NCBI RefSeq assembly: GCF_000526315.1
Contig: NZ_JAFV01000001.1
Coordinates: 2,604,001 to 2,668,000, forward strand
Length of the DNA: 64,000 bases
Origin: Methylopila sp. 73B
GTDB lineage: Bacteria; Pseudomonadota; Alphaproteobacteria; Rhizobiales; Methylopilaceae
Direction of reading: 5' to 3'
In this document: positions 1 through 64,000 of the stretch, in pieces
Numbering within the stretch: the first letter of the stretch is position 1
Layout of the letters: every line of letters begins with the position of its first letter
Notes under the pieces: generated by a model
Databases searched by the model: none
Told to the model about the DNA's origin: nothing
What the model saw: the letters and a program-made list of their open reading frames with translations, nothing else
Program-made: the position numbers and the translations under genes

Positions 1-11
1 GCTGAGCCCCC

Positions 12-377
12 ATGGCGCCGGCGCCGAAGCGGCTCGCGGCGTTCCGGCTGGGGCTCGACGCCGAGACGCGCGCGGCCTGGCTGCTGCGGCTGACCGGCTG
101 GCGCATCCTGAAGCGACGCTACGCCCAGAGCGGCGGCGAGATCGACCTGATCGCGGTCCGCGGGCAGACGCTCGCCTTCGTCGAGGTGAAGGCCCGCGCG
201 ACTCTGGAGGCGGCGGCCGAGGCCGTGACGCCGCGCCAGCAGGCCCGCATCCGCCGCGGGGCGGAGGCCTTTCTTGCGCGCGAGCCGGCTTATGCGGGAT
301 ATGTCATGACCTTCGACGTCGTCCTCGTCGCGCCCCGCCGCCTGCCGCGCCGTCTCCCAAACGCCTTCGGCCAGTAA
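12..377 (+). CDS. yraN: YraN family (UPF0102) nuclease-fold protein
   Basis: A small cytoplasmic protein of the UPF0102/YraN family, which has a restriction-endonuclease-like fold and no settled function. The family signature is visible at residues 41-62: GGEIDLIAV followed by FVEVKAR, which supplies the Glu/Asp/Glu-x-Lys pattern of the fold. The length of 121 aa is normal for the family. An in-frame TGA at 3-5 means the ATG at 12 is the only reasonable start. The gene lies 22 bases ahead of gshB. In many alphaproteobacteria the order is rsmI-yraN-gshB, so the TGA at 3-5 may be the end of rsmI; that is inference because only five bases are visible. Confidence 0.9.
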
Positions 378-399
378 AAACCCCAAGCGGATCAGCCCC

Positions 400-1356
400 A
401 TGTCGCTTCGCGTCGCCGTGCAGATGGACCCGATCGAGCGCATCAACATCGCGGGCGATTCGACCTTCGCCCTGATGCTGGAAGCGCAGGCGCGCGGCCA
501 CTCGCTGCTCGTCTACACGCCCGACCGCCTGACCCAGACGACGCAAGGCGTGTTCGCGGCCATGCGGCCCGCGGAGGTGCGCGACGTCGCCGGCGACCAC
601 GTCACGCTCGGCGAGGAGCGCCGCGTCTCGCTCGGCGACGAGACCGACGTGGTGCTGCTGCGGCAGGACCCGCCGTTCGACATGGCCTACGTCACCACCA
701 CCCACATGCTGGAGCGGGTGCACCCGCGCACGCTGATCGTGAACGACCCCGCCGAGGTGCGCAACGCGCCGGAAAAGATCTTCGTGCTCGATTTTCCCGA
801 GCTGATGCCGCCCACCATCGTGACCCGCGACAAGGCCGAGATCGCGGCCTTCCGCGCCGAGCACGGCGACATCGTGGTGAAGCCGCTCTACGGCAACGGC
901 GGCGCGGCGGTGTTTCGCGTGACCGCCGACGACCTGAATTACGGCTCGCTGATCGACCTGTTCTCGACCACCTTCCGCGAGCCGTGGATGGTGCAGAAGT
1001 TCCTGCCGAAGGTCTCGCAAGGCGACAAGCGCATCCTGCTGGTGGACGGCGTGTTCGCGGGCGCGGTGAACCGCGTGCCGGCGGCGGGCGACCTGCGCGC
1101 CAACATGGTGCGCGGCGGCGCCGCGCAGACCACCGAGATCACCCCGCGCGAGCAGGAGATCTGCGCGCGCATCGGGCCGGAGCTGGCGCGGCGCGGCCTG
1201 CTGTTCGTCGGCATCGACGTGATCGACGGAAACCTCACCGAAATCAACGTGACCTCCCCCACCGGCATTCGCGCCATCAAGCGGCTCGGCGGCCCGGACG
1301 TCGCGGCGATCACCTGGGACGCCATCGAAGCCAAGCGGAGCCGCGCGGCCGCATGA
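400..1356 (+). CDS. gshB: Glutathione synthase (ATP-grasp)
   Basis: This enzyme joins gamma-glutamylcysteine and glycine to make glutathione, the second step of the pathway, in the cytoplasm. The 318-aa length matches bacterial GshB. Visible landmarks are the N-terminal [15 protein letters not shown] segment, [12 protein letters not shown] near residue 114, the ATP-grasp loop [13 protein letters not shown] near residue 162, and the metal/substrate-binding [11 protein letters not shown] near residue 281. The stop codon overlaps the start of mepA by four bases (ATGA), so the two are probably translated together. Glutathione use fits the gloA gene at 36820. Confidence 0.96.
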
Positions 1357-2270
1357 CGCTGAAGATCACTCTCGCCGCAGCCGCGCTCTTCGCCTGCGCC
1401 GCCGGCGCGGCCTTTGCGCAGGACGTGACGCCGCCCGGCTTCCGCCTGCCGCCGATGCCGCCGATCACCGCGACGACGCCCGCGAAGGAGCTGTTCGGCC
1501 GGGTGACGCGCCCGAGCACGGGGCGCGAGCGGTCGATCGGCTTCTACTCCAAGGGCTGTCTCGCGAGCGCCTCCATGCTGCCGCTGAGCGGCCCGACCTG
1601 GCAGGTGATGCGGCCCTCGCGCGACCGGTTCTACGGCCGGCTGACGCTGGTGAGCTTCATCCAGCGGTTTTCGAAGCGGGTCGCCTCGAACACCTCCTGG
1701 CCGGGGGTGCTGGTCGGCGACATGTCGCAGCCGCGCGGCGGGCCCATGATCAAGGGCCACGCCTCGCACCAGATCGGCCTCGACGTGGACATCTGGCTGC
1801 GGCCGATGCCGAACCAGGAACTGACGACGGCGCAGCGCGAGACGCTGATGTCCACCAACGTCGTCGCCGAGAACCGGATCGACATGAACCGCTTCTGGAC
1901 CGCGAACCACATGCAGGTGCTGAAAGACGCGGCGCTCGACCCGCAGGTGGAGCGCATCCTGGTCAACCCGGCGATCAAGCGCGCGGTGTGCCGCGACGCG
2001 CGCGGCGACCGCGGCTGGCTGCAGAAGGTGCGCCCGCAGTGGGGCCACGACTACCACTTCCACGTGCGGCTGGGCTGCCCCGCGGGCGAGGCCTCCTGCA
2101 AGCCGCAGGCGGACGTGATCCCCGGCGACGGCTGCGGCAAGCCGCTGGATTGGTGGTTCACGCCCGGCCGCCTGTTCCCGACGCAGCCGAAGATCCCGCC
2201 AAAGCCGCGCCCCCCGATGACGCTGAAGGACATGCCGCCGGACTGCGCGGCCGTCATCCGCGAGCCGTGA
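1353..2270 (+). CDS. mepA: Penicillin-insensitive murein endopeptidase (MepA/M74)
   Basis: A periplasmic LAS-type zinc peptidase that cuts D-Ala-meso-DAP cross-links in peptidoglycan. The start at 1353 overlaps the gshB stop and gives a clean Sec signal peptide (hydrophobic stretch at residues 5-20, likely cut after AFA at residue 22); longer reading in this frame would run back through gshB. The metal-binding motifs are intact: [13 protein letters not shown] near residue 136 and HDYHFHVRL near residue 232. Several cysteines in the mature part suit periplasmic disulfides. The length of 305 aa is close to E. coli MepA. Confident. Confidence 0.94.
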
Positions 2271-2363
2271 CCCAGGCGGCCGAGCCGCGAGATGTTCGCT
2301 GATTGTTCTTGACGGCCGTTTGCTCTCCGCTACCATCGCGTGCGTCAGGGTGGGGGCGGCGGC

Positions 2364-3893
2364 ATGGTCGTGTGGGTCTCAACGGTGGCGTTCGAGGGCA
2401 TCGATGCGCGGGCCGTCGACGTGCAGGTGCAGGTCGCGCCGGGCCTGCCCGCCTTCAACGTGGTGGGCCTGCCGGACAAGGCGGTGACCGAGGCGCGCGA
2501 GCGGGTGCGCTCCGCGCTGATCGCCTCCGGCCTCGCGCTGCCGCCGCGGCGCATCACGGTCAACCTCGCCCCCGCCGACCTGCCCAAGGAGGGCAGCCAC
2601 TTCGACCTGCCGATCGCGCTCGGGCTGATGGCGGCGATCGGCGCCGTGCCGCAGGACGCGCTCGCCGGCGTGACCGTGCTGGGCGAGCTCGCGCTCGACG
2701 GCACGATCGCGAGCGTCGCGGGCTGCCTTCCGGCGGCGGTCGCGGCGGTCGCCCGCGGCCATGCGCTGATCTGCCCGGAGGCCTGCGGGCCCGAGGCCGC
2801 CTGGGCGAGCGCGGACCTCGCCATCGTCGCGCCCCGCTCGCTGCTCCAGATCGCGAACCACCTCAAGGGCGTGCAGGTGCTGGCCCGCCCCCGCCCCGGC
2901 CTGCCCGACGCGGTCGGCGCGCAGCCGGACTTGCGCGACGTCCGCGGCCAGGAGACGGCCAAGCGCGCGCTCGAGATCGCCGCCGCCGGCGGGCACAACA
3001 TCCTGCTCAACGGGCCGCCTGGCGCCGGCAAATCGATGCTCGCGAGCCGCCTGCCGTCGCTGCTGCCGCCGCTCGGGGCGCGCGAGCTGCTCGAGGTCGC
3101 GATGATCCGCTCGATCGCGGGGGAGCTCGCGGGCGGCCGGCTGTCGAACCGCCGGCCGTTCCGCGCGCCGCACCACTCGGCCTCCATGGCCGCGCTCGTC
3201 GGCGGCGGAGCGCGGCCCCGGCCCGGCGAGATCGCGCTCGCCCACAACGGCGTGCTGTTCCTCGACGAGCTGCCGGAGTTTTCCGCCCAGGCACTCGACG
3301 CGCTGCGGCAGCCGCTCGAGACCGGCGAGGCGGTGATCGCCCGCGCCAACCATCGCATCGCCTATCCCGCCCGCTTCCAGCTGGTCGCGGCCATGAACCC
3401 CTGCCGCTGCGGCGGAGGCGAGGCCGGGCACGCCTGCCGCCGCGGCCCGCGCTGCGCCGCGGACTACCAGGCGCGGATCTCCGGCCCGCTGCTCGACCGC
3501 ATCGACCTGCGCCTCGACGTGCCGGCGGTGAGCGCCGCCGACCTGATGGCGCCGCCCGCGCTCGAGGACAGCGCGACGGTCGCCGCCCGCGTCGCCGACG
3601 CCCGCCGCCGGCAGGCGAGCCGCTTCGCCGCGCTCGGGCTGGACGGCGTTTCCGTGAACGCCCATGCGCCGGTCGCGCTGCTGGAGGAGGTCGCCCGTCC
3701 CGACGCCGCGGGCCTGAAGCTGCTGCGCGACGCCGCCGACGCGCTCAAACTGTCGGCGCGGGGGTATCACCGGGTTCTCAAGGTCGCCCGCACCATCGCC
3801 GACCTCGACGGCGTGGAGACCGTCGGCCGCATCCATCTCGCCGAAGCCCTGGCCTACCGCGCGGCGCCCGCCTCCGCGGCGCAGGCGGCGTAA
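2364..3893 (+). CDS. comM: YifB/ComM family AAA ATPase (Mg-chelatase-like)
   Basis: ComM-type helicase of the YifB family. In naturally transformable bacteria ComM drives branch migration during integration of incoming DNA; elsewhere the role is uncertain. The order is an N-terminal ChlI-like domain (VGLPDKAV, near residue 35), Walker A GPPGAGKSM near residue 217, Walker B VLFLDELPEF near residue 297, the MNPCRCG cysteine motif near residue 345, and a C-terminal Mg-chelatase domain ending with YHRVLKVARTIADL. The start at 2364 (MVVWVSTVAFEGI) matches the usual beginning of the family and is preceded by a GGGGGCGG run; a GTG at 2340 would add eight residues. 509 aa is the normal length. Confidence 0.94.
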   Translation: MVVWVSTVAFEGIDARAVDVQVQVAPGLPAFNVVGLPDKAVTEARERVRSALIASGLALPPRRITVNLAPADLPKEGSHFDLPIALGLMAAIGAVPQDALAGVTVLGELALDGTIASVAGCLPAAVAAVARGHALICPEACGPEAAWASADLAIVAPRSLLQIANHLKGVQVLARPRPGLPDAVGAQPDLRDVRGQETAKRALEIAAAGGHNILLNGPPGAGKSMLASRLPSLLPPLGARELLEVAMIRSIAGELAGGRLSNRRPFRAPHHSASMAALVGGGARPRPGEIALAHNGVLFLDELPEFSAQALDALRQPLETGEAVIARANHRIAYPARFQLVAAMNPCRCGGGEAGHACRRGPRCAADYQARISGPLLDRIDLRLDVPAVSAADLMAPPALEDSATVAARVADARRRQASRFAALGLDGVSVNAHAPVALLEEVARPDAAGLKLLRDAADALKLSARGYHRVLKVARTIADLDGVETVGRIHLAEALAYRAAPASAAQAA

Positions 3894-3927
3894 GCCGCAC
3901 CTTTCACGTCACGGGCCAAGGCGCAGA

Positions 3928-4115
3928 CATCCCTCCTCGCGCCGAAGGCGTGGGGAGGGATGCCTCGGCCGGCAGGCCGAGGTCGGGTAGGGTCTCGGAC
4001 GTAGGGCGCGACGGCGCGGGAGCGCGGCGGCGGGGGAGGTTCGTCCGGCGCCAACCCCACCCGGCCGGGCTTCGCCCGTCCACCCTCCCCTCTATCGAGG
4101 GAGGGATCGCCCGTG
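3928..4115. repeat. Intergenic palindromic repeat, family A (copy 1)
   Basis: This fills the gap between the converging comM and HlyD genes. It consists of two inverted halves: CATCCCTCCTC followed by CTCGGCCGGCAGGCCGAGG at the left, and the right half CCCACCCGGCCGGGC, CGCCCGTCCACCCTCCCC and GAGGGAGGG. Closely similar units occur at 36601-36755 and 56138-56320, always between genes. Such mosaic repeats are common in Hyphomicrobiales genomes. In this position it could also stop transcription from both sides. Confidence 0.75.
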
Positions 4116-4161
4116 CTTCATCCTCCGACCTCGAAGACCTGACCCGGCGTCGGCGGACGGC

Positions 4162-5034
4162 TCACCGCGTAGCGGGATGCACCACCACCGTCGCGGTCAT
4201 GCCCGCTGCGAGGGTCACGCCGGCCGGCAGCGGGTCGAGCTTGATGCGGACCGGAATGCGCTGGGCCAGCCGCACCCAGGTGAAGCTCGGATTGACGTTC
4301 GCGATCAGGTCCGCGCTCGTGACGTTGTCGCGGTCGACGATGGCCCGCGCCACGCTCTCCACATGGCCCGTGAGATCGCCGTCGTGGCCCATCAGGCGCG
4401 CCGTCGCCGGGTCGCCCTCGCGGATCGCGCGCAGCTTGGTCTCCTCAAAATAGCCGGCCACGTAGAACGAGTCGCTGTCGACCACGGCGACGGCGGCCTT
4501 GCCGGCGGTCGCGTAGTCGCCCTCGTTCAGCAGCAGGTTGGTGACGTAGCCGTTGACCGGCGAGCGCACCACGGTGCGGTCGAAGTTGAGCTTCGCGACG
4601 TCGCGTTCGACGATCGCCTGCCGCCACGCGGCTTCGGCGGTGACGACCGCGGTGCGGGCCTGCTCGCGCGCCTCGTCGGCGACGGCGGCGGAGGTCAGCT
4701 TGTCCCGGCGGTCCGCCTCCTTGCGCCGCTGCTGCAGCTCGCCGAAGCGCCCGTCGACCGTCGCTTCGGCCTGGTCGAGCGCGAGCTTGTAGCGGGCCTG
4801 GTCGATGACGAAGAGCACGTCGCCCTTCTTCACCGTCTGGTTGTCCTGCACGGTCAGGTCGGTCGCGGCTCCCGAGACGTCGGGCGTCACCTGGATGACG
4901 TTTGCGCGCACGCGGCCGTCCCGCGTCCACGGCGTGTCGGCGTAGGCGCGCCAGACGTACCAGCCGCCGGCGAGGGCTGCGGCGAAGACGACGAGGGTGA
5001 GGAGGACCCGAAAGCTCCTCGCGGCGATCGACAT
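4162..5034 (-). CDS. HlyD-family periplasmic adaptor (AaeA-like) of an efflux system
   Basis: Membrane fusion protein that links the FUSC inner-membrane pump to the periplasm. It has one N-terminal membrane anchor (about residues 9-27), the HlyD barrel entry DTPWTRDGRVRANVIQVTPDVSG, a lipoyl half near residues 60-75, a helical hairpin (about 85-150), the second lipoyl half (VRSPVNGYVTNLLLNEGDY) and a C-terminal beta-barrel. The size of 290 aa fits AaeA. I chose the ATG at 5034; a TTG at 5043 sits too close to the only GAGG upstream. It is the last gene of the marR-FUSC-DUF1656-HlyD operon, 13 bases after DUF1656. The substrate is unknown; relatives export aromatic acids. Confidence 0.92.
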   Translation of the reverse strand: MSIAARSFRVLLTLVVFAAALAGGWYVWRAYADTPWTRDGRVRANVIQVTPDVSGAATDLTVQDNQTVKKGDVLFVIDQARYKLALDQAEATVDGRFGELQQRRKEADRRDKLTSAAVADEAREQARTAVVTAEAAWRQAIVERDVAKLNFDRTVVRSPVNGYVTNLLLNEGDYATAGKAAVAVVDSDSFYVAGYFEETKLRAIREGDPATARLMGHDGDLTGHVESVARAIVDRDNVTSADLIANVNPSFTWVRLAQRIPVRIKLDPLPAGVTLAAGMTATVVVHPATR

Positions 5035-5047
5035 GATTTGCAAAGCC

Positions 5048-5245
5048 TCACATCAGGACGGCGACGACCGCCGCCAGCGTCAGCACGTAGGCCGACACGT
5101 TGAACAGGGCGGGGTGCCAGACGAGCCGGTAGAAGCCGGTCCGCTCCAGCACGATGCGGAGCGGCTGCCAGATCAGGCCCGCAAGCGCCGCGTAGAGCAG
5201 CAGGGGCGGCACGAAGACGCCGAAGATGTCGACCTCCTTGATCAC
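5048..5245 (-). CDS. DUF1656 small membrane protein (AaeX-like)
   Basis: A 65-aa inner-membrane protein with two predicted membrane segments (about residues 11-32 and 43-63). DUF1656 proteins almost always sit between FUSC pumps and HlyD adaptors, as AaeX does in E. coli, and their exact role in the pump is not known. The N-terminal IKEVDIFGVFVPPLLLYAAL is typical of the family. The start is a GTG at 5245 that overlaps the FUSC stop by four bases (GTGA), so it is probably translated by coupling. Confidence 0.9.
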   Translation of the reverse strand: MIKEVDIFGVFVPPLLLYAALAGLIWQPLRIVLERTGFYRLVWHPALFNVSAYVLTLAAVVAVLM

Positions 5246-7275
5246 GCCGCGGCCTCCCCGAGGCCCCGCGCCGCGCCGAACAGGGCGGGATGCTGCGCGA
5301 GGCTCGACCGTAGCGCCGCGATCCAGACCGCGAGCTCCGCGGCCTCCGCCTCGTCGGCGGGCCCCTGCGCCAGCGCTGCGCTGAGCGCCGCGTCCAGCCG
5401 GTCGAGCGGCGGCGCGGAGGGCTCCCGACGGGCGAGCCGGCGGAAATGGCGCGCGAGTTCGGCGAGGGCGCCGGCGAGCGGCGCGCCGACGGCCGGCGGC
5501 AGGCCCCGCACCACGCGGCGCAGCGCCAGGGTGTTGAGGCCGACGCGCAGCGCCGCCAGCGCGCCCTGCTCCAGCGCGAGCTGGCGCGGGTCGCCGAGGT
5601 CGAGGCGGGCCATCAGCCCATTGATGCGGTCGAACATGCGGCTCTCGAACGCGGTGCGCGTCGGGGCTTCGCGGCTTGCGGCCGCCTCCGCGAGGTCGCG
5701 GCGCAGCCCCGCGATCAGCCGCGCCACCGGCCAGGCCGTCCCGATCGGCCGCAGCACGCGCAGCAGCGCGGTGGCCAAGCCGAGCCCGAACAGGCTTGCG
5801 ACCGTCGTGTTGGCGTAGGCCGCGAAATCGTAGGCCATGACGTTGCTCAGCGACAGGATGTTGATCGCCCCGAGGCCGAGCGCGAGCGCGCGCAGCGTGT
5901 AGGCCGGGATCGACATGGCGTAGGCGGTGGCGAACACCAGCGGGGCGAGCGCGAGGGCGAGCGCCTCAAAGCCTTCGAGCCGCGGCAGCACGCCGAACAG
6001 ATAGACCCCCGCCACCAGCGCGCCCACGGCCGTCATCAGGGTGAAGCCGCCCGCCGCCGCCGCGGGATCGTCCGCCTGGGCGAACAGGCTCGCCATGACG
6101 GCGACGAAGATCACCGCGCCCGCCCCGCTCACCCAGCCCGACAGGATCCAGAAGGCGAAAGTGCCGACCAGCGCGACGAAGGCTGCGGCGGCGGCCGTGA
6201 AGGCGAGCTGGTAGTCGCGGTAGCGCTCGAGCGTGGCCGGCGCTTCGCCCGCCGCGCGGTCGGTCTCCGGCGCCCTGAGGTCGGACAGTCCGTCGAGGTC
6301 GTCGCGCAGCGCGAGCAGATCGGCGACGCGGACCAGGATGGTCCGCTCCAGCACCGCGCCGGCGCCCGCCTGCATCGCGGCGAAATCGGGAGCCGCCGCG
6401 AACACGGCCTTCGCCGCCGCGGCGCGCGCCGCCGGCGGCGCGCCGGCCGCCATCGCGTCCGCGGCGCCGGCGAGCGTGGGGGCCAGCGCCGCGAAGCGTT
6501 CCGGGCGCTCGGCGCGCAGAATCTCCATGCGGTCGTGGATCGCGACGACCAGCGCGAGGAAGGAGATCAGCCGCCCATGCAGCAGCCGGATGCGGCGGTT
6601 GGAGAGCCGCACGGTCGCGCTGTCGAACGAGGCGTGGATGCGCAGTCCGTCGAGCGTCGCCACGTTCGCGACCAGCGCGCGCCGGTCGCGAAGCACCGCG
6701 GCCGGGTCGGGCCGCCCGCGCAGCGTGTCGGCGGCCCAGCGCGAGGCCGAGGCGAGCGCGGTTTCCGCCGAGCCCCTCAGGGCGCGCCCGGCGTTGCGCG
6801 GGAAGAACACCTGGCTCAGGATGGTCGCGGACGCGAGGCCGACGAAGATTTCGGCGATGCGGTCGAGCGCCGCCAAAAACACTGTGTCCGGCGCGTCCAA
6901 CACCGGAAAGGCGATGATCGCGACGGTGTAGCCGGACAGCAACGGGCCGTAGGAGGCGGGCGCGTCGCGCAGATAGATCGACACGAAGACGCAGCCCGCG
7001 ATCCAGAGCGAGACCGCGACCACGAACAGCTCGCGGGCGTCGTAGAGCGTCGCGGTGACCGCGATCGCGACGACGCCGCCGACGACGGTGCCGACCACGC
7101 GGTAGAGCGCCTTCGACAGGACCATGCCGGTCAGCGGCTGCGAGACGATAAAGACCGTCATGATGGAGCTCGACGCTTGGGGGAGCTCAACCACGAAGGC
7201 GACGAAGGCCGCCAGGCCCGCCGCGAGCGTGGTGCGCGCCGCGAAGATCAGGCGGTCGCGGACGATGGGGCTCAC
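5242..7275 (-). CDS. FUSC family inner-membrane efflux transporter (AaeB-like)
   Basis: The pump subunit of an aromatic-acid-type efflux system. It shows the FUSC layout: an N-terminal set of about six membrane helices (roughly residues 10-165), a soluble helical domain (170-355), a second set of helices (about 360-510) and a C-terminal soluble domain. The GTG at 7275 (SPIVRDRLIFAARTT) overlaps the marR stop by four bases and starts exactly where the family normally starts; upstream codons in this frame are the marR gene read out of frame. At 677 aa it is typical. It is cotranscribed with marR, DUF1656 and HlyD. Confidence 0.92.
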   Translation of the reverse strand: MSPIVRDRLIFAARTTLAAGLAAFVAFVVELPQASSSIMTVFIVSQPLTGMVLSKALYRVVGTVVGGVVAIAVTATLYDARELFVVAVSLWIAGCVFVSIYLRDAPASYGPLLSGYTVAIIAFPVLDAPDTVFLAALDRIAEIFVGLASATILSQVFFPRNAGRALRGSAETALASASRWAADTLRGRPDPAAVLRDRRALVANVATLDGLRIHASFDSATVRLSNRRIRLLHGRLISFLALVVAIHDRMEILRAERPERFAALAPTLAGAADAMAAGAPPAARAAAAKAVFAAAPDFAAMQAGAGAVLERTILVRVADLLALRDDLDGLSDLRAPETDRAAGEAPATLERYRDYQLAFTAAAAAFVALVGTFAFWILSGWVSGAGAVIFVAVMASLFAQADDPAAAAGGFTLMTAVGALVAGVYLFGVLPRLEGFEALALALAPLVFATAYAMSIPAYTLRALALGLGAINILSLSNVMAYDFAAYANTTVASLFGLGLATALLRVLRPIGTAWPVARLIAGLRRDLAEAAASREAPTRTAFESRMFDRINGLMARLDLGDPRQLALEQGALAALRVGLNTLALRRVVRGLPPAVGAPLAGALAELARHFRRLARREPSAPPLDRLDAALSAALAQGPADEAEAAELAVWIAALRSSLAQHPALFGAARGLGEAAA

Positions 7276-7721
7276 GAGCGCGGGCTCCGGTCGGCCGCGA
7301 GCCGCGCGAGCAACCGCGTCGCGCCGGCGATCTCCTCGGCGGGCGCGCCCTCCAGCATCTCCGCGCAAACCTCCGCCACCACCTGCTTGAGCCGCGCCGT
7401 CTCGTCGCGGCCCCGCGCGGTGAAATGGAGCGTCTTGGCGCGGCGGTCAGTGGGGTCTTCGCGGCGCTCGATCAGTTTGGCCTTGGCCAGGCGATCGAGC
7501 AGGCGGACGAGCGAGGGCCCCTCGATCCCGAGCGAGTGCGCGAGGTCGTGCTGGCGGGCGCCCTCCCCCAGCCGGTCGAGGTGCAGCAGCGGGCGCCAGC
7601 TCGCGTCGCTCAGGTCATAGCGCGCGAGCGCCTCGTCGATCGTCCGGCGCCAGCGGCGCGCGGCGAGCGTGAGGCCGAAGCCGAAATCGGTGACGACGGA
7701 AGGCGACGGGCGAGACGACAT
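7272..7721 (-). CDS. MarR family transcriptional regulator
   Basis: A winged-helix repressor likely to control the efflux operon that it heads. The DNA-binding part is clear: LSDASWRPLLHL, the recognition helix region IEGPSLVRLLDRLAKAKLIERR and the wing DPTDRRAKTLHFTARG (residues about 37-105). At 149 aa the length fits. The ATG at 7721 was preferred over the GTG at 7727, because the extra two residues would overlap the inverted repeat just upstream. Its ligand is probably the pump substrate, as for other MarR-efflux pairs; that is inference from context. Confidence 0.92.
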   Translation of the reverse strand: MSSRPSPSVVTDFGFGLTLAARRWRRTIDEALARYDLSDASWRPLLHLDRLGEGARQHDLAHSLGIEGPSLVRLLDRLAKAKLIERREDPTDRRAKTLHFTARGRDETARLKQVVAEVCAEMLEGAPAEEIAGATRLLARLAADRSPRS

Positions 7722-7725
7722 CCGC

Positions 7726-7750
7726 ACTAATTAGGACGCTATCTAATAGT
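7726..7750. promoter_or_regulatory. Candidate MarR operator
   Basis: An AT-rich imperfect inverted repeat immediately upstream of the marR start. The core arms are ATTAG (7730-7734) and CTAAT (7743-7747), eight bases apart, and they extend outward to ACTA and TAGT at the ends. The size and position suit a MarR dimer site overlapping the promoter, giving autoregulation of the pump operon. The local AT content contrasts with the GC-rich surroundings. Confidence 0.5.
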
Positions 7751-7848
7751 CCGCTAGGGACATCGCGCATGGCTGAGCCGCGCTCAGCAGGCCGCGCCGC
7801 GCCAATTCGCTTTCGCTCGCAGGTGCGAAGACGCTATCTTGCGCTGCG

Positions 7849-7873
7849 GGAACCCTATGGGTGCGCTCGCGTT
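7849..7873 (+). promoter_or_regulatory. EcfG-type (general stress) promoter of mscS
   Basis: GGAAC at 7849-7853, a 16-base spacer, then CGTT at 7870-7873 (continuing CC). This is a perfect match to the alphaproteobacterial EcfG/SigT consensus GGAAC-N16/17-CGTT. It lies 35 bases upstream of the mscS ATG, correctly oriented, leaving room for a short leader and a ribosome-binding site. Confidence 0.7.
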
Positions 7874-7907
7874 CCCTGTTCTTACGTCGCACAGATCAGG
7901 GGGTCGC

Positions 7908-9056
7908 ATGAACGAAGCGGTGACGCTCGTGGAAGGGGCGGCCGAGCGGCTGTCCTGGCTTCCGGACTGGGGCGCCAGCCTCATCCTGCTGGCGCTCGGC
8001 GCGGCGGTCGCGATCGCGGTTCACCGCCTCGCGTTTCGCATGCTGACGACGTTCGTGGCCCAACGCAGCCTGTTCTGGCGCTCGCTGGTGTCCCGCACCC
8101 GCGGCCCGACGCGGCTTGCGGTGCTCATCCTGGTGTTCTCGATCGTGTCGTCGGCGGCTCCGCTCACCGACGGCCAGAGCGACGCCATCCGCCATGGCCT
8201 GCTCGTCGCCTTCATGATCCTGGTCGGCTGGGCGGCGACGACCGCGCTGCACATCTGGACGGTCATCTATCTCAGGAAGTTCAAGCTCGACTCCGAAGAC
8301 AACCTGCTGGCGCGCAAGCACCTGACGCAGATGAAGATCTTCGAGCGCGCCGGCGTCACCCTCCTTGTCGTCGTCACCATTGGCGCCGCGCTGATGACCT
8401 TCGACGGGGTCCGGCAGTACGGCGTGTCGCTGCTCGCCTCCGCCGGCGCCGCGGGGCTCATCCTTGGCCTCGCCATGCAGCCGGTGCTCGCCAACCTCGT
8501 GGCCGGCATCCAGCTCGCCATCACCCAGCCGATCCGGCTCGACGACGCGATCGTGGTCGAGAACGAGTGGGGCTGGGTCGAGGAGATCACCGCGACCTAC
8601 GTCGTGGTGCGGCTGTGGGACTGGCGGCGGCTGGTGCTGCCGCTGAAGTACTTCATCGAGAAGCCGTTCCAGAACTGGACCCGCGAGGGCGCGTCCATCA
8701 TCGGAACGGTGCTGCTCTACGTCGACCACGCCGCGCCGATCGCGCTGATGCGGACGAAGCTGGACGAGCTCGTGAGGGCCTCGCCGCTCTGGGACGGGCA
8801 GGTCGTCAACCTGCAGGTCTCCGACGCCATGGAGCACGTCATCCAGGTGCGCCTGCTGGTCTCGTCGGGCAGTTCGCCCAAGGCGTGGGACCTCCGCTGC
8901 GAGATGCGCGAGAAGATGATCGTGTGGCTGGCTGAGCAGCACCCCTACGCGCTGCCGCGGCTGCGGACCGACATGGGCCGCCAGCCGGCGCCGGACCCGC
9001 GCCAGCAGCAGGCGCGGGAGGAGCGGCCCGCGGCGCTCAAGGCGGCGCGGGCCTGA
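7908..9056 (+). CDS. MscS-family mechanosensitive ion channel (small)
   Basis: A 382-aa inner-membrane channel of the MscS superfamily, expected to release solutes on hypo-osmotic shock. It has four to five membrane helices (about residues 20-180). The pore helix with its Gly/Ala pattern is in SAGAAGLILGLAMQPVLANL (about 186-205), followed by the beta domain (IRLDDAIVVENEWGWVEEI) and a cytoplasmic vestibule; the C-terminal tail is Gln/Arg-rich. The ATG at 7908 follows a strong AGGGGG site; a start at 7839 would add 23 non-homologous residues and begin before the promoter. An EcfG promoter precedes it, so it is probably stress-induced. Confidence 0.92.
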   Translation: MNEAVTLVEGAAERLSWLPDWGASLILLALGAAVAIAVHRLAFRMLTTFVAQRSLFWRSLVSRTRGPTRLAVLILVFSIVSSAAPLTDGQSDAIRHGLLVAFMILVGWAATTALHIWTVIYLRKFKLDSEDNLLARKHLTQMKIFERAGVTLLVVVTIGAALMTFDGVRQYGVSLLASAGAAGLILGLAMQPVLANLVAGIQLAITQPIRLDDAIVVENEWGWVEEITATYVVVRLWDWRRLVLPLKYFIEKPFQNWTREGASIIGTVLLYVDHAAPIALMRTKLDELVRASPLWDGQVVNLQVSDAMEHVIQVRLLVSSGSSPKAWDLRCEMREKMIVWLAEQHPYALPRLRTDMGRQPAPDPRQQQAREERPAALKAARA

Positions 9057-9060
9057 GCGA

Positions 9061-9080
9061 GGCCCGTCCGAAGACGGGCC
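9061..9080. terminator. Bidirectional hairpin between mscS and the FMN dehydrogenase
   Basis: A perfect 8-bp stem, GGCCCGTC with GACGGGCC, closed by a CGAA tetraloop, lying five bases after the mscS stop and just before the end of the converging flavoprotein gene. No U-run follows on either strand, so its strength as an intrinsic terminator is uncertain. Confidence 0.55.
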
Positions 9081-9087
9081 CGGCGGC

Positions 9088-10362
9088 TTAGCCGACGTTG
9101 ACCATATCAGCGGTGATGTTCTCGATCCGGAGCGCGCCGACCTGCTTCATGATGGTCTCGAATTCGCGCTGCATGATCGCCAGCACGGCCGCGACGCCCG
9201 GCTCGCCGAAGGCCGCGAGGCCCCAGCAGTAAGGCCGGCCGATGCAGACCGCGGCCGCGCCCATTGCAAGCGCCTTGATCACGTCGGTGCCGCGGCGGAA
9301 GCCGCCGTCGACCAGCACCGGGATCTTGCCGTTCACGGCCTTCACCACCTCGGGCAGCGCCTCGATGGTCGGGTAGAGGCTCTCCTCGGCGCGGCCGCCG
9401 TGGTTCGAGACGATGATCGCGTCCACGCCGTGCTTCAGCGCCTCTTCCGCGTCCTCGTGGGTGACGATGCCCTTCAGCACCAGCTTGCCCTTCACGATCT
9501 TGCGCAGGCGATCGACGTAGTCCCAGGTCATGCCCGTGCCGTAGAGGTTCGTGACCTTCGACACGTCGAGGTCGTCGAACATCGGCTTGCGGCTGACTTC
9601 GTTGACGAAACCGCCGGCGTGGCAGTCCTTGCAGTTCCGGGTGTCGTCGCGGCGCAGGCGGAACAGCGTCTCGGTGTTGCGGCCGCCCTGGCGGTCGACG
9701 GTGAGCACGATCGCGGGCGCGCCGGCCGCCTCCGCGCGCTTCACGAGCGCCTCGGTGACGGTCCAGTCGTCGGTCGGGTAGAGCATGTACCAGACGGGCG
9801 CGCCGCGCGCCTCTGTGACGTCCTCGATCGAGGTGGAGCCCACCGTCGAGAGGATCATGCCGTTGCCCTTGACCGTGGCGGCCTTGGCGACCGCGGTCTC
9901 GGCTTCGGGGTGGAACGCGCCCTGGCTGCTGACCGGCGCGAGCATGATCGGCGTGCCGTAGGTCTGCCCGAAGAGCGTGACGCTGGTGTCGATCTTGCGC
10001 ACGTCGATCAGGCGGCGCGTGCGGATGCGGATCTTGGAGAAGGCCTCGTGGTTCGCCCGCAGCGTCTCGTCGCCGTCGACGCCGCTCGCGAGGTAGCCGT
10101 AATGGGCGGGCGGCAGCGCCTTCTTGGCGGCCGGCTCGAAGTCCATCACGTTGAGCGCCTGCTCCGGCGTCGCGATCACGTCGCCGACCGCCTGCGCCGG
10201 GGCGCGGAGAACGTCGTAGCTCTGGGCGAGCGCGCTGGTCGAGCCGAGCGCGAGCGACCCGACGAGGGTGCGAACGGCGGTCGGCGTCATCACGGGGCTT
10301 GCGGCAAGGAAGCGGATGAAATTGCGGCGGTCGGTCAGGCGGGCGTCGGAAGCGTCGGACAC
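9088..10362 (-). CDS. Tat-exported FMN-dependent alpha-hydroxy-acid dehydrogenase with a CXXCH heme motif
   Basis: A 424-aa flavoprotein of the lactate/glycolate oxidase family, predicted to oxidise a 2-hydroxy acid. The active-site SNHGGR (catalytic His and Arg, near residue 318), the FMN-phosphate segment LVDGGFRRGTDVIKALAMGA and the FMN-binding PVSSQGAFHP region are present. The N-terminus carries a twin-arginine signal (DRRNFIRFLAAS at residues 11-22, likely cut after SALA), which implies a periplasmic location. CKDCH at residues 244-248 is a c-type heme attachment motif in the loop that is variable in the family. The GTG start at 10362 has AGGAG nine bases upstream. The acceptor could be a periplasmic cytochrome; the substrate is unknown. 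Confidence 0.88.
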   Translation of the reverse strand: MSDASDARLTDRRNFIRFLAASPVMTPTAVRTLVGSLALGSTSALAQSYDVLRAPAQAVGDVIATPEQALNVMDFEPAAKKALPPAHYGYLASGVDGDETLRANHEAFSKIRIRTRRLIDVRKIDTSVTLFGQTYGTPIMLAPVSSQGAFHPEAETAVAKAATVKGNGMILSTVGSTSIEDVTEARGAPVWYMLYPTDDWTVTEALVKRAEAAGAPAIVLTVDRQGGRNTETLFRLRRDDTRNCKDCHAGGFVNEVSRKPMFDDLDVSKVTNLYGTGMTWDYVDRLRKIVKGKLVLKGIVTHEDAEEALKHGVDAIIVSNHGGRAEESLYPTIEALPEVVKAVNGKIPVLVDGGFRRGTDVIKALAMGAAAVCIGRPYCWGLAAFGEPGVAAVLAIMQREFETIMKQVGALRIENITADMVNVG

Positions 10363-10666
10363 GGTCGTCTCCTGAAAAACGTCGGGGACCAGGACGCGGG
10401 CTCATGCTCGCAGGCGTCGCGCGAGCTGCGCTCGTACGCCGCACCTCGAAGCTGCGCCCAAGTCGGGGAAGCGGGAAGGCGTTTCTTATTGGACTAAAGT
10501 AGAACTAGCGCCGTAGCCCGCGCCCGCCTGCGTGTCCACCGAATAATGCCGCACCGCACAAAAAGCCGGGGGCTCGACCTGCTTGCGCAAGCGTCGCCCG
10601 CCGCGCCGGCCGCTGACGGCGCCTGTCCCGTTCAAATAGCGTCCGACGATGACGCTGGCGCTACGC
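10363..10666. other. Intergenic region upstream of the flavoprotein gene
   Basis: There is no convincing gene in these 304 bases. Short reading frames here lack ribosome-binding sites and homology. An AT-richer patch at about 10482-10507 (TTATTGGACTAAAGTAGAA) stands out from the GC-rich surroundings and is the most likely promoter/operator area for the minus-strand flavoprotein gene. Its CTA-AAG-TAG core is faintly palindromic, but I cannot assign a regulator. Confidence 0.35.
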
Positions 10667-11173
10667 TCAGCGCGTGGCCCGGCGCCAGATCCAAATGGCG
10701 AGCGCGCCGAAGGCGGCGAAGAAGATGATGTTGAACCACGGAATGATCGTCGGGTTCGGGTCGGACCGCCGGATGTTGACGGCGTTCGGGAACCACGACA
10801 GCAGGTTCAGCCGCCAGCCGTACTTGGTGACGACGGCTATCCCCTTCTCAGACGCGATGGAGGCGGCCACCGCCTGCTCGTCCGCGCTGTCGAACTTCAG
10901 GTAGAACGGAAAGCCCCAGCCGGTGTCCTCATTGCGGTAGACGTGCGGCACCTTGGTCTCGACGTCTTCGGCGAAGATGTAATAGACGTCCCGCCCCTGG
11001 CTCGGGCGGTCGCCGCCTTGCAGCGGCTTGCCCGTCATGTCGACGCGGCGGTTTTCGACGCCGATGATCCGCACCACGTCGTGCCGCGGCAGGTAGAAAT
11101 GCAGGAACGCCGCGCCCGGCAGCACCGCGAGCAGGGCCACGACGGCGACGATCACGCGGGTGCGGTTGAACAT
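10667..11173 (-). CDS. DUF1523 family membrane protein
   Basis: A 168-aa protein with an N-terminal membrane helix (residues 7-25), a periplasmic domain, and a C-terminal membrane helix (about 143-162) ending in a basic tail. The sequence FYLPRHDVVRIIGVENRR and the RDVYYIFAEDVETK..VYRNEDTGWGFPFYLKFDSAD region are characteristic of DUF1523, a family common in alphaproteobacteria with no known function. The ATG at 11173 is the only good start. Neighbours give no functional hint; it stands alone. Confidence 0.85.
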   Translation of the reverse strand: MFNRTRVIVAVVALLAVLPGAAFLHFYLPRHDVVRIIGVENRRVDMTGKPLQGGDRPSQGRDVYYIFAEDVETKVPHVYRNEDTGWGFPFYLKFDSADEQAVAASIASEKGIAVVTKYGWRLNLLSWFPNAVNIRRSDPNPTIIPWFNIIFFAAFGALAIWIWRRATR

Positions 11174-11301
11174 TCCTGAAATCTCCGGCGGCGAGCTTTA
11201 TCCGTAGGTATGTGGGTCTCGGCGAGACCAGAGGCAATCAGCGCGCGGCATTGATCTTGGCATCGCTGGATGCCACTTTTCGTGCCTGAAGGAGACGATC
11301 C

Positions 11302-11499
11302 ATGCGCACCACTGTCGCCATCGATGACGAGTTGATCGCGAAGGCCCAGGAGTACACAGGGGTCAAGGAAAAGGCGACGCTCGTCCGGATGGGCCTCGAG
11401 GCGCTCGTCCATCGTGAAGCCTCGCGCCGCGCCGCAAGGCTCGGAGGCATCGCTCCTGGGTTCAGGGCGCCGCCGCGCCGCAGACTGCCGCCCGAGTGA
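11302..11499 (+). CDS. vapB: VapB-type antitoxin
   Basis: A 65-aa antitoxin with the ribbon-helix-helix start MRTTVAIDDELIAKAQEYTG followed by the VKEKATLVRMGLEALVHREASRRAARLGG dimer helix, typical of VapB partners of PIN toxins. The C-terminal half (residues about 40-65, rich in Arg and Pro) would wrap the toxin. The ATG follows AAGGAGACG (10 bases upstream), a strong site. It overlaps vapC by four bases. As in other TA pairs, VapB is expected to repress its own promoter. Confidence 0.92.
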   Translation: MRTTVAIDDELIAKAQEYTGVKEKATLVRMGLEALVHREASRRAARLGGIAPGFRAPPRRRLPPE

Positions 11500-11867
11500 T
11501 ACTGGTCGACACCTCGGTCTGGGCCGACCACCTCGGCAAGCCCGATAATGCGCTCAGGCAGTTGCTCGACGACGGGCAGGTTCTGATGCACCCCTTCGTC
11601 CTTGGCGAAATCGCTCTTGGAAGCCTGCCAAAGCGCGGCGTCGTGCTTTCGACGCTCGGGGCCATCGACCAATGCGAGGTCGCGTCGATCTCGGAGGTCG
11701 AACAGCTCATCGAGACTCTCGACCTTTGGGAGACAGGCGTCGGCTATGTCGATGTCCATCTGATCGCGTCGACGATCATGATGCTCGACGGCGCCCTCTG
11801 GACCCGGGACCAGCGCCTCAAGACCGCCGCCGAACGCCTGGGCGTCGCGGCGGCGGGTCTCGTCTGA
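11496..11867 (+). CDS. vapC: VapC PIN-domain ribonuclease toxin
   Basis: A 123-aa PIN-domain toxin that cleaves RNA (tRNA or rRNA in studied cases). The acidic active-site residues are visible: the Asp in LVDTSVWADHL (residue 5), Glu in LGEIALGSL (near residue 38), Asp in GVGYVDVHLIAS (about 86) and Asp in LWTRDQRL (about 104). The GTG start at 11496 overlaps vapB (GTGA), so translation is coupled and toxin output is tied to antitoxin. The gene ends only three bases before the converging homospermidine synthase gene. Confidence 0.93.
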   Translation: MILVDTSVWADHLGKPDNALRQLLDDGQVLMHPFVLGEIALGSLPKRGVVLSTLGAIDQCEVASISEVEQLIETLDLWETGVGYVDVHLIASTIMMLDGALWTRDQRLKTAAERLGVAAAGLV

Positions 11868-11870
11868 TCC

Positions 11871-13304
11871 TCACCGCACCAGAAAATTCTTGAACTGCCA
11901 GGGGTCGCTCTCGTCCAGATCTTCCGGAAACAGGCCGGGGCGGTTCTGCAGCGGCGTCCAGTTGGTGTAGTAGCCCTTCACCGGGCCAAGGTAAGGCTTC
12001 TGGATCTCCAGGCAGCGCTTGAAGTCCATCTCGTCGGTCTCGACGATGCCCTCGTTCGGGTTCTCGATCGCCCAGACCATGCCGGCGAGGATGGCGGAGG
12101 TCACCTGCAGGCCGGTCGCGTTCTGGTAGGGCGCGAGCTCGCGGGTCTCTTCGAGCGAGAGCTGCGAGCCGTACCAGTAGGCGCCCTTGCCGTGCCCATA
12201 GAGCAGCACGCCGAGCTCGTCGATCCCGTCGACCAGTTCGTCCTCGTCGAGCACGTGCAGCGTGTCCTGCACCTTGCCCTCGGCCCCGAACAGCTCGTGC
12301 CACGACAGCACGGCGTCGTCGGCGGGATGGTAGGCGTAGTGGCAGGTCGGGCGGTAGACGGCCTTGCCGTCCTCGCGGACCGTGAAGTAGTCGGCGATCG
12401 AGATCGACTCGTTGTGGGTGACGAGGAAGCCGTACTGCGGCCCCGGCGTCGGGCACCAGGTGCGCACCTTGGTGGCCGCGCCCGGTTGCATCAGGTAGAT
12501 CGCCGCGGCGTTCGGGTCGTCGTGGGTGCGGGCGTTCTCCGGCATCCAGGTCTCGTGCGTGCCCCAGCCAAGCTCGGCCGGCTGCAGGCCCTCGGAGATG
12601 AAGCCCTCCACCGACCAGGTGTTGAGGAACACGTTCCGCGGCTTCGGGTCGGTGGTGCGCTGGGTGTCGCGCTCGGCGATGTGCACGCCCTTCACCCCGA
12701 TCTGGCGCAGCAGCGCCGCCCACTCCTCGCGGGTCGTGGGCTCCGGCGTGTTCAGGTTCATGTCGGCTGCGATGTTCAGCGCCGCCTGCTTCACGAAGAA
12801 CGACACCATGCCGGGGTTCGCGCCGCAGGTGGAGACGGCGGTCGGCAGGCCCTTCGGCGAGCGGCGGCGCAGGTCTAGCGTGATTTCGCGCAGCGCGTAG
12901 TTCGAGCGCTCCGACGGGCCCTTGGTCTTGTCGAAGTAGAAGCCGAGCCACGGCTCGTTGACCGTGTCGATGTAGAGGACCCCGAGTTCCTGGCAGAGCG
13001 CGATCAGGTCGGCCGAGCCGGTGTCGACGGAGAGGTTCACGCAGAAGCCGCGGCCCTCGCCCTTGGTCAGCAGGGGCGTCAGAAACGCGCGGTAGTTCTC
13101 CTTCGTGACGTGCTGCTGGATCAGCTCGTAGCCGTGCGCCTCGGCGATGTGCTTGTTGAGATCGCTCGGGTCGATGATCGACACCCGGCTCTTGTCGAAT
13201 TCAAAGTGGCGTTCCAGCAGAGGCAGCGTCGCCCGTCCAATGGAGCCGAAACCGATCATCACGATGGGACCGTCGATCTTGGCGTACACCGGATGGTCCG
13301 TCAT
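11871..13304 (-). CDS. hss: Homospermidine synthase
   Basis: Makes sym-homospermidine from putrescine in an NAD-dependent reaction; homospermidine is the main polyamine of many Hyphomicrobiales. The Rossmann motif GFGSIGRATLPLLERHF (residues about 17-33) and the conserved blocks YIDTVNEPWLGFY, STCGANPGMVSFFVKQA and WGTHETWMPENARTHDDPN identify the family. At 477 aa the length is standard. The ATG at 13304 is preceded by CAGGAG; reading further upstream only extends across the divergent sigma factor gene. Confidence 0.96.
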   Translation of the reverse strand: MTDHPVYAKIDGPIVMIGFGSIGRATLPLLERHFEFDKSRVSIIDPSDLNKHIAEAHGYELIQQHVTKENYRAFLTPLLTKGEGRGFCVNLSVDTGSADLIALCQELGVLYIDTVNEPWLGFYFDKTKGPSERSNYALREITLDLRRRSPKGLPTAVSTCGANPGMVSFFVKQAALNIAADMNLNTPEPTTREEWAALLRQIGVKGVHIAERDTQRTTDPKPRNVFLNTWSVEGFISEGLQPAELGWGTHETWMPENARTHDDPNAAAIYLMQPGAATKVRTWCPTPGPQYGFLVTHNESISIADYFTVREDGKAVYRPTCHYAYHPADDAVLSWHELFGAEGKVQDTLHVLDEDELVDGIDELGVLLYGHGKGAYWYGSQLSLEETRELAPYQNATGLQVTSAILAGMVWAIENPNEGIVETDEMDFKRCLEIQKPYLGPVKGYYTNWTPLQNRPGLFPEDLDESDPWQFKNFLVR

Positions 13305-13463
13305 TCTTTCGCGCTCCTGGGCTGGTCTGCCGCGGCGGGCGCCGCGCGGCCCGATAAAGGCCGAACGGCGCTGGAGAATCAACACCAGCGGTGACGCGGC
13401 GATGACGGCCGCGCCGCGTAACGAACCGCCGCCGGCGCGCGTAAGCCCGGTCGAGGATGCTGC

Positions 13464-14012
13464 GTGAACGAGCGTGAGCGGGACTGGGCGACGTGGATGA
13501 AAGCGGCCGGAGCGGGCGACGCCGAGGCCTATCGCCGCCTGCTCGGGGAGTTGGCGTCGTTCCTCCGCAGGGTTGTCCGCCGCCGCGCCGGCGCGGGCGT
13601 CGACGAGGCTGAGGTCGAGGACGTCGTGCAGGAGGCTTTGCTCGCCATCCATCTGAAGCGTGGAACCTGGGACCCCGGCCAGCCGGTCGGACCCTGGGTG
13701 GCGACCATCGCGCGGAACAAGCTCACCGACGCCCTGCGCCGCCGTGGGCGGCGCATCGTGGTGCCGATCGAGGACGTGGCTGAGGCGCTCGTCGCGCCCG
13801 GCGAGGACGACGGGCTGTCGCCGCGCGAGACCGACCGCCTGCTCGCCGTGCTCAAAGGCCGCCAGCACGACGTGGTCCGATCGATCACCGTCGAGGGGGC
13901 CGACATCCGCGCCACCGCCGCGAAGCTCGGCATGAGCGAGGGCGCCGTCCGCGTCGCGCTTCATCGCGGGCTGAACGCGCTGTCCGCGGCCTACCGGAGT
14001 TTCCGCGAGTGA
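13464..14012 (+). CDS. ECF RNA polymerase sigma factor (SigF/NrsF-linked type)
   Basis: A 182-aa sigma-70 family ECF factor with region 2 (EVEDVVQEALLAIHLKRGTWD..GPWVATIARNKLTDALRRRGR, residues about 50-95) and region 4 (IRATAAKLGMSEGAVRVALHRGL, about 148-172). The start is a GTG at 13464. The next gene overlaps it by four bases and encodes an NrsF-type anti-sigma factor, so this is a self-contained sigma/anti-sigma pair like SigF-NrsF of Caulobacter, which responds to metal or oxidative stress. It lacks the features of EcfG itself, which is normally next to nepR and phyR. Confidence 0.93.
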   Translation: MNERERDWATWMKAAGAGDAEAYRRLLGELASFLRRVVRRRAGAGVDEAEVEDVVQEALLAIHLKRGTWDPGQPVGPWVATIARNKLTDALRRRGRRIVVPIEDVAEALVAPGEDDGLSPRETDRLLAVLKGRQHDVVRSITVEGADIRATAAKLGMSEGAVRVALHRGLNALSAAYRSFRE

Positions 14013-14647
14013 AGACGAGCGCGCTCATTGACGCCCTCGCCACGGACGCCGGGACGCCGCCCGCGCGGCTGGAGCCGGCCTTCGCCGCCGGCGCCGCGGG
14101 CGCCGTGGTCGTCGCAGGCCTGCTGTTCGCCGCGACGCTTGGGGTGCGGCCGGACGCGGCCGTGGCGCTGGGCGCGGTTCGCTTTCCCTTCAAGTTCGCG
14201 GTCACGCTGGCCGGCGCCGTCGGCGCCGCCGTGCTGGCGCTCCGGCTCGCACGGCCCGGCGCCTCGCTCCGGCCGGGCGTGGTCGCGCTCGGCGTCGCCG
14301 TCGCCCTGCTCGCGAGCGGCGTCGCCGCCGAGCTCGTGGCGACGCCGCGCGACGCCTGGGCGTCGCGGCTCGTGGGCCATAACGCGCTCCTGTGCCTGGC
14401 GAGCGTCACCGGCCTCGCGCTCGGGCCCCTGGCGCTGCTGCTGGCGGCGCTCCGGCGCGGCGCGCCGGCTTCGCCGCGGGCGGCCGGCGCCGCCGCGGGG
14501 CTGTGCGCGGGCGCGATCGCCGCGACCTTCTACGCCGCCCATTGCGTGGACGATTCCCCGCTGTTCGTCGCGACCTGGTATCCGCTGGGCCTCGGCCTCG
14601 TCAGCGCCTTGGGCGCCGCGGCGGGCGAACGCGCCCTGCGGTGGTGA
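14009..14647 (+). CDS. NrsF (DUF1109) membrane anti-sigma factor
   Basis: A 212-aa integral membrane protein with six predicted helices, matching the NrsF/DUF1109 family of anti-sigma factors that hold an ECF sigma at the membrane. Conserved features are the short cytoplasmic N-terminus, the FPFKFAVTLAG segment in the second helix, and the AAHCVDDSPLFVATWYPLG stretch near the C-terminus, whose cysteine is characteristic (in Caulobacter NrsF, conserved cysteines sense the signal). The GTG start overlaps the sigma stop. The rest of the sequence is highly Ala-rich. Confidence 0.9.
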   Translation: MKTSALIDALATDAGTPPARLEPAFAAGAAGAVVVAGLLFAATLGVRPDAAVALGAVRFPFKFAVTLAGAVGAAVLALRLARPGASLRPGVVALGVAVALLASGVAAELVATPRDAWASRLVGHNALLCLASVTGLALGPLALLLAALRRGAPASPRAAGAAAGLCAGAIAATFYAAHCVDDSPLFVATWYPLGLGLVSALGAAAGERALRW

Positions 14648-14838
14648 CCCGGATTGAGACGCGGCTGGTCCCCGCTAAGGACCGGCGGCTTCTCCAGGCC
14701 ATGGCGCGCGACCGCGTGGCGCCGATCCCGCTGAACAGGTTCGCGGCCACGACGTGGCTTTTCTGCGAACGAAATGCGTTCCCGGACGTTCTTGGCGTGC
14801 TGGCGTCGGGGGCGGCGCCGGGGAGGACGTCCTGAGCT

Positions 14839-15333
14839 ATGAAATATCGCACCTTGGCGACTGCGGTCGTCGCGGCGAGCGTCGCCGCGCCAACGGCGCA
14901 GGCGGGCTTCCTGGATTTCCTGTTCGGACGCCGGGCGCCGGCTCCCGTCGAGGAGTACCGCGAGGCTCCGGTGGCGCCGGCCGCGCCGCGCGTTGACCGA
15001 GCGCCCGTCCGAAAGCCGCAGCTCACCCCGCAGGAGCAGCTCGCGCGCACGATCGATCCGGTCGCGAACCCCGACTGGCATCTGGTGGATCCCACCCTGC
15101 GGCGGGGCGACGTGCTGTTCCTGGCGGACCGTGTGGTCGTCTTCACCGGCGGGCGGATCGGCGACGCCAGCAGCTACGCGCCGCTTGAGAGCAGCCGCAT
15201 CGTCAGCTCGTCCGAACGGCGCGCGCTGCGCCAGATGGCGGGCCGCCCGGCGCAGGACGAGCCCGGAGAGCCGAAGGAGCGGCGCCGCCGGACCGTCAAG
15301 CCCGCCGGCGCCCGTCTCGCGACCTCGTTCTAA
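14839..15333 (+). CDS. Secreted protein of unknown function
   Basis: I do not recognise the family. The 164-aa product begins with a Sec signal peptide (MKYRTLATAVVAASVAAPTAQA, cut after about residue 22), then FLDFLFGRRAP, a Pro/Ala/Arg-rich linker, and a compact central block around PDWHLVDPTLRRGDVLFLADRVVVFTGG (residues about 74-106) that reads like a small beta domain. The tail is basic (KERRRRTVK). It lies 191 bases after the sigma/anti-sigma pair on the same strand, and small periplasmic proteins are frequent ECF targets, but the sequence does not show a shared promoter. Confidence 0.7.
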   Translation: MKYRTLATAVVAASVAAPTAQAGFLDFLFGRRAPAPVEEYREAPVAPAAPRVDRAPVRKPQLTPQEQLARTIDPVANPDWHLVDPTLRRGDVLFLADRVVVFTGGRIGDASSYAPLESSRIVSSSERRALRQMAGRPAQDEPGEPKERRRRTVKPAGARLATSF

Positions 15334-15347
15334 GGCCGCTTGGCCGT

Positions 15348-15782
15348 TCAGGCCGGGATGCGGAGCACCTGTCCCGGATAGATCTTGTCGGGGTGCTTGA
15401 GCATCGGCTTGTTGGCTTCGAAGATGTCGTTGTAGCGATTGGCCTTGCCGTATTGCGCCTCGGCGATCTTCGACAGGTTGTCGCCCTTCTTCACAGTGTA
15501 GAACTTGGCCTCCGCGCCCGGCGCGTCGACCTTCAGCTGGTCGTCGACCTTGGCGACGCCGAGGGTGTTGCCGGCTGCGAGGATGATCTTCTCGCGGATC
15601 TCGTTCGACAGCGCGGCGCCGGTGATCTTCACGGTGTCGCCCTCGACCGCGACGTTGAGATCCTTCGCGTCGAGCCCGTGCTTCTCGATCTCAGCCTTGA
15701 TTTTGTCCGCCGGGGCGGCCTCGGCTTCGCTCGCGCCGAACAGCTTCTCGCCGACGTCCTTGATGAAATCGAACACGCCCAT
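15348..15782 (-). CDS. kbp: LysM/BON-domain protein (Kbp/YgaU-like)
   Basis: A 144-aa protein with a BON domain (about residues 25-85, DLNVAVEGDTVKITGAALSNEIREKIILAAGN) followed by a LysM domain (about 93-142, FYTVKKGDNLSKIAEAQYGKANRYNDIFEANKPML). This arrangement is that of E. coli Kbp (YgaU), a potassium-binding protein. No signal peptide is present, as in Kbp, so a cytoplasmic role is likely despite the LysM fold. The ATG at 15782 follows AAGGAGACGG, a strong site. It converges with the secreted protein gene 14 bases away. Confidence 0.9.
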   Translation of the reverse strand: MGVFDFIKDVGEKLFGASEAEAAPADKIKAEIEKHGLDAKDLNVAVEGDTVKITGAALSNEIREKIILAAGNTLGVAKVDDQLKVDAPGAEAKFYTVKKGDNLSKIAEAQYGKANRYNDIFEANKPMLKHPDKIYPGQVLRIPA

Positions 15783-15865
15783 AAGCCGTCTCCTTACTTG
15801 TTGATTGCCGTTACGAGCGGGCACATAGCGCCGGCGCGGCGGATCAACAGGCCGAAACTTCAGGC

Positions 15866-16654
15866 TCAAGCGGCGCGGTTCTCGCGCAACGTCATCGGCT
15901 GGACGCGGGGCGCCGCGCCGGCCGGGGCTACGAGCGCGTGGTCCGGCGGCACCAGCGCCCACCGCTCGCGCGAGCCGTCGAGCGGCTCGGAGGCCACGAG
16001 CAGGCGGTCCTCGCTCTCGCTCCAGTAGAGCGTCGGCGGACGATCGTCGGAGGACCAGCGGAAGGCGTAGAGATCGCGGCCGTCGGTGAGCGCGGCGGCG
16101 AAGCGCAGCGGCTCGGTCACGCCTTTCGCCCGCATCTTGCGGGCCACCGTCTCGAGCGTCGCGGTGACGGCGCGGACGGGATCGTTCTCCGCGCCGGCGG
16201 CGATGGCCGCCAGAAACAGCGCCTCGGAGTCCGTGCCGCCCATGCGGGCGGCGTAGAGCGCGTCGGGGATCATGCCCTCCACCGTCCGACGCATCTGCGG
16301 CCAGCCGCCGATCTGGCCGTTGTGCATGAACAGCCAGCGGCCATAGGCGAAGGGGTGGCAATTGGCGCGGCTGGTGGCGGGACCCGTGGAGGCCCGCACA
16401 TGGGCGAAGAACAGCCGGGCGCGGATCTGCCGGCAGAGGTGGCGGAGGTTTTCGTCGGACCACGCCGGGAGGGTTTCGCGGTAGAGGCCGGGCTCGTCGC
16501 GGTCGGCGTACCAGCCGACGCCGAAGCCGTCGCCGTTGGTCCCCGTCACCGCTTCGGCGGCATGCAGGCTCTGGTGGATGAGCGAATGCGCGGGCGCCGC
16601 GACGAATGTCTCGAGGTAGGTGGGGGCGCCTCGGTAGGCGATCCAGCGGCACAT
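15866..16654 (-). CDS. Class II glutamine amidotransferase (YafJ/EgtC-like)
   Basis: A 262-aa Ntn-type amidotransferase domain without an attached synthase. The start was set at 16654 because it places the catalytic cysteine directly after the initiator (MCRWIAYRG), as the mechanism requires; a start at 16666 would bury it. Further landmarks are GDGFGVGWY near residue 43, FAHVRASTG near 84, NCHPFAYGRWLFMHNGQI near 98 and the TDSEALF helix near 140. Relatives include YafJ (function unknown) and EgtC (ergothioneine pathway), but no egt genes are nearby, so the substrate is open. Confidence 0.9.
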   Translation of the reverse strand: MCRWIAYRGAPTYLETFVAAPAHSLIHQSLHAAEAVTGTNGDGFGVGWYADRDEPGLYRETLPAWSDENLRHLCRQIRARLFFAHVRASTGPATSRANCHPFAYGRWLFMHNGQIGGWPQMRRTVEGMIPDALYAARMGGTDSEALFLAAIAAGAENDPVRAVTATLETVARKMRAKGVTEPLRFAAALTDGRDLYAFRWSSDDRPPTLYWSESEDRLLVASEPLDGSRERWALVPPDHALVAPAGAAPRVQPMTLRENRAA

Positions 16655-16697
16655 GGGCGGGCGCAACAGGGTGAACGACGGGTTAACGCTGGCCGCC

Positions 16698-16724
16698 CCG
16701 CGGTAAACATCGGGTTAACCGCGG
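16698..16724. promoter_or_regulatory. Palindrome with a near-CtrA site between the amidotransferase and antiporter genes
   Basis: Quasi-palindrome with arms CCGCGGTAA and TTAACCGCGG in the divergent promoter gap. It contains TAAA-N7-TTAAC at 16704-16719, one base off the CtrA consensus TTAA-N7-TTAAC. A further GTTAAC lies at 16682-16687. CtrA control is a possibility only; the palindrome may instead bind another regulator. Confidence 0.35.
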
Positions 16725-16828
16725 GTTGCGGCGCCCGGTTATGGTTGGCCTGCGGCGCCGCGGACGGTAGGTCTGAGGCTGGCGGCCTTAGCCCGCGCGC
16801 GTCTCCGAACCCAAGGCCGATCGCTTCC

Positions 16829-18289
16829 ATGACCGCCCGCCCCCGACGCCCGCTCCTTCCGCTCGCGGGCGTCCTCGCCCTTGTCCTCGCCGCCGGTCTG
16901 GCGCTCTGGGCGCTCAGCCCCTGGCTCGCGAGCGTCATCCACGGCCATGTGGACGGCAAGGCGCTGTCGCTGGTCTGGACGCTGCCTCTCGTTGGGCTGC
17001 TGCTGTCGATCGCGGTCATGCCGCTCGCGGCCCCCCGCGTCTGGCACCACCACTACGGCACGATCGCCGCCGGCTGGGCGCTCGCGCTGCTCGTCCCGTT
17101 CGCGGCCGTCCACGGCGTGGGGCCGGTGGCGAGCGAAACGGTCCACGCGGCCTTGGGCGAATACCTGCCGTTCGTGGTGCTGCTGTTCTCGCTGTTCACC
17201 ATCTCCGGCGGCATCCTGGTGACGGGCAACCTGCACGGCACGCCGGCGCTCAACACCGCGCTGCTCGCGATCGGGACCCTGCTCGCGAGCGTCATCGGCA
17301 CCACCGGCGCCTCGATGGTGCTGATCCGGCCGCTGGTGCGCGCGAACGACCAGCGCCGGCGCAACGCCCACGTGGTGATCTTCTTCGTCTTCCTGGTGTC
17401 GAACATCGGCGGCTCGCTGACGCCGCTCGGCGACCCGCCGCTGTTCCTCGGCTTCCTGCAGGGCGTCGACTTCTTTTGGACGACCACCCACGTCGCCAAG
17501 GAGACGGCGGTGCTGGTCGCGATCCTGCTGCCGGCGTTCTACCTGCTGGACCGCTGGTTCTTCTCCCGCGAGGCCTTCATCCCGAAGCCCGACCCGACGC
17601 CGGACAGCCGCATCGGCGTCTCCGGTCTGCAAAACCTGCCGCTGCTCGCCGGCGTCGTCGCGGCCATCCTGATGAGCGGGCTGTGGGACAGCGGCGTGAT
17701 CTTCGACGTGTTCGGGACCAAGGTGACGCTGCAGTCGCTGCTGCGCGACCTCATCCTGGTCGGCCTCGCGCTCGTCTCGCTGGCCATCACCCCGCGCGAC
17801 TTGAGGGAGCGCAACGGCTTCGACTGGGAGCCGATCCGCGAGGTCGCCAAGATCTTCGCCGCGATCTTCGCGACGCTGATCCCGGCCCTGCTGATCCTGA
17901 AGGCCGGGACGGAGGGCGCCGCCGCGCCGCTGGTCGCGCTGGTCTCGCGGGCGGACGGGAGCCCCAGCGACGCCACCTATTTCTGGCTCACGGGCATCCT
18001 GTCGAGCGTGCTCGACAACGCCCCGACCTACCTCGTGTTCTTCAACCTCGCCGGCGGCGACGCGCAGGAGCTGATGGGGCCGCTCGCCTCGACGCTCGCG
18101 GCGATCTCCGGCGGCGCGGTGTTCATGGGCGCCCTCACCTACATCGGCAACGCCCCGAACTTCATGGTGCTCGCCATCGCGAAGAACCGCGGCGTCGCGA
18201 TGCCAAGCTTCTTCGGCTACATGGCGTGGTCCTGGGGCGTCCTGGGGCCCTGCTTCGTGCTGCTGACGCTGCTGTTCTTCGCGTGGTGA
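16829..18289 (+). CDS. Sodium:proton antiporter (NhaD/ArsB ion-transporter superfamily)
   Basis: A 486-aa inner-membrane carrier with about 12 predicted helices. The motifs GTTGASMVLIRPLVRAN, FFVFLVSNIGGSLTPLGDPPLFLGFL (about residues 188-213) and SSVLDNAPTYLVFFNLA (about 390-407) are those of the sodium:proton antiporter branch of the IT superfamily. The ATG at 16829 was chosen because the protein starts with a short basic segment and the first helix; the frame stays open far upstream only through antisense of the preceding gene. It stands alone. A decayed copy of its 3' end lies at 18990-19045. Confidence 0.9.
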   Translation: MTARPRRPLLPLAGVLALVLAAGLALWALSPWLASVIHGHVDGKALSLVWTLPLVGLLLSIAVMPLAAPRVWHHHYGTIAAGWALALLVPFAAVHGVGPVASETVHAALGEYLPFVVLLFSLFTISGGILVTGNLHGTPALNTALLAIGTLLASVIGTTGASMVLIRPLVRANDQRRRNAHVVIFFVFLVSNIGGSLTPLGDPPLFLGFLQGVDFFWTTTHVAKETAVLVAILLPAFYLLDRWFFSREAFIPKPDPTPDSRIGVSGLQNLPLLAGVVAAILMSGLWDSGVIFDVFGTKVTLQSLLRDLILVGLALVSLAITPRDLRERNGFDWEPIREVAKIFAAIFATLIPALLILKAGTEGAAAPLVALVSRADGSPSDATYFWLTGILSSVLDNAPTYLVFFNLAGGDAQELMGPLASTLAAISGGAVFMGALTYIGNAPNFMVLAIAKNRGVAMPSFFGYMAWSWGVLGPCFVLLTLLFFAW

Positions 18290-18346
18290 GACCGAGCGTC
18301 GGAGCTGTTTTCTTCGACGCGCTGAACCACACCGTCATCCCAACCG

Positions 18347-18403
18347 GCGCCCGGGACCGTTAGGTCTCGCCCGAGGTCTCGGGCGCTCATCGGAGCTGTT
18401 TTT
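18347..18403 (+). terminator. Terminator after the antiporter gene
   Basis: Arms GCGCCCGGGACC (18347-18358) and GGTCTCGGGCGC (18375-18386) pair over 12 bp with one wobble; an alternative inner hairpin GCCCGA/TCGGGC is also possible. A T-run (TTTTT at 18399-18403) follows. The T-run lies in the last codons of the converging EF-hand gene. Confidence 0.5.
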
Positions 18404-18704
18404 ACTTGGCGTCCCTGCACCACGACGACGAGGCCTCGCGGCACCGGGCGGCGTAGCTCTGCGAGAGCTTCTCGGCAGCGGCCCACTCGTCCTCGTCGAT
18501 CGAGTTGGTGCTGTTGGCGTCCATCGCCTCGAACGTCGGCGCCTGCTCGATCTTGAGGTTGGCCGAGTTCTTGCGCCACTCGACGCTGTCGATCTGACCG
18601 TTGCCGTTCGTGTCGATCGACTTGAAGCTCGGCCACTCGGCTGCGATGGCGGGAGCCGCCGAAAGCAGAAGGACAGCAGCGAAAGCGACCAGTTTCTTGA
18701 TCAT
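18402..18704 (-). CDS. Secreted EF-hand protein
   Basis: A 100-aa exported protein with a Sec signal peptide (residues 1-20, ending APAIAA) and a paired EF-hand. The first loop is DTNGNGQIDSVEW (about residues 29-41), which has the canonical Ca-binding pattern Asp-x-Asn-x-Asn-x-Gln-Ile-Asp-x-x-Glu-like. The second, DANSTNSIDEDEW, is a good second loop. Two cysteines near the C-terminus (about residues 87 and 95) may form a disulfide. The ATG at 18704 follows AGGGAGAAT. Likely a small periplasmic calcium-binding protein; function unknown. Confidence 0.85.
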   Translation of the reverse strand: MIKKLVAFAAVLLLSAAPAIAAEWPSFKSIDTNGNGQIDSVEWRKNSANLKIEQAPTFEAMDANSTNSIDEDEWAAAEKLSQSYAARCREASSSWCRDAK

Positions 18705-18989
18705 GTGCGTATTCTCCCTAGTGTCGTTAGTGACCCCCGCCACTGTGGGCGCGGGCCCTGCCGCCTGTTTTCGGCCGCTTCCTAACGGGCAGACACTCGC
18801 CAAGCTTTATCAATGGAACTTCTTCCCGATTTTGCCCGGGACATAGTCGTAGGCGCGCCGATACGTCGCTTATACCCGAAGGGGCCGCATCGGGACGACG
18901 TCTTCGCCACGTCAAGACATCGCGCTTCGCGCCGGTTTTCGGCCTGACCGGCGACGACGTCGAGCGCCCGCGCTCCCTTACGGCTGCGC
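18705..18989. other. Intergenic DNA without a recognisable gene
   Basis: Together with the remnant that follows, this forms a 350-base gap between the EF-hand gene and the HD-GYP gene. It contains an AT-richer patch (about 18795-18850) likely to hold the EF-hand promoter on the minus strand. I see no reading frame with a ribosome-binding site and no RNA gene. Confidence 0.4.
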
Positions 18990-19045
18990 CCTAGGTCCCT
19001 GCTTGGTGCTGCTGAGCCTGCTGTTACTTGCGTCGCGAGACAGAG
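18990..19045 (+). pseudogene. Decayed copy of the 3' end of the Na/H antiporter gene
   Basis: This stretch aligns without gaps to the last 49 coding bases of the antiporter gene plus seven bases beyond it (18241-18296), with about 45 of 56 positions identical: TCCCTGCTTGGTGCTGCTGA here against GCCCTGCTTCGTGCTGCTGA there. The position of the original stop codon (TGG TGA) reads TCG CGA here, so it no longer ends the frame. No upstream part of a second antiporter is recognisable. It looks like the tail of a duplicated gene, or of a segmental duplication spanning the EF-hand gene, that has drifted. Confidence 0.6.
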
Positions 19046-19054
19046 GCGCCGCGT

Positions 19055-20113
19055 TCAGAGGCGCAGCCGTTCGATCATCCGTTCGAACGCGGCGAAGATG
19101 TCGCCGTCGAGCTTCCCGCCCATCCCGCGCATGATGCGGAGCGCGTCCGCCGCGGCCATCTGCTTCCGGTAGGGCCGGTTCTCCACCAGCGCCCCGAAGA
19201 TGTCGCAGATGGTGATGATGCGCACCGTGTCGGAGATCTGGCTGCCCGAGAGACCATCGGGATAGCCGCTGCCGTCGAGATACTCGTGATGGCTGCGGAC
19301 CGCCGCCAGCACCTCATCGGAGACGCCGCCCTGGAGGACCAGCGCCGCGTGGCCGTTCTGGGCGTGCCGGCGCATCACCTCGATCTCGTCGGCGTCCAGC
19401 TTGCCGGGCTTGTTCAGGATTTCGATCGGCACGCCGATCTTGCCGACGTCATGCAGCAGCGCCGCTTCGGCCACCCGCCGGCAATCTCGCGGCGCGAAGC
19501 CGATGCCCTGGGCGAAGGCGGCCGCAAGGCCCGCCACCAGCAGGACATGTTGGTAGGTGGCGTCATCGAAGCTCCACACCACGTCGAGCCATGTCCGAAG
19601 GCCGGCCTTCTCGATGGCGCGGGTGATGTGGCGGGCGCCCTCGGGCAGGCGGGACAGCGGAATCGGCTGGCCGTCTTCAATCGCGTCCATGATGTCGGCC
19701 AGCGCGAGACCGGCTTCGCGCGCTTCGTCGCGGGTGATCTCGCGGATGTCCGCGTCATCGCCGGCCAGGGCGCCGATGACGGCCCGGATCAGCGAGCTCC
19801 GCGGCGCGTCGAGCGGAAGGACCGCACCGGCGCCGAGCGCGCGCGCCTGGGAGTCGTCGCGGCGCGATCCACTGCGGAGGATGCAGACCAGCGGCGGCGA
19901 CCCGCCCCCCGAATGGAGCATCGTCGACCGGACGATACCCACCGCCTCTGCGCTGTCGAGCGCGAGATCGGCGACGATGGCGAGCGGCGCGTCCGCCGTC
20001 GGCGGCGCGTGCGGCGCAACAACATGGCAGGACCCGATAAGACTAAGATCTCGCTTGAGCCTTCGGCCTTTGTCCGGGCGGTCAGTGAGAATGAAGATCG
20101 ACGGATTAGACAC
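19055..20113 (-). CDS. HD-GYP domain protein with a degenerate receiver domain (paralog 1)
   Basis: A 352-aa predicted cyclic di-GMP phosphodiesterase. Residues 1-115 resemble a receiver domain but lack the acidic pair at the start (ILTDRP) and the conserved lysine (VLPLDAP); the phospho-Asp position is present (IVADLAL). The HD-GYP domain has HDVGKIGVP (about residue 227), a downstream HAQNGHAAL, and HHEYLDGSGYPDGLSG near 283. The GTG start at 20113 (SNPSIFILTDRP) was chosen because it has GGAG seven bases upstream and aligns exactly with the start and length of the paralog at 46481. Full-length similarity between the two is obvious. Confidence 0.9.
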   Translation of the reverse strand: MSNPSIFILTDRPDKGRRLKRDLSLIGSCHVVAPHAPPTADAPLAIVADLALDSAEAVGIVRSTMLHSGGGSPPLVCILRSGSRRDDSQARALGAGAVLPLDAPRSSLIRAVIGALAGDDADIREITRDEAREAGLALADIMDAIEDGQPIPLSRLPEGARHITRAIEKAGLRTWLDVVWSFDDATYQHVLLVAGLAAAFAQGIGFAPRDCRRVAEAALLHDVGKIGVPIEILNKPGKLDADEIEVMRRHAQNGHAALVLQGGVSDEVLAAVRSHHEYLDGSGYPDGLSGSQISDTVRIITICDIFGALVENRPYRKQMAAADALRIMRGMGGKLDGDIFAAFERMIERLRL

Positions 20114-20248
20114 AATTTGTCTCCGACAAACCCACCGGCCTGACGGCATGCCATGCTCGGTTATTTGCGGCGAAGCCGACACGAAACTGTCGCTCGCTTC
20201 GGTAGACGATGGTCTCCGGATTATAATGAAACTTTAAGTCGATCGTCG

Positions 20249-20291
20249 GAATACGGAGCTACGCCCTCCGGAAGAATGCTTACCGACGATG
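20249..20291. terminator. Possible terminator downstream of chaA
   Basis: Arms ATCGTCGG and CCGACGAT flank about 27 bases that contain a smaller CGGAG/CTCCG stem. It lies 33 bases past the chaA stop on the minus strand. There is no clear U-run, and it could equally be an operator for the HD-GYP gene. Confidence 0.3.
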
Positions 20292-20323
20292 GTCGGCGAA
20301 GGGCGACGGCCGGCGGATCGGAG

Positions 20324-21466
20324 TTACGGCTGCACCACCAGGAAGCAGAACGTCGCGAACAGCACGAGGTGGATCAGTCCATAGAGGATGTTGGTCCGGC
20401 CCGTGCCGAAGGTGAGCAGCGCGACCGCGAAGGTGACGAGCAGCAGCACCGTGTCCTTGGAGTCCAGGCCGAGTTCCAGCGGCGCGCCGTAGAGCAGCGA
20501 CAGCGCCGCGATCGCGGGGATGGTGAGGCCGATGGTGGCGCAGGCGGAGCCGAGCGCGAGGTTCACGCTCTTCTGCAGCTTGTCGGCGCGGGCGGCGCGC
20601 ACGGCGGCGCTGAACTCGGGCAGCAGGATCAGGAAGGCGACGATGACGCCGGCGACCGCCGCCGGCGCGCCCGCCGCCCGCAGGCCGACATCGACCGTCG
20701 CCGTGAAGGTCTTGGACAGCAGGATCACCACCAGCAGCGCCGCGACGAGAAAGCCGAAGGAAATCAGCGTCGCGCGGTTGCTCGGCTTGTGCGCCTTGTC
20801 CGCCACCTCGTCGTCCTTGATGACGACGGCGAAATACTCCCGGTTGCGCACGGTCTGGGTGTAGAGGAACGCGAGGTAGATCGCGAAGGTCGCGGCGCCT
20901 GCGAAGGCGAGCTGGCTCGCGGAATAGGCGCCGCCGGGGGCGGCCACCGTGTGGTTCGGCAGCACCAGCGACAGCGCGCAGAGCGGGATCAGCACCGCGA
21001 GATAGGCGTTCGCGCCGGTCACGCGGAAGCTCTGCTCCTTGTGCCGTAGGCCGCCCAGCAGAATGCAGACGCCGACCAGTCCGTTGCCCACGATCATCAC
21101 CACCGCGAGGATGGTGTCGCGGGTCAGCGTGGGGTTCGGGTCGTCGCCGAGCAGCGCGGAGGCGAGCAGCGCCACCTCCATCACGGTGACGGACATGGCG
21201 AGCACCAGCGTGCCGAAGGGTTCGCCGGTGCGGTGGGCGATCAGCTCGGCATGGTAGACCGCCGCGAACACGGCGCCGAACAGCACGGGGATAAGCGTGA
21301 CCGCAACCACGAGGCTGAGCGTCGAGCCGTCGTAGCCGCCGTCGAGGCCGAGAACCTTGAGCGCCGCGACGAAGGCGAGCCCGACGAGCGGCGGCGCCCA
21401 CGCGGAGACGGGGGTCCTCGGCTCGACGTGGGACTGACGTTCGGCGGCGGCGGCGACGGATGTCAT
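20324..21466 (-). CDS. chaA: Calcium/sodium:proton antiporter, ChaA type
   Basis: A 380-aa membrane carrier of the CaCA superfamily with about 11 helices. The two alpha-repeat motifs are visible: SVTVMEVALLASALLGDDP (about residues 91-109) and IVAFLILLPEFSAAVRAARADKLQKSVNLALGSA (about 265-298); the Glu in each is a cation ligand. The start at 21466 gives the expected short hydrophilic N-terminus; the open frame further upstream is antisense to metW. It exchanges Ca or Na/K for protons at the inner membrane. It is divergent from metW with about 160 bases between. Confidence 0.93.
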   Translation of the reverse strand: MTSVAAAAERQSHVEPRTPVSAWAPPLVGLAFVAALKVLGLDGGYDGSTLSLVVAVTLIPVLFGAVFAAVYHAELIAHRTGEPFGTLVLAMSVTVMEVALLASALLGDDPNPTLTRDTILAVVMIVGNGLVGVCILLGGLRHKEQSFRVTGANAYLAVLIPLCALSLVLPNHTVAAPGGAYSASQLAFAGAATFAIYLAFLYTQTVRNREYFAVVIKDDEVADKAHKPSNRATLISFGFLVAALLVVILLSKTFTATVDVGLRAAGAPAAVAGVIVAFLILLPEFSAAVRAARADKLQKSVNLALGSACATIGLTIPAIAALSLLYGAPLELGLDSKDTVLLLVTFAVALLTFGTGRTNILYGLIHLVLFATFCFLVVQP

Positions 21467-21625
21467 GACGTGAGGGGGTCTCCGGCAGGCGCGCTCGCCG
21501 AGGGGACGGCGAACGCATCGGCGCGCTTTGCGGCGTGAGCAGGATGGATTATCCGATCGGGGGTGTAGGACAGTGACGCCCTGTGTCCACCCTTCCCGCC
21601 CTACCCCGCGTCGAACAAGAGCGTG

Positions 21626-22291
21626 ATGACCACCCCCCCGACCGAACCGCTGACCGATCCCCTCGTCGCCCCGGAGACGCTCGCCGCCGCCCCGCGGCCC
21701 GACCATCTGCTGGTGACGGAGATGGTGCAGCCGGGCTCGCGCGTGCTCGACGTCGGCTGCGGCGACGGGTCGCTGCTGAACCTGCTGATTGCGCGCCGCG
21801 GCGTGGACGGACGCGGCATCGAGCTGTCGCAGTCGGGCGTGAACGCCTGCGTGGCCCACGGCCTGTCGGTGATCCAGGGCGACGCCGACGCCGACCTCGC
21901 GGCCTATCCCGACGACGCCTTCGACTACGTGATCCTGTCGCAGACGCTGCAGGCGACGCGGCGCCCGAAAGAAGTGATCGAGGACCTGCTGCGCATCGGC
22001 CGGCGGGCGGTGGTGTCGTTCCCGAACTTCGGCCACTGGCGCACCCGCATGCAGTTCCTCACCGAAGGCCGCATGCCGGTGAACGCCAACCTGCCGGAGG
22101 CCTGGTACGAGACGCCGAACATCCACCTCTGCACCATCCGCGACTTCGTGGACTTGGTGGAGATGCTGGGCGCCCACATGGAGCGCGCGGTCGCGCTCGA
22201 CGCCACGGGACGCCCCGTGCGGGTGAACGCGCCGTGGTGGTTCTGGAACCTGTTCGGCGCGCAAGGGGTGTTTCTGCTCAGCCGGGAGTGA
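21626..22291 (+). CDS. metW: MetW methyltransferase-like protein
   Basis: MetW is a SAM-methyltransferase-fold protein that works with MetX (homoserine acetyltransferase) in methionine synthesis. Motif I VLDVGCGDGSLLNLL (about residues 39-53) and the family-specific VSFPNFGHWRTRMQFLTEGRMPV (about 129-151) and ETPNIHLCTIRDF are clear. At 221 aa it is normal length. A GTG lies one codon upstream (21623) and could be used. It is unusual in that metX is not next to it: the upstream gene is the divergent chaA and the downstream gene converges. Confidence 0.95.
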   Translation: MTTPPTEPLTDPLVAPETLAAAPRPDHLLVTEMVQPGSRVLDVGCGDGSLLNLLIARRGVDGRGIELSQSGVNACVAHGLSVIQGDADADLAAYPDDAFDYVILSQTLQATRRPKEVIEDLLRIGRRAVVSFPNFGHWRTRMQFLTEGRMPVNANLPEAWYETPNIHLCTIRDFVDLVEMLGAHMERAVALDATGRPVRVNAPWWFWNLFGAQGVFLLSRE

Positions 22292-22311
22292 GGGAAAGGC
22301 CCCGCCCTGGT

Positions 22312-22460
22312 TCCCCTCCCCCTTGCGGGGAGGGGTTAGGGGTGGGGGTGGCGCAGAAAACAGCTCCTAGGCCGAGGTGCGCACCGGAGCGCGGCGTCGC
22401 CGTGGGGGCTCATCCGGGACCACCCCCGCCACCGACCCCTCCCCGCAAGGGGGAGGGGAG
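22312..22460. repeat. Intergenic palindromic repeat, family B
   Basis: Between the converging metW and methyltransferase genes. Left arm CCCTCCCCCTTGCGGGGAGG then GGTTAGGGGTGGGGGT; right arm ACCCCCGCCACCGACCCCTC then CCCGCAAGGGGGAGGGG. The two halves are inverted copies around a 40-base centre. I see one copy of this family in the window. Confidence 0.7.
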
Positions 22461-22479
22461 AAGATGCGCGGCGGCGCCC

Positions 22480-23220
22480 CTACGGCGCAGGGGCCGGAAC
22501 GCCGACGGGAGCGGGTGAGAGCGCCGGCGCCATCTTGACCCGGCGCGTCGAGCGGGCGGGAAGCGGACGCATCACCTGCTTGGTCGCCTCCACCAGATGC
22601 ACGCCCGCGAACGGCGCCCACAGCCGCGCGCCGAAGCGCTCGAAGGCGAAGGCGGAGCGCAGCATCAGGCCCCGCTCGACCGGCGGCATGAACAGCGCCT
22701 CGTCCCAGCCTTCCGGCGTGAACAGCGCCTCGCGCAGCAGATCGGTCAGCTGGCTGCGGCTGAACGGCCGGCCGTGGCCGAAGGGGGTGGCGTCGCTCTG
22801 CGCCCAGGCGCCGCGTCGGTTGGGCGCCACCACGATCAGCCGCCCGCCGGGCGCGAGGCAGCGCCAGGCCTCGCGCAGCACGTCGGCCGCGCTGTCGCTG
22901 GTCTCGAGCACGTGGATCGCGATCACCCGGTCGACGGCCGCGTCCGGCAGCGGCCACATGTCGGCCTCCACCAAGGCTGCGGCGTGGGGCGGTTCGGGCG
23001 GCCAGGCGATGACGCCCTGCTGGGCCGGGTAGAGCGCCAGCAGCCGCTCCGCCTCCCCGCGGAACACGCCGAGATAGGGGCTCGCGAAGCCGACGCCGAG
23101 CACGCGCAGGCCGGAGGTGGCGGGCCAGCGCGCGCGCAGCTTCCCGCGCAGGATGCGCCGGGCGATCTCGCCGAGCGGCCGGGCGTAGAAATCGCGGAGA
23201 TCGACGACGTCGAGCGGCAT
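22480..23220 (-). CDS. Class I SAM-dependent methyltransferase
   Basis: A 246-aa methyltransferase-fold protein. The SAM-binding loop reads RVLGVGFASPYLGVF (about residues 38-52), and the later motifs are ADMWPLPDAAVDRVIAIHVLE (about 86-106) and LAPGGRLIVVAPNRRG (about 123-138). It is a common alphaproteobacterial family (often beside gloB) whose substrate is unknown. gloB is absent here. The C-terminus ends in a Pro/Ala-rich tail. It lies seven bases downstream of the hybrid kinase and may be cotranscribed with it. The target could be a small molecule or a protein; nothing in the sequence decides. Confidence 0.85.
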   Translation of the reverse strand: MPLDVVDLRDFYARPLGEIARRILRGKLRARWPATSGLRVLGVGFASPYLGVFRGEAERLLALYPAQQGVIAWPPEPPHAAALVEADMWPLPDAAVDRVIAIHVLETSDSAADVLREAWRCLAPGGRLIVVAPNRRGAWAQSDATPFGHGRPFSRSQLTDLLREALFTPEGWDEALFMPPVERGLMLRSAFAFERFGARLWAPFAGVHLVEATKQVMRPLPARSTRRVKMAPALSPAPVGVPAPAP

Positions 23221-23227
23221 CCGCGCG

Positions 23228-25729
<2,502 letters not shown>

Positions 25730-25870
25730 CGAACGGCATCCGCGCTGTGCGACGCTGGCTGGAGGGCCCGCTGATTTCCGCGAGCGGACCAGCCCCGTCA
25801 AAACGCTAGCACGAAAGCCGGGCGGCGTGTCGACACCCCCGTGACGTGTAGGTGAACGGATGACTATCTG

Positions 25871-28264
25871 TCAGGCGAAGGGCGCGTCGGCGCCGTCCTC
25901 GGGCGGCCCGTCCTGCGTGCGCGGCTGGTCGGGCCGCCGCTCCGCGACGCGGCGCGCGGGCATGCGCCGCTGCGCGATCTCGCCCGCGAGCCGCAGCGGC
26001 GGGGCCTCGCCGTCCTTGTCCTCGCCCATGTAGAGCGTGACGTGCGGGAACGGCATCTCGATGCCGCGCGCGTCGAAGATCTCCTTCACGATCTCGTTGT
26101 AGGCGCGGCCCGCCGCCCACTGCTTGCCGGGCTGGGTCTTGATGCGGGCGCGCACGGTGATCGCGCTGTCGCCGAACACGGTGAGCCCATGCATCTCGAA
26201 CGGCCCGATGATCGCCGGGCCGTGCTCGGTCTCCTTCAGCCGGTCGAAGGCCTCCTGCATCGCCTCCTTCACCTCGGGAATGCTCTCGCGGTAGGCCACC
26301 CCGATCTGGGCCATGTGGTAGCTGAAGATCTTGGTGGCGTTCGAGACGCTGTCGACGGACGAGAACGGGATGAGGTGGTAGACGCCGTCGATGGAGCGGA
26401 CGCCGACCGAACGGATCGTCAGGTGCTCGACCGTCCCGGTGATCCCGGCGATCTTGACGTTGTCGCCGGTGTTCATCGCGTTCTCGAACTGGATGAACGC
26501 GCCGGTGATGATGTCCTGCACCAGCTTCTGGGCGCCGAAGCCGATGGCGAGGCCGAGCACGCCGGCGCCGGCCAGCAGCGGCGCGATGTTCACGCCGATC
26601 TCCGACAGCGCCAGCATCGCGACCAGCACCACCAGCACGATGGTGAAGGCGTTGCGGAACAGCGCAAGCAGCGTCTTCTCGCGCGCGGTCGGCACCGCGC
26701 CGTAGTTTGGATTCAGCCGGTACTCGACCCAAGACGACATCGCGAGATAGGCGGCGAGGCCGACCAGCAGGATCAGGCCGGCGGAGATGACCGAGGTCGC
26801 GATCCGCGCGCCGGCCTGGCTGGAGATCCAGCCGGCGAAGTCGAGCAGCGCCCAGCTCTGCGCGATCGCCAGCAGCACGGCCAGCAGCACCACGACGCGA
26901 ACCACCTTCAGGATCGCCGGCACGAAGGCGTTGAGCCGCGTCTCGAGCAACGGCAGCCGGTTCCGCACGTCCTCCGGCAGGCGCATGCCGCCGGAGATCA
27001 CCCGCGAGATGAAGGCTGAGACAAGCGCGCCGATCGCGACCGCGGCGAGCGTCTGCAGCGTCGCCGCGGTCATGAAGGGCAGCGCCTCCTGCGGGTTGAC
27101 CAGCCAGACCACGAACAGCGCCAGCAGCCAGCCGATCGCCGCGAGGTGCCAGAAGCGCGCGAGAAAGCCGTAGAGCGCCGAAAGCGCGTCGCTCGACGCC
27201 GCCTCGGCGCCGCCCGCGAGCGCGAGCCGGACCCGCTCCCGGTTCTGCAGCACGATCGCGAGCGACATCATCAGCGCGGTGAAGGCGACGACGACGCGCA
27301 CGGCCTGCGCCGCGCCGGGCGAGACCGCGGCGGTGAGGATCGGCGCCACGAACAGGAACGTGTAGCCCAGGAGGCTGACGAGCCGACTGCCCCAGAAGTA
27401 CCAGTAGGCGGCCGCCTCGTCCGACAGCGGCAATGCGCGCAGCGAGCCGTAGTTCGGCGACAGGGCGGCGCGCATCGCCACCTTGGCGAGCTCGATGAAC
27501 AGGAAGGCGTTGAGGTAGAGCGCCTCCTGGATGTGCATCACGCCGGTGACGCCGAACTGGATGGCGAAGACGTAGCCGCCGGCCCAGGCGACCGCGACCA
27601 TCAGCGCGTCGACCACCAGGCTCGCGAGAACGAGCGGGACATGCACCGCGAGCCGCCCCGTCGCGGCCTTGCGTCCGATCCAGCGGTAAAACGGGATGCC
27701 GGCGGCGCGCATCGCAAGGAACGCGCCGAAGGTGACGCCGATCGTTGCGGCGACCGCGATCAGGCGGCCCCAGTTGGCCTCGATCCCATCGCCGCCGGCG
27801 GTGACGATCGACGAGAGGTCGCTGACGAGGCGCGCGCTGGCGCCGACGAGGTTCGCGGCCTGCTCGGCCACGCTGCGGGTGTACTCCGCGACGCGGCGCG
27901 CGAAGGTCGGCTCCGGCGTGCCCTCGGCGGATTTCGCGGCGTCGACGGCGGCGGCCTCGGTCGCCGGCGCGCTCGGCGTGTCGCCGCCGGAGGCCTTGGT
28001 CTCGACGGTCGGCCCCGCCGGCTGCTGCTGCGGCGTGGCTGCGGCCTTCAGCCGGCCGATCAACTCCCCTCGCGCCTTGTCGTCTTCGAGCACGCGGATA
28101 AGCGCGTCGACGTCAGGCCCCGTCGTGCGAACTTCATCGGCCGGTCGCGCGGCGGTCGGCGCCGCGTCGGTCGGCGTCTGGGCGTCGGCGGGCGATGACG
28201 CGAACGCCGCGAAAGCGATAAGGATCAGCGGAACGACGGCGGCGAGACGGCGAAGGTTCATCAA
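25871..28264 (-). CDS. Large MscS-family mechanosensitive channel
   Basis: A 797-aa inner-membrane protein with a signal peptide (residues 1-28, ending ADAQ), a periplasmic helical region with an Ala/Gln/Thr-rich stretch (about 30-180), about 11 membrane helices, and the C-terminal MscS core. The pore helix is in IAPLLAGAGVLGLAIGFGAQKLVQDIITGAFI (about residues 560-590), followed by the beta domain and the cytoplasmic cage. It resembles the larger MscS paralogs (YbdG/MscM class), which adjust osmotic response. The Pro/Glu/Asp-rich tail ends DDGADAPFA-like. A second, smaller MscS is at 7908. Confidence 0.92.
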   Translation of the reverse strand: MMNLRRLAAVVPLILIAFAAFASSPADAQTPTDAAPTAARPADEVRTTGPDVDALIRVLEDDKARGELIGRLKAAATPQQQPAGPTVETKASGGDTPSAPATEAAAVDAAKSAEGTPEPTFARRVAEYTRSVAEQAANLVGASARLVSDLSSIVTAGGDGIEANWGRLIAVAATIGVTFGAFLAMRAAGIPFYRWIGRKAATGRLAVHVPLVLASLVVDALMVAVAWAGGYVFAIQFGVTGVMHIQEALYLNAFLFIELAKVAMRAALSPNYGSLRALPLSDEAAAYWYFWGSRLVSLLGYTFLFVAPILTAAVSPGAAQAVRVVVAFTALMMSLAIVLQNRERVRLALAGGAEAASSDALSALYGFLARFWHLAAIGWLLALFVVWLVNPQEALPFMTAATLQTLAAVAIGALVSAFISRVISGGMRLPEDVRNRLPLLETRLNAFVPAILKVVRVVVLLAVLLAIAQSWALLDFAGWISSQAGARIATSVISAGLILLVGLAAYLAMSSWVEYRLNPNYGAVPTAREKTLLALFRNAFTIVLVVLVAMLALSEIGVNIAPLLAGAGVLGLAIGFGAQKLVQDIITGAFIQFENAMNTGDNVKIAGITGTVEHLTIRSVGVRSIDGVYHLIPFSSVDSVSNATKIFSYHMAQIGVAYRESIPEVKEAMQEAFDRLKETEHGPAIIGPFEMHGLTVFGDSAITVRARIKTQPGKQWAAGRAYNEIVKEIFDARGIEMPFPHVTLYMGEDKDGEAPPLRLAGEIAQRRMPARRVAERRPDQPRTQDGPPEDGADAPFA

Positions 28265-28375
28265 AGGGGCTAAAGGCTCTAAGGCCGCTGGCGCGGTCGG
28301 GCGCCCGGAACTAGGCCGCGGCCTCGCGCCGCACAGGTGGCCGATGGTCTGCGATCGTCCGTCAGGGCCCGATCC

Positions 28376-28702
28376 TCACCCGCCTTGGGCCTTGAGCTTC
28401 TTACGGACCGCCTCGGCCCATGCCTTGCCAGCGTCCCCGCCCCACAGCAGCCAGGCCACATAGCCGGCCGAGGGGTTGTCGTCGTCGCCGAAGTTCGCGG
28501 CGCGCTTGTCAACCTTGTGGCGGGCGAAGTAGCTGAACATCCGCTGGACGGTCTCTTCGCTCAGCGACTTCCGCGCCGAGAGGTCGCGCGCGCGGGCGAC
28601 GCCAACCTGCGTGCCGCCGCGCTTGTGCGCCTTCCGGAGCTCAAGGCCCTTGGCAGCGGCGTCCGCCACGGCCTTCGTGGGCGTCAGATCGACGTCCGCC
28701 AT
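28376..28702 (-). CDS. Small hypothetical protein, partner of DUF2945 protein
   Basis: A 108-aa hydrophilic, lysine-rich protein. The block SLSEETVQRMFSYFARHKVD followed by a NPSAGYVAWLLWGGDAGKAW motif (about residues 49-95) resembles a module seen in phage head-maturation and related proteins, so it may be a domesticated phage piece (inference from remembered similarity). The ATG at 28702 overlaps the DUF2945 stop by one base (TGATG), so it is translated after that protein. The pair is led by an EcfG promoter. Function unknown; expected to be cytoplasmic. Confidence 0.75.
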   Translation of the reverse strand: MADVDLTPTKAVADAAAKGLELRKAHKRGGTQVGVARARDLSARKSLSEETVQRMFSYFARHKVDKRAANFGDDDNPSAGYVAWLLWGGDAGKAWAEAVRKKLKAQGG

Positions 28703-28920
28703 CACGCCTTCTCCAGCTCCGAATGTGACTTCAGCGCCTTCCCCCCGTCCTCCTGCTCCACGAGGTAGGCCGGATTGTCCACGGTCGCGCGACGGACGAT
28801 CTTCGCGCCCTTGATCGTCCGCTGGACCCGCTTCTGGAAAACGTCCGCCACCTTGCCGGCGGCCTGCCCCTGCCCCCAGCTCCACGACACCTTCGCGCCC
28901 ACGGCGTAAGCCTTCGTCAT
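28702..28920 (-). CDS. DUF2945 (hypervirulence-associated TUDOR-like) protein
   Basis: A 72-aa basic protein of the DUF2945/HVA1 family. The signature is visible: a G.KVSWSWGQGQAAGKV beta strand pair at the start, then the basic segment IKGAKIVRRATVDNPAYLVEQEDGGKALKSH (about residues 35-68). The family has an SH3/TUDOR-like fold and no proven activity; it often sits with stress genes. The ATG at 28920 is the first gene after the EcfG promoter at 28958-28983. Confidence 0.88.
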   Translation of the reverse strand: MTKAYAVGAKVSWSWGQGQAAGKVADVFQKRVQRTIKGAKIVRRATVDNPAYLVEQEDGGKALKSHSELEKA

Positions 28921-28957
28921 CCCTCGCCTCGTCCTGCCTCGATGTCGCCGGCGCAGA

Positions 28958-28983
28958 AACGCCGCGGCGGCGCGGCCCGTTCC
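28958..28983 (-). promoter_or_regulatory. EcfG-type (general stress) promoter of the DUF2945 operon
   Basis: On the minus strand GGAAC (28983-28979), a 17-base spacer, then CGTT (28961-28958). Perfect match to the EcfG consensus, 37 bases upstream of the DUF2945 ATG. The gap is divergent with argE, whose own promoter must lie in the same 150 bases. Confidence 0.7.
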
Positions 28984-29071
28984 GGGCGGCCTTCGGGTCG
29001 ACGAGGCCTTCTGATCGTCGTGCAAAGGCCGTAAGGTCCGACCGCCTCTCCCTGACCCCCGACGGAGACCC

Positions 29072-30229
29072 ATGGCCTCGGACGCAACCCGCGACCTGCT
29101 CGCCCGGCTTGTCGCCTTCGACACCACGAGCCGCAATTCGAACCTCGCGCTGATCGAGCACGTGGAGGCCTATCTCGACGGCCTCGGGATCGCTCATGAG
29201 CGCGTGACGGACACGCACGGCGGCAAGGCCAACCTGTTCGCGACCATCGGGCCCGCCGACCGCCCCGGAATCGTGCTGTCGGGGCACACGGACGTGGTGC
29301 CGGTGGACGGCCAGGTCTGGGCCTCCGACCCCTTCGCGCTGGCCCGCCGCGACGGCAAGCTCTACGGCCGCGGCGCCTGCGACATGAAGGGCTTCCTGGC
29401 GGTCTGCCTCGCGCTTGCGCCGGAGATGACGGCGGTCGATCTGAAGACCCCGATCCATTTCGCCTTTTCCTACGACGAGGAGGTCGGCTGCCTCGGCGTG
29501 CGCGGCCTGCTGGACGTGCTGGCGGCCCGCCCGGTGAAGCCGCTCGGCTGCATCGTCGGCGAGCCGACCGACATGCAGGTCGTCATCGGCCACAAGGCCA
29601 AGCGCTCGCTGATCGCGACGGCGAAGGGCACAGGCGGCCACTCCTCCCGCGCGCCGGAGTTCGTCAACGCGGTCGAGCACCTCGCGGAGCTGGTGACGGC
29701 GACGACCGCGATCGGCAAGCGCCTGGCCGCCTCAGGCGCCCGGGACGAGCTCTACGACGTGCCGCACACCACCGCCCACGTCGGCGTCTTCCACGGCGGC
29801 ACCGCCCTCAACATCGTGCCGGACGAGGCGACGACGGAGTTCGAGTTCCGGGTGCTGCCGACCGAAGACCCCGACGCGCTGGTCGCCGAGATCCGCGGCG
29901 TCGCGGAAGCCATCGAGGCCGAGATGAAGGCCCGGGACCCCCGCGCCTCGCTGGACCTGCGGATCAAGTCGGAGTTTCCCGGCCTTTCGACCGCGCCCGA
30001 GGCCGAGATCGTCACTCTGGCGAAGCGCCTCGCCGGCCGCAACGACCACGCCAAGGTCGCCTATGGCACGGAGGCGGGGCTGTTCGTGGAGATGGCCGGG
30101 ATCCCCACCGTCATCTGCGGCCCCGGCTCGATCGGCGAGGCGCACAAGGCCGACGAGTTCGTGACCGAGGCCCAGCTCGCCGCCTGCGAGAACTTCGTCC
30201 GCAAGCTGATCGCGCACTGCGCGGCGTGA
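29072..30229 (+). CDS. argE: Acetylornithine deacetylase
   Basis: A 385-aa M20 metallohydrolase that removes the acetyl group from N-acetylornithine in arginine synthesis. The metal-binding motifs are LSGHTDVVPVDGQVWASDPF (about residues 69-88), GRGACDMKGFLAV (about 99-111), SYDEEVGCLG (about 130-139) and GEPTDMQVVIGHKA (about 160-173), all intact. The C-terminal YGTEAGLFVEMAGIPTVICGPGS identifies the ArgE/succinyl-DapE branch. The ATG follows CGGAGACCC. It stands alone. dapE is the nearest alternative, but the family signature favours argE. Confidence 0.93.
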   Translation: MASDATRDLLARLVAFDTTSRNSNLALIEHVEAYLDGLGIAHERVTDTHGGKANLFATIGPADRPGIVLSGHTDVVPVDGQVWASDPFALARRDGKLYGRGACDMKGFLAVCLALAPEMTAVDLKTPIHFAFSYDEEVGCLGVRGLLDVLAARPVKPLGCIVGEPTDMQVVIGHKAKRSLIATAKGTGGHSSRAPEFVNAVEHLAELVTATTAIGKRLAASGARDELYDVPHTTAHVGVFHGGTALNIVPDEATTEFEFRVLPTEDPDALVAEIRGVAEAIEAEMKARDPRASLDLRIKSEFPGLSTAPEAEIVTLAKRLAGRNDHAKVAYGTEAGLFVEMAGIPTVICGPGSIGEAHKADEFVTEAQLAACENFVRKLIAHCAA

Positions 30230-30286
30230 GAGCACCGCCCGCCTCGCTGGTGGGCGAGAAAGAATGCTGGCGGAGACACGCTCTCC

Positions 30287-30374
30287 GTCGTCCTCCGGCT
30301 CGACCGGAGGACCCACCTCAATTCGCGCGATCGACGTCAGGCATGGATGGTCCGGTCAAGCCGGACCACGACGG
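30287..30374. repeat. Intergenic palindromic repeat, family C (copy 1)
   Basis: Two hairpins: CCTCCGGCTCGACCGGAGG, and TCCGGTCAAGCCGGA preceded by GGATGG. A near-identical unit lies at 59221-59310, also between genes. It lies between the converging argE and mesaconyl-CoA hydratase genes. Confidence 0.75.
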
Positions 30375-30413
30375 CGTGGATGGGGCGAACGCCCCTCGGC
30401 TTCGAGCCGCGCC

Positions 30414-31457
30414 TCAGCGCGGCAGCAGCACCCACAGATCGAGGTCGAGCACCACCGCCGGGTGGTCCTTGCCGTCCTCGGTCTTGAGCGGGAAGGCGCC
30501 CGGCGCGTCATTCTTCAGGCCGACGAGGCGGACGCGCAGGGCGCCGACGTCGTCGCGACCGGGCAGCGTCTGCTTGTCGAGGATTTCCGACCAAGCGTAG
30601 AGCGTGTCGCCCGCGAAGATCGGCGCGACATGCCGGCCGCCATTGATCGCGGCGACGTGGAAGGCGTTCTCCAGCCCGTTGTACATGAGCCCGCGCGCGA
30701 GGCTGATGACGTGGCCGCCATAGACCAGCCGGCGGCCGATCTTCGAGGCCTTCTGCGCGTGGTTGTCGAAGTGCACCCGCGCGGTGTTCTGCCAGAGGCG
30801 GGTGGCGAGTTGGTGCTCGGCCTCCTCCACCGTCATGCCGTCGACGTGGTCGATCCGCTCGCCGACCGCATAGTCGTCGAAGCGGCGGGGGCTTCCCGAG
30901 AGCGCGTCGTCCCAGGCCGAGAGATCGACGCGCGGGCAGGCGCCGCCGATCCCGGCGGGGTCCACCACCGCGGGAAGGTCGGGCACGACGGCGTCCTGGA
31001 TCGACCGCCCGCCCTGGACCTGCACCAGCACCCAGCGGACGTACTCGAGCACCAGCTCGCCGTCGGCGCGCGACCCCCGCGTCCGCACCCACACCACGCC
31101 GGCGTCGCCCTTCGAGGTCGGGCGCACGCCGATGACCTGCGAGGTCGAGGACAGCGTGTCGCCGGGATAGACCGGCGTCAGGAAGCGGCCGGCGGCGTAG
31201 CCGAGGTTCGCGAAGGCGTTGAGCGAGACGTCCGGCACGGTCTTGCCGAACACCACATGGAAGGTGACGAGATCGTCCACCGGGGAGCGGGGATAGCCCA
31301 GCCCTTGGGCGAAGGCGTCGGACGACTGGACGACGTAGCGGTTGCCGTAGAGCGCCTGGTTGAGCGCGAGGTCGCCGAGCGTGACGGTGCGGGGCGTGGC
31401 GTGGCGGATGACGTCGCCGACGATGAAGTCTTCGAAGAACCGTCCCGCTCCGGCCAT
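30414..31457 (-). CDS. Mesaconyl-CoA hydratase (MaoC-like, ethylmalonyl-CoA pathway)
   Basis: A 347-aa protein built of two hot-dog (MaoC) halves, with the sequence of mesaconyl-CoA hydratase, which turns mesaconyl-CoA into beta-methylmalyl-CoA for C2 or C1 assimilation. Recognisable blocks are GRFFEDFIVGDVIRHATPRT (residues 5-24), YVVQSSDAFAQGLGYPRSPVDD, GKTVPDVSLNAFANLGYAAG and the second hydratase dipeptide region VHFDNHAQKASKIGRRLVYG. The start at 31457 gives the usual family N-terminus; the longer frame has no homology. Its presence implies the ethylmalonyl-CoA pathway in this organism. Confidence 0.92.
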   Translation of the reverse strand: MAGAGRFFEDFIVGDVIRHATPRTVTLGDLALNQALYGNRYVVQSSDAFAQGLGYPRSPVDDLVTFHVVFGKTVPDVSLNAFANLGYAAGRFLTPVYPGDTLSSTSQVIGVRPTSKGDAGVVWVRTRGSRADGELVLEYVRWVLVQVQGGRSIQDAVVPDLPAVVDPAGIGGACPRVDLSAWDDALSGSPRRFDDYAVGERIDHVDGMTVEEAEHQLATRLWQNTARVHFDNHAQKASKIGRRLVYGGHVISLARGLMYNGLENAFHVAAINGGRHVAPIFAGDTLYAWSEILDKQTLPGRDDVGALRVRLVGLKNDAPGAFPLKTEDGKDHPAVVLDLDLWVLLPR

Positions 31458-31687
31458 GCCGCGTCGCTCCGTTTGGGTTTTTTCGCAGCGCACATCTGCC
31501 ACGTTGCGCCGCGGCGGGCGACATCGACATTCGTCTTCCGCGTGTGTTTCCGGAGAGTGAACAGGATAGCGCGATTCCAACCGTGCCGCTTCACCCCGCC
31601 TTCAAGCCCGGCGTGCCATCTTCCGGCCATGGCCAGCGGACGTCGGCGACGACGCCCCCCGGCCGAGGGATTTTGCAGGAGGGGCGG

Positions 31688-32431
31688 ATGTCGCTGACCG
31701 ATGCTCGGGAACAGATCGCGGTCGCTGCGACCTATGACGTCGCCGCCAGGGCGCGCCGCGCGCTGACCTTCGAGCGGGCCGGCCGCTTCGGCGACGCCTG
31801 GCGCGAGTGGGAGGCGCTGCGCGCGACCGAAGGCCGCCGCGCCGACTGGAACGCGCCGCTCGCGGCGAGCTACCTGCGCTTCGCCTTCGACTGGACGGCG
31901 GACGGCTCGCCCGAGCCGCTGCACGAGGCTGAGGAGGCGCTGGTGCGCGGCGTCGCAATTCTCAGCATCGACCTCGCCGATCAGCCCGACGACGTGGCGC
32001 GGCTGCTGCTCATCGCCCGCGCCTGCGAGCAGCGCTGCCTGCTGCGCGCCTACGGCGAAGGCTGGACCCGCATGGCCCGCGCCGCCCTCGAGGCCGGCGA
32101 GGCGCCGGAGGTGACGGGCGATCCGCGCCAGATCGCGGCGGCGGGGGCCGCGGCCACGGCCGCGCTCGACCTGGTGGCGATCCACGCGCCGTCGCTCGCG
32201 ACGCTTGCGACCGAGCTCGCCCAGAGCTGCCTCCGTCTCGCCGCCACGCTGGAGGCGAGCGGGGCCGGAGAGGAGGCCACCGGCCTGATGCTTCGCGCAG
32301 AGACCGTGCTGAGGGGACCGTCGGCCCCGCAGCGCCGCCCGGCGCTGATCGCGATCGAGGGGGGAGCCCCCGAGGAGCGCACGCCGCCGCGGCGGCCGGC
32401 GCTCGCCCTCGTCACCAATCGGACAGCTTGA
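31688..32431 (+). CDS. Hypothetical Ala-rich helical protein
   Basis: I do not recognise the family. The 247-aa product is Ala/Glu/Arg-rich and mostly helical, with TPR-like spacing in residues 15-120 (RARRALTFERAGRFGDAWREWEAL). There is no signal peptide or membrane segment. The ATG at 31688 follows AGGAGGGGCGG, an excellent site; the frame is open further upstream but lacks one. The 3' end overlaps the end of the convergent DUF1737 gene by 20 bases. Likely a cytoplasmic protein. Confidence 0.75.
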   Translation: MSLTDAREQIAVAATYDVAARARRALTFERAGRFGDAWREWEALRATEGRRADWNAPLAASYLRFAFDWTADGSPEPLHEAEEALVRGVAILSIDLADQPDDVARLLLIARACEQRCLLRAYGEGWTRMARAALEAGEAPEVTGDPRQIAAAGAAATAALDLVAIHAPSLATLATELAQSCLRLAATLEASGAGEEATGLMLRAETVLRGPSAPQRRPALIAIEGGAPEERTPPRRPALALVTNRTA

Positions 32432-32618
32432 TCTCGTCCGACCACTCGACGTCCGCAACCTCCTTCACGACCGCCTGGCCGCAGATCACGGTTCCCTTGA
32501 CCGGATCGAAGGTCAGCGACGGATCGCCCTGCAGCGCCCAGCCCTTGTTGAGCGCGGCGGAGACGCGCCGGCAGAAGGCCGCGTCGTCGGGGCCGGTGAG
32601 GAAGCGATAGAGTTTCAT
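32412..32618 (-). CDS. DUF1737 family protein
   Basis: A 68-aa protein of the DUF1737 family: KLYRFLTGPDDAAFCRRVSA followed by ALNKGWALQGDPSLTFDP (a signature of the family, about residues 22-39) and a C-terminal QAVVKEV. It is a small cytoplasmic protein with no known role. The ATG at 32618 follows GGCTCCC, a weak site. The 3' 20 bases overlap the convergent hypothetical gene. Confidence 0.85.
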   Translation of the reverse strand: MKLYRFLTGPDDAAFCRRVSAALNKGWALQGDPSLTFDPVKGTVICGQAVVKEVADVEWSDEIKLSDW

Positions 32619-32646
32619 GGGAGCCTGACGGGACGAGTTGAGCGCG

Positions 32647-32772
32647 TCAGCCGCGCTTGCCGTAGCGGCGGTCGAACTTGGCGACCTCGTAGCGAGCCCA
32701 GACGAGGGCGACGACGCCAAGCGCAAACGCGCCGGCCGGAACGCCCCACTGGAACCAGAACGGGATTTCCAT
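32647..32772 (-). CDS. Small single-span membrane protein
   Basis: A 41-aa protein with one membrane helix (about residues 8-28, WGVPAGAFALGVVALVWARY) and a basic cytoplasmic tail (KFDRRYGKRG). It starts four bases after the stop of the upstream 78-aa membrane protein and is probably cotranslated. No family recognised. I support it because of its spacing, helix and stop-codon context; it could be missed by annotation pipelines. Confidence 0.55.
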   Translation of the reverse strand: MEIPFWFQWGVPAGAFALGVVALVWARYEVAKFDRRYGKRG

Positions 32773-32776
32773 CGCC

Positions 32777-33013
32777 TCAATCCTCGCTGCGCAGCCAGCT
32801 GAGAAGAACCTGCGCAACCGAATGTAAGCCGACCGCGAGCAAAATCCAAACAACAGCCGCCGGCGTGAACGTGCCGCCGATGAACGGGACCAGCACAGCC
32901 GCGCCGAGCACCGTCAGCCCAACCGTGTTTACGGAGCTCGCGAGCAATTTAAGACGCTCGTTGATCCGTTTCGCGCGGATCCGGCGCTCGGCGTCCTCCG
33001 GGGCGATGGCCAT
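32777..33013 (-). CDS. Small two-span membrane protein
   Basis: A 78-aa protein with a charged N-terminal helix (EDAERRIRAKRINERLKLLAS, residues 6-26) and two membrane helices (about 28-47 and 53-72). The family is unknown to me. The ATG GCC ATC GCC start at 33013 is the first in frame. It runs in the same direction as asd, 36 bases downstream of it, so it may be the second gene of an asd transcript. The 41-aa membrane protein follows. Confidence 0.7.
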   Translation of the reverse strand: MAIAPEDAERRIRAKRINERLKLLASSVNTVGLTVLGAAVLVPFIGGTFTPAAVVWILLAVGLHSVAQVLLSWLRSED

Positions 33014-33049
33014 GGTCGGAGATCCGTCAAGCGCCGCCTCGCGCGAGCC

Positions 33050-34081
33050 TTACGCCGCCTTCTTCAGCAGGCCGCGATTGGCGAGGCTTTCGGCGATCTG
33101 CACCGCGTTCAGCGCCGCGCCCTTGCGCAGGTTGTCGGAGACGATCCACATCGCGAGGCCATTGTCGACGGTCGGGTCCACGCGGATGCGGCTGACGAAG
33201 GTCGCGAAGTCGCCGACGCACTCGACCGGCGTCACGTAGCCGCCGGGCTCGCGCTTGTCGACGACGAGGATGCCCGGCGCCTCGCGCAGGATGTCGCGCG
33301 CCTCTTCGGCCGACAGCGGCTTCTCAAACTCGATGTTCACCGACTCCGAATGGCCGACGAAGACCGGCACGCGGACGGCGGTCGCCGTCAGCTTGATCTT
33401 CGGGTCGAGGATCTTCTTGGTCTCCGCGACCATCTTCCATTCCTCCTTCGTGAACCCGTCCTCCATGAAGACGTCGATGTGAGGAATGACGTTGAAGGCG
33501 ATCTGCTTCGGGAACTTGCCGACGCCCGGCTCCGGCGCCTGGTTCACGTAGATGCCCTTGGTCTGGTTCCAGAGCTCGTCCATGGCGTCCTTGCCGGCGC
33601 CGGAGACGGACTGGTAGGTCGAGACCACCACGCGCGTGATCGTCGCCGCGTCGTGCAGCGGCTTCAGCGCCACGACGAGCTGCGCGGTCGAGCAGTTCGG
33701 GTTCGCGATGATGCCCTTCTTGACGTAGCCGGCGACCGCGTCGGCGTTCACCTCCGGCACCACCAGCGGCACGTCAGGGTCCATGCGCCAGACCGACGAG
33801 TTGTCGATGACGATCGCGCCCTGCTTGGCGATCTTGGGCGACCACTCGCGCGACACCTCTCCGCCGGCCGACATCAGGCAGATGTCGATCCCGGTGAAGT
33901 CGAACTGCGCGAGATCCTTGCATTTCAGAGTTCGATCGCCGAACGACACTTCGGTCCCGAGGCTCCGGCGCGAGGCCAGCGCGACGATCTCGTCGACCGG
34001 GAACTCGCGCTCTTCGAGGATGTTCAGCATCTCGCGGCCCACGTTGCCCGTGGCGCCCACGACGGCGATCCGATAACCCAT
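33050..34081 (-). CDS. asd: Aspartate-semialdehyde dehydrogenase
   Basis: Reduces aspartyl phosphate to aspartate semialdehyde, the branch point for lysine, methionine and threonine. The 343-aa protein begins with the NADP site GYRIAVVGATGNVGREMLNILE (residues 2-23), has the nucleophilic cysteine in NPNCSTAQLVVALKPL (about residue 131), and the acid-base His in VGHSESVNIEFE. The start at 34081 was chosen over 34093 because GGAG lies five bases upstream of it and the longer form lacks a site. The normal length for the family is 340-345 aa. Confidence 0.96.
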   Translation of the reverse strand: MGYRIAVVGATGNVGREMLNILEEREFPVDEIVALASRRSLGTEVSFGDRTLKCKDLAQFDFTGIDICLMSAGGEVSREWSPKIAKQGAIVIDNSSVWRMDPDVPLVVPEVNADAVAGYVKKGIIANPNCSTAQLVVALKPLHDAATITRVVVSTYQSVSGAGKDAMDELWNQTKGIYVNQAPEPGVGKFPKQIAFNVIPHIDVFMEDGFTKEEWKMVAETKKILDPKIKLTATAVRVPVFVGHSESVNIEFEKPLSAEEARDILREAPGILVVDKREPGGYVTPVECVGDFATFVSRIRVDPTVDNGLAMWIVSDNLRKGAALNAVQIAESLANRGLLKKAA

Positions 34082-34189
34082 CTCCAACTCCATCGGCCCG
34101 GTTTCGACCGCGGCCGTCTTGCTGTCGTTCGCGGCGCGACGCCGCGCGATGTGAATGGCCCCGTTGGGCCGAGATTGCAAGAAATTCAC

Positions 34190-34215
34190 GGAACGAGAGC
34201 CGGCGAAACGACGTT
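34190..34215 (+). promoter_or_regulatory. EcfG-type (general stress) promoter of a small secreted protein
   Basis: GGAAC (34190-34194), 17-base spacer, CGTT (34212-34215). Perfect consensus, 61 bases upstream of the ATG at 34277 in the divergent gap with asd. Confidence 0.65.
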
Positions 34216-34276
34216 GCTTCGATGACCGGCGCGGCTCAGTCCCGGGACGCGGCGTTTCTCCCTCATGGAGGCTGCT

Positions 34277-34564
34277 ATGCTTCGCATTGCGCATGGAACG
34301 GCCGCGTTCATCCTCGCGGCGGGCGTGGCGCTCGCCCCGCTTGCGGCGTCGGCCCAGACCCGCGACCGCGCGTCCTCGGACGGCGGCGTGACCATCACGG
34401 TCCGGAAAGCGCCGAGCTACCTCAACACGCGCACGGTCGCCCGCCCGATGACCGGCGCCGACTACCAGACCTCGGCGCTCTACCAGTCATCGACGCCGAC
34501 CCGCGGCCCCGGCGGCTTCGAGCGCTGGCCGCTGCCGTCGACCTTCGACGTTCCCGGCTACTGA
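34277..34564 (+). CDS. Small secreted protein, EcfG-promoter linked
   Basis: A 95-aa product with a Sec signal peptide (hydrophobic core residues 9-22, cleavage after about ASA near residue 26), then a Thr/Ser/Arg-rich mature part ending RWPLPSTFDVPGY. I do not recognise a family. The ATG at 34277 is preceded by GGAGG at five bases; an upstream ATG at 34265 is less well placed. Likely periplasmic or outer-membrane associated. The EcfG promoter suggests that it is made under general stress. Confidence 0.75.
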   Translation: MLRIAHGTAAFILAAGVALAPLAASAQTRDRASSDGGVTITVRKAPSYLNTRTVARPMTGADYQTSALYQSSTPTRGPGGFERWPLPSTFDVPGY

Positions 34565-34576
34565 CCGGCCGTCCCG

Positions 34577-34605
34577 CGGGAGGGCGCCCGTCCGGCGCTC
34601 TCCCG
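34577..34605. terminator. Bidirectional terminator hairpin
   Basis: Arms CGGGAGGGCGCC and GGCGCTCTCCCG pair over 12 bp with one wobble, loop CGTCC. It sits exactly between the converging small secreted gene and the DUF4174 gene. There is no U-run on either strand. Confidence 0.5.
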
Positions 34606-34609
34606 AGCC

Positions 34610-35041
34610 TCAGCGCGCCTCGTTGCGGCGCATGGGCATCTGGTCGACGAGATCGATCAGTTCGCTCGCGCCGACCGCCTTCAGGCCGCGGAACTTCTCG
34701 CCGCCGTCCTTGCCCACCAGCACCACCGCGAAGCCGTCGTCCTTCACGCCGTAAGCCGCCCGCAGCGAGTCCGCGTCGAGCGAGGCCGGAGCCCGCGCGC
34801 CGTCCAGCGTGCGCACGCCCTTCGGTCCGACGACGAACACGGTCATCTGCCGGTCGTCGAGTGCGGCCTGACTTTTGCGAAACCGCGCGATCTGCTCGTT
34901 CGTCCTCGGGTCGTCCGGAGCGCCGGAGAACACCAGGATGGGGCGGGCGCGCCCATGGTAGTCGTCGAGCGAAGCCGCGGCGAAGCTCGCGCCGGCGAAC
35001 AGCGCCGAGGCGGCGAGCGCGAGGGGGATGAGCGTGTTCAT
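34610..35041 (-). CDS. DUF4174 family secreted protein
   Basis: A 143-aa secreted protein: Sec signal (residues 1-22, MNTLIPLALAASALFAGASF), then a thioredoxin-like DUF4174 fold with RPILVFSGAPDDPRTNEQIARF (about residues 33-54), MTVFVVGPKGV and LVGKDGGEKFRGLKAV (about 106-121). No CXXC is present, so thiol chemistry is unlikely. The family is widespread in bacteria without a known role; it would act in the periplasm. Confidence 0.85.
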   Translation of the reverse strand: MNTLIPLALAASALFAGASFAAASLDDYHGRARPILVFSGAPDDPRTNEQIARFRKSQAALDDRQMTVFVVGPKGVRTLDGARAPASLDADSLRAAYGVKDDGFAVVLVGKDGGEKFRGLKAVGASELIDLVDQMPMRRNEAR

Positions 35042-35328
35042 CCCTCTGATGTCGGACGCCGAACGCGCGCGACAAGGGGCCTTCGCTCAAGCCCGCGCGC
35101 GCGGCGAACATGCGAAGAGTATGATGCGAGACACCGCCGACAATCCGGCGCCCGCTCGTGTCCCGGCCTTGAGCCGGGACCCAGACGCCCGCGGGCTGTA
35201 GATTAAGACACCCCGCCGTGGCGCCATCGCCGGGCACGCGGCGCTTCTGGGTCCCGGCTCAAGGCCGGGACACAAGCGCGGCGTTCCCGTCGTACAGCGA
35301 CGCGGGCGACCCGCCGCCCTTCGGCGCC
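35042..35328. other. Intergenic region holding repeat family D
   Basis: The 287 bases upstream of the DUF4174 gene and downstream of leuB hold the palindromic repeat at 35158-35276 and little else. I see no reading frame or RNA gene. Confidence 0.5.
35158..35276. repeat. Intergenic palindromic repeat, family D (copy 1)
   Basis: TGTCCCGGCCTTGAGCCGGG at the left and CCCGGCTCAAGGCCGGGACA at the right form long inverted arms around about 80 bases. A second copy lies at 45815-45930. It sits between leuB and the DUF4174 gene. Confidence 0.78.
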
Positions 35329-36444
35329 TTACGCCGCGAGCAGGGTCTCGAACTTCGCGACCACCGCCTGGCCCATCTCCGTCGTGCCGACGCGGGTCGC
35401 GCCGTCCGTGTAGATGTCGCCGGTGCGCAGGCCGTCGGCCAGCACCTCGGAGATCGCCTTGTCCAGCGTGTCGGCGAGATCGGGGCGGCCGAGCGAGTAC
35501 TTCAGCGCCATGGCGACGCTCGCGAGCATGGCGAGCGGGTTCGCGACGCCCTTGCCCGCGATGTCGGGCGCGGAGCCGTGCACCGGCTCGTACATGGCGG
35601 CGCGCTTGCCGGTCACCGGGTCCTCGGCGCCGAGCGAGGCGGAGGGCAGCATGCCGAGCGAGCCGGTCAGCATCGAGGCGACGTCGGAGAGCAGATCACC
35701 GAACAGGTTGTCGGTGACGATGACGTCGAACTGCTTCGGCGCGCGCACCAGCTGCATGCCGAGCGCGTCGGCCAGCATGTGATCGAGCGTCACGTCCTCG
35801 AAGCCGTCCTTGTGGGTCGCGGTGACGACCTCGTTCCACAGCAGGCCGGACTTCATGACGTTGCGCTTCTCGGCCGAGGTCACGCGGTTGCGGCGGACGC
35901 GGGCGAGGTCGAAGGCGACCCGGGCGATGCGGTCGATCTCGTAGGTGTCGTAGACCTGCGTGTCGATCGCGCGCTTCTGGCCATTGCCGAGGTCGGTGAT
36001 GGTCTTGGGCTCGCCGAAGTAGACGCCGCCGGTGAGCTCACGGACGATCATGATGTCGAGGCCCTCGACCAGCTCGGGCTTCAGCGAGGACGAAGCCGCG
36101 AGCGCGGGGTAGCAGATCGCCGGGCGCAGGTTCGCGAACAGCATCAGCTCCTTGCGCAGCCGCAGCAGGCCGGCCTCGGGGCGCGCGTCATAAGGCACGC
36201 CGTCCCACTGCGGTCCGCCGACCGCGCCGAACAGGATCGCGTCGGCGGCGTGCGCCTTCGCCATCGCGCCGTCGGAGATCGCGACCTGGTGCGCGTCGTA
36301 GGCCGCGCCGCCGACGAGGTCTTCCTCGATCTCGAAGGAGAGCAGGCCCTTCTGCTCGATGAAGGCGAGCAGCCGGCGAACCTCGCCCATGACCTCCGGG
36401 CCGATGCCGTCGCCGGGGAGCAGCAGGAGCTTGTGGGCGGCCAT
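35329..36444 (-). CDS. leuB: 3-isopropylmalate dehydrogenase
   Basis: Third step of leucine synthesis: NAD-dependent oxidative decarboxylation of 3-isopropylmalate. The 371-aa protein begins [14 protein letters not shown] (about residues 6-19) and has the NAD/Mg region [30 protein letters not shown] (about 240-270) and [20 protein letters not shown]. The ATG at 36444 follows GAGGAA. leuC is 8 kb away at 44380 and leuD and leuA are not in the window, so the pathway is dispersed. Confident. Confidence 0.96.
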
Positions 36445-36600
36445 GGGTCGTTCCTCGCGTGACGTTGCTTTTGCGGGGGTCTTTAGGCGGCCGAACGGGG
36501 CCTTGGCAAGGGAGCTTGCGCGGTCAGGCATGCCAGAGCGGATGGCTAAGCGGGCTGGAGCTCGAACCGGGCAGGACAAGGCGCGGGGCGTCCGTCCCCC
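36445..36600. other. Intergenic DNA upstream of leuB
   Basis: The first part of a 375-base gap between gloA and leuB; the rest is repeat family A. The region next to leuB is likely its promoter on the minus strand (AT-richer at about 36465-36485). No gene is visible. Confidence 0.4.
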
Positions 36601-36755
36601 GGAAGGTGAGGGTGGACGGGCGAAGCCTGGCCGGGTGGGGTGGATTCAAGACCGAGCGCGACGGTCGCGAGACGCTCGACGCCCAAGGACCCCACCCGAC
36701 CTCGGCTGCGCCGAGGCCACCCTCCCCAAGCTTCGCTTGAGGAGGGATCCCCGCG
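36601..36755. repeat. Intergenic palindromic repeat, family A (copy 2)
   Basis: Same family as 3928-4115 and 56138-56320. Recognisable pieces are GGTGAGGGTGGACGGGCGAA, GGCCGGGTGGGGTGG, CCCCACCCGACCTCGG, GGCTGCGCCGAGGCCACC and AAGCTTCGCTTGAGGAGGGA. The two halves are inverted relative to each other. Confidence 0.75.
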
Positions 36756-36819
36756 CTCTTGTCCGCGGGGTCGGACGGTCGCCACTTCGTAGTACGACGA
36801 TGCGCGCCGCCCCTAAATC

Positions 36820-37215
36820 TCAGAGAAACCGCCCGCCCCGCTCCAGCACCTCGATCTTGTAGCCGTCGGGATCAGTCACGAAGAAGAACCGCGCCAAGGG
36901 CTTTCCGTCGCGATCGAACTGCTTGAGCGCGCCGGGCTTCAGCCCGGCGGCCTCGAACCGGGCGTGCTCGGCGGCGAGGTCCTCCACGGAGACGGCGAGG
37001 TGGCCGTAGCCGTCGCCGAGATCGTAGGGGGCGGCGCGGTCGCCGTTGACGGTCAGCTCCAGCTCGAAGCCGGTCTCGGGGTTCGACAGGTAGATCAGCG
37101 TGAAGCCGTCGAAGGGGTAGCGGTCCGCCACCTTCAGGCCGAACGCCGCGTCGTAGAACGCAACCGAGCGCTCCTCCTCGAGCACCCGGATCATGGAGTG
37201 GATCGCCTTGGCCAT
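36820..37215 (-). CDS. gloA: Glyoxalase I (lactoylglutathione lyase)
   Basis: Converts the glutathione adduct of methylglyoxal to S-lactoylglutathione. The 131-aa single-domain enzyme has all four metal ligands: His in AIHSMIRV (residue 5), Glu in GFELELTVN (about 55), His in YGHLAVSV (about 73) and Glu in YKIEVLERGG (about 122). The ATG at 37215 was chosen because the longer frame upstream has no homology. The gene lies downstream of the Bax-inhibitor gene, separated from it by a terminator. The partner gloB is not in the window. Confidence 0.95.
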   Translation of the reverse strand: MAKAIHSMIRVLEEERSVAFYDAAFGLKVADRYPFDGFTLIYLSNPETGFELELTVNGDRAAPYDLGDGYGHLAVSVEDLAAEHARFEAAGLKPGALKQFDRDGKPLARFFFVTDPDGYKIEVLERGGRFL

Positions 37216-37276
37216 TCTGGTGTCCTCGCGCTGGATAAGGGCGGAGACACCAGAACGCGACGGGTCGGCGCAGGTC

Positions 37277-37310
37277 AAAAGAAAAGGCCCCGGCGTCGCC
37301 GCCGGGGCCT
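37277..37310 (-). terminator. Intrinsic terminator after the Bax-inhibitor gene
   Basis: On the minus strand, a long GC stem (AGGCCCCGGCGG with CCGCCGGGGCCT-type pairing, about 11 bp with a GCGA-type loop) is followed by TTTTCTTTTG. This is the clearest rho-independent terminator in the window. It lies about 40 bases past the end of the Bax-inhibitor gene. Confidence 0.75.
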
Positions 37311-37350
37311 CGTTTCGTCCGTGCATCCGGCCGAGGTCGGAAGCGTCAGG

Positions 37351-38130
37351 TCACTCGCGGTTGCCGAAGAGCGACAGCAGCATCGTGAACAGGTTGATGA
37401 AGTTCAGGTACAGCGACAGGGCGCCCATGATGGCCTTGCGGCCCATGATCGTGCCGTCGTCGCCCGCGTAGTACTCTTCCTTCAGGCGCTGCGTGTCGTA
37501 GGCGGTGAGGCCGGAGAAGATCAGCACGCCGGCGACCGAGACGACGAACTGCACCAGCGACGAGCCGAGGAAGATGTTCACCAGGCTCGCGATGACGATG
37601 CCGATGAGGCCCATCATCAGGAAGGTGCCCATCCCCGAGAGGCTGCGCTTGGTGGTGTAGCCCCAGAGGCTGAGCGCGCCGAAGGCGGCCGCCGTGATGA
37701 AGAACACCCGGCCGATCGAGGCGCCGGTGTAGACGAGGAAGATCGACGACAGCGACAGGCCCATCAGGCCCGCGAAGACGTAGAACGCGATCTGCGCCGT
37801 CGACACGCTCATGGTGTGCAGGCGGGCCGACAGGAAGAACACCATGCCGAGCGGGGCGAGCATCACCACCCACTTGAGCGGGCTGGTGAAGAGCATGTAG
37901 CCGAACGAGGTCAGGTACATGCCGCCGCGCAGGGCGTATTCGGTCGGGGTCGAGCTCACCGCCATCATGAAGGCGCCGATGGCGACGAAGCCGGTGATGG
38001 CCAGGCCGAGCGACATGTAGTTGTAGACGCTCAGCATATAGGACCGCAGGCCCTGATCGACCGACGCCGCCGGAACGGAGGCGCCGCCGAAGCCGGTGCG
38101 GCCATAAACGTTGCGTTGGGTGTCGGGCAT
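37351..38130 (-). CDS. Bax inhibitor-1/YccA family membrane protein
   Basis: A 259-aa protein with seven predicted membrane helices (about residues 33-255) and a short cytoplasmic N-terminus. The segment DTQRLKEEYYAG (about 206-217) and the final LYLNFINLFTMLLSLFG are typical of the family, whose bacterial members (YccA, YbhL) act as calcium-leak channels or modulators of FtsH. The ATG at 38130 (PDTQRNVYGRTG) is preceded by GAGGGG. An in-frame TTG at 38148 has no site. Confidence 0.93.
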   Translation of the reverse strand: MPDTQRNVYGRTGFGGASVPAASVDQGLRSYMLSVYNYMSLGLAITGFVAIGAFMMAVSSTPTEYALRGGMYLTSFGYMLFTSPLKWVVMLAPLGMVFFLSARLHTMSVSTAQIAFYVFAGLMGLSLSSIFLVYTGASIGRVFFITAAAFGALSLWGYTTKRSLSGMGTFLMMGLIGIVIASLVNIFLGSSLVQFVVSVAGVLIFSGLTAYDTQRLKEEYYAGDDGTIMGRKAIMGALSLYLNFINLFTMLLSLFGNRE

Positions 38131-38260
38131 TGAGTGCGGTCCCCTCAAGAACAGCTGAAATCGGGCCGCCGATAATCGGCGCCACGTATTGCCGTCGATG
38201 ATATGGGGATGGCCCCTAGGCGCACAAGTTCGAGAGCGCCTTTGGATTCTGACATCTTCG

Positions 38261-38821
38261 TCAGATGGCGCGCCGTCGGGGCCGCGGGACCGGGCGACCG
38301 ATCTCGATCGTGGTCCGGGGACCGATGCGGCCGGCGAGCCGCTTCAGCACGGCGGGCGCCAGCGCCACGCAGCCGGCGGTCGGCGTGAAGCCCGGACGCG
38401 CGGCGTGCAGGAAGATCGCGCTGCCGCGCCCGGCGCGCACCGGACGGTCGTTCCAGCCGAGCTCGAACACGAGGTCGTAGAGCCCGTCATCGCGCCACAT
38501 CAGCTCGTGCGAGGCCGAAAACGGCCGTTTGACCCGGCGGTTGTAGCGGCGATGCCCGAGGGCGTCGCACCAGCCGTCGTCGGGCCGGGTCGTCCGCACG
38601 GGAAGGCCGGTGGGCGGCCGCGGCGTGCGGTCGGCGCGGCGCCACAGCCGGCGGATGGCGAAGGTCCCTTGCGGCGTCACGCCGTCCCCCTCGCGCTTGG
38701 CCGTCGCGATCCCGGCCGGGCCCAGCGCGCAGGGGAAACGGGCCGGGCCGGCGATCACACATCCGCGCGCAGGGTGTCCTGGCGCCGCCCGAACCTTGAG
38801 AACCGGAAGGAAACCCTGCAT
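38261..38821 (-). CDS. L,D-transpeptidase (YkuD) family protein
   Basis: A 186-aa protein with the YkuD catalytic fold. The substrate-facing segment KREGDGVTPQGTFAIRRLWRR (residues about 43-63) and the catalytic region FLHAARPGFTPTAGCVALA (about 139-157; His and the nucleophilic Cys) are clear. Members modify peptidoglycan cross-links. There is no obvious signal peptide, so export or use of another start cannot be excluded; the ATG at 38821 has only AGGA immediately before it. The gene is divergent from the response regulator at 38937. Confidence 0.85.
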   Translation of the reverse strand: MQGFLPVLKVRAAPGHPARGCVIAGPARFPCALGPAGIATAKREGDGVTPQGTFAIRRLWRRADRTPRPPTGLPVRTTRPDDGWCDALGHRRYNRRVKRPFSASHELMWRDDGLYDLVFELGWNDRPVRAGRGSAIFLHAARPGFTPTAGCVALAPAVLKRLAGRIGPRTTIEIGRPVPRPRRRAI

Positions 38822-38936
38822 TCCTAGCCGCAACGCTCCTGCAGACGCGTCCCGACGCCTTGCCGAGGACGGGGGGCGCGCACTAGGTGGGACGACGAAC
38901 GACGCGGCGCCCGCCGCAGCCGGAGAAGACGTCCGA

Positions 38937-39623
38937 ATGGCCACGAAGCGCAAGATCCTTGTCGTCGACGACGACGCCGACCTCCGCGGGGAGATCGTCG
39001 AGCAGCTCAATCTGCTGGACGAATTCGACGCGGATTCCGCAGCCGTCGCGACCGAAGGCGTCGCCAAGATCCGCGGGGACCACGTCGACCTCGTGCTGAT
39101 GGACGTCGGCCTGCCTGATATGGACGGCCGCGAGGCGGTCAAGATGATGCGCCGCGACGGCTACCGCGGCCCGGTGATCATGCTGACGGGGCAGGATTCC
39201 GACGCCGACACGATTCTCGGGCTCGAGGCCGGCGCCAACGACTATGTGGCGAAGCCCGTGCGCTTCGCCGTGCTGCTCGCGCGCATCCGGGCGCAGCTCC
39301 GCAGCCACGAGGCCAGCGAGGACGCGATCTTCACGATCGGGCCCTACACGTTCAAGCCCGGCGCCAAGATGCTGCTGACGGAGAAGAACGCCAAGATCCG
39401 CCTGACCGAGAAGGAGACGGCGATCCTGCGCTTCCTCTACCGCTCCGGCGCCACGGTCGTCGGGCGCGAGACGCTGCTGCAGGAGGTCTGGGGCTACAAC
39501 TCCGGCGTGACCACCCACACGCTTGAAACCCACGTCTATCGCCTGCGGCAGAAGATCGAGGCCGATCCTTCGAACGCACGTCTGCTGGTCACGGAAGCCG
39601 GAGGCTATAAGCTGGTCCCTTGA
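38937..39623 (+). CDS. OmpR-family response regulator
   Basis: A 228-aa transcription regulator. The receiver domain (about residues 6-120) has ILVVDDDADLRG, the phospho-Asp D56 in LVLMDVGLPDMDG, Thr in MLTGQDSD and Lys in YVAKPVRF. The winged-helix output domain (about 130-225) ends with THTLETHVYRLRQKIEADPS and the wing VTEAGGYKLVP. The ATG at 38937 follows GGAGAAG. No cognate kinase is adjacent; the LOV kinase at 40545 belongs to another class. The downstream cNMP-binding protein gene lies 22 bases away and may be cotranscribed. Confidence 0.93.
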   Translation: MATKRKILVVDDDADLRGEIVEQLNLLDEFDADSAAVATEGVAKIRGDHVDLVLMDVGLPDMDGREAVKMMRRDGYRGPVIMLTGQDSDADTILGLEAGANDYVAKPVRFAVLLARIRAQLRSHEASEDAIFTIGPYTFKPGAKMLLTEKNAKIRLTEKETAILRFLYRSGATVVGRETLLQEVWGYNSGVTTHTLETHVYRLRQKIEADPSNARLLVTEAGGYKLVP

Positions 39624-39645
39624 ACAGGGAATCAGCGGGGGCGGC

Positions 39646-40092
39646 TTGTCGCTTGAGGACGACATTCGGACGTTGAGCCGCACGCCGCTGCTCGACGAAC
39701 TGGGCGTGGACGCGCTGCGCCTGATCGCGTTCTCGGCCGATCGGCTGAGCCTCGGCGAGGGCGACATCCTGTTCCGGCAGGGCGAGGAGGCGGACACGGG
39801 CTTCGTGGTCGTCTCGGGCGCCATCTCGCTGACGCGCCGCGGCGGGAGCACGCATCTTGCCGGTCCTGGCGCGCTCATCGGCGAGTTGGCGCTGCTGTGC
39901 GACACCCGCCGCCCCGCCACCGCCGAGGCCGCCGAGCGAAGCGAGGTCTACCGCATCGCGCGGAGCCTGTTCGGCCGCCTGCTGAACGAGTATCCCGCCG
40001 TCACCGCCAAGCTGCGCGCCCGGCTGGCGGCCCGTATGGCCCAGAACGCCGCCGACCTGCGCGCGATCGAATCGACGCTCCGCGGACGCTGA
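39646..40092 (+). CDS. Cyclic nucleotide-binding domain protein
   Basis: A 148-aa protein made almost entirely of a CNB (cNMP-binding) fold and lacking the helix-turn-helix of Crp-type regulators. LSLGEGDILFRQGEEADTGF (about residues 32-51) and GPGALIGELALLCDTRRPATAEA (about 73-95) carry the phosphate-binding cassette (GELALLCDTRRPATA). The start is a TTG at 39646 with a GGGGG run upstream; the family usually starts with this SLEDDIRTL segment. It is likely cotranscribed with the response regulator. It may read cAMP or cGMP and act on a partner. Confidence 0.85.
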   Translation: MSLEDDIRTLSRTPLLDELGVDALRLIAFSADRLSLGEGDILFRQGEEADTGFVVVSGAISLTRRGGSTHLAGPGALIGELALLCDTRRPATAEAAERSEVYRIARSLFGRLLNEYPAVTAKLRARLAARMAQNAADLRAIESTLRGR

Positions 40093-40101
40093 GGCTCCCG
40101 G

Positions 40102-40539
40102 CTACTCCGCCGCCACGGACCAGCGCTGCGCCCAACCTGGCGCGAGCTCCAGGCTCGCAGGAGCGGGGCCCAGCGCCCTGCCCTCCTCGAGACAGCCCGC
40201 GATGAACCGCAGCGCCGCGGTCATGCCCCACGACGTGTAGGGCTTCGAGATCGCCCCGCAGGCGCCCGCGAAGTCCTCGGGAATGCGCTTGCGATTGGCG
40301 GTCATGAACACCGCGACGACGCCGTGGGTCTGGGCCGCCTCGCGAGCGACCTCGACGCCGGTCGGCCCGTCGAGCAGGTGGATGTCCACGAGCGCCACGT
40401 CGGGCGGCGAGGCTTCCAGCAGCGCGTGGGCCTCCGCGCTGTCGAGCGCGAAGCCGCTCGGCGTCAGGCCCGCGTCCTCGATCATGAACTCGAGCTCCGC
40501 CGCGAGCAGGGCTTCGTCCTCCACGACCAGAATGCGCAA
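40102..40539 (-). CDS. Single-domain response regulator partner of the LOV kinase
   Basis: A 145-aa receiver protein without an output domain: ILVVEDEALLAAELEFM, phospho-Asp D52 in VALVDIHLLDG, Thr in VFMTANRKRIPEDFAG, and Lys in AISKPYTSW. The segment after the Thr (NRKRIPEDFAG) matches a LovR/SdrG-like subgroup of receivers that tune the general stress pathway. The TTG start at 40539 lies only five bases after the kinase stop, with AAGGATAAGG upstream. It probably takes phosphate from, or competes for, the LOV kinase encoded just before it. The C-terminal tail (about 115-145) is extra. Confidence 0.88.
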   Translation of the reverse strand: MRILVVEDEALLAAELEFMIEDAGLTPSGFALDSAEAHALLEASPPDVALVDIHLLDGPTGVEVAREAAQTHGVVAVFMTANRKRIPEDFAGACGAISKPYTSWGMTAALRFIAGCLEEGRALGPAPASLELAPGWAQRWSVAAE

Positions 40540-40544
40540 GGGCC

Positions 40545-41696
40545 TTATCCTTCTGCGCCCGCCTGATGCGGATGGATCGGGATCGTGACCCTGGCGACGA
40601 GCCCAGGATCGCCGTCGCGCCGTTCGACCGTGGCGGACAACTGCCGGCTGAGCAAGTCCACAAGGCTCTGGCCGAAGCCGATCCTTTCGTCCCCGAACGC
40701 GCCGGCGCCGCCGACGCCGTCGTCCTCCACCTCGATGACGAAGTTCCGGCCGTCCGGTTTGGCGGCGACCCGGATTCGGCCGGGGCGCCCGTCTGGGAAG
40801 GCGTGCTTGAGGGCGTTGGTCAAAAGCTCGTTGACGACGAGCGCCACCGGCGCGGCGCGGTTGGCCTTGATGACGACGGTCTCCAAGTCGAGGTCGAGCG
40901 CGAGGTCGTCCCGCCCCGTCGAGCCGACGAGCTCCGTCGCGATGTCGCGGATGAAGGCCGCGACGTCGAACACGCCGACGTCGTCGGACTGGTAGAGCTT
41001 GCGGTGCACCGTCGCGAGCGCGCTCACGCGGTCGAGCATGGAGCGCAGCGTCCGCTGGATGTCGGGGTCTGGGATGCGCCGCGTCTGCAGCAGGATCAGC
41101 GAGGCGATCAGTTGCAGGTTGTTCTTCACCCGGTGGTCGACCTCGTGCAGCAGCAGCGTCTTCTGCTCCAGCGCGTAACGCAGGTCGCGGGTGCGCTCCT
41201 CCACAAGCTGTTCGGCCATGGCCTTGGCCTGGCTGAGGGCGATGTTGGCGTCCCGAAGATCGGACGCGGACTGGATCTTCTGGGTGACGTCGAGCTGCGA
41301 CGCGAAGAAATGCGTGATCTCGCCCTCCGAGCTGAACACCGGGCTGACGTAGAGCGCGTTCCAGAACCGCTCGCCGGTCTTGCGGTAGTTCTTGATCTCG
41401 GCCACGACCGCCTCGCCGGCGTCGATCGCGGCGCGGATACGCCGGACTTCGCCGCGGTCGGTCTCCGCGCCCTGCAGGAACCGGCAGTTGCGGCCGATCA
41501 CCTCGTCGCGGGGATAACCCGTGAGCTGGAGAAACGCGTCGTTGGCGAAGACGATGGGGTTGTCCGGCTGCAGCGCGTCGGTGATCACGATCGGCATGCG
41601 GGTCGCCCGGATCGCGGCCCCGTAGGGATCGCTGGAATCGTGCTCATCCTCGAGGCGCTGCGCCTCCCGCAGCGATGCATTGCGGTCGTTGGTCAT
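40545..41696 (-). CDS. LOV-domain blue-light histidine kinase (HWE/HisKA_2 type)
   Basis: A 383-aa soluble kinase. Residues about 32-140 form a LOV domain with the photoactive cysteine C71 in the canonical GRNCRFLQG motif; the FMN pocket segments ANDAFLQLTGYPRDEVIG and NYRKTGERFWNALYVSPVF are intact. It is followed by a coil and a HisKA_2 dimerisation helix (EVDHRVKNNLQLIASL, phospho-His H188), an HWE-family ATPase (VALVVNELLTNALKHAF, VEDDGVGG). The arrangement matches LovK/LOV-HK of Caulobacter and Brucella. Blue light would form the flavin-Cys adduct and change kinase activity. The receiver partner follows in the same operon. Confidence 0.94.
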   Translation of the reverse strand: MTNDRNASLREAQRLEDEHDSSDPYGAAIRATRMPIVITDALQPDNPIVFANDAFLQLTGYPRDEVIGRNCRFLQGAETDRGEVRRIRAAIDAGEAVVAEIKNYRKTGERFWNALYVSPVFSSEGEITHFFASQLDVTQKIQSASDLRDANIALSQAKAMAEQLVEERTRDLRYALEQKTLLLHEVDHRVKNNLQLIASLILLQTRRIPDPDIQRTLRSMLDRVSALATVHRKLYQSDDVGVFDVAAFIRDIATELVGSTGRDDLALDLDLETVVIKANRAAPVALVVNELLTNALKHAFPDGRPGRIRVAAKPDGRNFVIEVEDDGVGGAGAFGDERIGFGQSLVDLLSRQLSATVERRDGDPGLVARVTIPIHPHQAGAEG

Positions 41697-41824
41697 TCAA
41701 ACTCGCGAAACGTCGGAACGCTGAAGCGGACGTCCAGCGGATCGTGATCGGAAGCGCGGCGGGCGCGCCATGGAAGGCGTTCGAAAACGCTCAACCCGTA
41801 CGATTGGTTCGCCGATTTGGTTCG

Positions 41825-43531
41825 CTACGCGACGTCCGGGCCGCCAGCGGGCGGCTCCAGGGCGGGACGAGCCAGCAGATCGCCCTGGAGATAGGTGGCT
41901 CCCCAGGCGGTCAGCAACTCCGCCACCTCCTCGGTCTCGACCTGCTCCGCGACGGTCTCCAGCCCGAGCTCCCGGGCGAGCGCCAGCAGGGCGCGGACGA
42001 AGGCGGCGCTGTCGGCGGACGTCCCGAGATCCCGGACGAAGGAGCCGTCGATCTTGACGAGATCGACGCCCAGTTCGCGCAGCGCCTTGAACGAGGTGTG
42101 GCCGGTGCCGAAGTCGTCGATCGCGACGCGGACGCCGAACGCCCTGAGCTGCGCGACGAAGCGCCCCGTGACGGCGAGGTCGGCGATGGCGGCGGTCTCG
42201 GTGATCTCGACCATGAGCCGCGACGCCATGTCCGGCCGCAGCGTGAACCACGAGGTCAGCGCCTCGAGCCAGCTCTCATCGTTGGTGGTCGAGGCCGAGA
42301 TGTTCACCGCGAGATGGATCTGAGGGTTTTCGGCGAGCCGTCGAACCGCAAGGTCGAGCACCCGATGATCGAGCATGTGCACGATCTTCAGCTCCTCCGC
42401 CGCGCGCACATAGGCGCCGCCCGAGACGACCTCTCCGGATTCGGTGGTGATCCGCAGCAGCGCCTCGCTCCACACCGGGTCGCGCGCGCCGGCGCGGAAC
42501 ACCGGCTGGTAGGCCAGCGCCACCCGCCGGCTGCTCATCGCGGCGATCAGCTCGTCGGCGAGGCGCAGGTCGGCCCGGCGGGCCGCTTCCCGCTCGGGGT
42601 CCGGCGCGTATATCTGGAACCCGGTCGCGGTCCCGCTGGCGCGGGCGAGCGCCGTGCGCGCGCGGGCGATGAATTCGGCGCCGTCCCGGGCGTGACGCGG
42701 CGCGACCACGCCGCCGATCGCGACGCGCACCGCGATGGCGCCCGCGCCGGTGTCGATCGGCTCGTCGTGCACCGCCGCGATCAGCCGGCGTCCCACGACC
42801 TGCAGGTCGGCGGCGTCGCACTCCTGCAGCACGAGGCCAAAGGTCGAGGTCGAGAACCGGCCGAGGCTGTCGCCGCCGCGCATGGCGCCCCGAAGCCGCC
42901 GGGCGACGGCGACCAGCACCTGGTCGCCCACGTCGAAGCCGTAGGCGTCGTTGACGCCGCCGAGGTTCACGACGGAGGCCAGGACGAAGGAGGTCGAGGT
43001 CTGCATCCGCGCGCCCGCCGCAAGGGCGCTGGCGGCGATTTCCATGAGGCGCGGCCGCGCGAGCAGACCCGTGAGCGGGTCGAAGCGCGCGAGCGAGGCG
43101 GCCTGTTCGGCGCGCTCGTGATGGGCGCCCAACCGACGGATGACGCCCACGACTTCGGCCGGTCGTCCGTCGGCTCCCGCGCGCCAGCGGCCCCGGTCCT
43201 GGATCCAGAGGCGCTGCGCCCGGCCGCCGCGGAGCAGCGGATAGTCCACCTCGAACGGCACGCCCTCGCCGCTGTCGGCGCTCGCGGAGCCGAACACCGC
43301 CTCGCGGCGGGTGGTCAGCGCCTCGGGATCGAACAGGGCGGCGAAGGCGGTCTCGCTGTCGAGCCGCGTCGCAGCCGGGAGTTCGAGCAGGCCGTGCGGA
43401 TCGCCGATCCACCGTAGGTGGTCGGACGGCACGTCCCACACATAGGCGGCTTCGCCGACGGCCACGAGAATGTCGTCGACCGCGAGGCGGCCAAAGCTGG
43501 TCGCGCCTCCCGCGCCGATGTGCGTCGTCAT
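41825..43531 (-). CDS. EAL phosphodiesterase with degenerate GGDEF domain
   Basis: A 568-aa cyclic di-GMP phosphodiesterase. Order: a PAS-like N-terminus (about residues 15-135), a GGDEF-fold domain (about 140-300) whose active-site loop is FSTST in place of GGDEF and is therefore unlikely to make c-di-GMP, then an EAL domain (about 310-560). The EAL residues are present: EALLR, AVNIS, VEITETA, DDFGTGHTSF, KIDGSF, AEQVE, and QGDLLARP. There is no membrane segment. It lies next to the LOV kinase operon but 128 bases away, with its own promoter region upstream containing a CtrA box. Confidence 0.93.
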   Translation of the reverse strand: MTTHIGAGGATSFGRLAVDDILVAVGEAAYVWDVPSDHLRWIGDPHGLLELPAATRLDSETAFAALFDPEALTTRREAVFGSASADSGEGVPFEVDYPLLRGGRAQRLWIQDRGRWRAGADGRPAEVVGVIRRLGAHHERAEQAASLARFDPLTGLLARPRLMEIAASALAAGARMQTSTSFVLASVVNLGGVNDAYGFDVGDQVLVAVARRLRGAMRGGDSLGRFSTSTFGLVLQECDAADLQVVGRRLIAAVHDEPIDTGAGAIAVRVAIGGVVAPRHARDGAEFIARARTALARASGTATGFQIYAPDPEREAARRADLRLADELIAAMSSRRVALAYQPVFRAGARDPVWSEALLRITTESGEVVSGGAYVRAAEELKIVHMLDHRVLDLAVRRLAENPQIHLAVNISASTTNDESWLEALTSWFTLRPDMASRLMVEITETAAIADLAVTGRFVAQLRAFGVRVAIDDFGTGHTSFKALRELGVDLVKIDGSFVRDLGTSADSAAFVRALLALARELGLETVAEQVETEEVAELLTAWGATYLQGDLLARPALEPPAGGPDVA

Positions 43532-43626
43532 GCTCGCCCCCAGGCGCAGGAACAGGAATCGCCGGCTTGGAATCTGCCGACGTCTCTCTTAACTTTTCCG
43601 TCGTCGGCTGCCGACGCCGCCTGTGG

Positions 43627-43641
43627 TTAACATTAAGTTAA
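43627..43641. promoter_or_regulatory. CtrA box between the EAL gene and a small ORF
   Basis: TTAA (43627-43630), CATTAAG, TTAA (43638-43641): a perfect TTAA-N7-TTAA CtrA site in a strikingly AT-rich stretch of a GC-rich genome. It lies 96 bases upstream of the EAL start (minus strand) and 109 bases before the 43750 gene (plus strand), so it could control either or both. Confidence 0.6.
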
Positions 43642-43749
43642 ATTTTAGGTTGCGGACGGAAAAAACGACGCGCTCCATGCCTTGAGGCGGGCTCACGCGT
43701 TGGAGTGAGACGGCGAACGCGCCATGGCGGGCTTAGGGAGGCGACGCGG

Positions 43750-44103
43750 ATGTTGATGATCGCTGGTCCGGGTCGAGCCGAGCGGGCCGCACGCGCCACG
43801 CGGAAGCGCGGGGTCGATCCTGTCTCCTCCTCGCCGCGCGTCGAACCCGCGGCCGACGCCGCGTCCGCCTCCGACCGTCCCGACGCCGATTTCGCCGCCC
43901 GAGCGGAGTCGACACAGAAACGGTCGGGACCGGCGCCGCTTGGCCGGCCTTTCGCGCCGCTTGTCGCCCAGCTCATCGCCGGCGTCCTCGGCCTGCCGCA
44001 GACCCGCGCGCGCCGCCGGGCCGAGCCGGCCCACGCGACGCGGGCCTACAGCCGGAGAGCGGCCGACGCGCCCCGCGGGGCGCTTTTCGAAGCGAAGGCC
44101 TGA
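43750..44103 (+). CDS. Small hypothetical protein with a conserved C-terminal APQTRxRRR-type motif
   Basis: A 117-aa protein. The N-terminal part is low complexity (Ala/Arg/Ser/Pro), and the C-terminal block RPFAPLVAQLIAGVLGLPQT followed by RARRRAEPAHATRAY (residues about 72-106) looks like a module that recurs in small proteins of Hyphomicrobiales, so I take this as a real gene. Its function is unknown. The ATG at 43750 follows GGGAGGCGACGC. The divergent region upstream holds the CtrA box. The module's tyrosine/arginine end might bind a partner; inference. Confidence 0.7.
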   Translation: MLMIAGPGRAERAARATRKRGVDPVSSSPRVEPAADAASASDRPDADFAARAESTQKRSGPAPLGRPFAPLVAQLIAGVLGLPQTRARRRAEPAHATRAYSRRAADAPRGALFEAKA

Positions 44104-44144
44104 GAGCCGGCGTTTCCCTGGGGACGGAGCCGCCTCCAGCGCAT

Positions 44145-44174
44145 TTGCAACTCATTCAAGACTCCACCTATATG
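44145..44174 (+). promoter_or_regulatory. Sigma-70-like promoter upstream of leuC
   Basis: TTGCAA (44145-44150), 18-base spacer, TATATG (44169-44174). Good match to a vegetative promoter. The expected start of transcription falls at about 44181, next to the ATG of a small reading frame at 44182-44310. Confidence 0.4.
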
Positions 44175-44181
44175 ACGTGCC

Positions 44182-44310
44182 ATGAGCAGGCACGGATCCA
44201 GCATTGCCGCGCGTTCGACCGAGACCTTCGCGGGCCTCGCCGATCACGTGCGTCTGCCGTCGCGGTTCCACGCGCGCCTGTCGGCGATCAGCACGCGACT
44301 CCGGGGCTGA
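44182..44310 (+). CDS. Possible leaderless leader peptide ahead of leuC
   Basis: A 42-codon reading frame starting at the predicted transcription start: MSRHGSSIAARS then residues with four Leu in the second half, ending LRG and TGA at 44308. It lies 70 bases before leuC. It has no ribosome-binding site, so translation would be leaderless. It lacks a Leu run, so classic leucine attenuation is not evident. I list it as a candidate only; it may not be translated. Confidence 0.22.
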   Translation: MSRHGSSIAARSTETFAGLADHVRLPSRFHARLSAISTRLRG

Positions 44311-44379
44311 GACCCGACCCGCGCGCCGACGGCGCGACGCCACGTCCGTTCCGCATTCCAGAAGGCTTAGAGGCGCACC

Positions 44380-45789
44380 ATGTCCGCCGCTCCCAAGACC
44401 CTGTACGACAAGATTTTCGACGACCATGTCGTCGACCGGCAGCCCGACGGCTCCGTGCTGCTCTACATCGACCGCCACCTCGTCCATGAAGTGACGAGCC
44501 CGCAGGCTTTCGAGGGCCTGCGGATGACGGGCCGCAAGGTGCGCGCGCCGGAAAAGACGCTGGCCGTCGTCGACCACAACGTGCCGACCACCAGCCGGCT
44601 GCTGCCGAACCCCGATCCGGAAAGCGTCGCCCAGATCGCGGCGCTGGCCGAGAACACGCGCGAGTTCGGCATCGAGTACTACGACGAGTTCGACAAGCGA
44701 CAGGGTGTCGTCCACATCGTCGGCCCCGAGCAGGGCTTCACCCTGCCCGGCACGACGATCGTCTGCGGCGACAGCCACACCTCGACGCACGGCGCCTTCG
44801 GGGCGCTGGCGCACGGCATCGGCACCTCCGAGGTCGAGCACGTGCTCGCCACCCAGACGCTGATCCAGACCAAAGCCAAGAACATGCGCATCACGGTCGA
44901 CGGCAAGCTGCCGGAAGGCGTGGGCGCCAAGGACGTGATCCTCGCCATTATCGGCGAGATCGGCACCGCGGGCGGCACCGGCTACGTGATGGAGTACGCC
45001 GGCGAGGCGATCCGCGCGCTGTCGATGGAAGGCCGGATGACGGTCTGCAACATGTCGATCGAGGGCGGCGCCCGCGCCGGCATGATCGCGCCGGACGAGA
45101 CCACCTACGCCTATGTCGAGGGCCGCAAGCGCGCCCCGAAGGGCGAGGCCTGGGACGCCGCGCGCCGCTACTGGGAGACGCTCGTCTCCGACGAGGGCGC
45201 GCATTTCGACCGCGAAATCCGCCTCGACGGCGCCAACCTGCCGCCGATCGTGTCCTGGGGCACGAGCCCGCAGGACGTGGTGTCGATCACCGGCGTCGTG
45301 CCCGATCCGGACGCCGCGTCCGACGAGGGCAAGCGCGCGGCGATCAAGCGGGCGCTGGCCTACATGGGGCTGACCGCCGGCTCCAAGATCACCGACATCG
45401 CGCTCGACCGCGTGTTCATCGGCTCCTGCACCAACGGACGGATCGAGGACCTGCGGCAGGCGGCGAAGATGGTCGCCGGCAAGACCGTGAACGCCAACGT
45501 CGCGGCCATGGTGGTGCCGGGCTCGGGCCTCGTGAAGGAGCAGGCCGAGGCCGAGGGGCTGGACAAGATCTTCACCTCCGCCGGCTTCGAGTGGCGCGAG
45601 CCGGGGTGCTCGATGTGCCTCGCGATGAACCCCGACAAGCTGCGGCCCGAGGAGCGCTGCGCCTCCACGTCGAACCGCAACTTCGAGGGCCGTCAGGGCT
45701 TCAAGGGCCGCACCCATCTGGTGTCGCCCGCGATGGCCGCAGCCGCGGCGATCGCCGGCAGGTTCGTCGACATCCGCGAGTGGCGCTGA
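44380..45789 (+). CDS. leuC: 3-isopropylmalate dehydratase large subunit
   Basis: Large subunit of isopropylmalate isomerase (leucine pathway), an aconitase-family 4Fe-4S enzyme. The 469-aa length is exact for the family. Cluster cysteines are visible in GSCTNGR (about residue 348) and [10 protein letters not shown] (about 408-411). Other marks are [10 protein letters not shown] near residue 64 and [20 protein letters not shown] near 128. The small subunit (leuD) is not next to it. A promoter lies 206 bases upstream, and a small reading frame sits between. Confidence 0.96.
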
Positions 45790-45814
45790 GGTCGACGCCG
45801 GCGCCGGCTCGTTC

Positions 45815-45930
45815 TTGTCCCGGCCTTGAGCCGGGACCCAGATGCGCGACGGTCGGGGACTCGCACGACCTCCGCGTTTCATTTGGAGAACGCAGCGCTT
45901 CTGTGTCCCGGCTCGAGGCCGGGACACAAA
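45815..45930. repeat. Intergenic palindromic repeat, family D (copy 2)
   Basis: TTGTCCCGGCCTTGAGCCGG at the left and CCCGGCTCGAGGCCGGGACA at the right, enclosing about 80 bases. Same family as 35158-35276. It sits between leuC and the GNAT gene. Confidence 0.78.
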
Positions 45931-45993
45931 AGCGGGCGTGTTCGAGCGTCCGTTTCGCCTGACCATCCACGCTCTCGTCACCGGAGCGCATCC

Positions 45994-46452
45994 GTGAGCC
46001 TTCGCACCCTCCCGCGCCTCGGCGTCGACGACGCGGGCCGGCTCGCGCCGCTGCTCGCGGCCTACTCCGCCGCGCTGCTGCATGAGGAGCCGGGCGCGCC
46101 GGACGAGGCCTACGCCCGCGCCCTGATCGACGACCACGTGGCGGAGATCGCCGGCGCCGAGCTCGACGGCCGGCTGGTGGGCTTCGCCGTGTACTACGAC
46201 CTTCCCGAAGCCATCTCCCGCCGCCGCGCCGGCCAGCTCGACGACCTCTACGTGGATCCTGCTTGCCGGGGCCGCGGCGTCGCTCAGGCGCTGCTGGAGC
46301 GGCTCGTCGCTCACGGCGAAACGCTGGGCTGGGTGCACCTGCGCTGGATGGTCCCGGATGGCAACCCCGCCGCCGCGCTCTACGACCGCCTCGCCGAACG
46401 CGCGCCGTGGCGCAACTACGTCATCCGGATCGACCGCTCCGTGCGCTGGTGA
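45994..46452 (+). CDS. GNAT family N-acetyltransferase
   Basis: A 152-aa GNAT-fold enzyme. The acetyl-CoA loop is LDDLYVDPACRGRGVAQALLERLVAHGE (about residues 79-106, with the CRGRGVAQ pyrophosphate motif), followed by LRWMVPDGNPAAALYDRLAE. The GTG at 45994 has GGAG at eight bases; reading back further runs through repeat DNA. The substrate is unknown. It stands alone, converging with the HD-GYP gene 28 bases on. Confidence 0.9.
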   Translation: MSLRTLPRLGVDDAGRLAPLLAAYSAALLHEEPGAPDEAYARALIDDHVAEIAGAELDGRLVGFAVYYDLPEAISRRRAGQLDDLYVDPACRGRGVAQALLERLVAHGETLGWVHLRWMVPDGNPAAALYDRLAERAPWRNYVIRIDRSVRW

Positions 46453-46480
46453 GCGGCGGAACTCGCGCGCGACCGGAACC

Positions 46481-47539
46481 CTACAGCGCGAGCGCCCCGA
46501 CCATCCGCTCGAAGGCGAACAGAACGCCGCGGTCGAGCTTGTCGCCCATGTCCCGCATGACGGCCAGCGCTTCCTTCGACGACATCCGCGCGCGGTAAGG
46601 ACGGCTCTCGATCAGGGCCGCGAAGATGTCGCAGACGGTGATGAAACGGACCACGTCCGGGATCGCGTCGCCCGCCAGCCCGTCGGGGTAGCCGCTGCCG
46701 TCGAGATACTCGTGGTGGCTGCGGACGATCGCCAGGAGTTCGGGCGAGACGTTTCCCTGCGCCAGCAGCACGGCGTGGCCGTTCGGGGCGTGGAGCCGCA
46801 TGATCGCCATCTCGTCGGGCGTCAGCGGGCCGGCCTTGTTCAGGATCTCCAGCGGCACGCCGACCTTGCCGATGTCGTGCAGCAGCGCGCCCTCGATCAC
46901 GCGCCGGCAGTCCCGCGGGGTGAAGCCGAGCGACTCGCTGAAGGCGGCGGCCAGCCCCGCCACCAGCAGCATGTGCTGATAGGTGACGTCGTCGAAACTC
47001 CAGACGGCGTCGAGCCAGCCGTGCAGGCCGACCTTCTCGAGGGTGCGGGTGACGTGGCGCCCGCCATCGAGCAGGCGCTCGACCGGCACGGGCCGCCTGT
47101 CCTCCGCGGCGTCCATCAGGCTCGCGAGCACGAAGCCGGCCTCGCGCGCGCCGCGACGGGCCGCGGCGGCGCGCCGGTCGTCCCCGTCCGAGGTCATCAC
47201 CCGCAACACGGCGCTGACCAGGACGTCGCGGGAGGCGTCGCTCGGGAGCACGACCGCCGCGCCGAGCGCCAGCGCCTGCACGTCCGCCCGCCGGCTCTCG
47301 TGCCGCATCAGAACGACCACCGGCGTCGCAGCGCGGTTCATGCCGTTCAGCGCCGCGCGCGCCATGGCGACCGAGGCCGTGTTGTCGAGAGCGATGTCCG
47401 TAACGATGGCGGCCGGCGTCTCGGCCGGCATCGGCTTGTGCGGCGCGGCCATGCGGCAACGGGAGATCAGCCCGAGATCGCGCTGCAGCCGTCGTCCTTC
47501 CGCCGGTCGATCGGTGAGAAGGACGATAGAGCCGCTCAT
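46481..47539 (-). CDS. HD-GYP domain protein with a degenerate receiver domain (paralog 2)
   Basis: A 352-aa protein, the same length as the paralog at 19055 and alignable over its whole length: both have LTDRP at the front, CRRVxEGALLHDIGKVGVPLEILNK-type HD motifs and HHEYLDGSGYPDGLAG. As in paralog 1, the receiver-like N-terminus lacks the acidic pair and the conserved Lys (VLPSDAS). The HD-GYP residues (HD, HHE, GYP) are intact, so c-di-GMP hydrolysis is expected. The ATG at 47539 has GGAG seven bases upstream. The sequence is more diverged in residues 90-160 than elsewhere. Confidence 0.9.
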   Translation of the reverse strand: MSGSIVLLTDRPAEGRRLQRDLGLISRCRMAAPHKPMPAETPAAIVTDIALDNTASVAMARAALNGMNRAATPVVVLMRHESRRADVQALALGAAVVLPSDASRDVLVSAVLRVMTSDGDDRRAAAARRGAREAGFVLASLMDAAEDRRPVPVERLLDGGRHVTRTLEKVGLHGWLDAVWSFDDVTYQHMLLVAGLAAAFSESLGFTPRDCRRVIEGALLHDIGKVGVPLEILNKAGPLTPDEMAIMRLHAPNGHAVLLAQGNVSPELLAIVRSHHEYLDGSGYPDGLAGDAIPDVVRFITVCDIFAALIESRPYRARMSSKEALAVMRDMGDKLDRGVLFAFERMVGALAL

Positions 47540-47672
47540 GGCGCTCGCTCCTACAGCCCTGGGCGGTCGCCGGCTGGCGTCGCGAAAGTGTGAACAGGCC
47601 GGCGCCAGGCCGCAAGTTCGCCCTCCGTCGAATGGCGCGTGCCGACTGGGCCCGTGAGCAGGGCTTGAAACC

Positions 47673-47713
47673 CTGAGGGACGCGCCCGTCTTCGCGATGG
47701 CCGCGTCCCTCAG
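47673..47713. terminator. Strong hairpin downstream of pckA
   Basis: Perfect 12-bp stem: CTGAGGGACGCG (47673-47684) with CGCGTCCCTCAG (47702-47713), loop 17 bases. It lies 17 bases after the pckA stop on the minus strand. Only a short U-run (GTTTC) follows, so it may be a terminator or an RNA-stability element. Confidence 0.5.
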
Positions 47714-47729
47714 CGAGGCCAAGAGGCGC

Positions 47730-49361
47730 TTACTCCGCGGCGGCCGCCACGTTGGCGAAGCCGCCGCCGACGCGTGGACCCGCCTCGCGGATCTCGGCGT
47801 CGACCTCGCTGAAGGCCTCGAAGTTCTTCTGGAACATGCGCGCCAGCTTGCGGGCGGCGCGGTCGTAGGCGGCGGGATCAGCCCAGGTGTCGCGCGGGCG
47901 CAGCAGCTTGGCCTCGACGCCGGGCACGTCGGTCGGCACGGCGAAGCCGAAGGTCGGGTCGACGTAGGTCTCGACGTCCTTCAGCGCGCCGCTGAGCGCC
48001 GCCGAGAGCAGCGCGCGGGTGGCGGCGATCGGCATCCGCCGGCCCTCGCCGTAGCCGCCGCCGGTCCACCCGGTGTTGACCAGCCAGCAGTCCACGCCGT
48101 GCTCGGCGATCAAGCTCTTCAGAAGCTCGCCGTAGACCTCGGGCCGGCGCGGCATGAAGGGCGCTCCGAAGCAGGTGGAGAAGGTCGCCTGCGGCTCGCT
48201 GACGCCGGTCTCGGTGCCGGCGACCTTCGCGGTGTAGCCGGAGAGGAAGTGGTGCATGGCCTGCGCCGGCGTGAGCCGCGCGATCGGCGGCATCACGCCG
48301 AAGGCGTCGGCGGTCAGCATGACCACGTTCTTTGGATGCCCGGCGCGGCCGCTGGCGTGGACGTTGCGCACGAAACGCAAGGGATAGGCCGCGCGGGTGT
48401 TTTCGGTGCGGGTCCCGTCGTCGAAATCCGGCTGGCGGGTGACCGGGTCGATCGCGACGTTCTCCAGCACCGCGCCGAAGCGGCGGATGGCGTTCGCGAT
48501 CTGCGGCTCGGCCTTGGGGTCGAGCCGGATGGTCTTGGCGTAGCAGCCGCCTTCGAAATTGAAGACGCCGTTGCGTCCCCAGCCATGCTCGTCGTCGCCG
48601 ATCAGGGCGCGCTCGGGATCGGCCGACAGCGTCGTCTTGCCCGTGCCCGACAGGCCGAAGAACACCGCGACGTCGCCGGCCTTGCCGACGTTCGCCGAGC
48701 AGTGCATCGGCATCACGTTGCGCTTCGGCAGCAGGTAGTTCAGCGCGGTGAAGACCGACTTCTTCATCTCGCCCGCATAGGCCGTGCCGCCGATCAGCAC
48801 AACGCCGCGGGCGAAGTCGATCGCGATCACCGTCTTGGAGCGAACGCCATGGCGCTCGGGATCGGCGTGGAAGCTCGGGACGTCGAGAATGGTGAGGTCC
48901 GGCCGGAACCGCGCGAGGTCCGAGCGCTCGGGCTCGATCAGCAGCGTGCGGATGAACAGCGAGTGCCAGGCGTATTCGGTGAACACCCGCACCTTGAGGC
49001 GGTTCGAGGGGTCCGCCCCGCCGTGAAGGTCCTGCGCGAACAGTTCGCGCCCCGCGACATGCGCGATGAAGTCGGCCTTGAGCAGGTCGAACTGCTCGGG
49101 CGTCAGCGCGCCCGCGTTGTCCCACCAGACCTCGTTCTCGGTCGCGGCGTCGCGGACGATGAACTTGTCCTTGGGCGAGCGGCCGGTGTGGGAGCCGGTT
49201 TCGGCGACGAGCGCGCCGGTGGCCGCCAGCGAGGCTTCGCCACGGCGGACCGCGCGCTCGACGAGCGCCGCCTCCGTCAGGTTCCAGTTGACTCCCGCCA
49301 GGCCCTCGAAGCCGAAGGCTTCAGCGCCGTGATCCGGGTTCCACTCTCCTGTCTGCCTCAC
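47730..49361 (-). CDS. pckA: Phosphoenolpyruvate carboxykinase (ATP)
   Basis: Turns oxaloacetate into phosphoenolpyruvate with ATP, for gluconeogenesis. The 543-aa protein carries the phosphate-binding loop [27 protein letters not shown] (about residues 235-261), [13 protein letters not shown] near residue 435 and RSPKDKFIV near residue 62. The GTG start at 49361 has AGGAGGA upstream. In rhizobia pckA is often regulated by ChvI; those genes are not adjacent here. A gluconeogenic enzyme fits a life on C1/C2 or organic acids. Confidence 0.97.
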
Positions 49362-49563
49362 ATCGTCCTCCTACACGCTTGCCCCCGCGCGCCGCGTCTC
49401 CAGCGCGCCCATGGGAGAAACCAGCGAAAACCGGCGCGAACGTGACGGCGGCGGCTGTTTTGCCGCACAGGCCCCGCGTTCGGGCCCTTCTGATCGCGAT
49501 CTTCCTGCGACGATATCACGCCTTCCGTTGGGACGATCGGACGATTCTCCTCCGCGACGAGGG

Positions 49564-49812
49564 TCAGGCGGGCGTCGGTCCGCGGAAGTAGGGTTCGACC
49601 TCGCCCTTGAGCTTCAGCGTCATCGGCTTGCCGAACCGGTCGCGCGCGAGGCCGGCGGCGACGCGGATCCAGCCTTCGCTCACCGAGTATTCCTCGACGT
49701 TGGTCTTCTCGACGCCCTTGAAGCGGATGCCTACGCCGCGCTCGAGCGCCTCGGCGTCGTAGAACGGGCTGTCAGGATCGGTCGAGAGGCGGGCGGGCGG
49801 CGTGTCGGCCAT
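49564..49812 (-). CDS. DUF3297 family protein
   Basis: An 82-aa protein of DUF3297: RLSTDPDSPFYDAEALERGV (residues about 8-27), GIRFKGVEKTNVEEYSVSEGW (about 28-48), then GKPMTLKLKGEVEPYFR (about 61-77). Its function is unknown, and it is likely cytoplasmic. The ATG at 49812 is the usual start of the family. It lies upstream of pckA on the same strand with a gap of 202 bases, so cotranscription is uncertain. Confidence 0.88.
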   Translation of the reverse strand: MADTPPARLSTDPDSPFYDAEALERGVGIRFKGVEKTNVEEYSVSEGWIRVAAGLARDRFGKPMTLKLKGEVEPYFRGPTPA

Positions 49813-49991
49813 CGAAGGCGGCTCCGGAGAGGTTGCGAGACGCGGCGGACCATAGGCGCAGCGTTCCGTGGGGCCAAGCCTCTCTCGTTCTCTGCGCCGC
49901 GCCGATCGTTTCGGGCAAGCCAATCGCCGGGCGCCGACGCATGACGACCTTGCGCCGGCCACGCCGCAGCCTCGCCTCATTCGCGAACGAT

Positions 49992-50022
49992 CAATTCAAT
50001 GTTGCGTCGCAGCATTGAATTG
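49992..50022. promoter_or_regulatory. Long perfect palindrome upstream of the PHB-depolymerase-type gene
   Basis: A 31-base inverted repeat: arms CAATTCAATG (49992-50001) and CATTGAATTG (50013-50022), continuing inward through a T-G wobble and TGCG/CGCA to a single central T. The centre reads TTGC-GTC-GCAG, close to the CTGC-N3/4-GCAG pattern described for PhaR of Paracoccus. It lies 74 bases before the esterase start and 180 bases before the DUF3297 start on the other side. The AT-rich arms are out of place in this GC-rich genome. Confidence 0.55.
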
Positions 50023-50095
50023 TGCCCTGCGGCGCCCACCTGATCTCAGCGACGACGACGTCCCCCGGTCGTTGCGCCAAAAGACTGGATGCGCC

Positions 50096-51313
50096 ATGGC
50101 CCGCTTCGGCGATCTCGCCTCGGAACTGAACCCGTTCCTGAAGATGTGGTCGCTCGACGGCGGCGGCGCCTCCGCGGCCCGCAGCGCCCCCGCCGACGCG
50201 CGGCTCGCGACGGTCGCCGAGTTCGGCGGCAACCCCGGCGACCTCGTCATGCGGAGCTACACGCCCACGGGACTCGCGCGCGGATCGGCGCTGGTCGTGG
50301 TGCTGCACGGCTGCACCCAGACCGCAGCGAGCTTCGAGCAGAGCGCGGCCTGGACCGCGCTCGCGGACGAGCACGGGTTCGCCGTGCTCTATCCCGAGCA
50401 GCATGCGGGCAACAACCCGAAGCGCTGCTTCAACTGGTTCAACCCCGAGGACGTCGCCCGCGGCGCCGGCGAAGCGGCCTCTATCCGCGCCATGGTCGAG
50501 ACCATGGTCGCCGGGCATGGGCTCGACCGCCGCCGGGTGTTCGTGACCGGGCTGTCGGCCGGCGGCGCGATGACCTCCGCGCTGCTCGCGGCCTATCCCG
50601 ACGTCTTCGCCGGCGGCGCGATCATGGCCGGACTGCCCTGCGGGGCGGCGTCGTCCGTGCCGCAGGCCTTCGAGAGCATGTACAAGGGCGCCGCCCGACC
50701 GGCCCGCGAATGGGGCGACGCCGTCCGGGACGCCTCGGACCATGGCGGCCCTTGGCCGAAGGTGAGCGTCTGGCACGGCGGCGCGGACTCGACCGTCGTT
50801 CCCTCCAACGGCGACGAGATCGTGAAGCAGTGGCTCGACGTCCACGGGCTTCATAGCGCGAAGCCGACCGTCGAGCGCAAGGGCGGCCGCACCCGCCGGG
50901 TCTGGACCGGCCCGGACGGCGACGCCGTCATCGAACAGCACGTCGTCGCCGGCATGAACCACGGCGTCGCGCTCGACGCCCGGCGCGGCGAGACGCCCGG
51001 TCCCTTCATGCTGGACGTCGGCGTGTCGGCCAACCGCGACGTGCTCGCGTTCTGGGGCCTCGCCACGGCGAAGTCCGCGGCCAAGGACGCTGGCAAGAAC
51101 GCCGGCAGGGACAGCGCCAAAAGCGCTCCTGAGGCCACCGCCGAGCCCCTTCGCCCCGCGTCGGCCCGCCGACCCGCCGCCGCGACGACGGCGGCCAAGC
51201 CGTCCCGCAGCGGCTTCGCCGGCCGCATGGAGCCGGAGCCCCGACGCAGGGGCGGCATCGACGTGCAGGGCGTGATCGCCAAGGCGCTGAAGGCCGCCGG
51301 CCTGATGAAGTGA
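50096..51313 (+). CDS. PHB depolymerase family esterase
   Basis: A 405-aa alpha/beta hydrolase of the short-chain PHA depolymerase/esterase family. The nucleophile is in GLSAGGAMT (about residue 153), with the oxyanion segment VVVLHGCTQTAASFEQ (about 64-79) and the catalytic His in AGMNHGVAL. There is no signal peptide, so it is probably intracellular, acting on stored or small esters. The C-terminal part (about 315-405) is a Lys/Ala/Arg-rich linker followed by the short GGIDVQGVIAKALKAAGL segment. The ATG at 50096 was chosen because the upstream frame runs through the palindrome. Confidence 0.85.
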   Translation: MARFGDLASELNPFLKMWSLDGGGASAARSAPADARLATVAEFGGNPGDLVMRSYTPTGLARGSALVVVLHGCTQTAASFEQSAAWTALADEHGFAVLYPEQHAGNNPKRCFNWFNPEDVARGAGEAASIRAMVETMVAGHGLDRRRVFVTGLSAGGAMTSALLAAYPDVFAGGAIMAGLPCGAASSVPQAFESMYKGAARPAREWGDAVRDASDHGGPWPKVSVWHGGADSTVVPSNGDEIVKQWLDVHGLHSAKPTVERKGGRTRRVWTGPDGDAVIEQHVVAGMNHGVALDARRGETPGPFMLDVGVSANRDVLAFWGLATAKSAAKDAGKNAGRDSAKSAPEATAEPLRPASARRPAAATTAAKPSRSGFAGRMEPEPRRRGGIDVQGVIAKALKAAGLMK

Positions 51314-51320
51314 CGCCGCC

Positions 51321-51346
51321 GGAACGCCTCGTCGCCGCCCCGCGTT
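51321..51346 (+). promoter_or_regulatory. EcfG-type (general stress) promoter of the treS operon
   Basis: GGAAC (51321-51325), 17-base spacer, CGTT (51343-51346). Perfect consensus, 32 bases before the treS-like ATG and eight bases after the esterase gene. Trehalose genes are a known class of EcfG targets. Confidence 0.72.
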
Positions 51347-51378
51347 GACCGTGGGGCGACACGGCTGCGGGCGGGCGA

Positions 51379-53046
51379 ATGATCACGGACCTCTGGTACA
51401 AGAACGCGATCGTCTACTGTCTCTCGGTCGAGAGCTTCATGGACTCGAACGGCGACGGGGTCGGCGACTTCCCCGGGTTGACGCGCCGGCTCGATTACCT
51501 CCACGGCCTCGGCGTCACCGCTGTCTGGTTGATGCCGTTCCAGCCCTCGCCGGGGCGCGACGACGGCTACGACGTCTCAGACTATTACAATGTTGACCCG
51601 CGCTACGGCTCGCTCGGCGATTTCGTGGAGTTCACCCACGCGGCGAAGCAGCGCGGCATGCGCGTTCTGATCGACCTCGTGGTCAACCACACCTCCGACC
51701 AGCACCCCTGGTTCAAGTCCGCCCGCAAGGATCCCAAGTCGCCGTTCCGCGACTGGTACGTCTGGTCGAAGACCAAGCCGAAGAACGCCGACGAAGGCAT
51801 GGTCTTTCCCGGCGTCCAGAAGACGACGTGGACGCGCGACGACGCGGCCAAGGCCTATTACTTCCACCGCTTCTACGAGTTCCAGCCTGACCTCAACACC
51901 TCCAACCCTGAGGTGCAGGCCGAGATCCTCAAGATCATGGGGTTCTGGATCCAGCTCGGCGTGTCCGGCTTCCGCATGGACGCCGTGCCCTTCGTCATCG
52001 CCGAGAAGGGGGCGGACGTGACGACGCCGAAGGAGCAGTTCGAGATGCTCCGCTCGTTCCGGGAGTTCCTGCAGTGGCGCAAGGGCGACAGCGTCATTCT
52101 CGCCGAAGCCAACGTCCTGCCCGAAGACGACATGAAGTACTTCGGGAACGACGGCGATCGCATGCAGATGATGTTCAACTTCCAGGTCAACCAGCGGCTG
52201 TTTTATGCGCTGGCGAGCGCCGACGTCGCGCCGCTGGAGAAGGCCCTCAAGGACACGCGGCCGGGCTATCCCACGGCGCAGTGGGGCATGTTCCTGCGCA
52301 ACCACGACGAGCTGGACCTCGGGCGTCTGACCGAGGAGCAACGTCAGGCGGCCTTCGCCGCCTTCGGACCCGAGAAATCGATGCAGCTCTACGACCGTGG
52401 CGTGCGACGGCGTTTGGCCCCCATGCTGAAGGGCGACCGCCGCCGGCTTGAGCTCGCCTACAGCCTGATGTTCGCCCTGCCGGGGACGCCCGTGCTGCGC
52501 TACGGCGACGAGATCGCCATGGGCGACGACCTCGACCTGCCCGAGCGCTACTGCGCGCGCACGCCGATGCAGTGGGCGAACGAGCAGAACGGCGGCTTCA
52601 GCACAGCTGAAAAGACTTATTTGCCGGCTATCTCAGGTGGCGGCTACGGCTATCAGTCCGTCAACGTGGCGCAGCAGCGGCGCGATCCGAACTCGTTCCT
52701 GAACTGGCTGGAGCGGCTCGTCCGGATGCGGCAGGAGACGCCGGAGATCGGCTGGGGCGACTACCAGATCCTCCGCACGGGCGCGAAGGGCGTGCTCGCC
52801 ATGCGCTACGACTGGCGCGGAAACGCCGCGGTGTTCCTGCACAACTTCGGCGAGGAAGGCTGCGACATCGCCTTTCGCAGCGGCGGGGCTGAGGGCGAGC
52901 CCGACCATCTTGTCAATCTGCTGTCCGCCGACCACAGCCGCCCCGGACCCGACGGTCGCCATCACGTCACGCTCGAGCCCTACGGCTACCGCTGGTACCG
53001 CCTCGGCCGCCTGGACGAGACCCAGCGCCGCACCGCCGCCGCGTGA
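51379..53046 (+). CDS. treS: GH13 trehalose synthase-like enzyme (TreS type)
   Basis: A 555-aa GH13 alpha-amylase-family enzyme resembling maltose alpha-D-glucosyltransferase (trehalose synthase). Residues: nucleophile Asp in GFRMDAVPFV (about residue 199), acid-base Glu in ILAEANVLPE (about 240) and Asp in RNHDELDLGR (about 312). NGDGVGDFPGLTRRLDYLHGLGVTAVWLMPF near residue 24 is the usual first barrel strand. It lacks the maltokinase fusion present in many TreS proteins. The promoter and the next gene suggest a stress-induced sugar operon. It may instead act as a glucosidase/isomaltase; the symbol is used with reserve. Confidence 0.72.
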   Translation: MITDLWYKNAIVYCLSVESFMDSNGDGVGDFPGLTRRLDYLHGLGVTAVWLMPFQPSPGRDDGYDVSDYYNVDPRYGSLGDFVEFTHAAKQRGMRVLIDLVVNHTSDQHPWFKSARKDPKSPFRDWYVWSKTKPKNADEGMVFPGVQKTTWTRDDAAKAYYFHRFYEFQPDLNTSNPEVQAEILKIMGFWIQLGVSGFRMDAVPFVIAEKGADVTTPKEQFEMLRSFREFLQWRKGDSVILAEANVLPEDDMKYFGNDGDRMQMMFNFQVNQRLFYALASADVAPLEKALKDTRPGYPTAQWGMFLRNHDELDLGRLTEEQRQAAFAAFGPEKSMQLYDRGVRRRLAPMLKGDRRRLELAYSLMFALPGTPVLRYGDEIAMGDDLDLPERYCARTPMQWANEQNGGFSTAEKTYLPAISGGGYGYQSVNVAQQRRDPNSFLNWLERLVRMRQETPEIGWGDYQILRTGAKGVLAMRYDWRGNAAVFLHNFGEEGCDIAFRSGGAEGEPDHLVNLLSADHSRPGPDGRHHVTLEPYGYRWYRLGRLDETQRRTAAA

Positions 53047-53081
53047 CCTCCCCGCCTGACGCCAGCTTCCAGGATCGATCC

Positions 53082-54660
<1,579 letters not shown>

Positions 54661-54665
<5 letters not shown>

Positions 54666-54682
54666 GCGCGCCGGCGCTCAGC
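54661..54682. terminator. Shared stop-codon hairpin between GH13 and WD40 genes
   Basis: GCTGAGCGC-GCCG-GCGCTCAGC: a perfect 9-bp stem. The TGA that ends the glucosidase gene and the TCA (TGA on the minus strand) that ends the WD40 gene lie in its two arms. No U-run follows. Confidence 0.5.
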
Positions 54683-55688
54683 CTTCGGGCAGCGCCACGA
54701 TCCCGGCCTTGCCGTCTTCCGTGCCGAAGGCGATGCGAGAGCCGATGCGGTCCCAGCCGAGCGCTGTGACCGGGCCGCCCTCGCCCGGACTGCGGCCGAG
54801 GATCTCCGCCCCGTCGGACAGGCGGGCGAGCAGGATGCAACCGTCCTCGTAGCCGAGCGCCACCACCGGCGCCTTCGGATGCGCCGCGACGCGGGAGACG
54901 CGCGCGGGGCGGATGCCGAGCTCCTTCGGGGCCTTGCCCATGGGCCCGTCCTTCGACTGGAACGGCCAGATGATGGCGGCGTCGGCGCCGGCGGAGGCTA
55001 GCCACTTGCCGTCCGACGTCCAGTCCACCGAGCGCACCTTGCCGGGGTAGCCGGTCATCCGCATGTGCGCGCCATCGGACAGCCGCCAGCCGTGCAGCGC
55101 GTTCTCCTGCATGGTCGTCACAACGAACTTGCCGTCGGGCGCGAAGCTCACGTCGATGTGGCTGCCCTTCCAGGTCAGCTCCTTCGGCGCGCCTTCGGTG
55201 CGCGGAAACCAAAGCGAGACGCCGTTGTAGCGCGAGACCGCGAGCTGGTAGCCCTTCGGCGCGAAGGCCAGGCCCCGGGCGGCCGAGGGCGACTCGAAGG
55301 TGCGGACGTCGCCCTTGCCGTCGCGGGCGAACACCTTTTTGCCGGCCGACCAGGCGACCGCGCCGTCCGGGCCGATCGCGACCGCGTCGATCCAGCCCTT
55401 GGCCTCGCCCACCGGCTCCGGCGTGTCGCCGGCCGCGAACTTCAGTACCTTGCCGTCGTCGCCGCCGGTGACGAGCAGGTTCGGCGCGACCGCCGTCGAC
55501 ACCACGCCGCCGTCATGCGCCGGCACGCGCAGTTCGCCGTCGTCGCCCACGAACAGCACCGCCCCGTCGCCGAGCGCGAAGGCCGCGGCGCCGCCCAGGA
55601 AGGTCGCGGCGACGACATAGGCCCCGGCCTCGATCGGCGTCAGCCGATCGGTCAGCGAGGGGTAGCCGGCGTCGGTGGGCATGGACAT
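54678..55688 (-). CDS. WD40-repeat beta-propeller protein
   Basis: A 336-aa protein with repeated WD40-like units every 40 or so residues (for example LLVTGGDDGKVLKFAAGD, GIDVSFAPDGKFVVTTM-type, SVDWTSDGKWLASAGADAAI and VVALGYEDGCILLARLSDG), enough for a seven-blade propeller. There is no signal peptide or membrane segment. The ATG at 55688 was chosen; 55682 is a close alternative and neither has a clear ribosome site. It is a small stand-alone WD40 protein widespread in alphaproteobacteria and converges with the GH13 operon. Role unknown; such proteins act as scaffolds. Confidence 0.85.
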   Translation of the reverse strand: MSMPTDAGYPSLTDRLTPIEAGAYVVAATFLGGAAAFALGDGAVLFVGDDGELRVPAHDGGVVSTAVAPNLLVTGGDDGKVLKFAAGDTPEPVGEAKGWIDAVAIGPDGAVAWSAGKKVFARDGKGDVRTFESPSAARGLAFAPKGYQLAVSRYNGVSLWFPRTEGAPKELTWKGSHIDVSFAPDGKFVVTTMQENALHGWRLSDGAHMRMTGYPGKVRSVDWTSDGKWLASAGADAAIIWPFQSKDGPMGKAPKELGIRPARVSRVAAHPKAPVVALGYEDGCILLARLSDGAEILGRSPGEGGPVTALGWDRIGSRIAFGTEDGKAGIVALPEG

Positions 55689-55849
55689 GAGGCGCGCGTG
55701 TCCGTTCGGGATCGAAGGGTAAGGAGCGTGAGGCATACAGGCGCGCGGGCCGGCTTCGCAAGCCGGCCCCTCTCGACCGCTCCATGGATCGTGGTAAAAG
55801 GCTCGACCCCTTGGGCGGCCGCGCTGCCCCGACACTCCGGAGTTCGCCC

Positions 55850-56098
55850 GTGCCCGACGCTTCCGCCGGTTCGCTCGACGTCAAGCGCGTGGTCACGCTC
55901 GCCGGCGCCACGGTGCTGATCGCGACGCAGACCATCGCCGCCTCCGTCGCCGGCGGCTGGGCGATCGCCGGGTTCTTCGGCCTCGGCGAGATCGGGGCCT
56001 ACGCGCTCGAAGCGGCCGGCCTCGCGATCGGCGTCTGGATCGTGGTCAAATTCGTCCGCGCCGCGCTGAAGCAGGAGCCGCTGCGCACGCCGCGCTGA
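55850..56098 (+). CDS. Small two-span membrane protein
   Basis: An 82-aa protein with two membrane helices (about residues 14-36 and 43-66) and a basic C-terminal tail. No family recognised. The GTG at 55850 has GGAG at eight bases; an ATG at 55784 would add 22 residues and no site. It is divergent from the WD40 gene, 161 bases away. It could be a minor membrane component; there is no other hint. Confidence 0.65.
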   Translation: MPDASAGSLDVKRVVTLAGATVLIATQTIAASVAGGWAIAGFFGLGEIGAYALEAAGLAIGVWIVVKFVRAALKQEPLRTPR

Positions 56099-56137
56099 CG
56101 GACGGCTTCCTCCCCTCTCTTCGGTTTCAGAACAGGA

Positions 56138-56320
56138 CGCGGGCATCCCTCCTCAAGCGGAGCTTGGGGAGGGTGGCCTCGGCCGACAGGCCGAGGTCGG
56201 GTGGGATCTTGGGCGTAGAGCGCGGCTCGGCTTAGCGAGCCTCATCCTAGGCCCACCCCACCCGGCCGGGCTCGCCCGTCCACCCTCCCCTCTGGCGAGG
56301 GAGGGACGCCCGCGCTTTTT
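56138..56320. repeat. Intergenic palindromic repeat, family A (copy 3)
   Basis: Left part GGGCATCCCTCCTCAAGCGG then CTCGGCCGACAGGCCGAGG and GTCGGGTGGG; right part CCACCCCACCCGGCCGGGC then CGCCCGTCCACCCTCCCC and GGCGAGGGAGGG. The halves match copies 1 and 2 (3928 and 36601). Confidence 0.75.
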
Positions 56321-56379
56321 CGTCGCCGGCTTGTCGGACGGCATGGGCGGGGCTCGGCACGATCCAACTTGCATCGCGA

Positions 56380-56401
56380 GAACGTTACTATATAACATTC
56401 C
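56380..56401. promoter_or_regulatory. Zur operator of the zinc-uptake operon
   Basis: GAACGTTACTATATAACATTCC-type imperfect palindrome (positions 56380-56401) with arms GTTA and TAAC, matching the AT-rich GTTATANTATAAC pattern of alphaproteobacterial Zur boxes. It lies 35 bases before the His-rich gene and may cover the -10 element (TATAAC). Zinc-loaded Zur would repress the whole operon. Confidence 0.75.
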
Positions 56402-56435
56402 GCATAGGACGCTCCCGCGCCTGACCGAGTTCGCC

Positions 56436-56633
56436 ATGACGTCCACACACGCCCACGAGCATCACGCCCACGATCACGGGGCGCATGGCCACGGCTCACA
56501 CAAGCATGGCCATGCCCCCCGCGCGCAGACCCCCGCCGCCTCGCTGCTGCGAACATCCGCGCTCGGCCGGCTCGGCGGCGTCGCCGCGGCGTTGATCCTG
56601 CTGTGGGGCGCCGTCGCATGGGCTTTGGCATGA
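56436..56633 (+). CDS. His-rich tail-anchored small membrane protein
   Basis: A 65-aa protein that heads the zinc operon. Residues 1-26 contain 11 histidines (His at 5, 7, 9, 10, 12, 14, 17, 19, 22, 24, 26), then a short linker and one C-terminal membrane helix (about residues 46-65, LGGVAAALILLWGAVAWAL). There is no signal peptide, so it is most likely tail-anchored with the His-rich end in the cytoplasm. The ATG overlaps znuC at its stop (ATGA). It may hold zinc at the membrane next to the ZnuC ATPase. I do not recognise a named family. Confidence 0.75.
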   Translation: MTSTHAHEHHAHDHGAHGHGSHKHGHAPRAQTPAASLLRTSALGRLGGVAAALILLWGAVAWALA

Positions 56634-57370
56634 GCGCGCTCCGGCTCGAGGACGTGACGCTCGGCTACGACCGTCACCCCGCCGTGCACCACCTCGACGG
56701 CGCCGTCGCGCCCGGCGCGCTGCTTGCGGTTGTGGGGCCGAACGGCGCGGGCAAATCCACCCTGCTCAAGGGCCTCGTCGGCGCGATCGAGCCGCTCGGC
56801 GGGCGCATCGACCGCGGCGCGCTCGGTCCCCGCGACATCGCCTACCTGCCCCAGGCCGCCGAGCTCGACCGCAGCTTCCCGATCGACGTGTTCGACCTCG
56901 TCGCCACCGGCCTCTGGCGCCGCACCGGCCTGTTCGGCGGCGTCGGCCGCGCGGACCGGGCGCGGGTCGCGGAATCGATCGCCGGCGTCGGCCTCACCGG
57001 GTTCGAGCGCCGCGCCATCGGCACGCTCTCCGGCGGCCAGCTGCAGCGGGCGCTGTTCGCCAGGCTGCTGCTGCAGGACGCCTCCGTCATCCTGCTCGAC
57101 GAGCCCTTCGCCGCCATCGACGCCAAGACGGTCGAGGACCTGCTGGCGCTGGTCGCGCGCTGGCATTCCGAGCGCCGCACGGTGATCGCGGTGCTGCACG
57201 ACATGGACATGGTCCGCCGCGCCTTCCCCGAGACGCTGCTGCTCGCCCGTCGCGCGGTGGCCTGGGGGCCGACCGCGGAGGCGCTCCGTCCTGAGCGCCT
57301 GCTCGAGGCCCGCGCCATGACCGAGGCGTTCGACGACGCCGCGCCGTTCTGCGCCGCGAACGCGGCCTGA
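56630..57370 (+). CDS. znuC: Zinc ABC transporter ATP-binding protein
   Basis: ATPase of the ZnuABC zinc importer. The 246-aa protein has Walker A GPNGAGKSTLLKG (about residues 35-47), the Q-loop YLPQAAELDRSF, signature LSGGQLQRALFARLLLQ (about 130-146), Walker B VILLDEPFAAID (about 150-161) and the switch His in VLHDMD. It lacks the long C-terminal domain of some relatives. The ATG at 56630 overlaps the His-rich gene; the ATG at 56603 is inside that gene. It is followed by znuB after four bases. Confidence 0.95.
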   Translation: MSALRLEDVTLGYDRHPAVHHLDGAVAPGALLAVVGPNGAGKSTLLKGLVGAIEPLGGRIDRGALGPRDIAYLPQAAELDRSFPIDVFDLVATGLWRRTGLFGGVGRADRARVAESIAGVGLTGFERRAIGTLSGGQLQRALFARLLLQDASVILLDEPFAAIDAKTVEDLLALVARWHSERRTVIAVLHDMDMVRRAFPETLLLARRAVAWGPTAEALRPERLLEARAMTEAFDDAAPFCAANAA

Positions 57371-57374
57371 CGCC

Positions 57375-58250
57375 ATGACCCTCTACGACGCCCTCGTCGG
57401 TCCTTTCGCCGAGTTCGCCTTCATGCGGCGGGCGCTGGTGGGCTCGCTCGCGCTGTCGCTGGGCGCGGCGCCGATCGGCGTGTTTCTGATGCTGCGGCGC
57501 ATGAGCCTGACCGGGGACGCCATGGCGCACGCCATTCTTCCCGGAGCCGCGGTCGGCTTCCTCGTGGCCGGGCTGTCGCTGCCGGCGATGACGCTCGGCG
57601 GCCTCGTCGCAGGCGTCTCGGTCGCGCTGCTCACCGGCCTCGTCGCCCGCACCACCGTGCTGAAGGAGGACGCGGCGCTCGCCTCGTTCTACCTGCTGTC
57701 GCTCGCGCTCGGCGTCACGCTGGTCTCGCTCAAGGGCTCCAACGTCGACCTGCTGCACGTGCTGTTCGGTTCGGTGCTCGCGCTCGACGACCAGGCCATG
57801 CTGCTGCTCGCCGGCGTCGCCAGCGTCACGTTGGTGGCGCTCGCGCTGATCTACCGGCCGCTGGTGCTGGAATGCGTCGACCCCGGCTTCCTGCGCTCGG
57901 TGAGCCGCGCGGGCGGCCCGGTGCACTTCATCTTCCTCAGCCTTGTGGTGCTGAACCTCGTGGCTGGGTTCCAGGCGCTCGGCACGCTGCTCGCGGTCGG
58001 CGTCATGATGCTCCCGGCGGCGGCCGCGCGCTTCTGGTCGAACGCGCTGACGCCGATGTTCGCGGTCGCGATCCTGGTCGCGAGCCTCGCAAGCGTCGCC
58101 GGCCTCCTCGTCTCCTACCACCTCGACCTGCCGACCGGGCCCGCGATCATCCTGTCGGCCGGCGTCCTCTACCTCGTCTCCGTCGCCGTCGGCTGGTCCG
58201 GCGGCGTGCTCTGGCGGCTCGCGCCGCCGCGCCACCACAGGGCGGCCTGA
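57375..58250 (+). CDS. znuB: Zinc ABC transporter permease
   Basis: The membrane component of ZnuABC, 291 aa with about eight helices. It has the metal-type ABC permease features GAAPIGVFLMLRRMSLTGDAMAHAILPGAAVGFLVAGLSLP (about residues 29-68; the EAA-like loop that contacts ZnuC) and the GTLLAVGVMMLPAAAARFWS segment near residue 207. It starts four bases after the znuC stop. It works with ZnuC and ZnuA in high-affinity zinc import under Zur control. Confidence 0.95.
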   Translation: MTLYDALVGPFAEFAFMRRALVGSLALSLGAAPIGVFLMLRRMSLTGDAMAHAILPGAAVGFLVAGLSLPAMTLGGLVAGVSVALLTGLVARTTVLKEDAALASFYLLSLALGVTLVSLKGSNVDLLHVLFGSVLALDDQAMLLLAGVASVTLVALALIYRPLVLECVDPGFLRSVSRAGGPVHFIFLSLVVLNLVAGFQALGTLLAVGVMMLPAAAARFWSNALTPMFAVAILVASLASVAGLLVSYHLDLPTGPAIILSAGVLYLVSVAVGWSGGVLWRLAPPRHHRAA

Positions 58251-58280
58251 CCGCCCGAACGTCACCTTCCGGAGGTTTTC

Positions 58281-59204
58281 ATGATGCGGATGCGCTCTCT
58301 CCTCGCCGCCGCGGTCACGGCCGCGTTCGTCGTCTCGCCCGCCGCCGCCGAGCCGGTCAAGGCGCTCGCGACCTTCTCGATCCTCGGCGACCTCGTACGT
58401 CAGGTCGGCGGCGACCGCGTGGCGGTCGAGACGCTCGTCGGCCCCGACGGCGACGCCCACGTGTTCTCCCCCGCCCCCGCCGACGCCAAGAAGGCCGCCG
58501 CGGCGACCGTGATCTTCGAGAACGGCCTCGGCCTCGAAGGCTGGATCGGCCGGCTCGCGAAATCCTCCGGCGCCAAGGGAACGGTGGTGATTGCCTCCAA
58601 GGGCGTCCCGGCCCAGAAGATGGAGGACGAGGACGACGGCCATGCCAAAGGCCACGACCATGGGCGCGGCCACGAGGTGACCGACCCGCACGCCTGGCAG
58701 TCGGTGCCCAACGCCAAGCTCTATGTGGCGAACATCCGCGACGCGCTGATCGCGGCCGACCCCGAGGGCAAGACGGCCTACGAGGCGAACGCGACGGCCT
58801 ACCTCGCGACCCTCGACGCGCTTGACGCCGAGATCCGCGCAGGCCTCGCCAAGATTCCGGCGGAGCGCCGCAAGATCATCACCTCGCACGACGCCTTCGG
58901 GTATTACGCCAAGGCCTACGGCGTGGAGATCATCTCGCCGCAGGGCGTCTCGCCCGAGGCGGAGGCCTCCGCCAAGGACGTCGCCAAGATCGTCCGTCAG
59001 ATCAAGGCGGAGGAGATCCCGGCGGTGTTCGTCGAGAACATCACCGACAGGCGGCTGGTGGAGCGCATCACCAAGGAGACCGGCGCGGCGGTGGGCGGCA
59101 CGCTCTACTCCGACGCGCTGTCGGGCCCGAACGGCCCTGCGGGAACCTACGTCGACATGATGCGCTCGAACCTCCGCGAGCTGACCGCGGCGCTGTCGAG
59201 CTGA
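58281..59204 (+). CDS. znuA: Zinc-binding periplasmic protein
   Basis: Periplasmic zinc receptor of the transporter, 307 aa. It has a Sec signal (residues 1-23, ending SPAAA), the metal-site residues in GDAHVFSPAPADAKKA, DPHAWQS (His), SHDAFGYYAKAYG (His) and EAEASAKD (Glu/Asp), and the acidic His-rich loop DEDDGHAKGHDHGRGHE (about residues 116-132) typical of ZnuA. The start has GGAGG upstream; an adjacent ATG at 58284 is equivalent. It ends the operon. Confidence 0.95.
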   Translation: MMRMRSLLAAAVTAAFVVSPAAAEPVKALATFSILGDLVRQVGGDRVAVETLVGPDGDAHVFSPAPADAKKAAAATVIFENGLGLEGWIGRLAKSSGAKGTVVIASKGVPAQKMEDEDDGHAKGHDHGRGHEVTDPHAWQSVPNAKLYVANIRDALIAADPEGKTAYEANATAYLATLDALDAEIRAGLAKIPAERRKIITSHDAFGYYAKAYGVEIISPQGVSPEAEASAKDVAKIVRQIKAEEIPAVFVENITDRRLVERITKETGAAVGGTLYSDALSGPNGPAGTYVDMMRSNLRELTAALSS

Positions 59205-59220
59205 GCCGGGGATCGCGCCG

Positions 59221-59310
59221 CCGTCGTCCTCCGGCTTGACCGGAGGACCCATCTTCGACGCCGAGTTCGACGTCCGACATGGATGGTCCGGTCAAGCCGG
59301 ACCATGACGG
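59221..59310. repeat. Intergenic palindromic repeat, family C (copy 2)
   Basis: CGTCCTCCGGCTTGACCGGA followed by GGTCCGGTCAAGCCGGACCA in the second half. Near-identical to 30287-30374 in sequence and in the order of its parts. It lies between znuA and xerC. Confidence 0.8.
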
Positions 59311-59401
59311 GACGCCGCCGTCCCGACACGTCCGTTCCGCAAATTGTCCAGCCGGACGTTCAACCCGAAAACCTTAACCCCTTGCGACCATCCTCACGCC
59401 C

Positions 59402-60382
59402 ATGACGTCGCCCGGCGCCCAGACCCTCGACGACCTGCTGCTTCCCGCGGCGCCGGACCTTCGTCTGGCCTATGCGGACTGGCTGCGGCACCTCGCGACC
59501 GAGCGGCGGCTGTCGGCGAACACAGTCGAGGCCTATGGCCGCGACGTCCGCATCTTTCTCGCCTTCCTGCAGGCCCATCTCGGCGCGCCGGCCTCGCTGG
59601 ACGACCTCACCGCGCTGACGCCCCGCGACCTGCGCGCCTTCCTCGCCGCCCGGCGGGCGGAGGGGCTGGTCAGCCGCTCGCTGATGCGTGCGCTGGCCTC
59701 GAGCCGCTCGCTCGCGCGCTTCCTCGCCCGCACCGGCCGCGGCGAGGCGTCGGCCTTCGCGGCGGTGCGCTCGCCGAAGATCCCGCGCAGCCTGCCGAAG
59801 CCGGTCTCGCCGGCCGCGGCCCGCGCGCTCGCCGACGCCGACACCCGCGCGGGCGAGGAGCGCGAGGGCTGGGTGCTGGCCCGCGACGCGGCGGTGATCG
59901 CGCTGCTCTACGGCTGTGGCTTGCGCATCTCGGAGGCGCTGTCGCTCACGCGGGCGCAGGCGCCGGTCGACGGCGTCGACCGCATCGAGGTCACCGGCAA
60001 GGGCGGCAAGACGCGCCAGCTGCCCGTCATCGCCGCAGTGCAGGCCTCCATCGCGGCCTATCTCAAGGACTGCCCCTGGACGTTCACGGCTTCCAGTCCG
60101 TTGTTCGTGGGCGCGAAGGGCGGTCCGCTGAACCCGCGCATCGTGCAGGCGGCGGTGGCGCGCATGCGCGGCGGGCTGGGCCTGCCCGACAGCGCGACGC
60201 CGCACGCGCTCCGCCATTCCTTCGCGACCCATCTGCTTTCGCGCGGCGGCGACCTGAGGACGATCCAGGAGCTGCTCGGCCACGCCAGCCTCTCGACCAC
60301 GCAGATCTACACGGAGGTCGACGCCGCCCGGCTCGTCGCGGTGCACCAGCAGTTTCACCCCCGGGCCCGCACGCGGGCGTGA
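59402..60382 (+). CDS. xerC: Tyrosine recombinase XerC
   Basis: Site-specific recombinase that works with XerD at dif to resolve chromosome dimers. The 326-aa protein has an N-terminal SAM-like DNA-binding domain (about residues 20-105) and a catalytic domain with all the key residues: Arg in GCGLRISEALSL, Lys in GKGGKTRQLPVI, HALRHSFATHLLSRGGDLRTIQELLGHASLSTT (His, Arg, His) and the nucleophile Tyr in QIYTEVD. The N-terminus is longer than in E. coli XerC. The sequence separates XerC from XerD only by remembered similarity. It is not a phage integrase, because nothing phage-like flanks it. Confidence 0.88.
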   Translation: MTSPGAQTLDDLLLPAAPDLRLAYADWLRHLATERRLSANTVEAYGRDVRIFLAFLQAHLGAPASLDDLTALTPRDLRAFLAARRAEGLVSRSLMRALASSRSLARFLARTGRGEASAFAAVRSPKIPRSLPKPVSPAAARALADADTRAGEEREGWVLARDAAVIALLYGCGLRISEALSLTRAQAPVDGVDRIEVTGKGGKTRQLPVIAAVQASIAAYLKDCPWTFTASSPLFVGAKGGPLNPRIVQAAVARMRGGLGLPDSATPHALRHSFATHLLSRGGDLRTIQELLGHASLSTTQIYTEVDAARLVAVHQQFHPRARTRA

Positions 60383-60489
60383 CGGCACGTTCGCGCCCGT
60401 GACGCCGGGGCCCGGCGTCGCTATATCAGGCGCGACCCATCCATCCCGAAGCGGCCCGTCTCCTGGCCGCGCCTGCCCCCGGAGGCTCC

Positions 60490-61635
60490 ATGTCGCTCGC
60501 GGCCGCATCCGACAAGACGCCCGTCACCGTGCTCACCGGCTATCTCGGCGCCGGCAAGACCACCCTGCTCAACCGTATCCTCTCCGAGCCCCACGGCAAG
60601 AGATACGCGGTCATTGTCAACGAGTTCGGCGAGATCGGCATCGACAACGACCTCGTGGTCGGCGCCGACGAGGAAGTGTTCGAAATGAACAACGGGTGCA
60701 TCTGCTGCACCGTGCGCGGCGACCTGATCCGCATCCTCGAAGGCCTGATGAAGCGCAAGGGCAAGTTCGACGCGATCATCGTCGAGACCACCGGCCTCGC
60801 CGACCCGGCGCCCGTCGCGCAGACCTTCTTCATCGACGAGGAGGTGGGCCGGAAGGCCCGGCTCGACGCTGTCGTCACCGTCGCCGACGCAAAGTGGCTG
60901 ACGGACCGGCTGAAGGACGCGCCGGAGGCCAAGAACCAGATCGCCTTCGCCGACGTGATCCTGCTCAACAAGACCGACCTCGTCACCAAGGACGAGCTGG
61001 AGGAGGTCGAGGCCCGCATCCGCGGCATCAACCCCTACGCCCGCGTCATCCGCACGGTGAAGAGCGCCGTCGCGCTGGACGAGGTGCTGGACAAGGGCGC
61101 GTTCGACCTAGACCGCATCCTGGCGCTGGAGCCTGCCTTCCTGGAGGCCGACGACGACCACGACCACAGCCATCACGACCACGCCCATGGCCACGGTCAC
61201 GACCATCACGCGCATGGGCCGGACTGCGGCTGCGGCCACGATCACGGGCATGACCACGCCCATGAAGACCATGGCCATGCGCACAAGGATCATGGCCACG
61301 GCGAGCATTCGCACGGCGGCTTGAAGCACTACCACGACGAGACCATGCAGTCGGTCGCGCTGGAGATCCCCGGCGAGGTCGACCCCAACAAGTTCATGCC
61401 CTGGGTCAACGCGCTGGCGCAGTCCGACGGGCAGAACTTCCTGCGCTGGAAAGGCATTCTCGCGTTCAAGGGCGAGGATCGCCGCTTCGTGTTCCAGGGC
61501 GTGCACATGATCCTCGACGGCGACCTGCAGCGTGAGTGGAAGGCCGACGAGACCCGCCGCTCGAAGCTGGTGTTCATCGGCAAGGAGCTCGACGAGGCCA
61601 AGCTGCGCGCAGGCTTCGAGGCCTGCGCGGCCTGA
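60490..61635 (+). CDS. His-rich CobW/COG0523 family GTPase (zinc metallochaperone type)
   Basis: A 381-aa G3E GTPase. It has Walker [13 protein letters not shown] (about residues 17-28), the metal-site [13 protein letters not shown] (CxCC, about 68-80), NKTDLV near residue 161 and the CobW C-terminal domain (about 285-378). Between the two is a 60-residue His/Asp/Gly-rich stretch (about residues 218-280, with runs such as [20 protein letters not shown]). Proteins of this kind deliver zinc or cobalt to target enzymes. Its closeness to the znu operon, one gene away, suggests a zinc chaperone. Not CobW of the cobalamin pathway, as no cob genes are near; the metal is inference. Confidence 0.9.
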
Positions 61636-61697
61636 GCTCATCGCCCTGTCTCACGCGTCATGCCCGGCCAGCGGGCATGACGCAGCTTCGGCCAAGC

Positions 61698-61832
61698 GCG
61701 TGCTTCGAGACGCCTCGGCTCCGCCGAGGCTCCTCAGCATGAGGCGGTTGAACAGACTGGGGCCGCCTTAGCTTGCCGACGCTCGAAGGCTCCTCATGCT
61801 GAGGAGCGCCGAAGGCGCGTCTCGAAGCACGC
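61698..61832. repeat. Intergenic palindromic repeat, family E
   Basis: GCGTGCTTCGAGACGCCTCG and GGCTCCGCCGAGGCTCCTCA at the left, CTCCTCATGCTGAGGAGC then GCGTCTCGAAGCACGC at the right: large inverted arms around about 70 bases. This is one copy in the window. It separates the GTPase gene from the GGT-like gene, both on the plus strand. Confidence 0.7.
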
Positions 61833-61881
61833 ACTCTCCACGACGCGCATTCCGACCTCCCACCACGTCAGGCTCGAGCCC

Positions 61882-63423
61882 ATGTCCGACATCGTCGTCT
61901 CCACGCGGGGGGCCGTGGCCGCCCCCTGCCGCGAGGCCGCGGAGACCGGCCGGCTGATCCTCGGCGAAGGCGGCGACGCCTTCGAGGCGGCCGTCGCGAT
62001 GGCCGCGACGCTCGCCGTCGTCGCGCCGCAGCTGAGTTCGCTCGCGGCCGACGCCGTCTGGACCTTTCGCGAGCCGCACGGCGCGGTCGGCGTGATCGAG
62101 GCCCGCGGCCTCGCCGGGCGACGCGCGACCCCGGCCTTCTTCCACGCCCGCGGCCATGGCGCCGTCCCGGCCCGCGGGCCGCTCTCGGCCTTCGTCGCGC
62201 CGGGATCGGTCGAAGGCTGGCGCGCGGCGCTGGAGCTTTCGAGCCGCCGCCTGCCGCGCCAAGTCCTGTTCGCCGACGCGCTGCGTTACGCCCGCGAGGG
62301 CTTTCCCGTTTCGCCCGGGCTCGCCCACGCGCTGGCCGACGCGCTCCCGACTCTCCCCGAGGACGAGGGATTCCAGGCCGCGTTCCTCATCGACAAGGCC
62401 GCGCCCGCCGCGGGCGCCACGCTGCGCCCGCCGCGGCTGGCCGACGCGCTCGACCATCTCGTGCGCTCCGGTCTCCGCGACCTCTACGACGGCGACCTCT
62501 CTCGCGAGCTGGCGGCCGACCTCGAGCGCCTCGGCGTCCCGCTCGCGCGCGAGGACCTCAGGCGCGTCGAAGCCCGGCCGCGGGCGGCGCTCGTCGCGCG
62601 GATCAAAAGCGGCGCAGTGTTCGACGCCGAGCTCTCGACGCCCGCCCTGGTCGCTCTGCTGGAGCGGCTGAAGCTCCACCGCGACGACGACGCCGTCTTC
62701 GTCCACGCCGCGGCGGAGGCCGCGAAGCGCGTCGAGGCGCTGCGCCGCGAGGCCGAGGCCGACGACCGCCCCCGCGACGCCGCCTCCGCCCGCCTGGAGC
62801 CGGAAGCGCTCGACGCGGCGGCTGGCGCGCTCGACCGCGCCCGCGCGACGCCGCTCATGCTCCCGGCCCTTGCCCTCGGCGGCGCGGGCTGGATCGGCGT
62901 GATCGACGCCGCGGGCCGCGCGGTCAGCGTCACGCACAGCCTGCTGTCGCCCTTCGGCGCCGGCGTGGTCTCGGCGTCGACCGGCGTGCTGCTCGCAAAC
63001 CGCGGCGCGGCCTTCGCGCTCGAAGGCGACGAGCCGCTCCGCCCCGGCGCCGCCGCCTGCGATCCGCTCTCTGCCCCGCTGATGGCCATGCTGGACGGGC
63101 GCGTCGCGGTCTTCGGCGCCGGCGACCGGCCGCCGCTGGCGGCTACGGCGCTCGCGCTTCGCCGCCTCGGCTTCGAGCGGGATTTCGCGACCGCCCTCGC
63201 CGCCCCGCGGATCGCGCTTCGCCGCGGACCGGACGGCGACGCGCTGCTGGCGCTGGAGGAGGGCTTCGACGGCGAAGTCGCGGATCGGCTCGATCGGATG
63301 GGACATCGCGTCGCTGTGGAGAGATCAGGCTTCGCGGTGCCGGCGGCCCTCATTCGCGAGGCTTCCGGCCGCATCGAGGCCGGCGCCGACCCCCGTGGCG
63401 AAGGGGCGGCGCTCGGGGTCTGA
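61882..63423 (+). CDS. Gamma-glutamyltransferase-like protein lacking the catalytic Thr
   Basis: A 513-aa relative of gamma-glutamyltransferase (COG0405). N-terminal DAFEAAVAMAATLAVVAPQLSSLAADAVWTF (about residues 33-63), SAFVAPGSVEGWRAAL (about 103-118) and the small-subunit block AVSVTHSLLSPFGAGVVSAS are recognisable. In GGT the small subunit begins with a nucleophilic TTH; here the matching place reads GGAGWIGV (residues 333-340), so self-cleavage and catalysis should be lost. No signal peptide is seen. The start follows a weak site. It may be a cytoplasmic pseudo-enzyme or have another activity. It precedes phnM by 95 bases. Confidence 0.82.
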   Translation: MSDIVVSTRGAVAAPCREAAETGRLILGEGGDAFEAAVAMAATLAVVAPQLSSLAADAVWTFREPHGAVGVIEARGLAGRRATPAFFHARGHGAVPARGPLSAFVAPGSVEGWRAALELSSRRLPRQVLFADALRYAREGFPVSPGLAHALADALPTLPEDEGFQAAFLIDKAAPAAGATLRPPRLADALDHLVRSGLRDLYDGDLSRELAADLERLGVPLAREDLRRVEARPRAALVARIKSGAVFDAELSTPALVALLERLKLHRDDDAVFVHAAAEAAKRVEALRREAEADDRPRDAASARLEPEALDAAAGALDRARATPLMLPALALGGAGWIGVIDAAGRAVSVTHSLLSPFGAGVVSASTGVLLANRGAAFALEGDEPLRPGAAACDPLSAPLMAMLDGRVAVFGAGDRPPLAATALALRRLGFERDFATALAAPRIALRRGPDGDALLALEEGFDGEVADRLDRMGHRVAVERSGFAVPAALIREASGRIEAGADPRGEGAALGV

Positions 63424-63518
63424 CGCCAGGGGCGCAGGTTCCCATCGCGGCTCGGCCGGCCTATCTAGCCGCAACCTTCGGCCGCCGGCCGAGCTTTCGA
63501 GACGCCCAAAGCCGCCCG

Positions 63519-64000
63519 ATGGAAACCGTCCTCACCAACGCCCGCCTCGTGCTCGACGACGCGATCGTCACCGGCACGCTGGCGCACCGGGACGGCGTCA
63601 TCCGCGACGTCTCCGAGGGCCGCTCCTCCGCTCCGGGCGCGATCGACCTCGAAGGCGACCTGCTGGCGCCCGGCCTGATCGAGATCCACACCGACAACCT
63701 CGAGAAGCACTTCGTACCGCGGCCCGGCGTGGTGTGGCCGAACCCGCTCGCGGCGGCGCTGGTGCACGACGCGCAGATGGCGGCGTCCGGCGTCACCACG
63801 GTCTACGACGCGTTGTGCGCCGGCGGCTACGACGCCAAGAACGACTACCGCCGCGCGATCTTCCCCGACATGGTGGCGGCGATCGAACAGGGCGTGCGCG
63901 AAAAGGCGTTCCGGATCGAGCACCGCATCCACCTGCGCTGCGAGCTGACCGACCCGGCGCTGATCGGCGACCTCAACGACCAGCTGGGGTCTGACCTCGT
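63519..64000 (+). CDS. phnM: Alpha-D-ribose 1-methylphosphonate 5-triphosphate diphosphatase (partial)
   Basis: N-terminal 160 residues of PhnM, the amidohydrolase of the C-P lyase pathway that removes pyrophosphate from ribose methylphosphonate triphosphate. Recognisable: ETVLTNARLVLDDAIVTGTL at the start, LLAPGLIEIHTDNLEKHFVPRPGVVWPNP (about residues 47-75; metal-binding His-x-Asp) and the ASGVTTVYDALCAGGY block. The gene is cut by the end of the window. The other phn genes are not visible. Confidence 0.93.
   Translation, partial: METVLTNARLVLDDAIVTGTLAHRDGVIRDVSEGRSSAPGAIDLEGDLLAPGLIEIHTDNLEKHFVPRPGVVWPNPLAAALVHDAQMAASGVTTVYDALCAGGYDAKNDYRRAIFPDMVAAIEQGVREKAFRIEHRIHLRCELTDPALIGDLNDQLGSDL

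Follow-up and report, generated by a model that had tools for sequence, protein, structure and literature searches.

A trehalose-synthase-like (treS-like) gene of Methylopila sp. 73B stands a short distance behind the sequence GGAAC-N17-CGTT, which raises the question of whether this sequence is a genuine promoter of the general stress sigma factor EcfG, and which further genes such a regulon would include. The PhyR-NepR-EcfG switch is established in other alphaproteobacteria. We analyzed one stretch of DNA of 64,000 nucleotides (hereafter the window) together with related genomes. A first-pass annotation had placed a perfect GGAAC-N17-CGTT at 51321..51346, 32 bases ahead of the gene, and both the coordinates and the spacing to the ATG at 51379 were reproduced. 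The site falls within the 65 bp that separate a PHB-depolymerase-type gene from the treS-like GH13 gene, just past the stop codon of the former. The features discussed below are compiled in Table 1, where G000 denotes the genome of this strain and the other positions are those of the window.

Table 1. Promoter sites, genes behind them and regulator genes
Feature	Position	Strand	Basis
EcfG-type promoter GGAAC-N16-CGTT of mscS-like gene	7849..7873	+	pattern match and genus conservation
MscS-family mechanosensitive channel homologue, 382 aa	7908..9056	+	PF00924 beta domain, 45.5 bits (cut-off 20.2)
Second small gene, 108 aa, optional DUF2945 partner	28376..28702	-	one-base overlap with end of DUF2945 gene
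DUF2945/Hva1_TUDOR small protein, 72 aa	28702..28920	-	PF11160, 61.1 bits (cut-off 24.1)
EcfG-type promoter GGAAC-N17-CGTT of DUF2945 gene	28958..28983	-	pattern match and genus conservation
EcfG-type promoter GGAAC-N17-CGTT of small secreted-protein gene	34190..34215	+	pattern match; variant -35 in most relatives
Small protein, 95 aa, signal-peptide-like start (read by eye from the sequence)	34277..34564	+	translation
PHB-depolymerase-type esterase, upstream neighbor of treS-like gene	49868..51313	+	NF050058, above cut-off
EcfG-type promoter GGAAC-N17-CGTT of treS-like gene	51321..51346	+	pattern match and genus conservation
treS-like GH13 gene, 555 aa, stand-alone trehalose synthase homologue	51379..53046	+	TIGR02456, PF00128, structural relatives
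Second GH13 gene, alpha-glucosidase type	53043..54665	+	PF00128; start GTG 53043 or ATG 53082
phyR	G000:C1:2328787-2329581		NF006623, 359.8 bits (cut-off 240)
nepR	G000:C1:2330828-2331034		PF18557
ecfG	G000:C1:2331031-2331594		above NF009199 (general name); overlaps nepR
Histidine kinase adjoining ecfG	G000:C1:2331637-2333001		PhyK-like, below cut-off

The treS-like locus and conservation of its promoter

The protein encoded behind the site matched the TreS family TIGR02456 over positions 2-538 of 539 with 597 bits; because the curated cut-off of 678 was not reached, we use the label treS-like. Among solved structures it is closest to trehalose synthases (e.g., 5x7u and 4tvu), and the nearest solved relatives of the second GH13 protein are alpha-glucosidases (e.g., 7voh and 3wy1). 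The second gene directly adjoins the treS-like gene in 8 of 11 genus loci for which a 1.5-kb flank was scanned, and the two probably form a two-gene trehalose/maltose operon. Elsewhere in the same genome, a second, larger treS-type gene is located at G000:C1:180373-181983 (minus strand), with an open frame of 1323 aa and 42% identity to the window copy. About 3 kb from this larger gene, a glgX-type gene has a site at 184635 that is common to this genome and to G003, the genome of a second species in the genus.

Conservation of the treS-like and mscS-like sites was assessed by reading 26 treS-type and 13 mscS-type loci on the gene strand and counting only the genus orthologues, 11 and 8, respectively. 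All 11 genus loci with a treS-like orthologue have a perfect site, which stands 27-39 bp ahead of the point where the protein match begins; among the 13 genus genomes searched, the orthologue was absent from G004 and G005. These 11 loci leave out a second treS-like copy in G012 (G012:C1:3148709-3150371, minus strand), whose match is split into two adjoining parts in different frames, as though the gene were broken. The spacer between the two boxes is identical in G009 and similar in G011, the nearest relatives, and has diverged in the remaining, more distant genomes. In a dyad test, each of the 391 5+4-base dyads of the 220-bp upstream region was scored by the number of other genomes keeping it, and GGAAC/CGTT was the best-kept pair ahead of treS (10 of 10 other genomes; runner-up, 7). 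Background hit rates from 120-bp windows of the same loci were 0-0.5% in the genus tests, and the accompanying binomial P values are overstated, as relatives were treated as independent. Outside the genus but within the family, a perfect site also precedes the stand-alone TreS homologues found in G013 and G014 (45% identity), and none was found upstream of the larger treS genes of fused type in G015-G017. Judged from sequence comparison, 51321-51346 is a conserved EcfG-type promoter, and its retention ahead of the treS-like gene in related genomes is our reason for reading it as genuine.

The close upstream neighbor leaves room for a different emphasis, namely that most transcription of the treS-like gene comes by read-through from the PHB-depolymerase gene, with the EcfG site as a minor promoter. 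Both genes lie on the same strand with only the 65-bp gap between them, the scan of 51100-51600 disclosed neither a terminator-like nor a sigma-70-like site, and the PHB-depolymerase-type neighbor was found in the upstream 1.5-kb flank at 10 of the 11 genus loci. At the one locus whose flank lacks this neighbor (L008, from G007), however, the site is kept. We consider predominant read-through unlikely; it is also compatible with EcfG acting at the site, so that the two explanations are not exclusive.

The treS-like type is widespread, and the 80 best-matching named loci come from alpha- and betaproteobacteria, Bacteroidetes, Actinobacteria, and further groups. Closest among them is Methylopila sp. 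Yamaguchi (98%), followed by Hansschlegelia species (76-80%). After these 80 loci were sorted by hand, a perfect site within 250 bp was recorded for 5 of the 51 alphaproteobacterial loci and for none of the 29 others. All five are close kin (76-98% identity), and four of them appear to be the genus genomes G011, G006, G001, and G003 already counted above. Direct EcfG control of the treS-like type across the alphaproteobacteria was thus not found among these loci. When the distance was extended to 3 kb, perfect sites on the gene strand occurred at 12 of 51 alphaproteobacterial loci and 1 of 29 others (opposite strand, 2 of 51 and 0 of 29), compared with 1 of 51 alphaproteobacterial loci for each of two control patterns on the gene strand (2 of 29 and 0 of 29 for the others). 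The sites within 3 kb include four in Rhizobiaceae at 1119-1129 bp and two in Rhodopseudomonas at 521-522 bp, and these distal sites are perhaps promoters of longer operons.

Three further sites in the window

A search for GGAAC-N15-19-CGTT returned exactly four perfect sites in the window, one with N16 and three with N17 (Table 1), and each is oriented toward a gene (starts at 7908, 28920, 34277, and 51379). The earlier observation of four correctly oriented sites preceding genes was therefore confirmed in full. The mscS-like site is perfect in seven of eight genus orthologues, and the eighth (G003) has TGTT as its -10 box; in the dyad test, GGAAC/CGTT was again the best-kept pair (6 of 7 other genomes; runner-up, 5).

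The site before the DUF2945 gene is perfect in 9 of 12 genus orthologues, and the other three combine GGAAC with GGTT or AGTT, so that all 12 match when one change in the -10 box is allowed. As at the treS-like locus, the spacers of the mscS-like and DUF2945 sites vary among the remoter genus members. G002 gave no DUF2945 match in the search of the 13 genus genomes. Here, GGAAC/CGTT was joint best with two other dyads (8 of 11 other genomes). The first-pass annotation had spoken of a DUF2945 pair; DUF2945 itself held up as a constant target, whereas the second gene, which overlaps it, adjoins it at only 5 of 12 genus loci. Neither Pfam nor NCBIfam gave a hit for this 108-aa partner at the thresholds used, and it matched positions 160-260 of the 740-position phage family phrog_2859, whose function is unknown.

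The small secreted protein was matched in 12 of 12 other genus genomes, and no known family was found for it in Pfam or NCBIfam at the thresholds used. Its site reads GGAAC...CGTT at 4 of 13 genus loci, GCAAC...CGTT at 8 of 13, and neither at one (G004). The perfect form is restricted to this genome and to the three whose protein is most like its own, and GCAAC-N16/17-CGTT is found in eight of the nine remaining members. GGAAC/CGTT was not among the best-kept dyads ahead of this gene (3 of 12 other genomes versus 6 for the best). GCAAC is a published -35 box of the general stress response (passage in PMC7083833). In the sister genus g3, GGAAC-N16-CATT precedes the secreted-protein gene at four of four loci (L169-L172), a consistent change from CGTT. 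The proposed membership of this gene is credible with a variant -35 box, as G[G/C]AAC is kept at 12 of 13 loci and the exact GGAAC at 4 of 13.

Regulator genes and the assignment to EcfG

NepR was found once in this genome, above the cut-off of PF18557 and below the NCBIfam cut-off. The order of genes around it is phyR, a Dps-like gene, nepR, ecfG, and the histidine kinase gene, and the sigma gene is called EcfG because it overlaps nepR. EcfG orthologues with 84-99% identity were present in 12 of 12 other genus genomes. Upstream of nepR-ecfG, only AGAAC-N16-CGTT was found in this genome, at 15790-15814 of locus L002 in a near-palindromic stretch before nepR; one near relative has GGAAC at this place. 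Across the genus, the site is perfect at 1 of 13 loci, nothing corresponds to it in that position at 10 of 13, and autoregulation of nepR-ecfG is accordingly not supported. A near-consensus GAAAC-N16-CGTT also occurs ahead of the Dps-like gene (L002, 14678-14702).

The four sites could alternatively be true ECF-type promoters that are read by a different ECF sigma factor, either on its own or alongside EcfG. Candidates exist, as a search with EcfG gave seven matches in this genome, EcfG itself included. Among the possible competitors are an ECF gene in the window (13464-14012) beside an NrsF-type anti-sigma gene and another at G000:C1:3240260 (37% identity), and closer EcfG paralogues (48-52%) are encoded in G002, G011, and G008. 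However, the nepR-linked factor alone is highly similar throughout the genus, in all 12 other genomes. The gene at 13464, with its NrsF-like neighbor, exceeds the threshold of another sigma model, NF009165, and the gene at 3240260 is followed by one that, read by eye, resembles an anti-sigma factor of the membrane type. Ku and trehalose genes, which are among the shared targets, are moreover known to be under EcfG elsewhere. We therefore regard another sigma factor as a very improbable reader of these sites.

Two gene pairs in the window were noted in passing. In the sigma/anti-sigma pair at 13464-14647 (plus strand), the sigma gene overlaps the NrsF-type gene at 14009-14647, which reached 98.5 bits with NF042994 (cut-off, 300), an arrangement reminiscent of SigF-NrsF of Caulobacter. 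At 11302-11867 (plus strand), two small overlapping genes resemble those of a VapBC-type antitoxin and a PIN-domain toxin.

Site counts and the shared regulon

Counting of the motif proved far less informative than its conservation. In shuffled windows, the N15-19 pattern occurred 1.74 times on average, with at least four matches in 8 of 100 shuffles. The whole genome (4.38 Mb) contains 74 sites with N16-17. Over the 27 spacings from N4 to N30, 782 matches were counted, of which approximately 708 fall on the 25 spacings other than N16-17, or approximately 28 each. The background expected at two spacings is thus approximately 57 sites, or approximately 0.83 per 64 kb, an approximate figure because some sites (e.g., 184635) were counted under a shorter spacing. 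This agrees well with the earlier rough estimate of 0.7 chance matches per window. The genome-wide excess amounts to only approximately 17 sites; the reversed pattern gave 23 matches in this genome, and G003 has 55 sites versus 38 for its reversed pattern. At the genome's own density of approximately 1.1 sites per 64 kb, the Poisson chance of at least four sites is roughly 0.02 (hand arithmetic), so that the enrichment of the window is at most mild. Because the excess is small, many of the 74 sites are chance matches, a single match proves little, and motif counting was dropped as proof; the four window sites stand above chance because they are conserved in relatives, not because of their number.

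We next compared all 74 sites of this genome with all 55 sites of G003 by their downstream genes, keeping pairs with at least 40% identity. Twenty-five sites share a downstream gene with 24 sites of G003, where approximately one pair would be expected by chance (hand estimate). Two further pairs, in which only paralogous GH13 genes matched (21-22% identity), were left out. A reading-frame heuristic classified 20 of the 25 pairs as non-coding and 5 as coding, and the latter were set aside. Spacer identity in random pairs averaged 0.35 (SD 0.09); 17 of the 25 shared pairs were at or below 0.53, and the three above 0.8 were all among the coding ones. A Pfam search with 10 of the 25 downstream proteins identified GT20 (otsA-type), CBM48 with alpha-amylase (glgX-type), an AI-2E transporter family member, Ku, DUF3072, DUF1236, a molybdopterin oxidoreductase, and DUF883 (below cut-off), along with one weak match and one protein without a match. 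The treS-like and DUF2945 sites of the window belong to the shared set; the mscS-like and secreted-protein sites fall outside it because G003 has TGTT at the former and GCAAC at the latter. The idea that the four matches lie upstream of genes by accident draws on the small excess in both genomes (74 versus approximately 57, and 55 versus 38), yet the presence of the exact motif ahead of the orthologous gene in 11 (treS), 7 (mscS), and 9 (DUF2945) genus genomes, together with the 20 non-coding pairs, leaves it next to no probability, and for three of the four sites the orthologue comparison largely refutes it.

The four window genes are thus credible candidate members of an EcfG regulon, strongly so for the treS-like, mscS-like, and DUF2945 genes and with a variant -35 box in most relatives for the secreted-protein gene. 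The general stress regulon that the first-pass annotation had envisaged is supported by the PhyR, NepR, and EcfG genes and by the conservation of the sites; the motif count alone is weak evidence for it, and the assignment of the sites to EcfG is a prediction from sequence.

Proposed control and comparison with known systems

Inferring sigma specificity, induction, transcription starts, and enzyme activity from sequence, we consider it very probable that EcfG reads 51321-51346 as the promoter of the treS-like operon and also reads the mscS-like, DUF2945, and secreted-protein sites. Under stress, PhyR would be phosphorylated and would take up the anti-sigma factor NepR. EcfG, freed from NepR, would then direct RNA polymerase to GGAAC-N16/17-CGTT, and transcription would start a few bases past CGTT. 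At 51321-51346 this would lead to expression of the treS-like and alpha-glucosidase-type genes, and the same factor would act at the other three sites of the window. The predicted regulon would also include otsA-type, glgX-type, ku, and other genes. This provides a first, conservation-based list of general stress genes for the Methylopila/Hansschlegelia group, with three trehalose-related targets (otsA-type, glgX-type, and treS-like) as well as ku, a channel, and several uncharacterized proteins.

The freshest part of the result concerns DUF2945, which gains a likely physiological setting. Among 192 sampled genomes of the class, 7 hold the gene, this one included. In the six others, a search within 120 bp gave one perfect site and three sites with GGAAC and one -10 change; one of the remaining two has a one-change site 96 bp before the match, just beyond the limit, and the other has none. 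We tentatively suggest, with slightly less than even confidence, that DUF2945/Hva1_TUDOR is an effector of the general stress response across Alphaproteobacteria and that the gene, where present, tends to follow an EcfG promoter directly. If so, being small and carrying a Tudor-type domain, the protein would be a candidate for a binding or protective role in the response to stress. In the open-licence literature searched, outside which many EcfG studies have been published, the one paper found for DUF2945 concerns Pfam, and no paper was found that combines "general stress response" with DUF2945, with "hypervirulence associated protein", or with Methylopila.

In the portions of the published accounts used here, several systems closely resemble this one. 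In Sphingomonas melonis Fr1, MscS, a trehalose gene cluster, and Ku are EcfG dependent, and the motif is GGAAC-N17-20-GTT (PMC6599016). In Sphingopyxis granuli TFA, the motif is GGAAC-N16-CGTT, with an mscS gene and ku-ligD as direct targets; the -35 box is most often GGAAC or GCAAC, and the -10 box is flexible (PMC7083833). Our genome shares with these EcfG (ECF15) regulons the motif, the PhyR-NepR-EcfG regulators, and, as predicted targets, MscS and Ku. It shares with S. granuli the GCAAC -35 box and the variable -10 box, and with S. melonis the presence of trehalose-related genes among the targets, here predicted from their EcfG-type sites. The differences are the genus and DUF2945, which is unnamed among the EcfG targets in those portions of the two accounts. 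In Bradyrhizobium diazoefficiens, according to the part of PMC8092242 used, sigma-EcfG controls the treS gene blr6767 but not its putative paralogue bll0902; one trehalose synthase gene there is thus an EcfG target, as a treS-like gene has an EcfG-type site here. S. melonis gene 1751 ("Glycosidases") is likewise EcfG dependent, with GGAAC-N16-CGTT 26 bp ahead of its predicted start (PMC6599016), and may offer a parallel to the treS-like GH13 gene. Because EcfG control of trehalose genes and MscS has been published for other alphaproteobacteria, the treS-like promoter adds to a known type rather than revealing a new mechanism. The kind of system is known, and what the present analysis adds to it is the gene list for the genus and the link to DUF2945.
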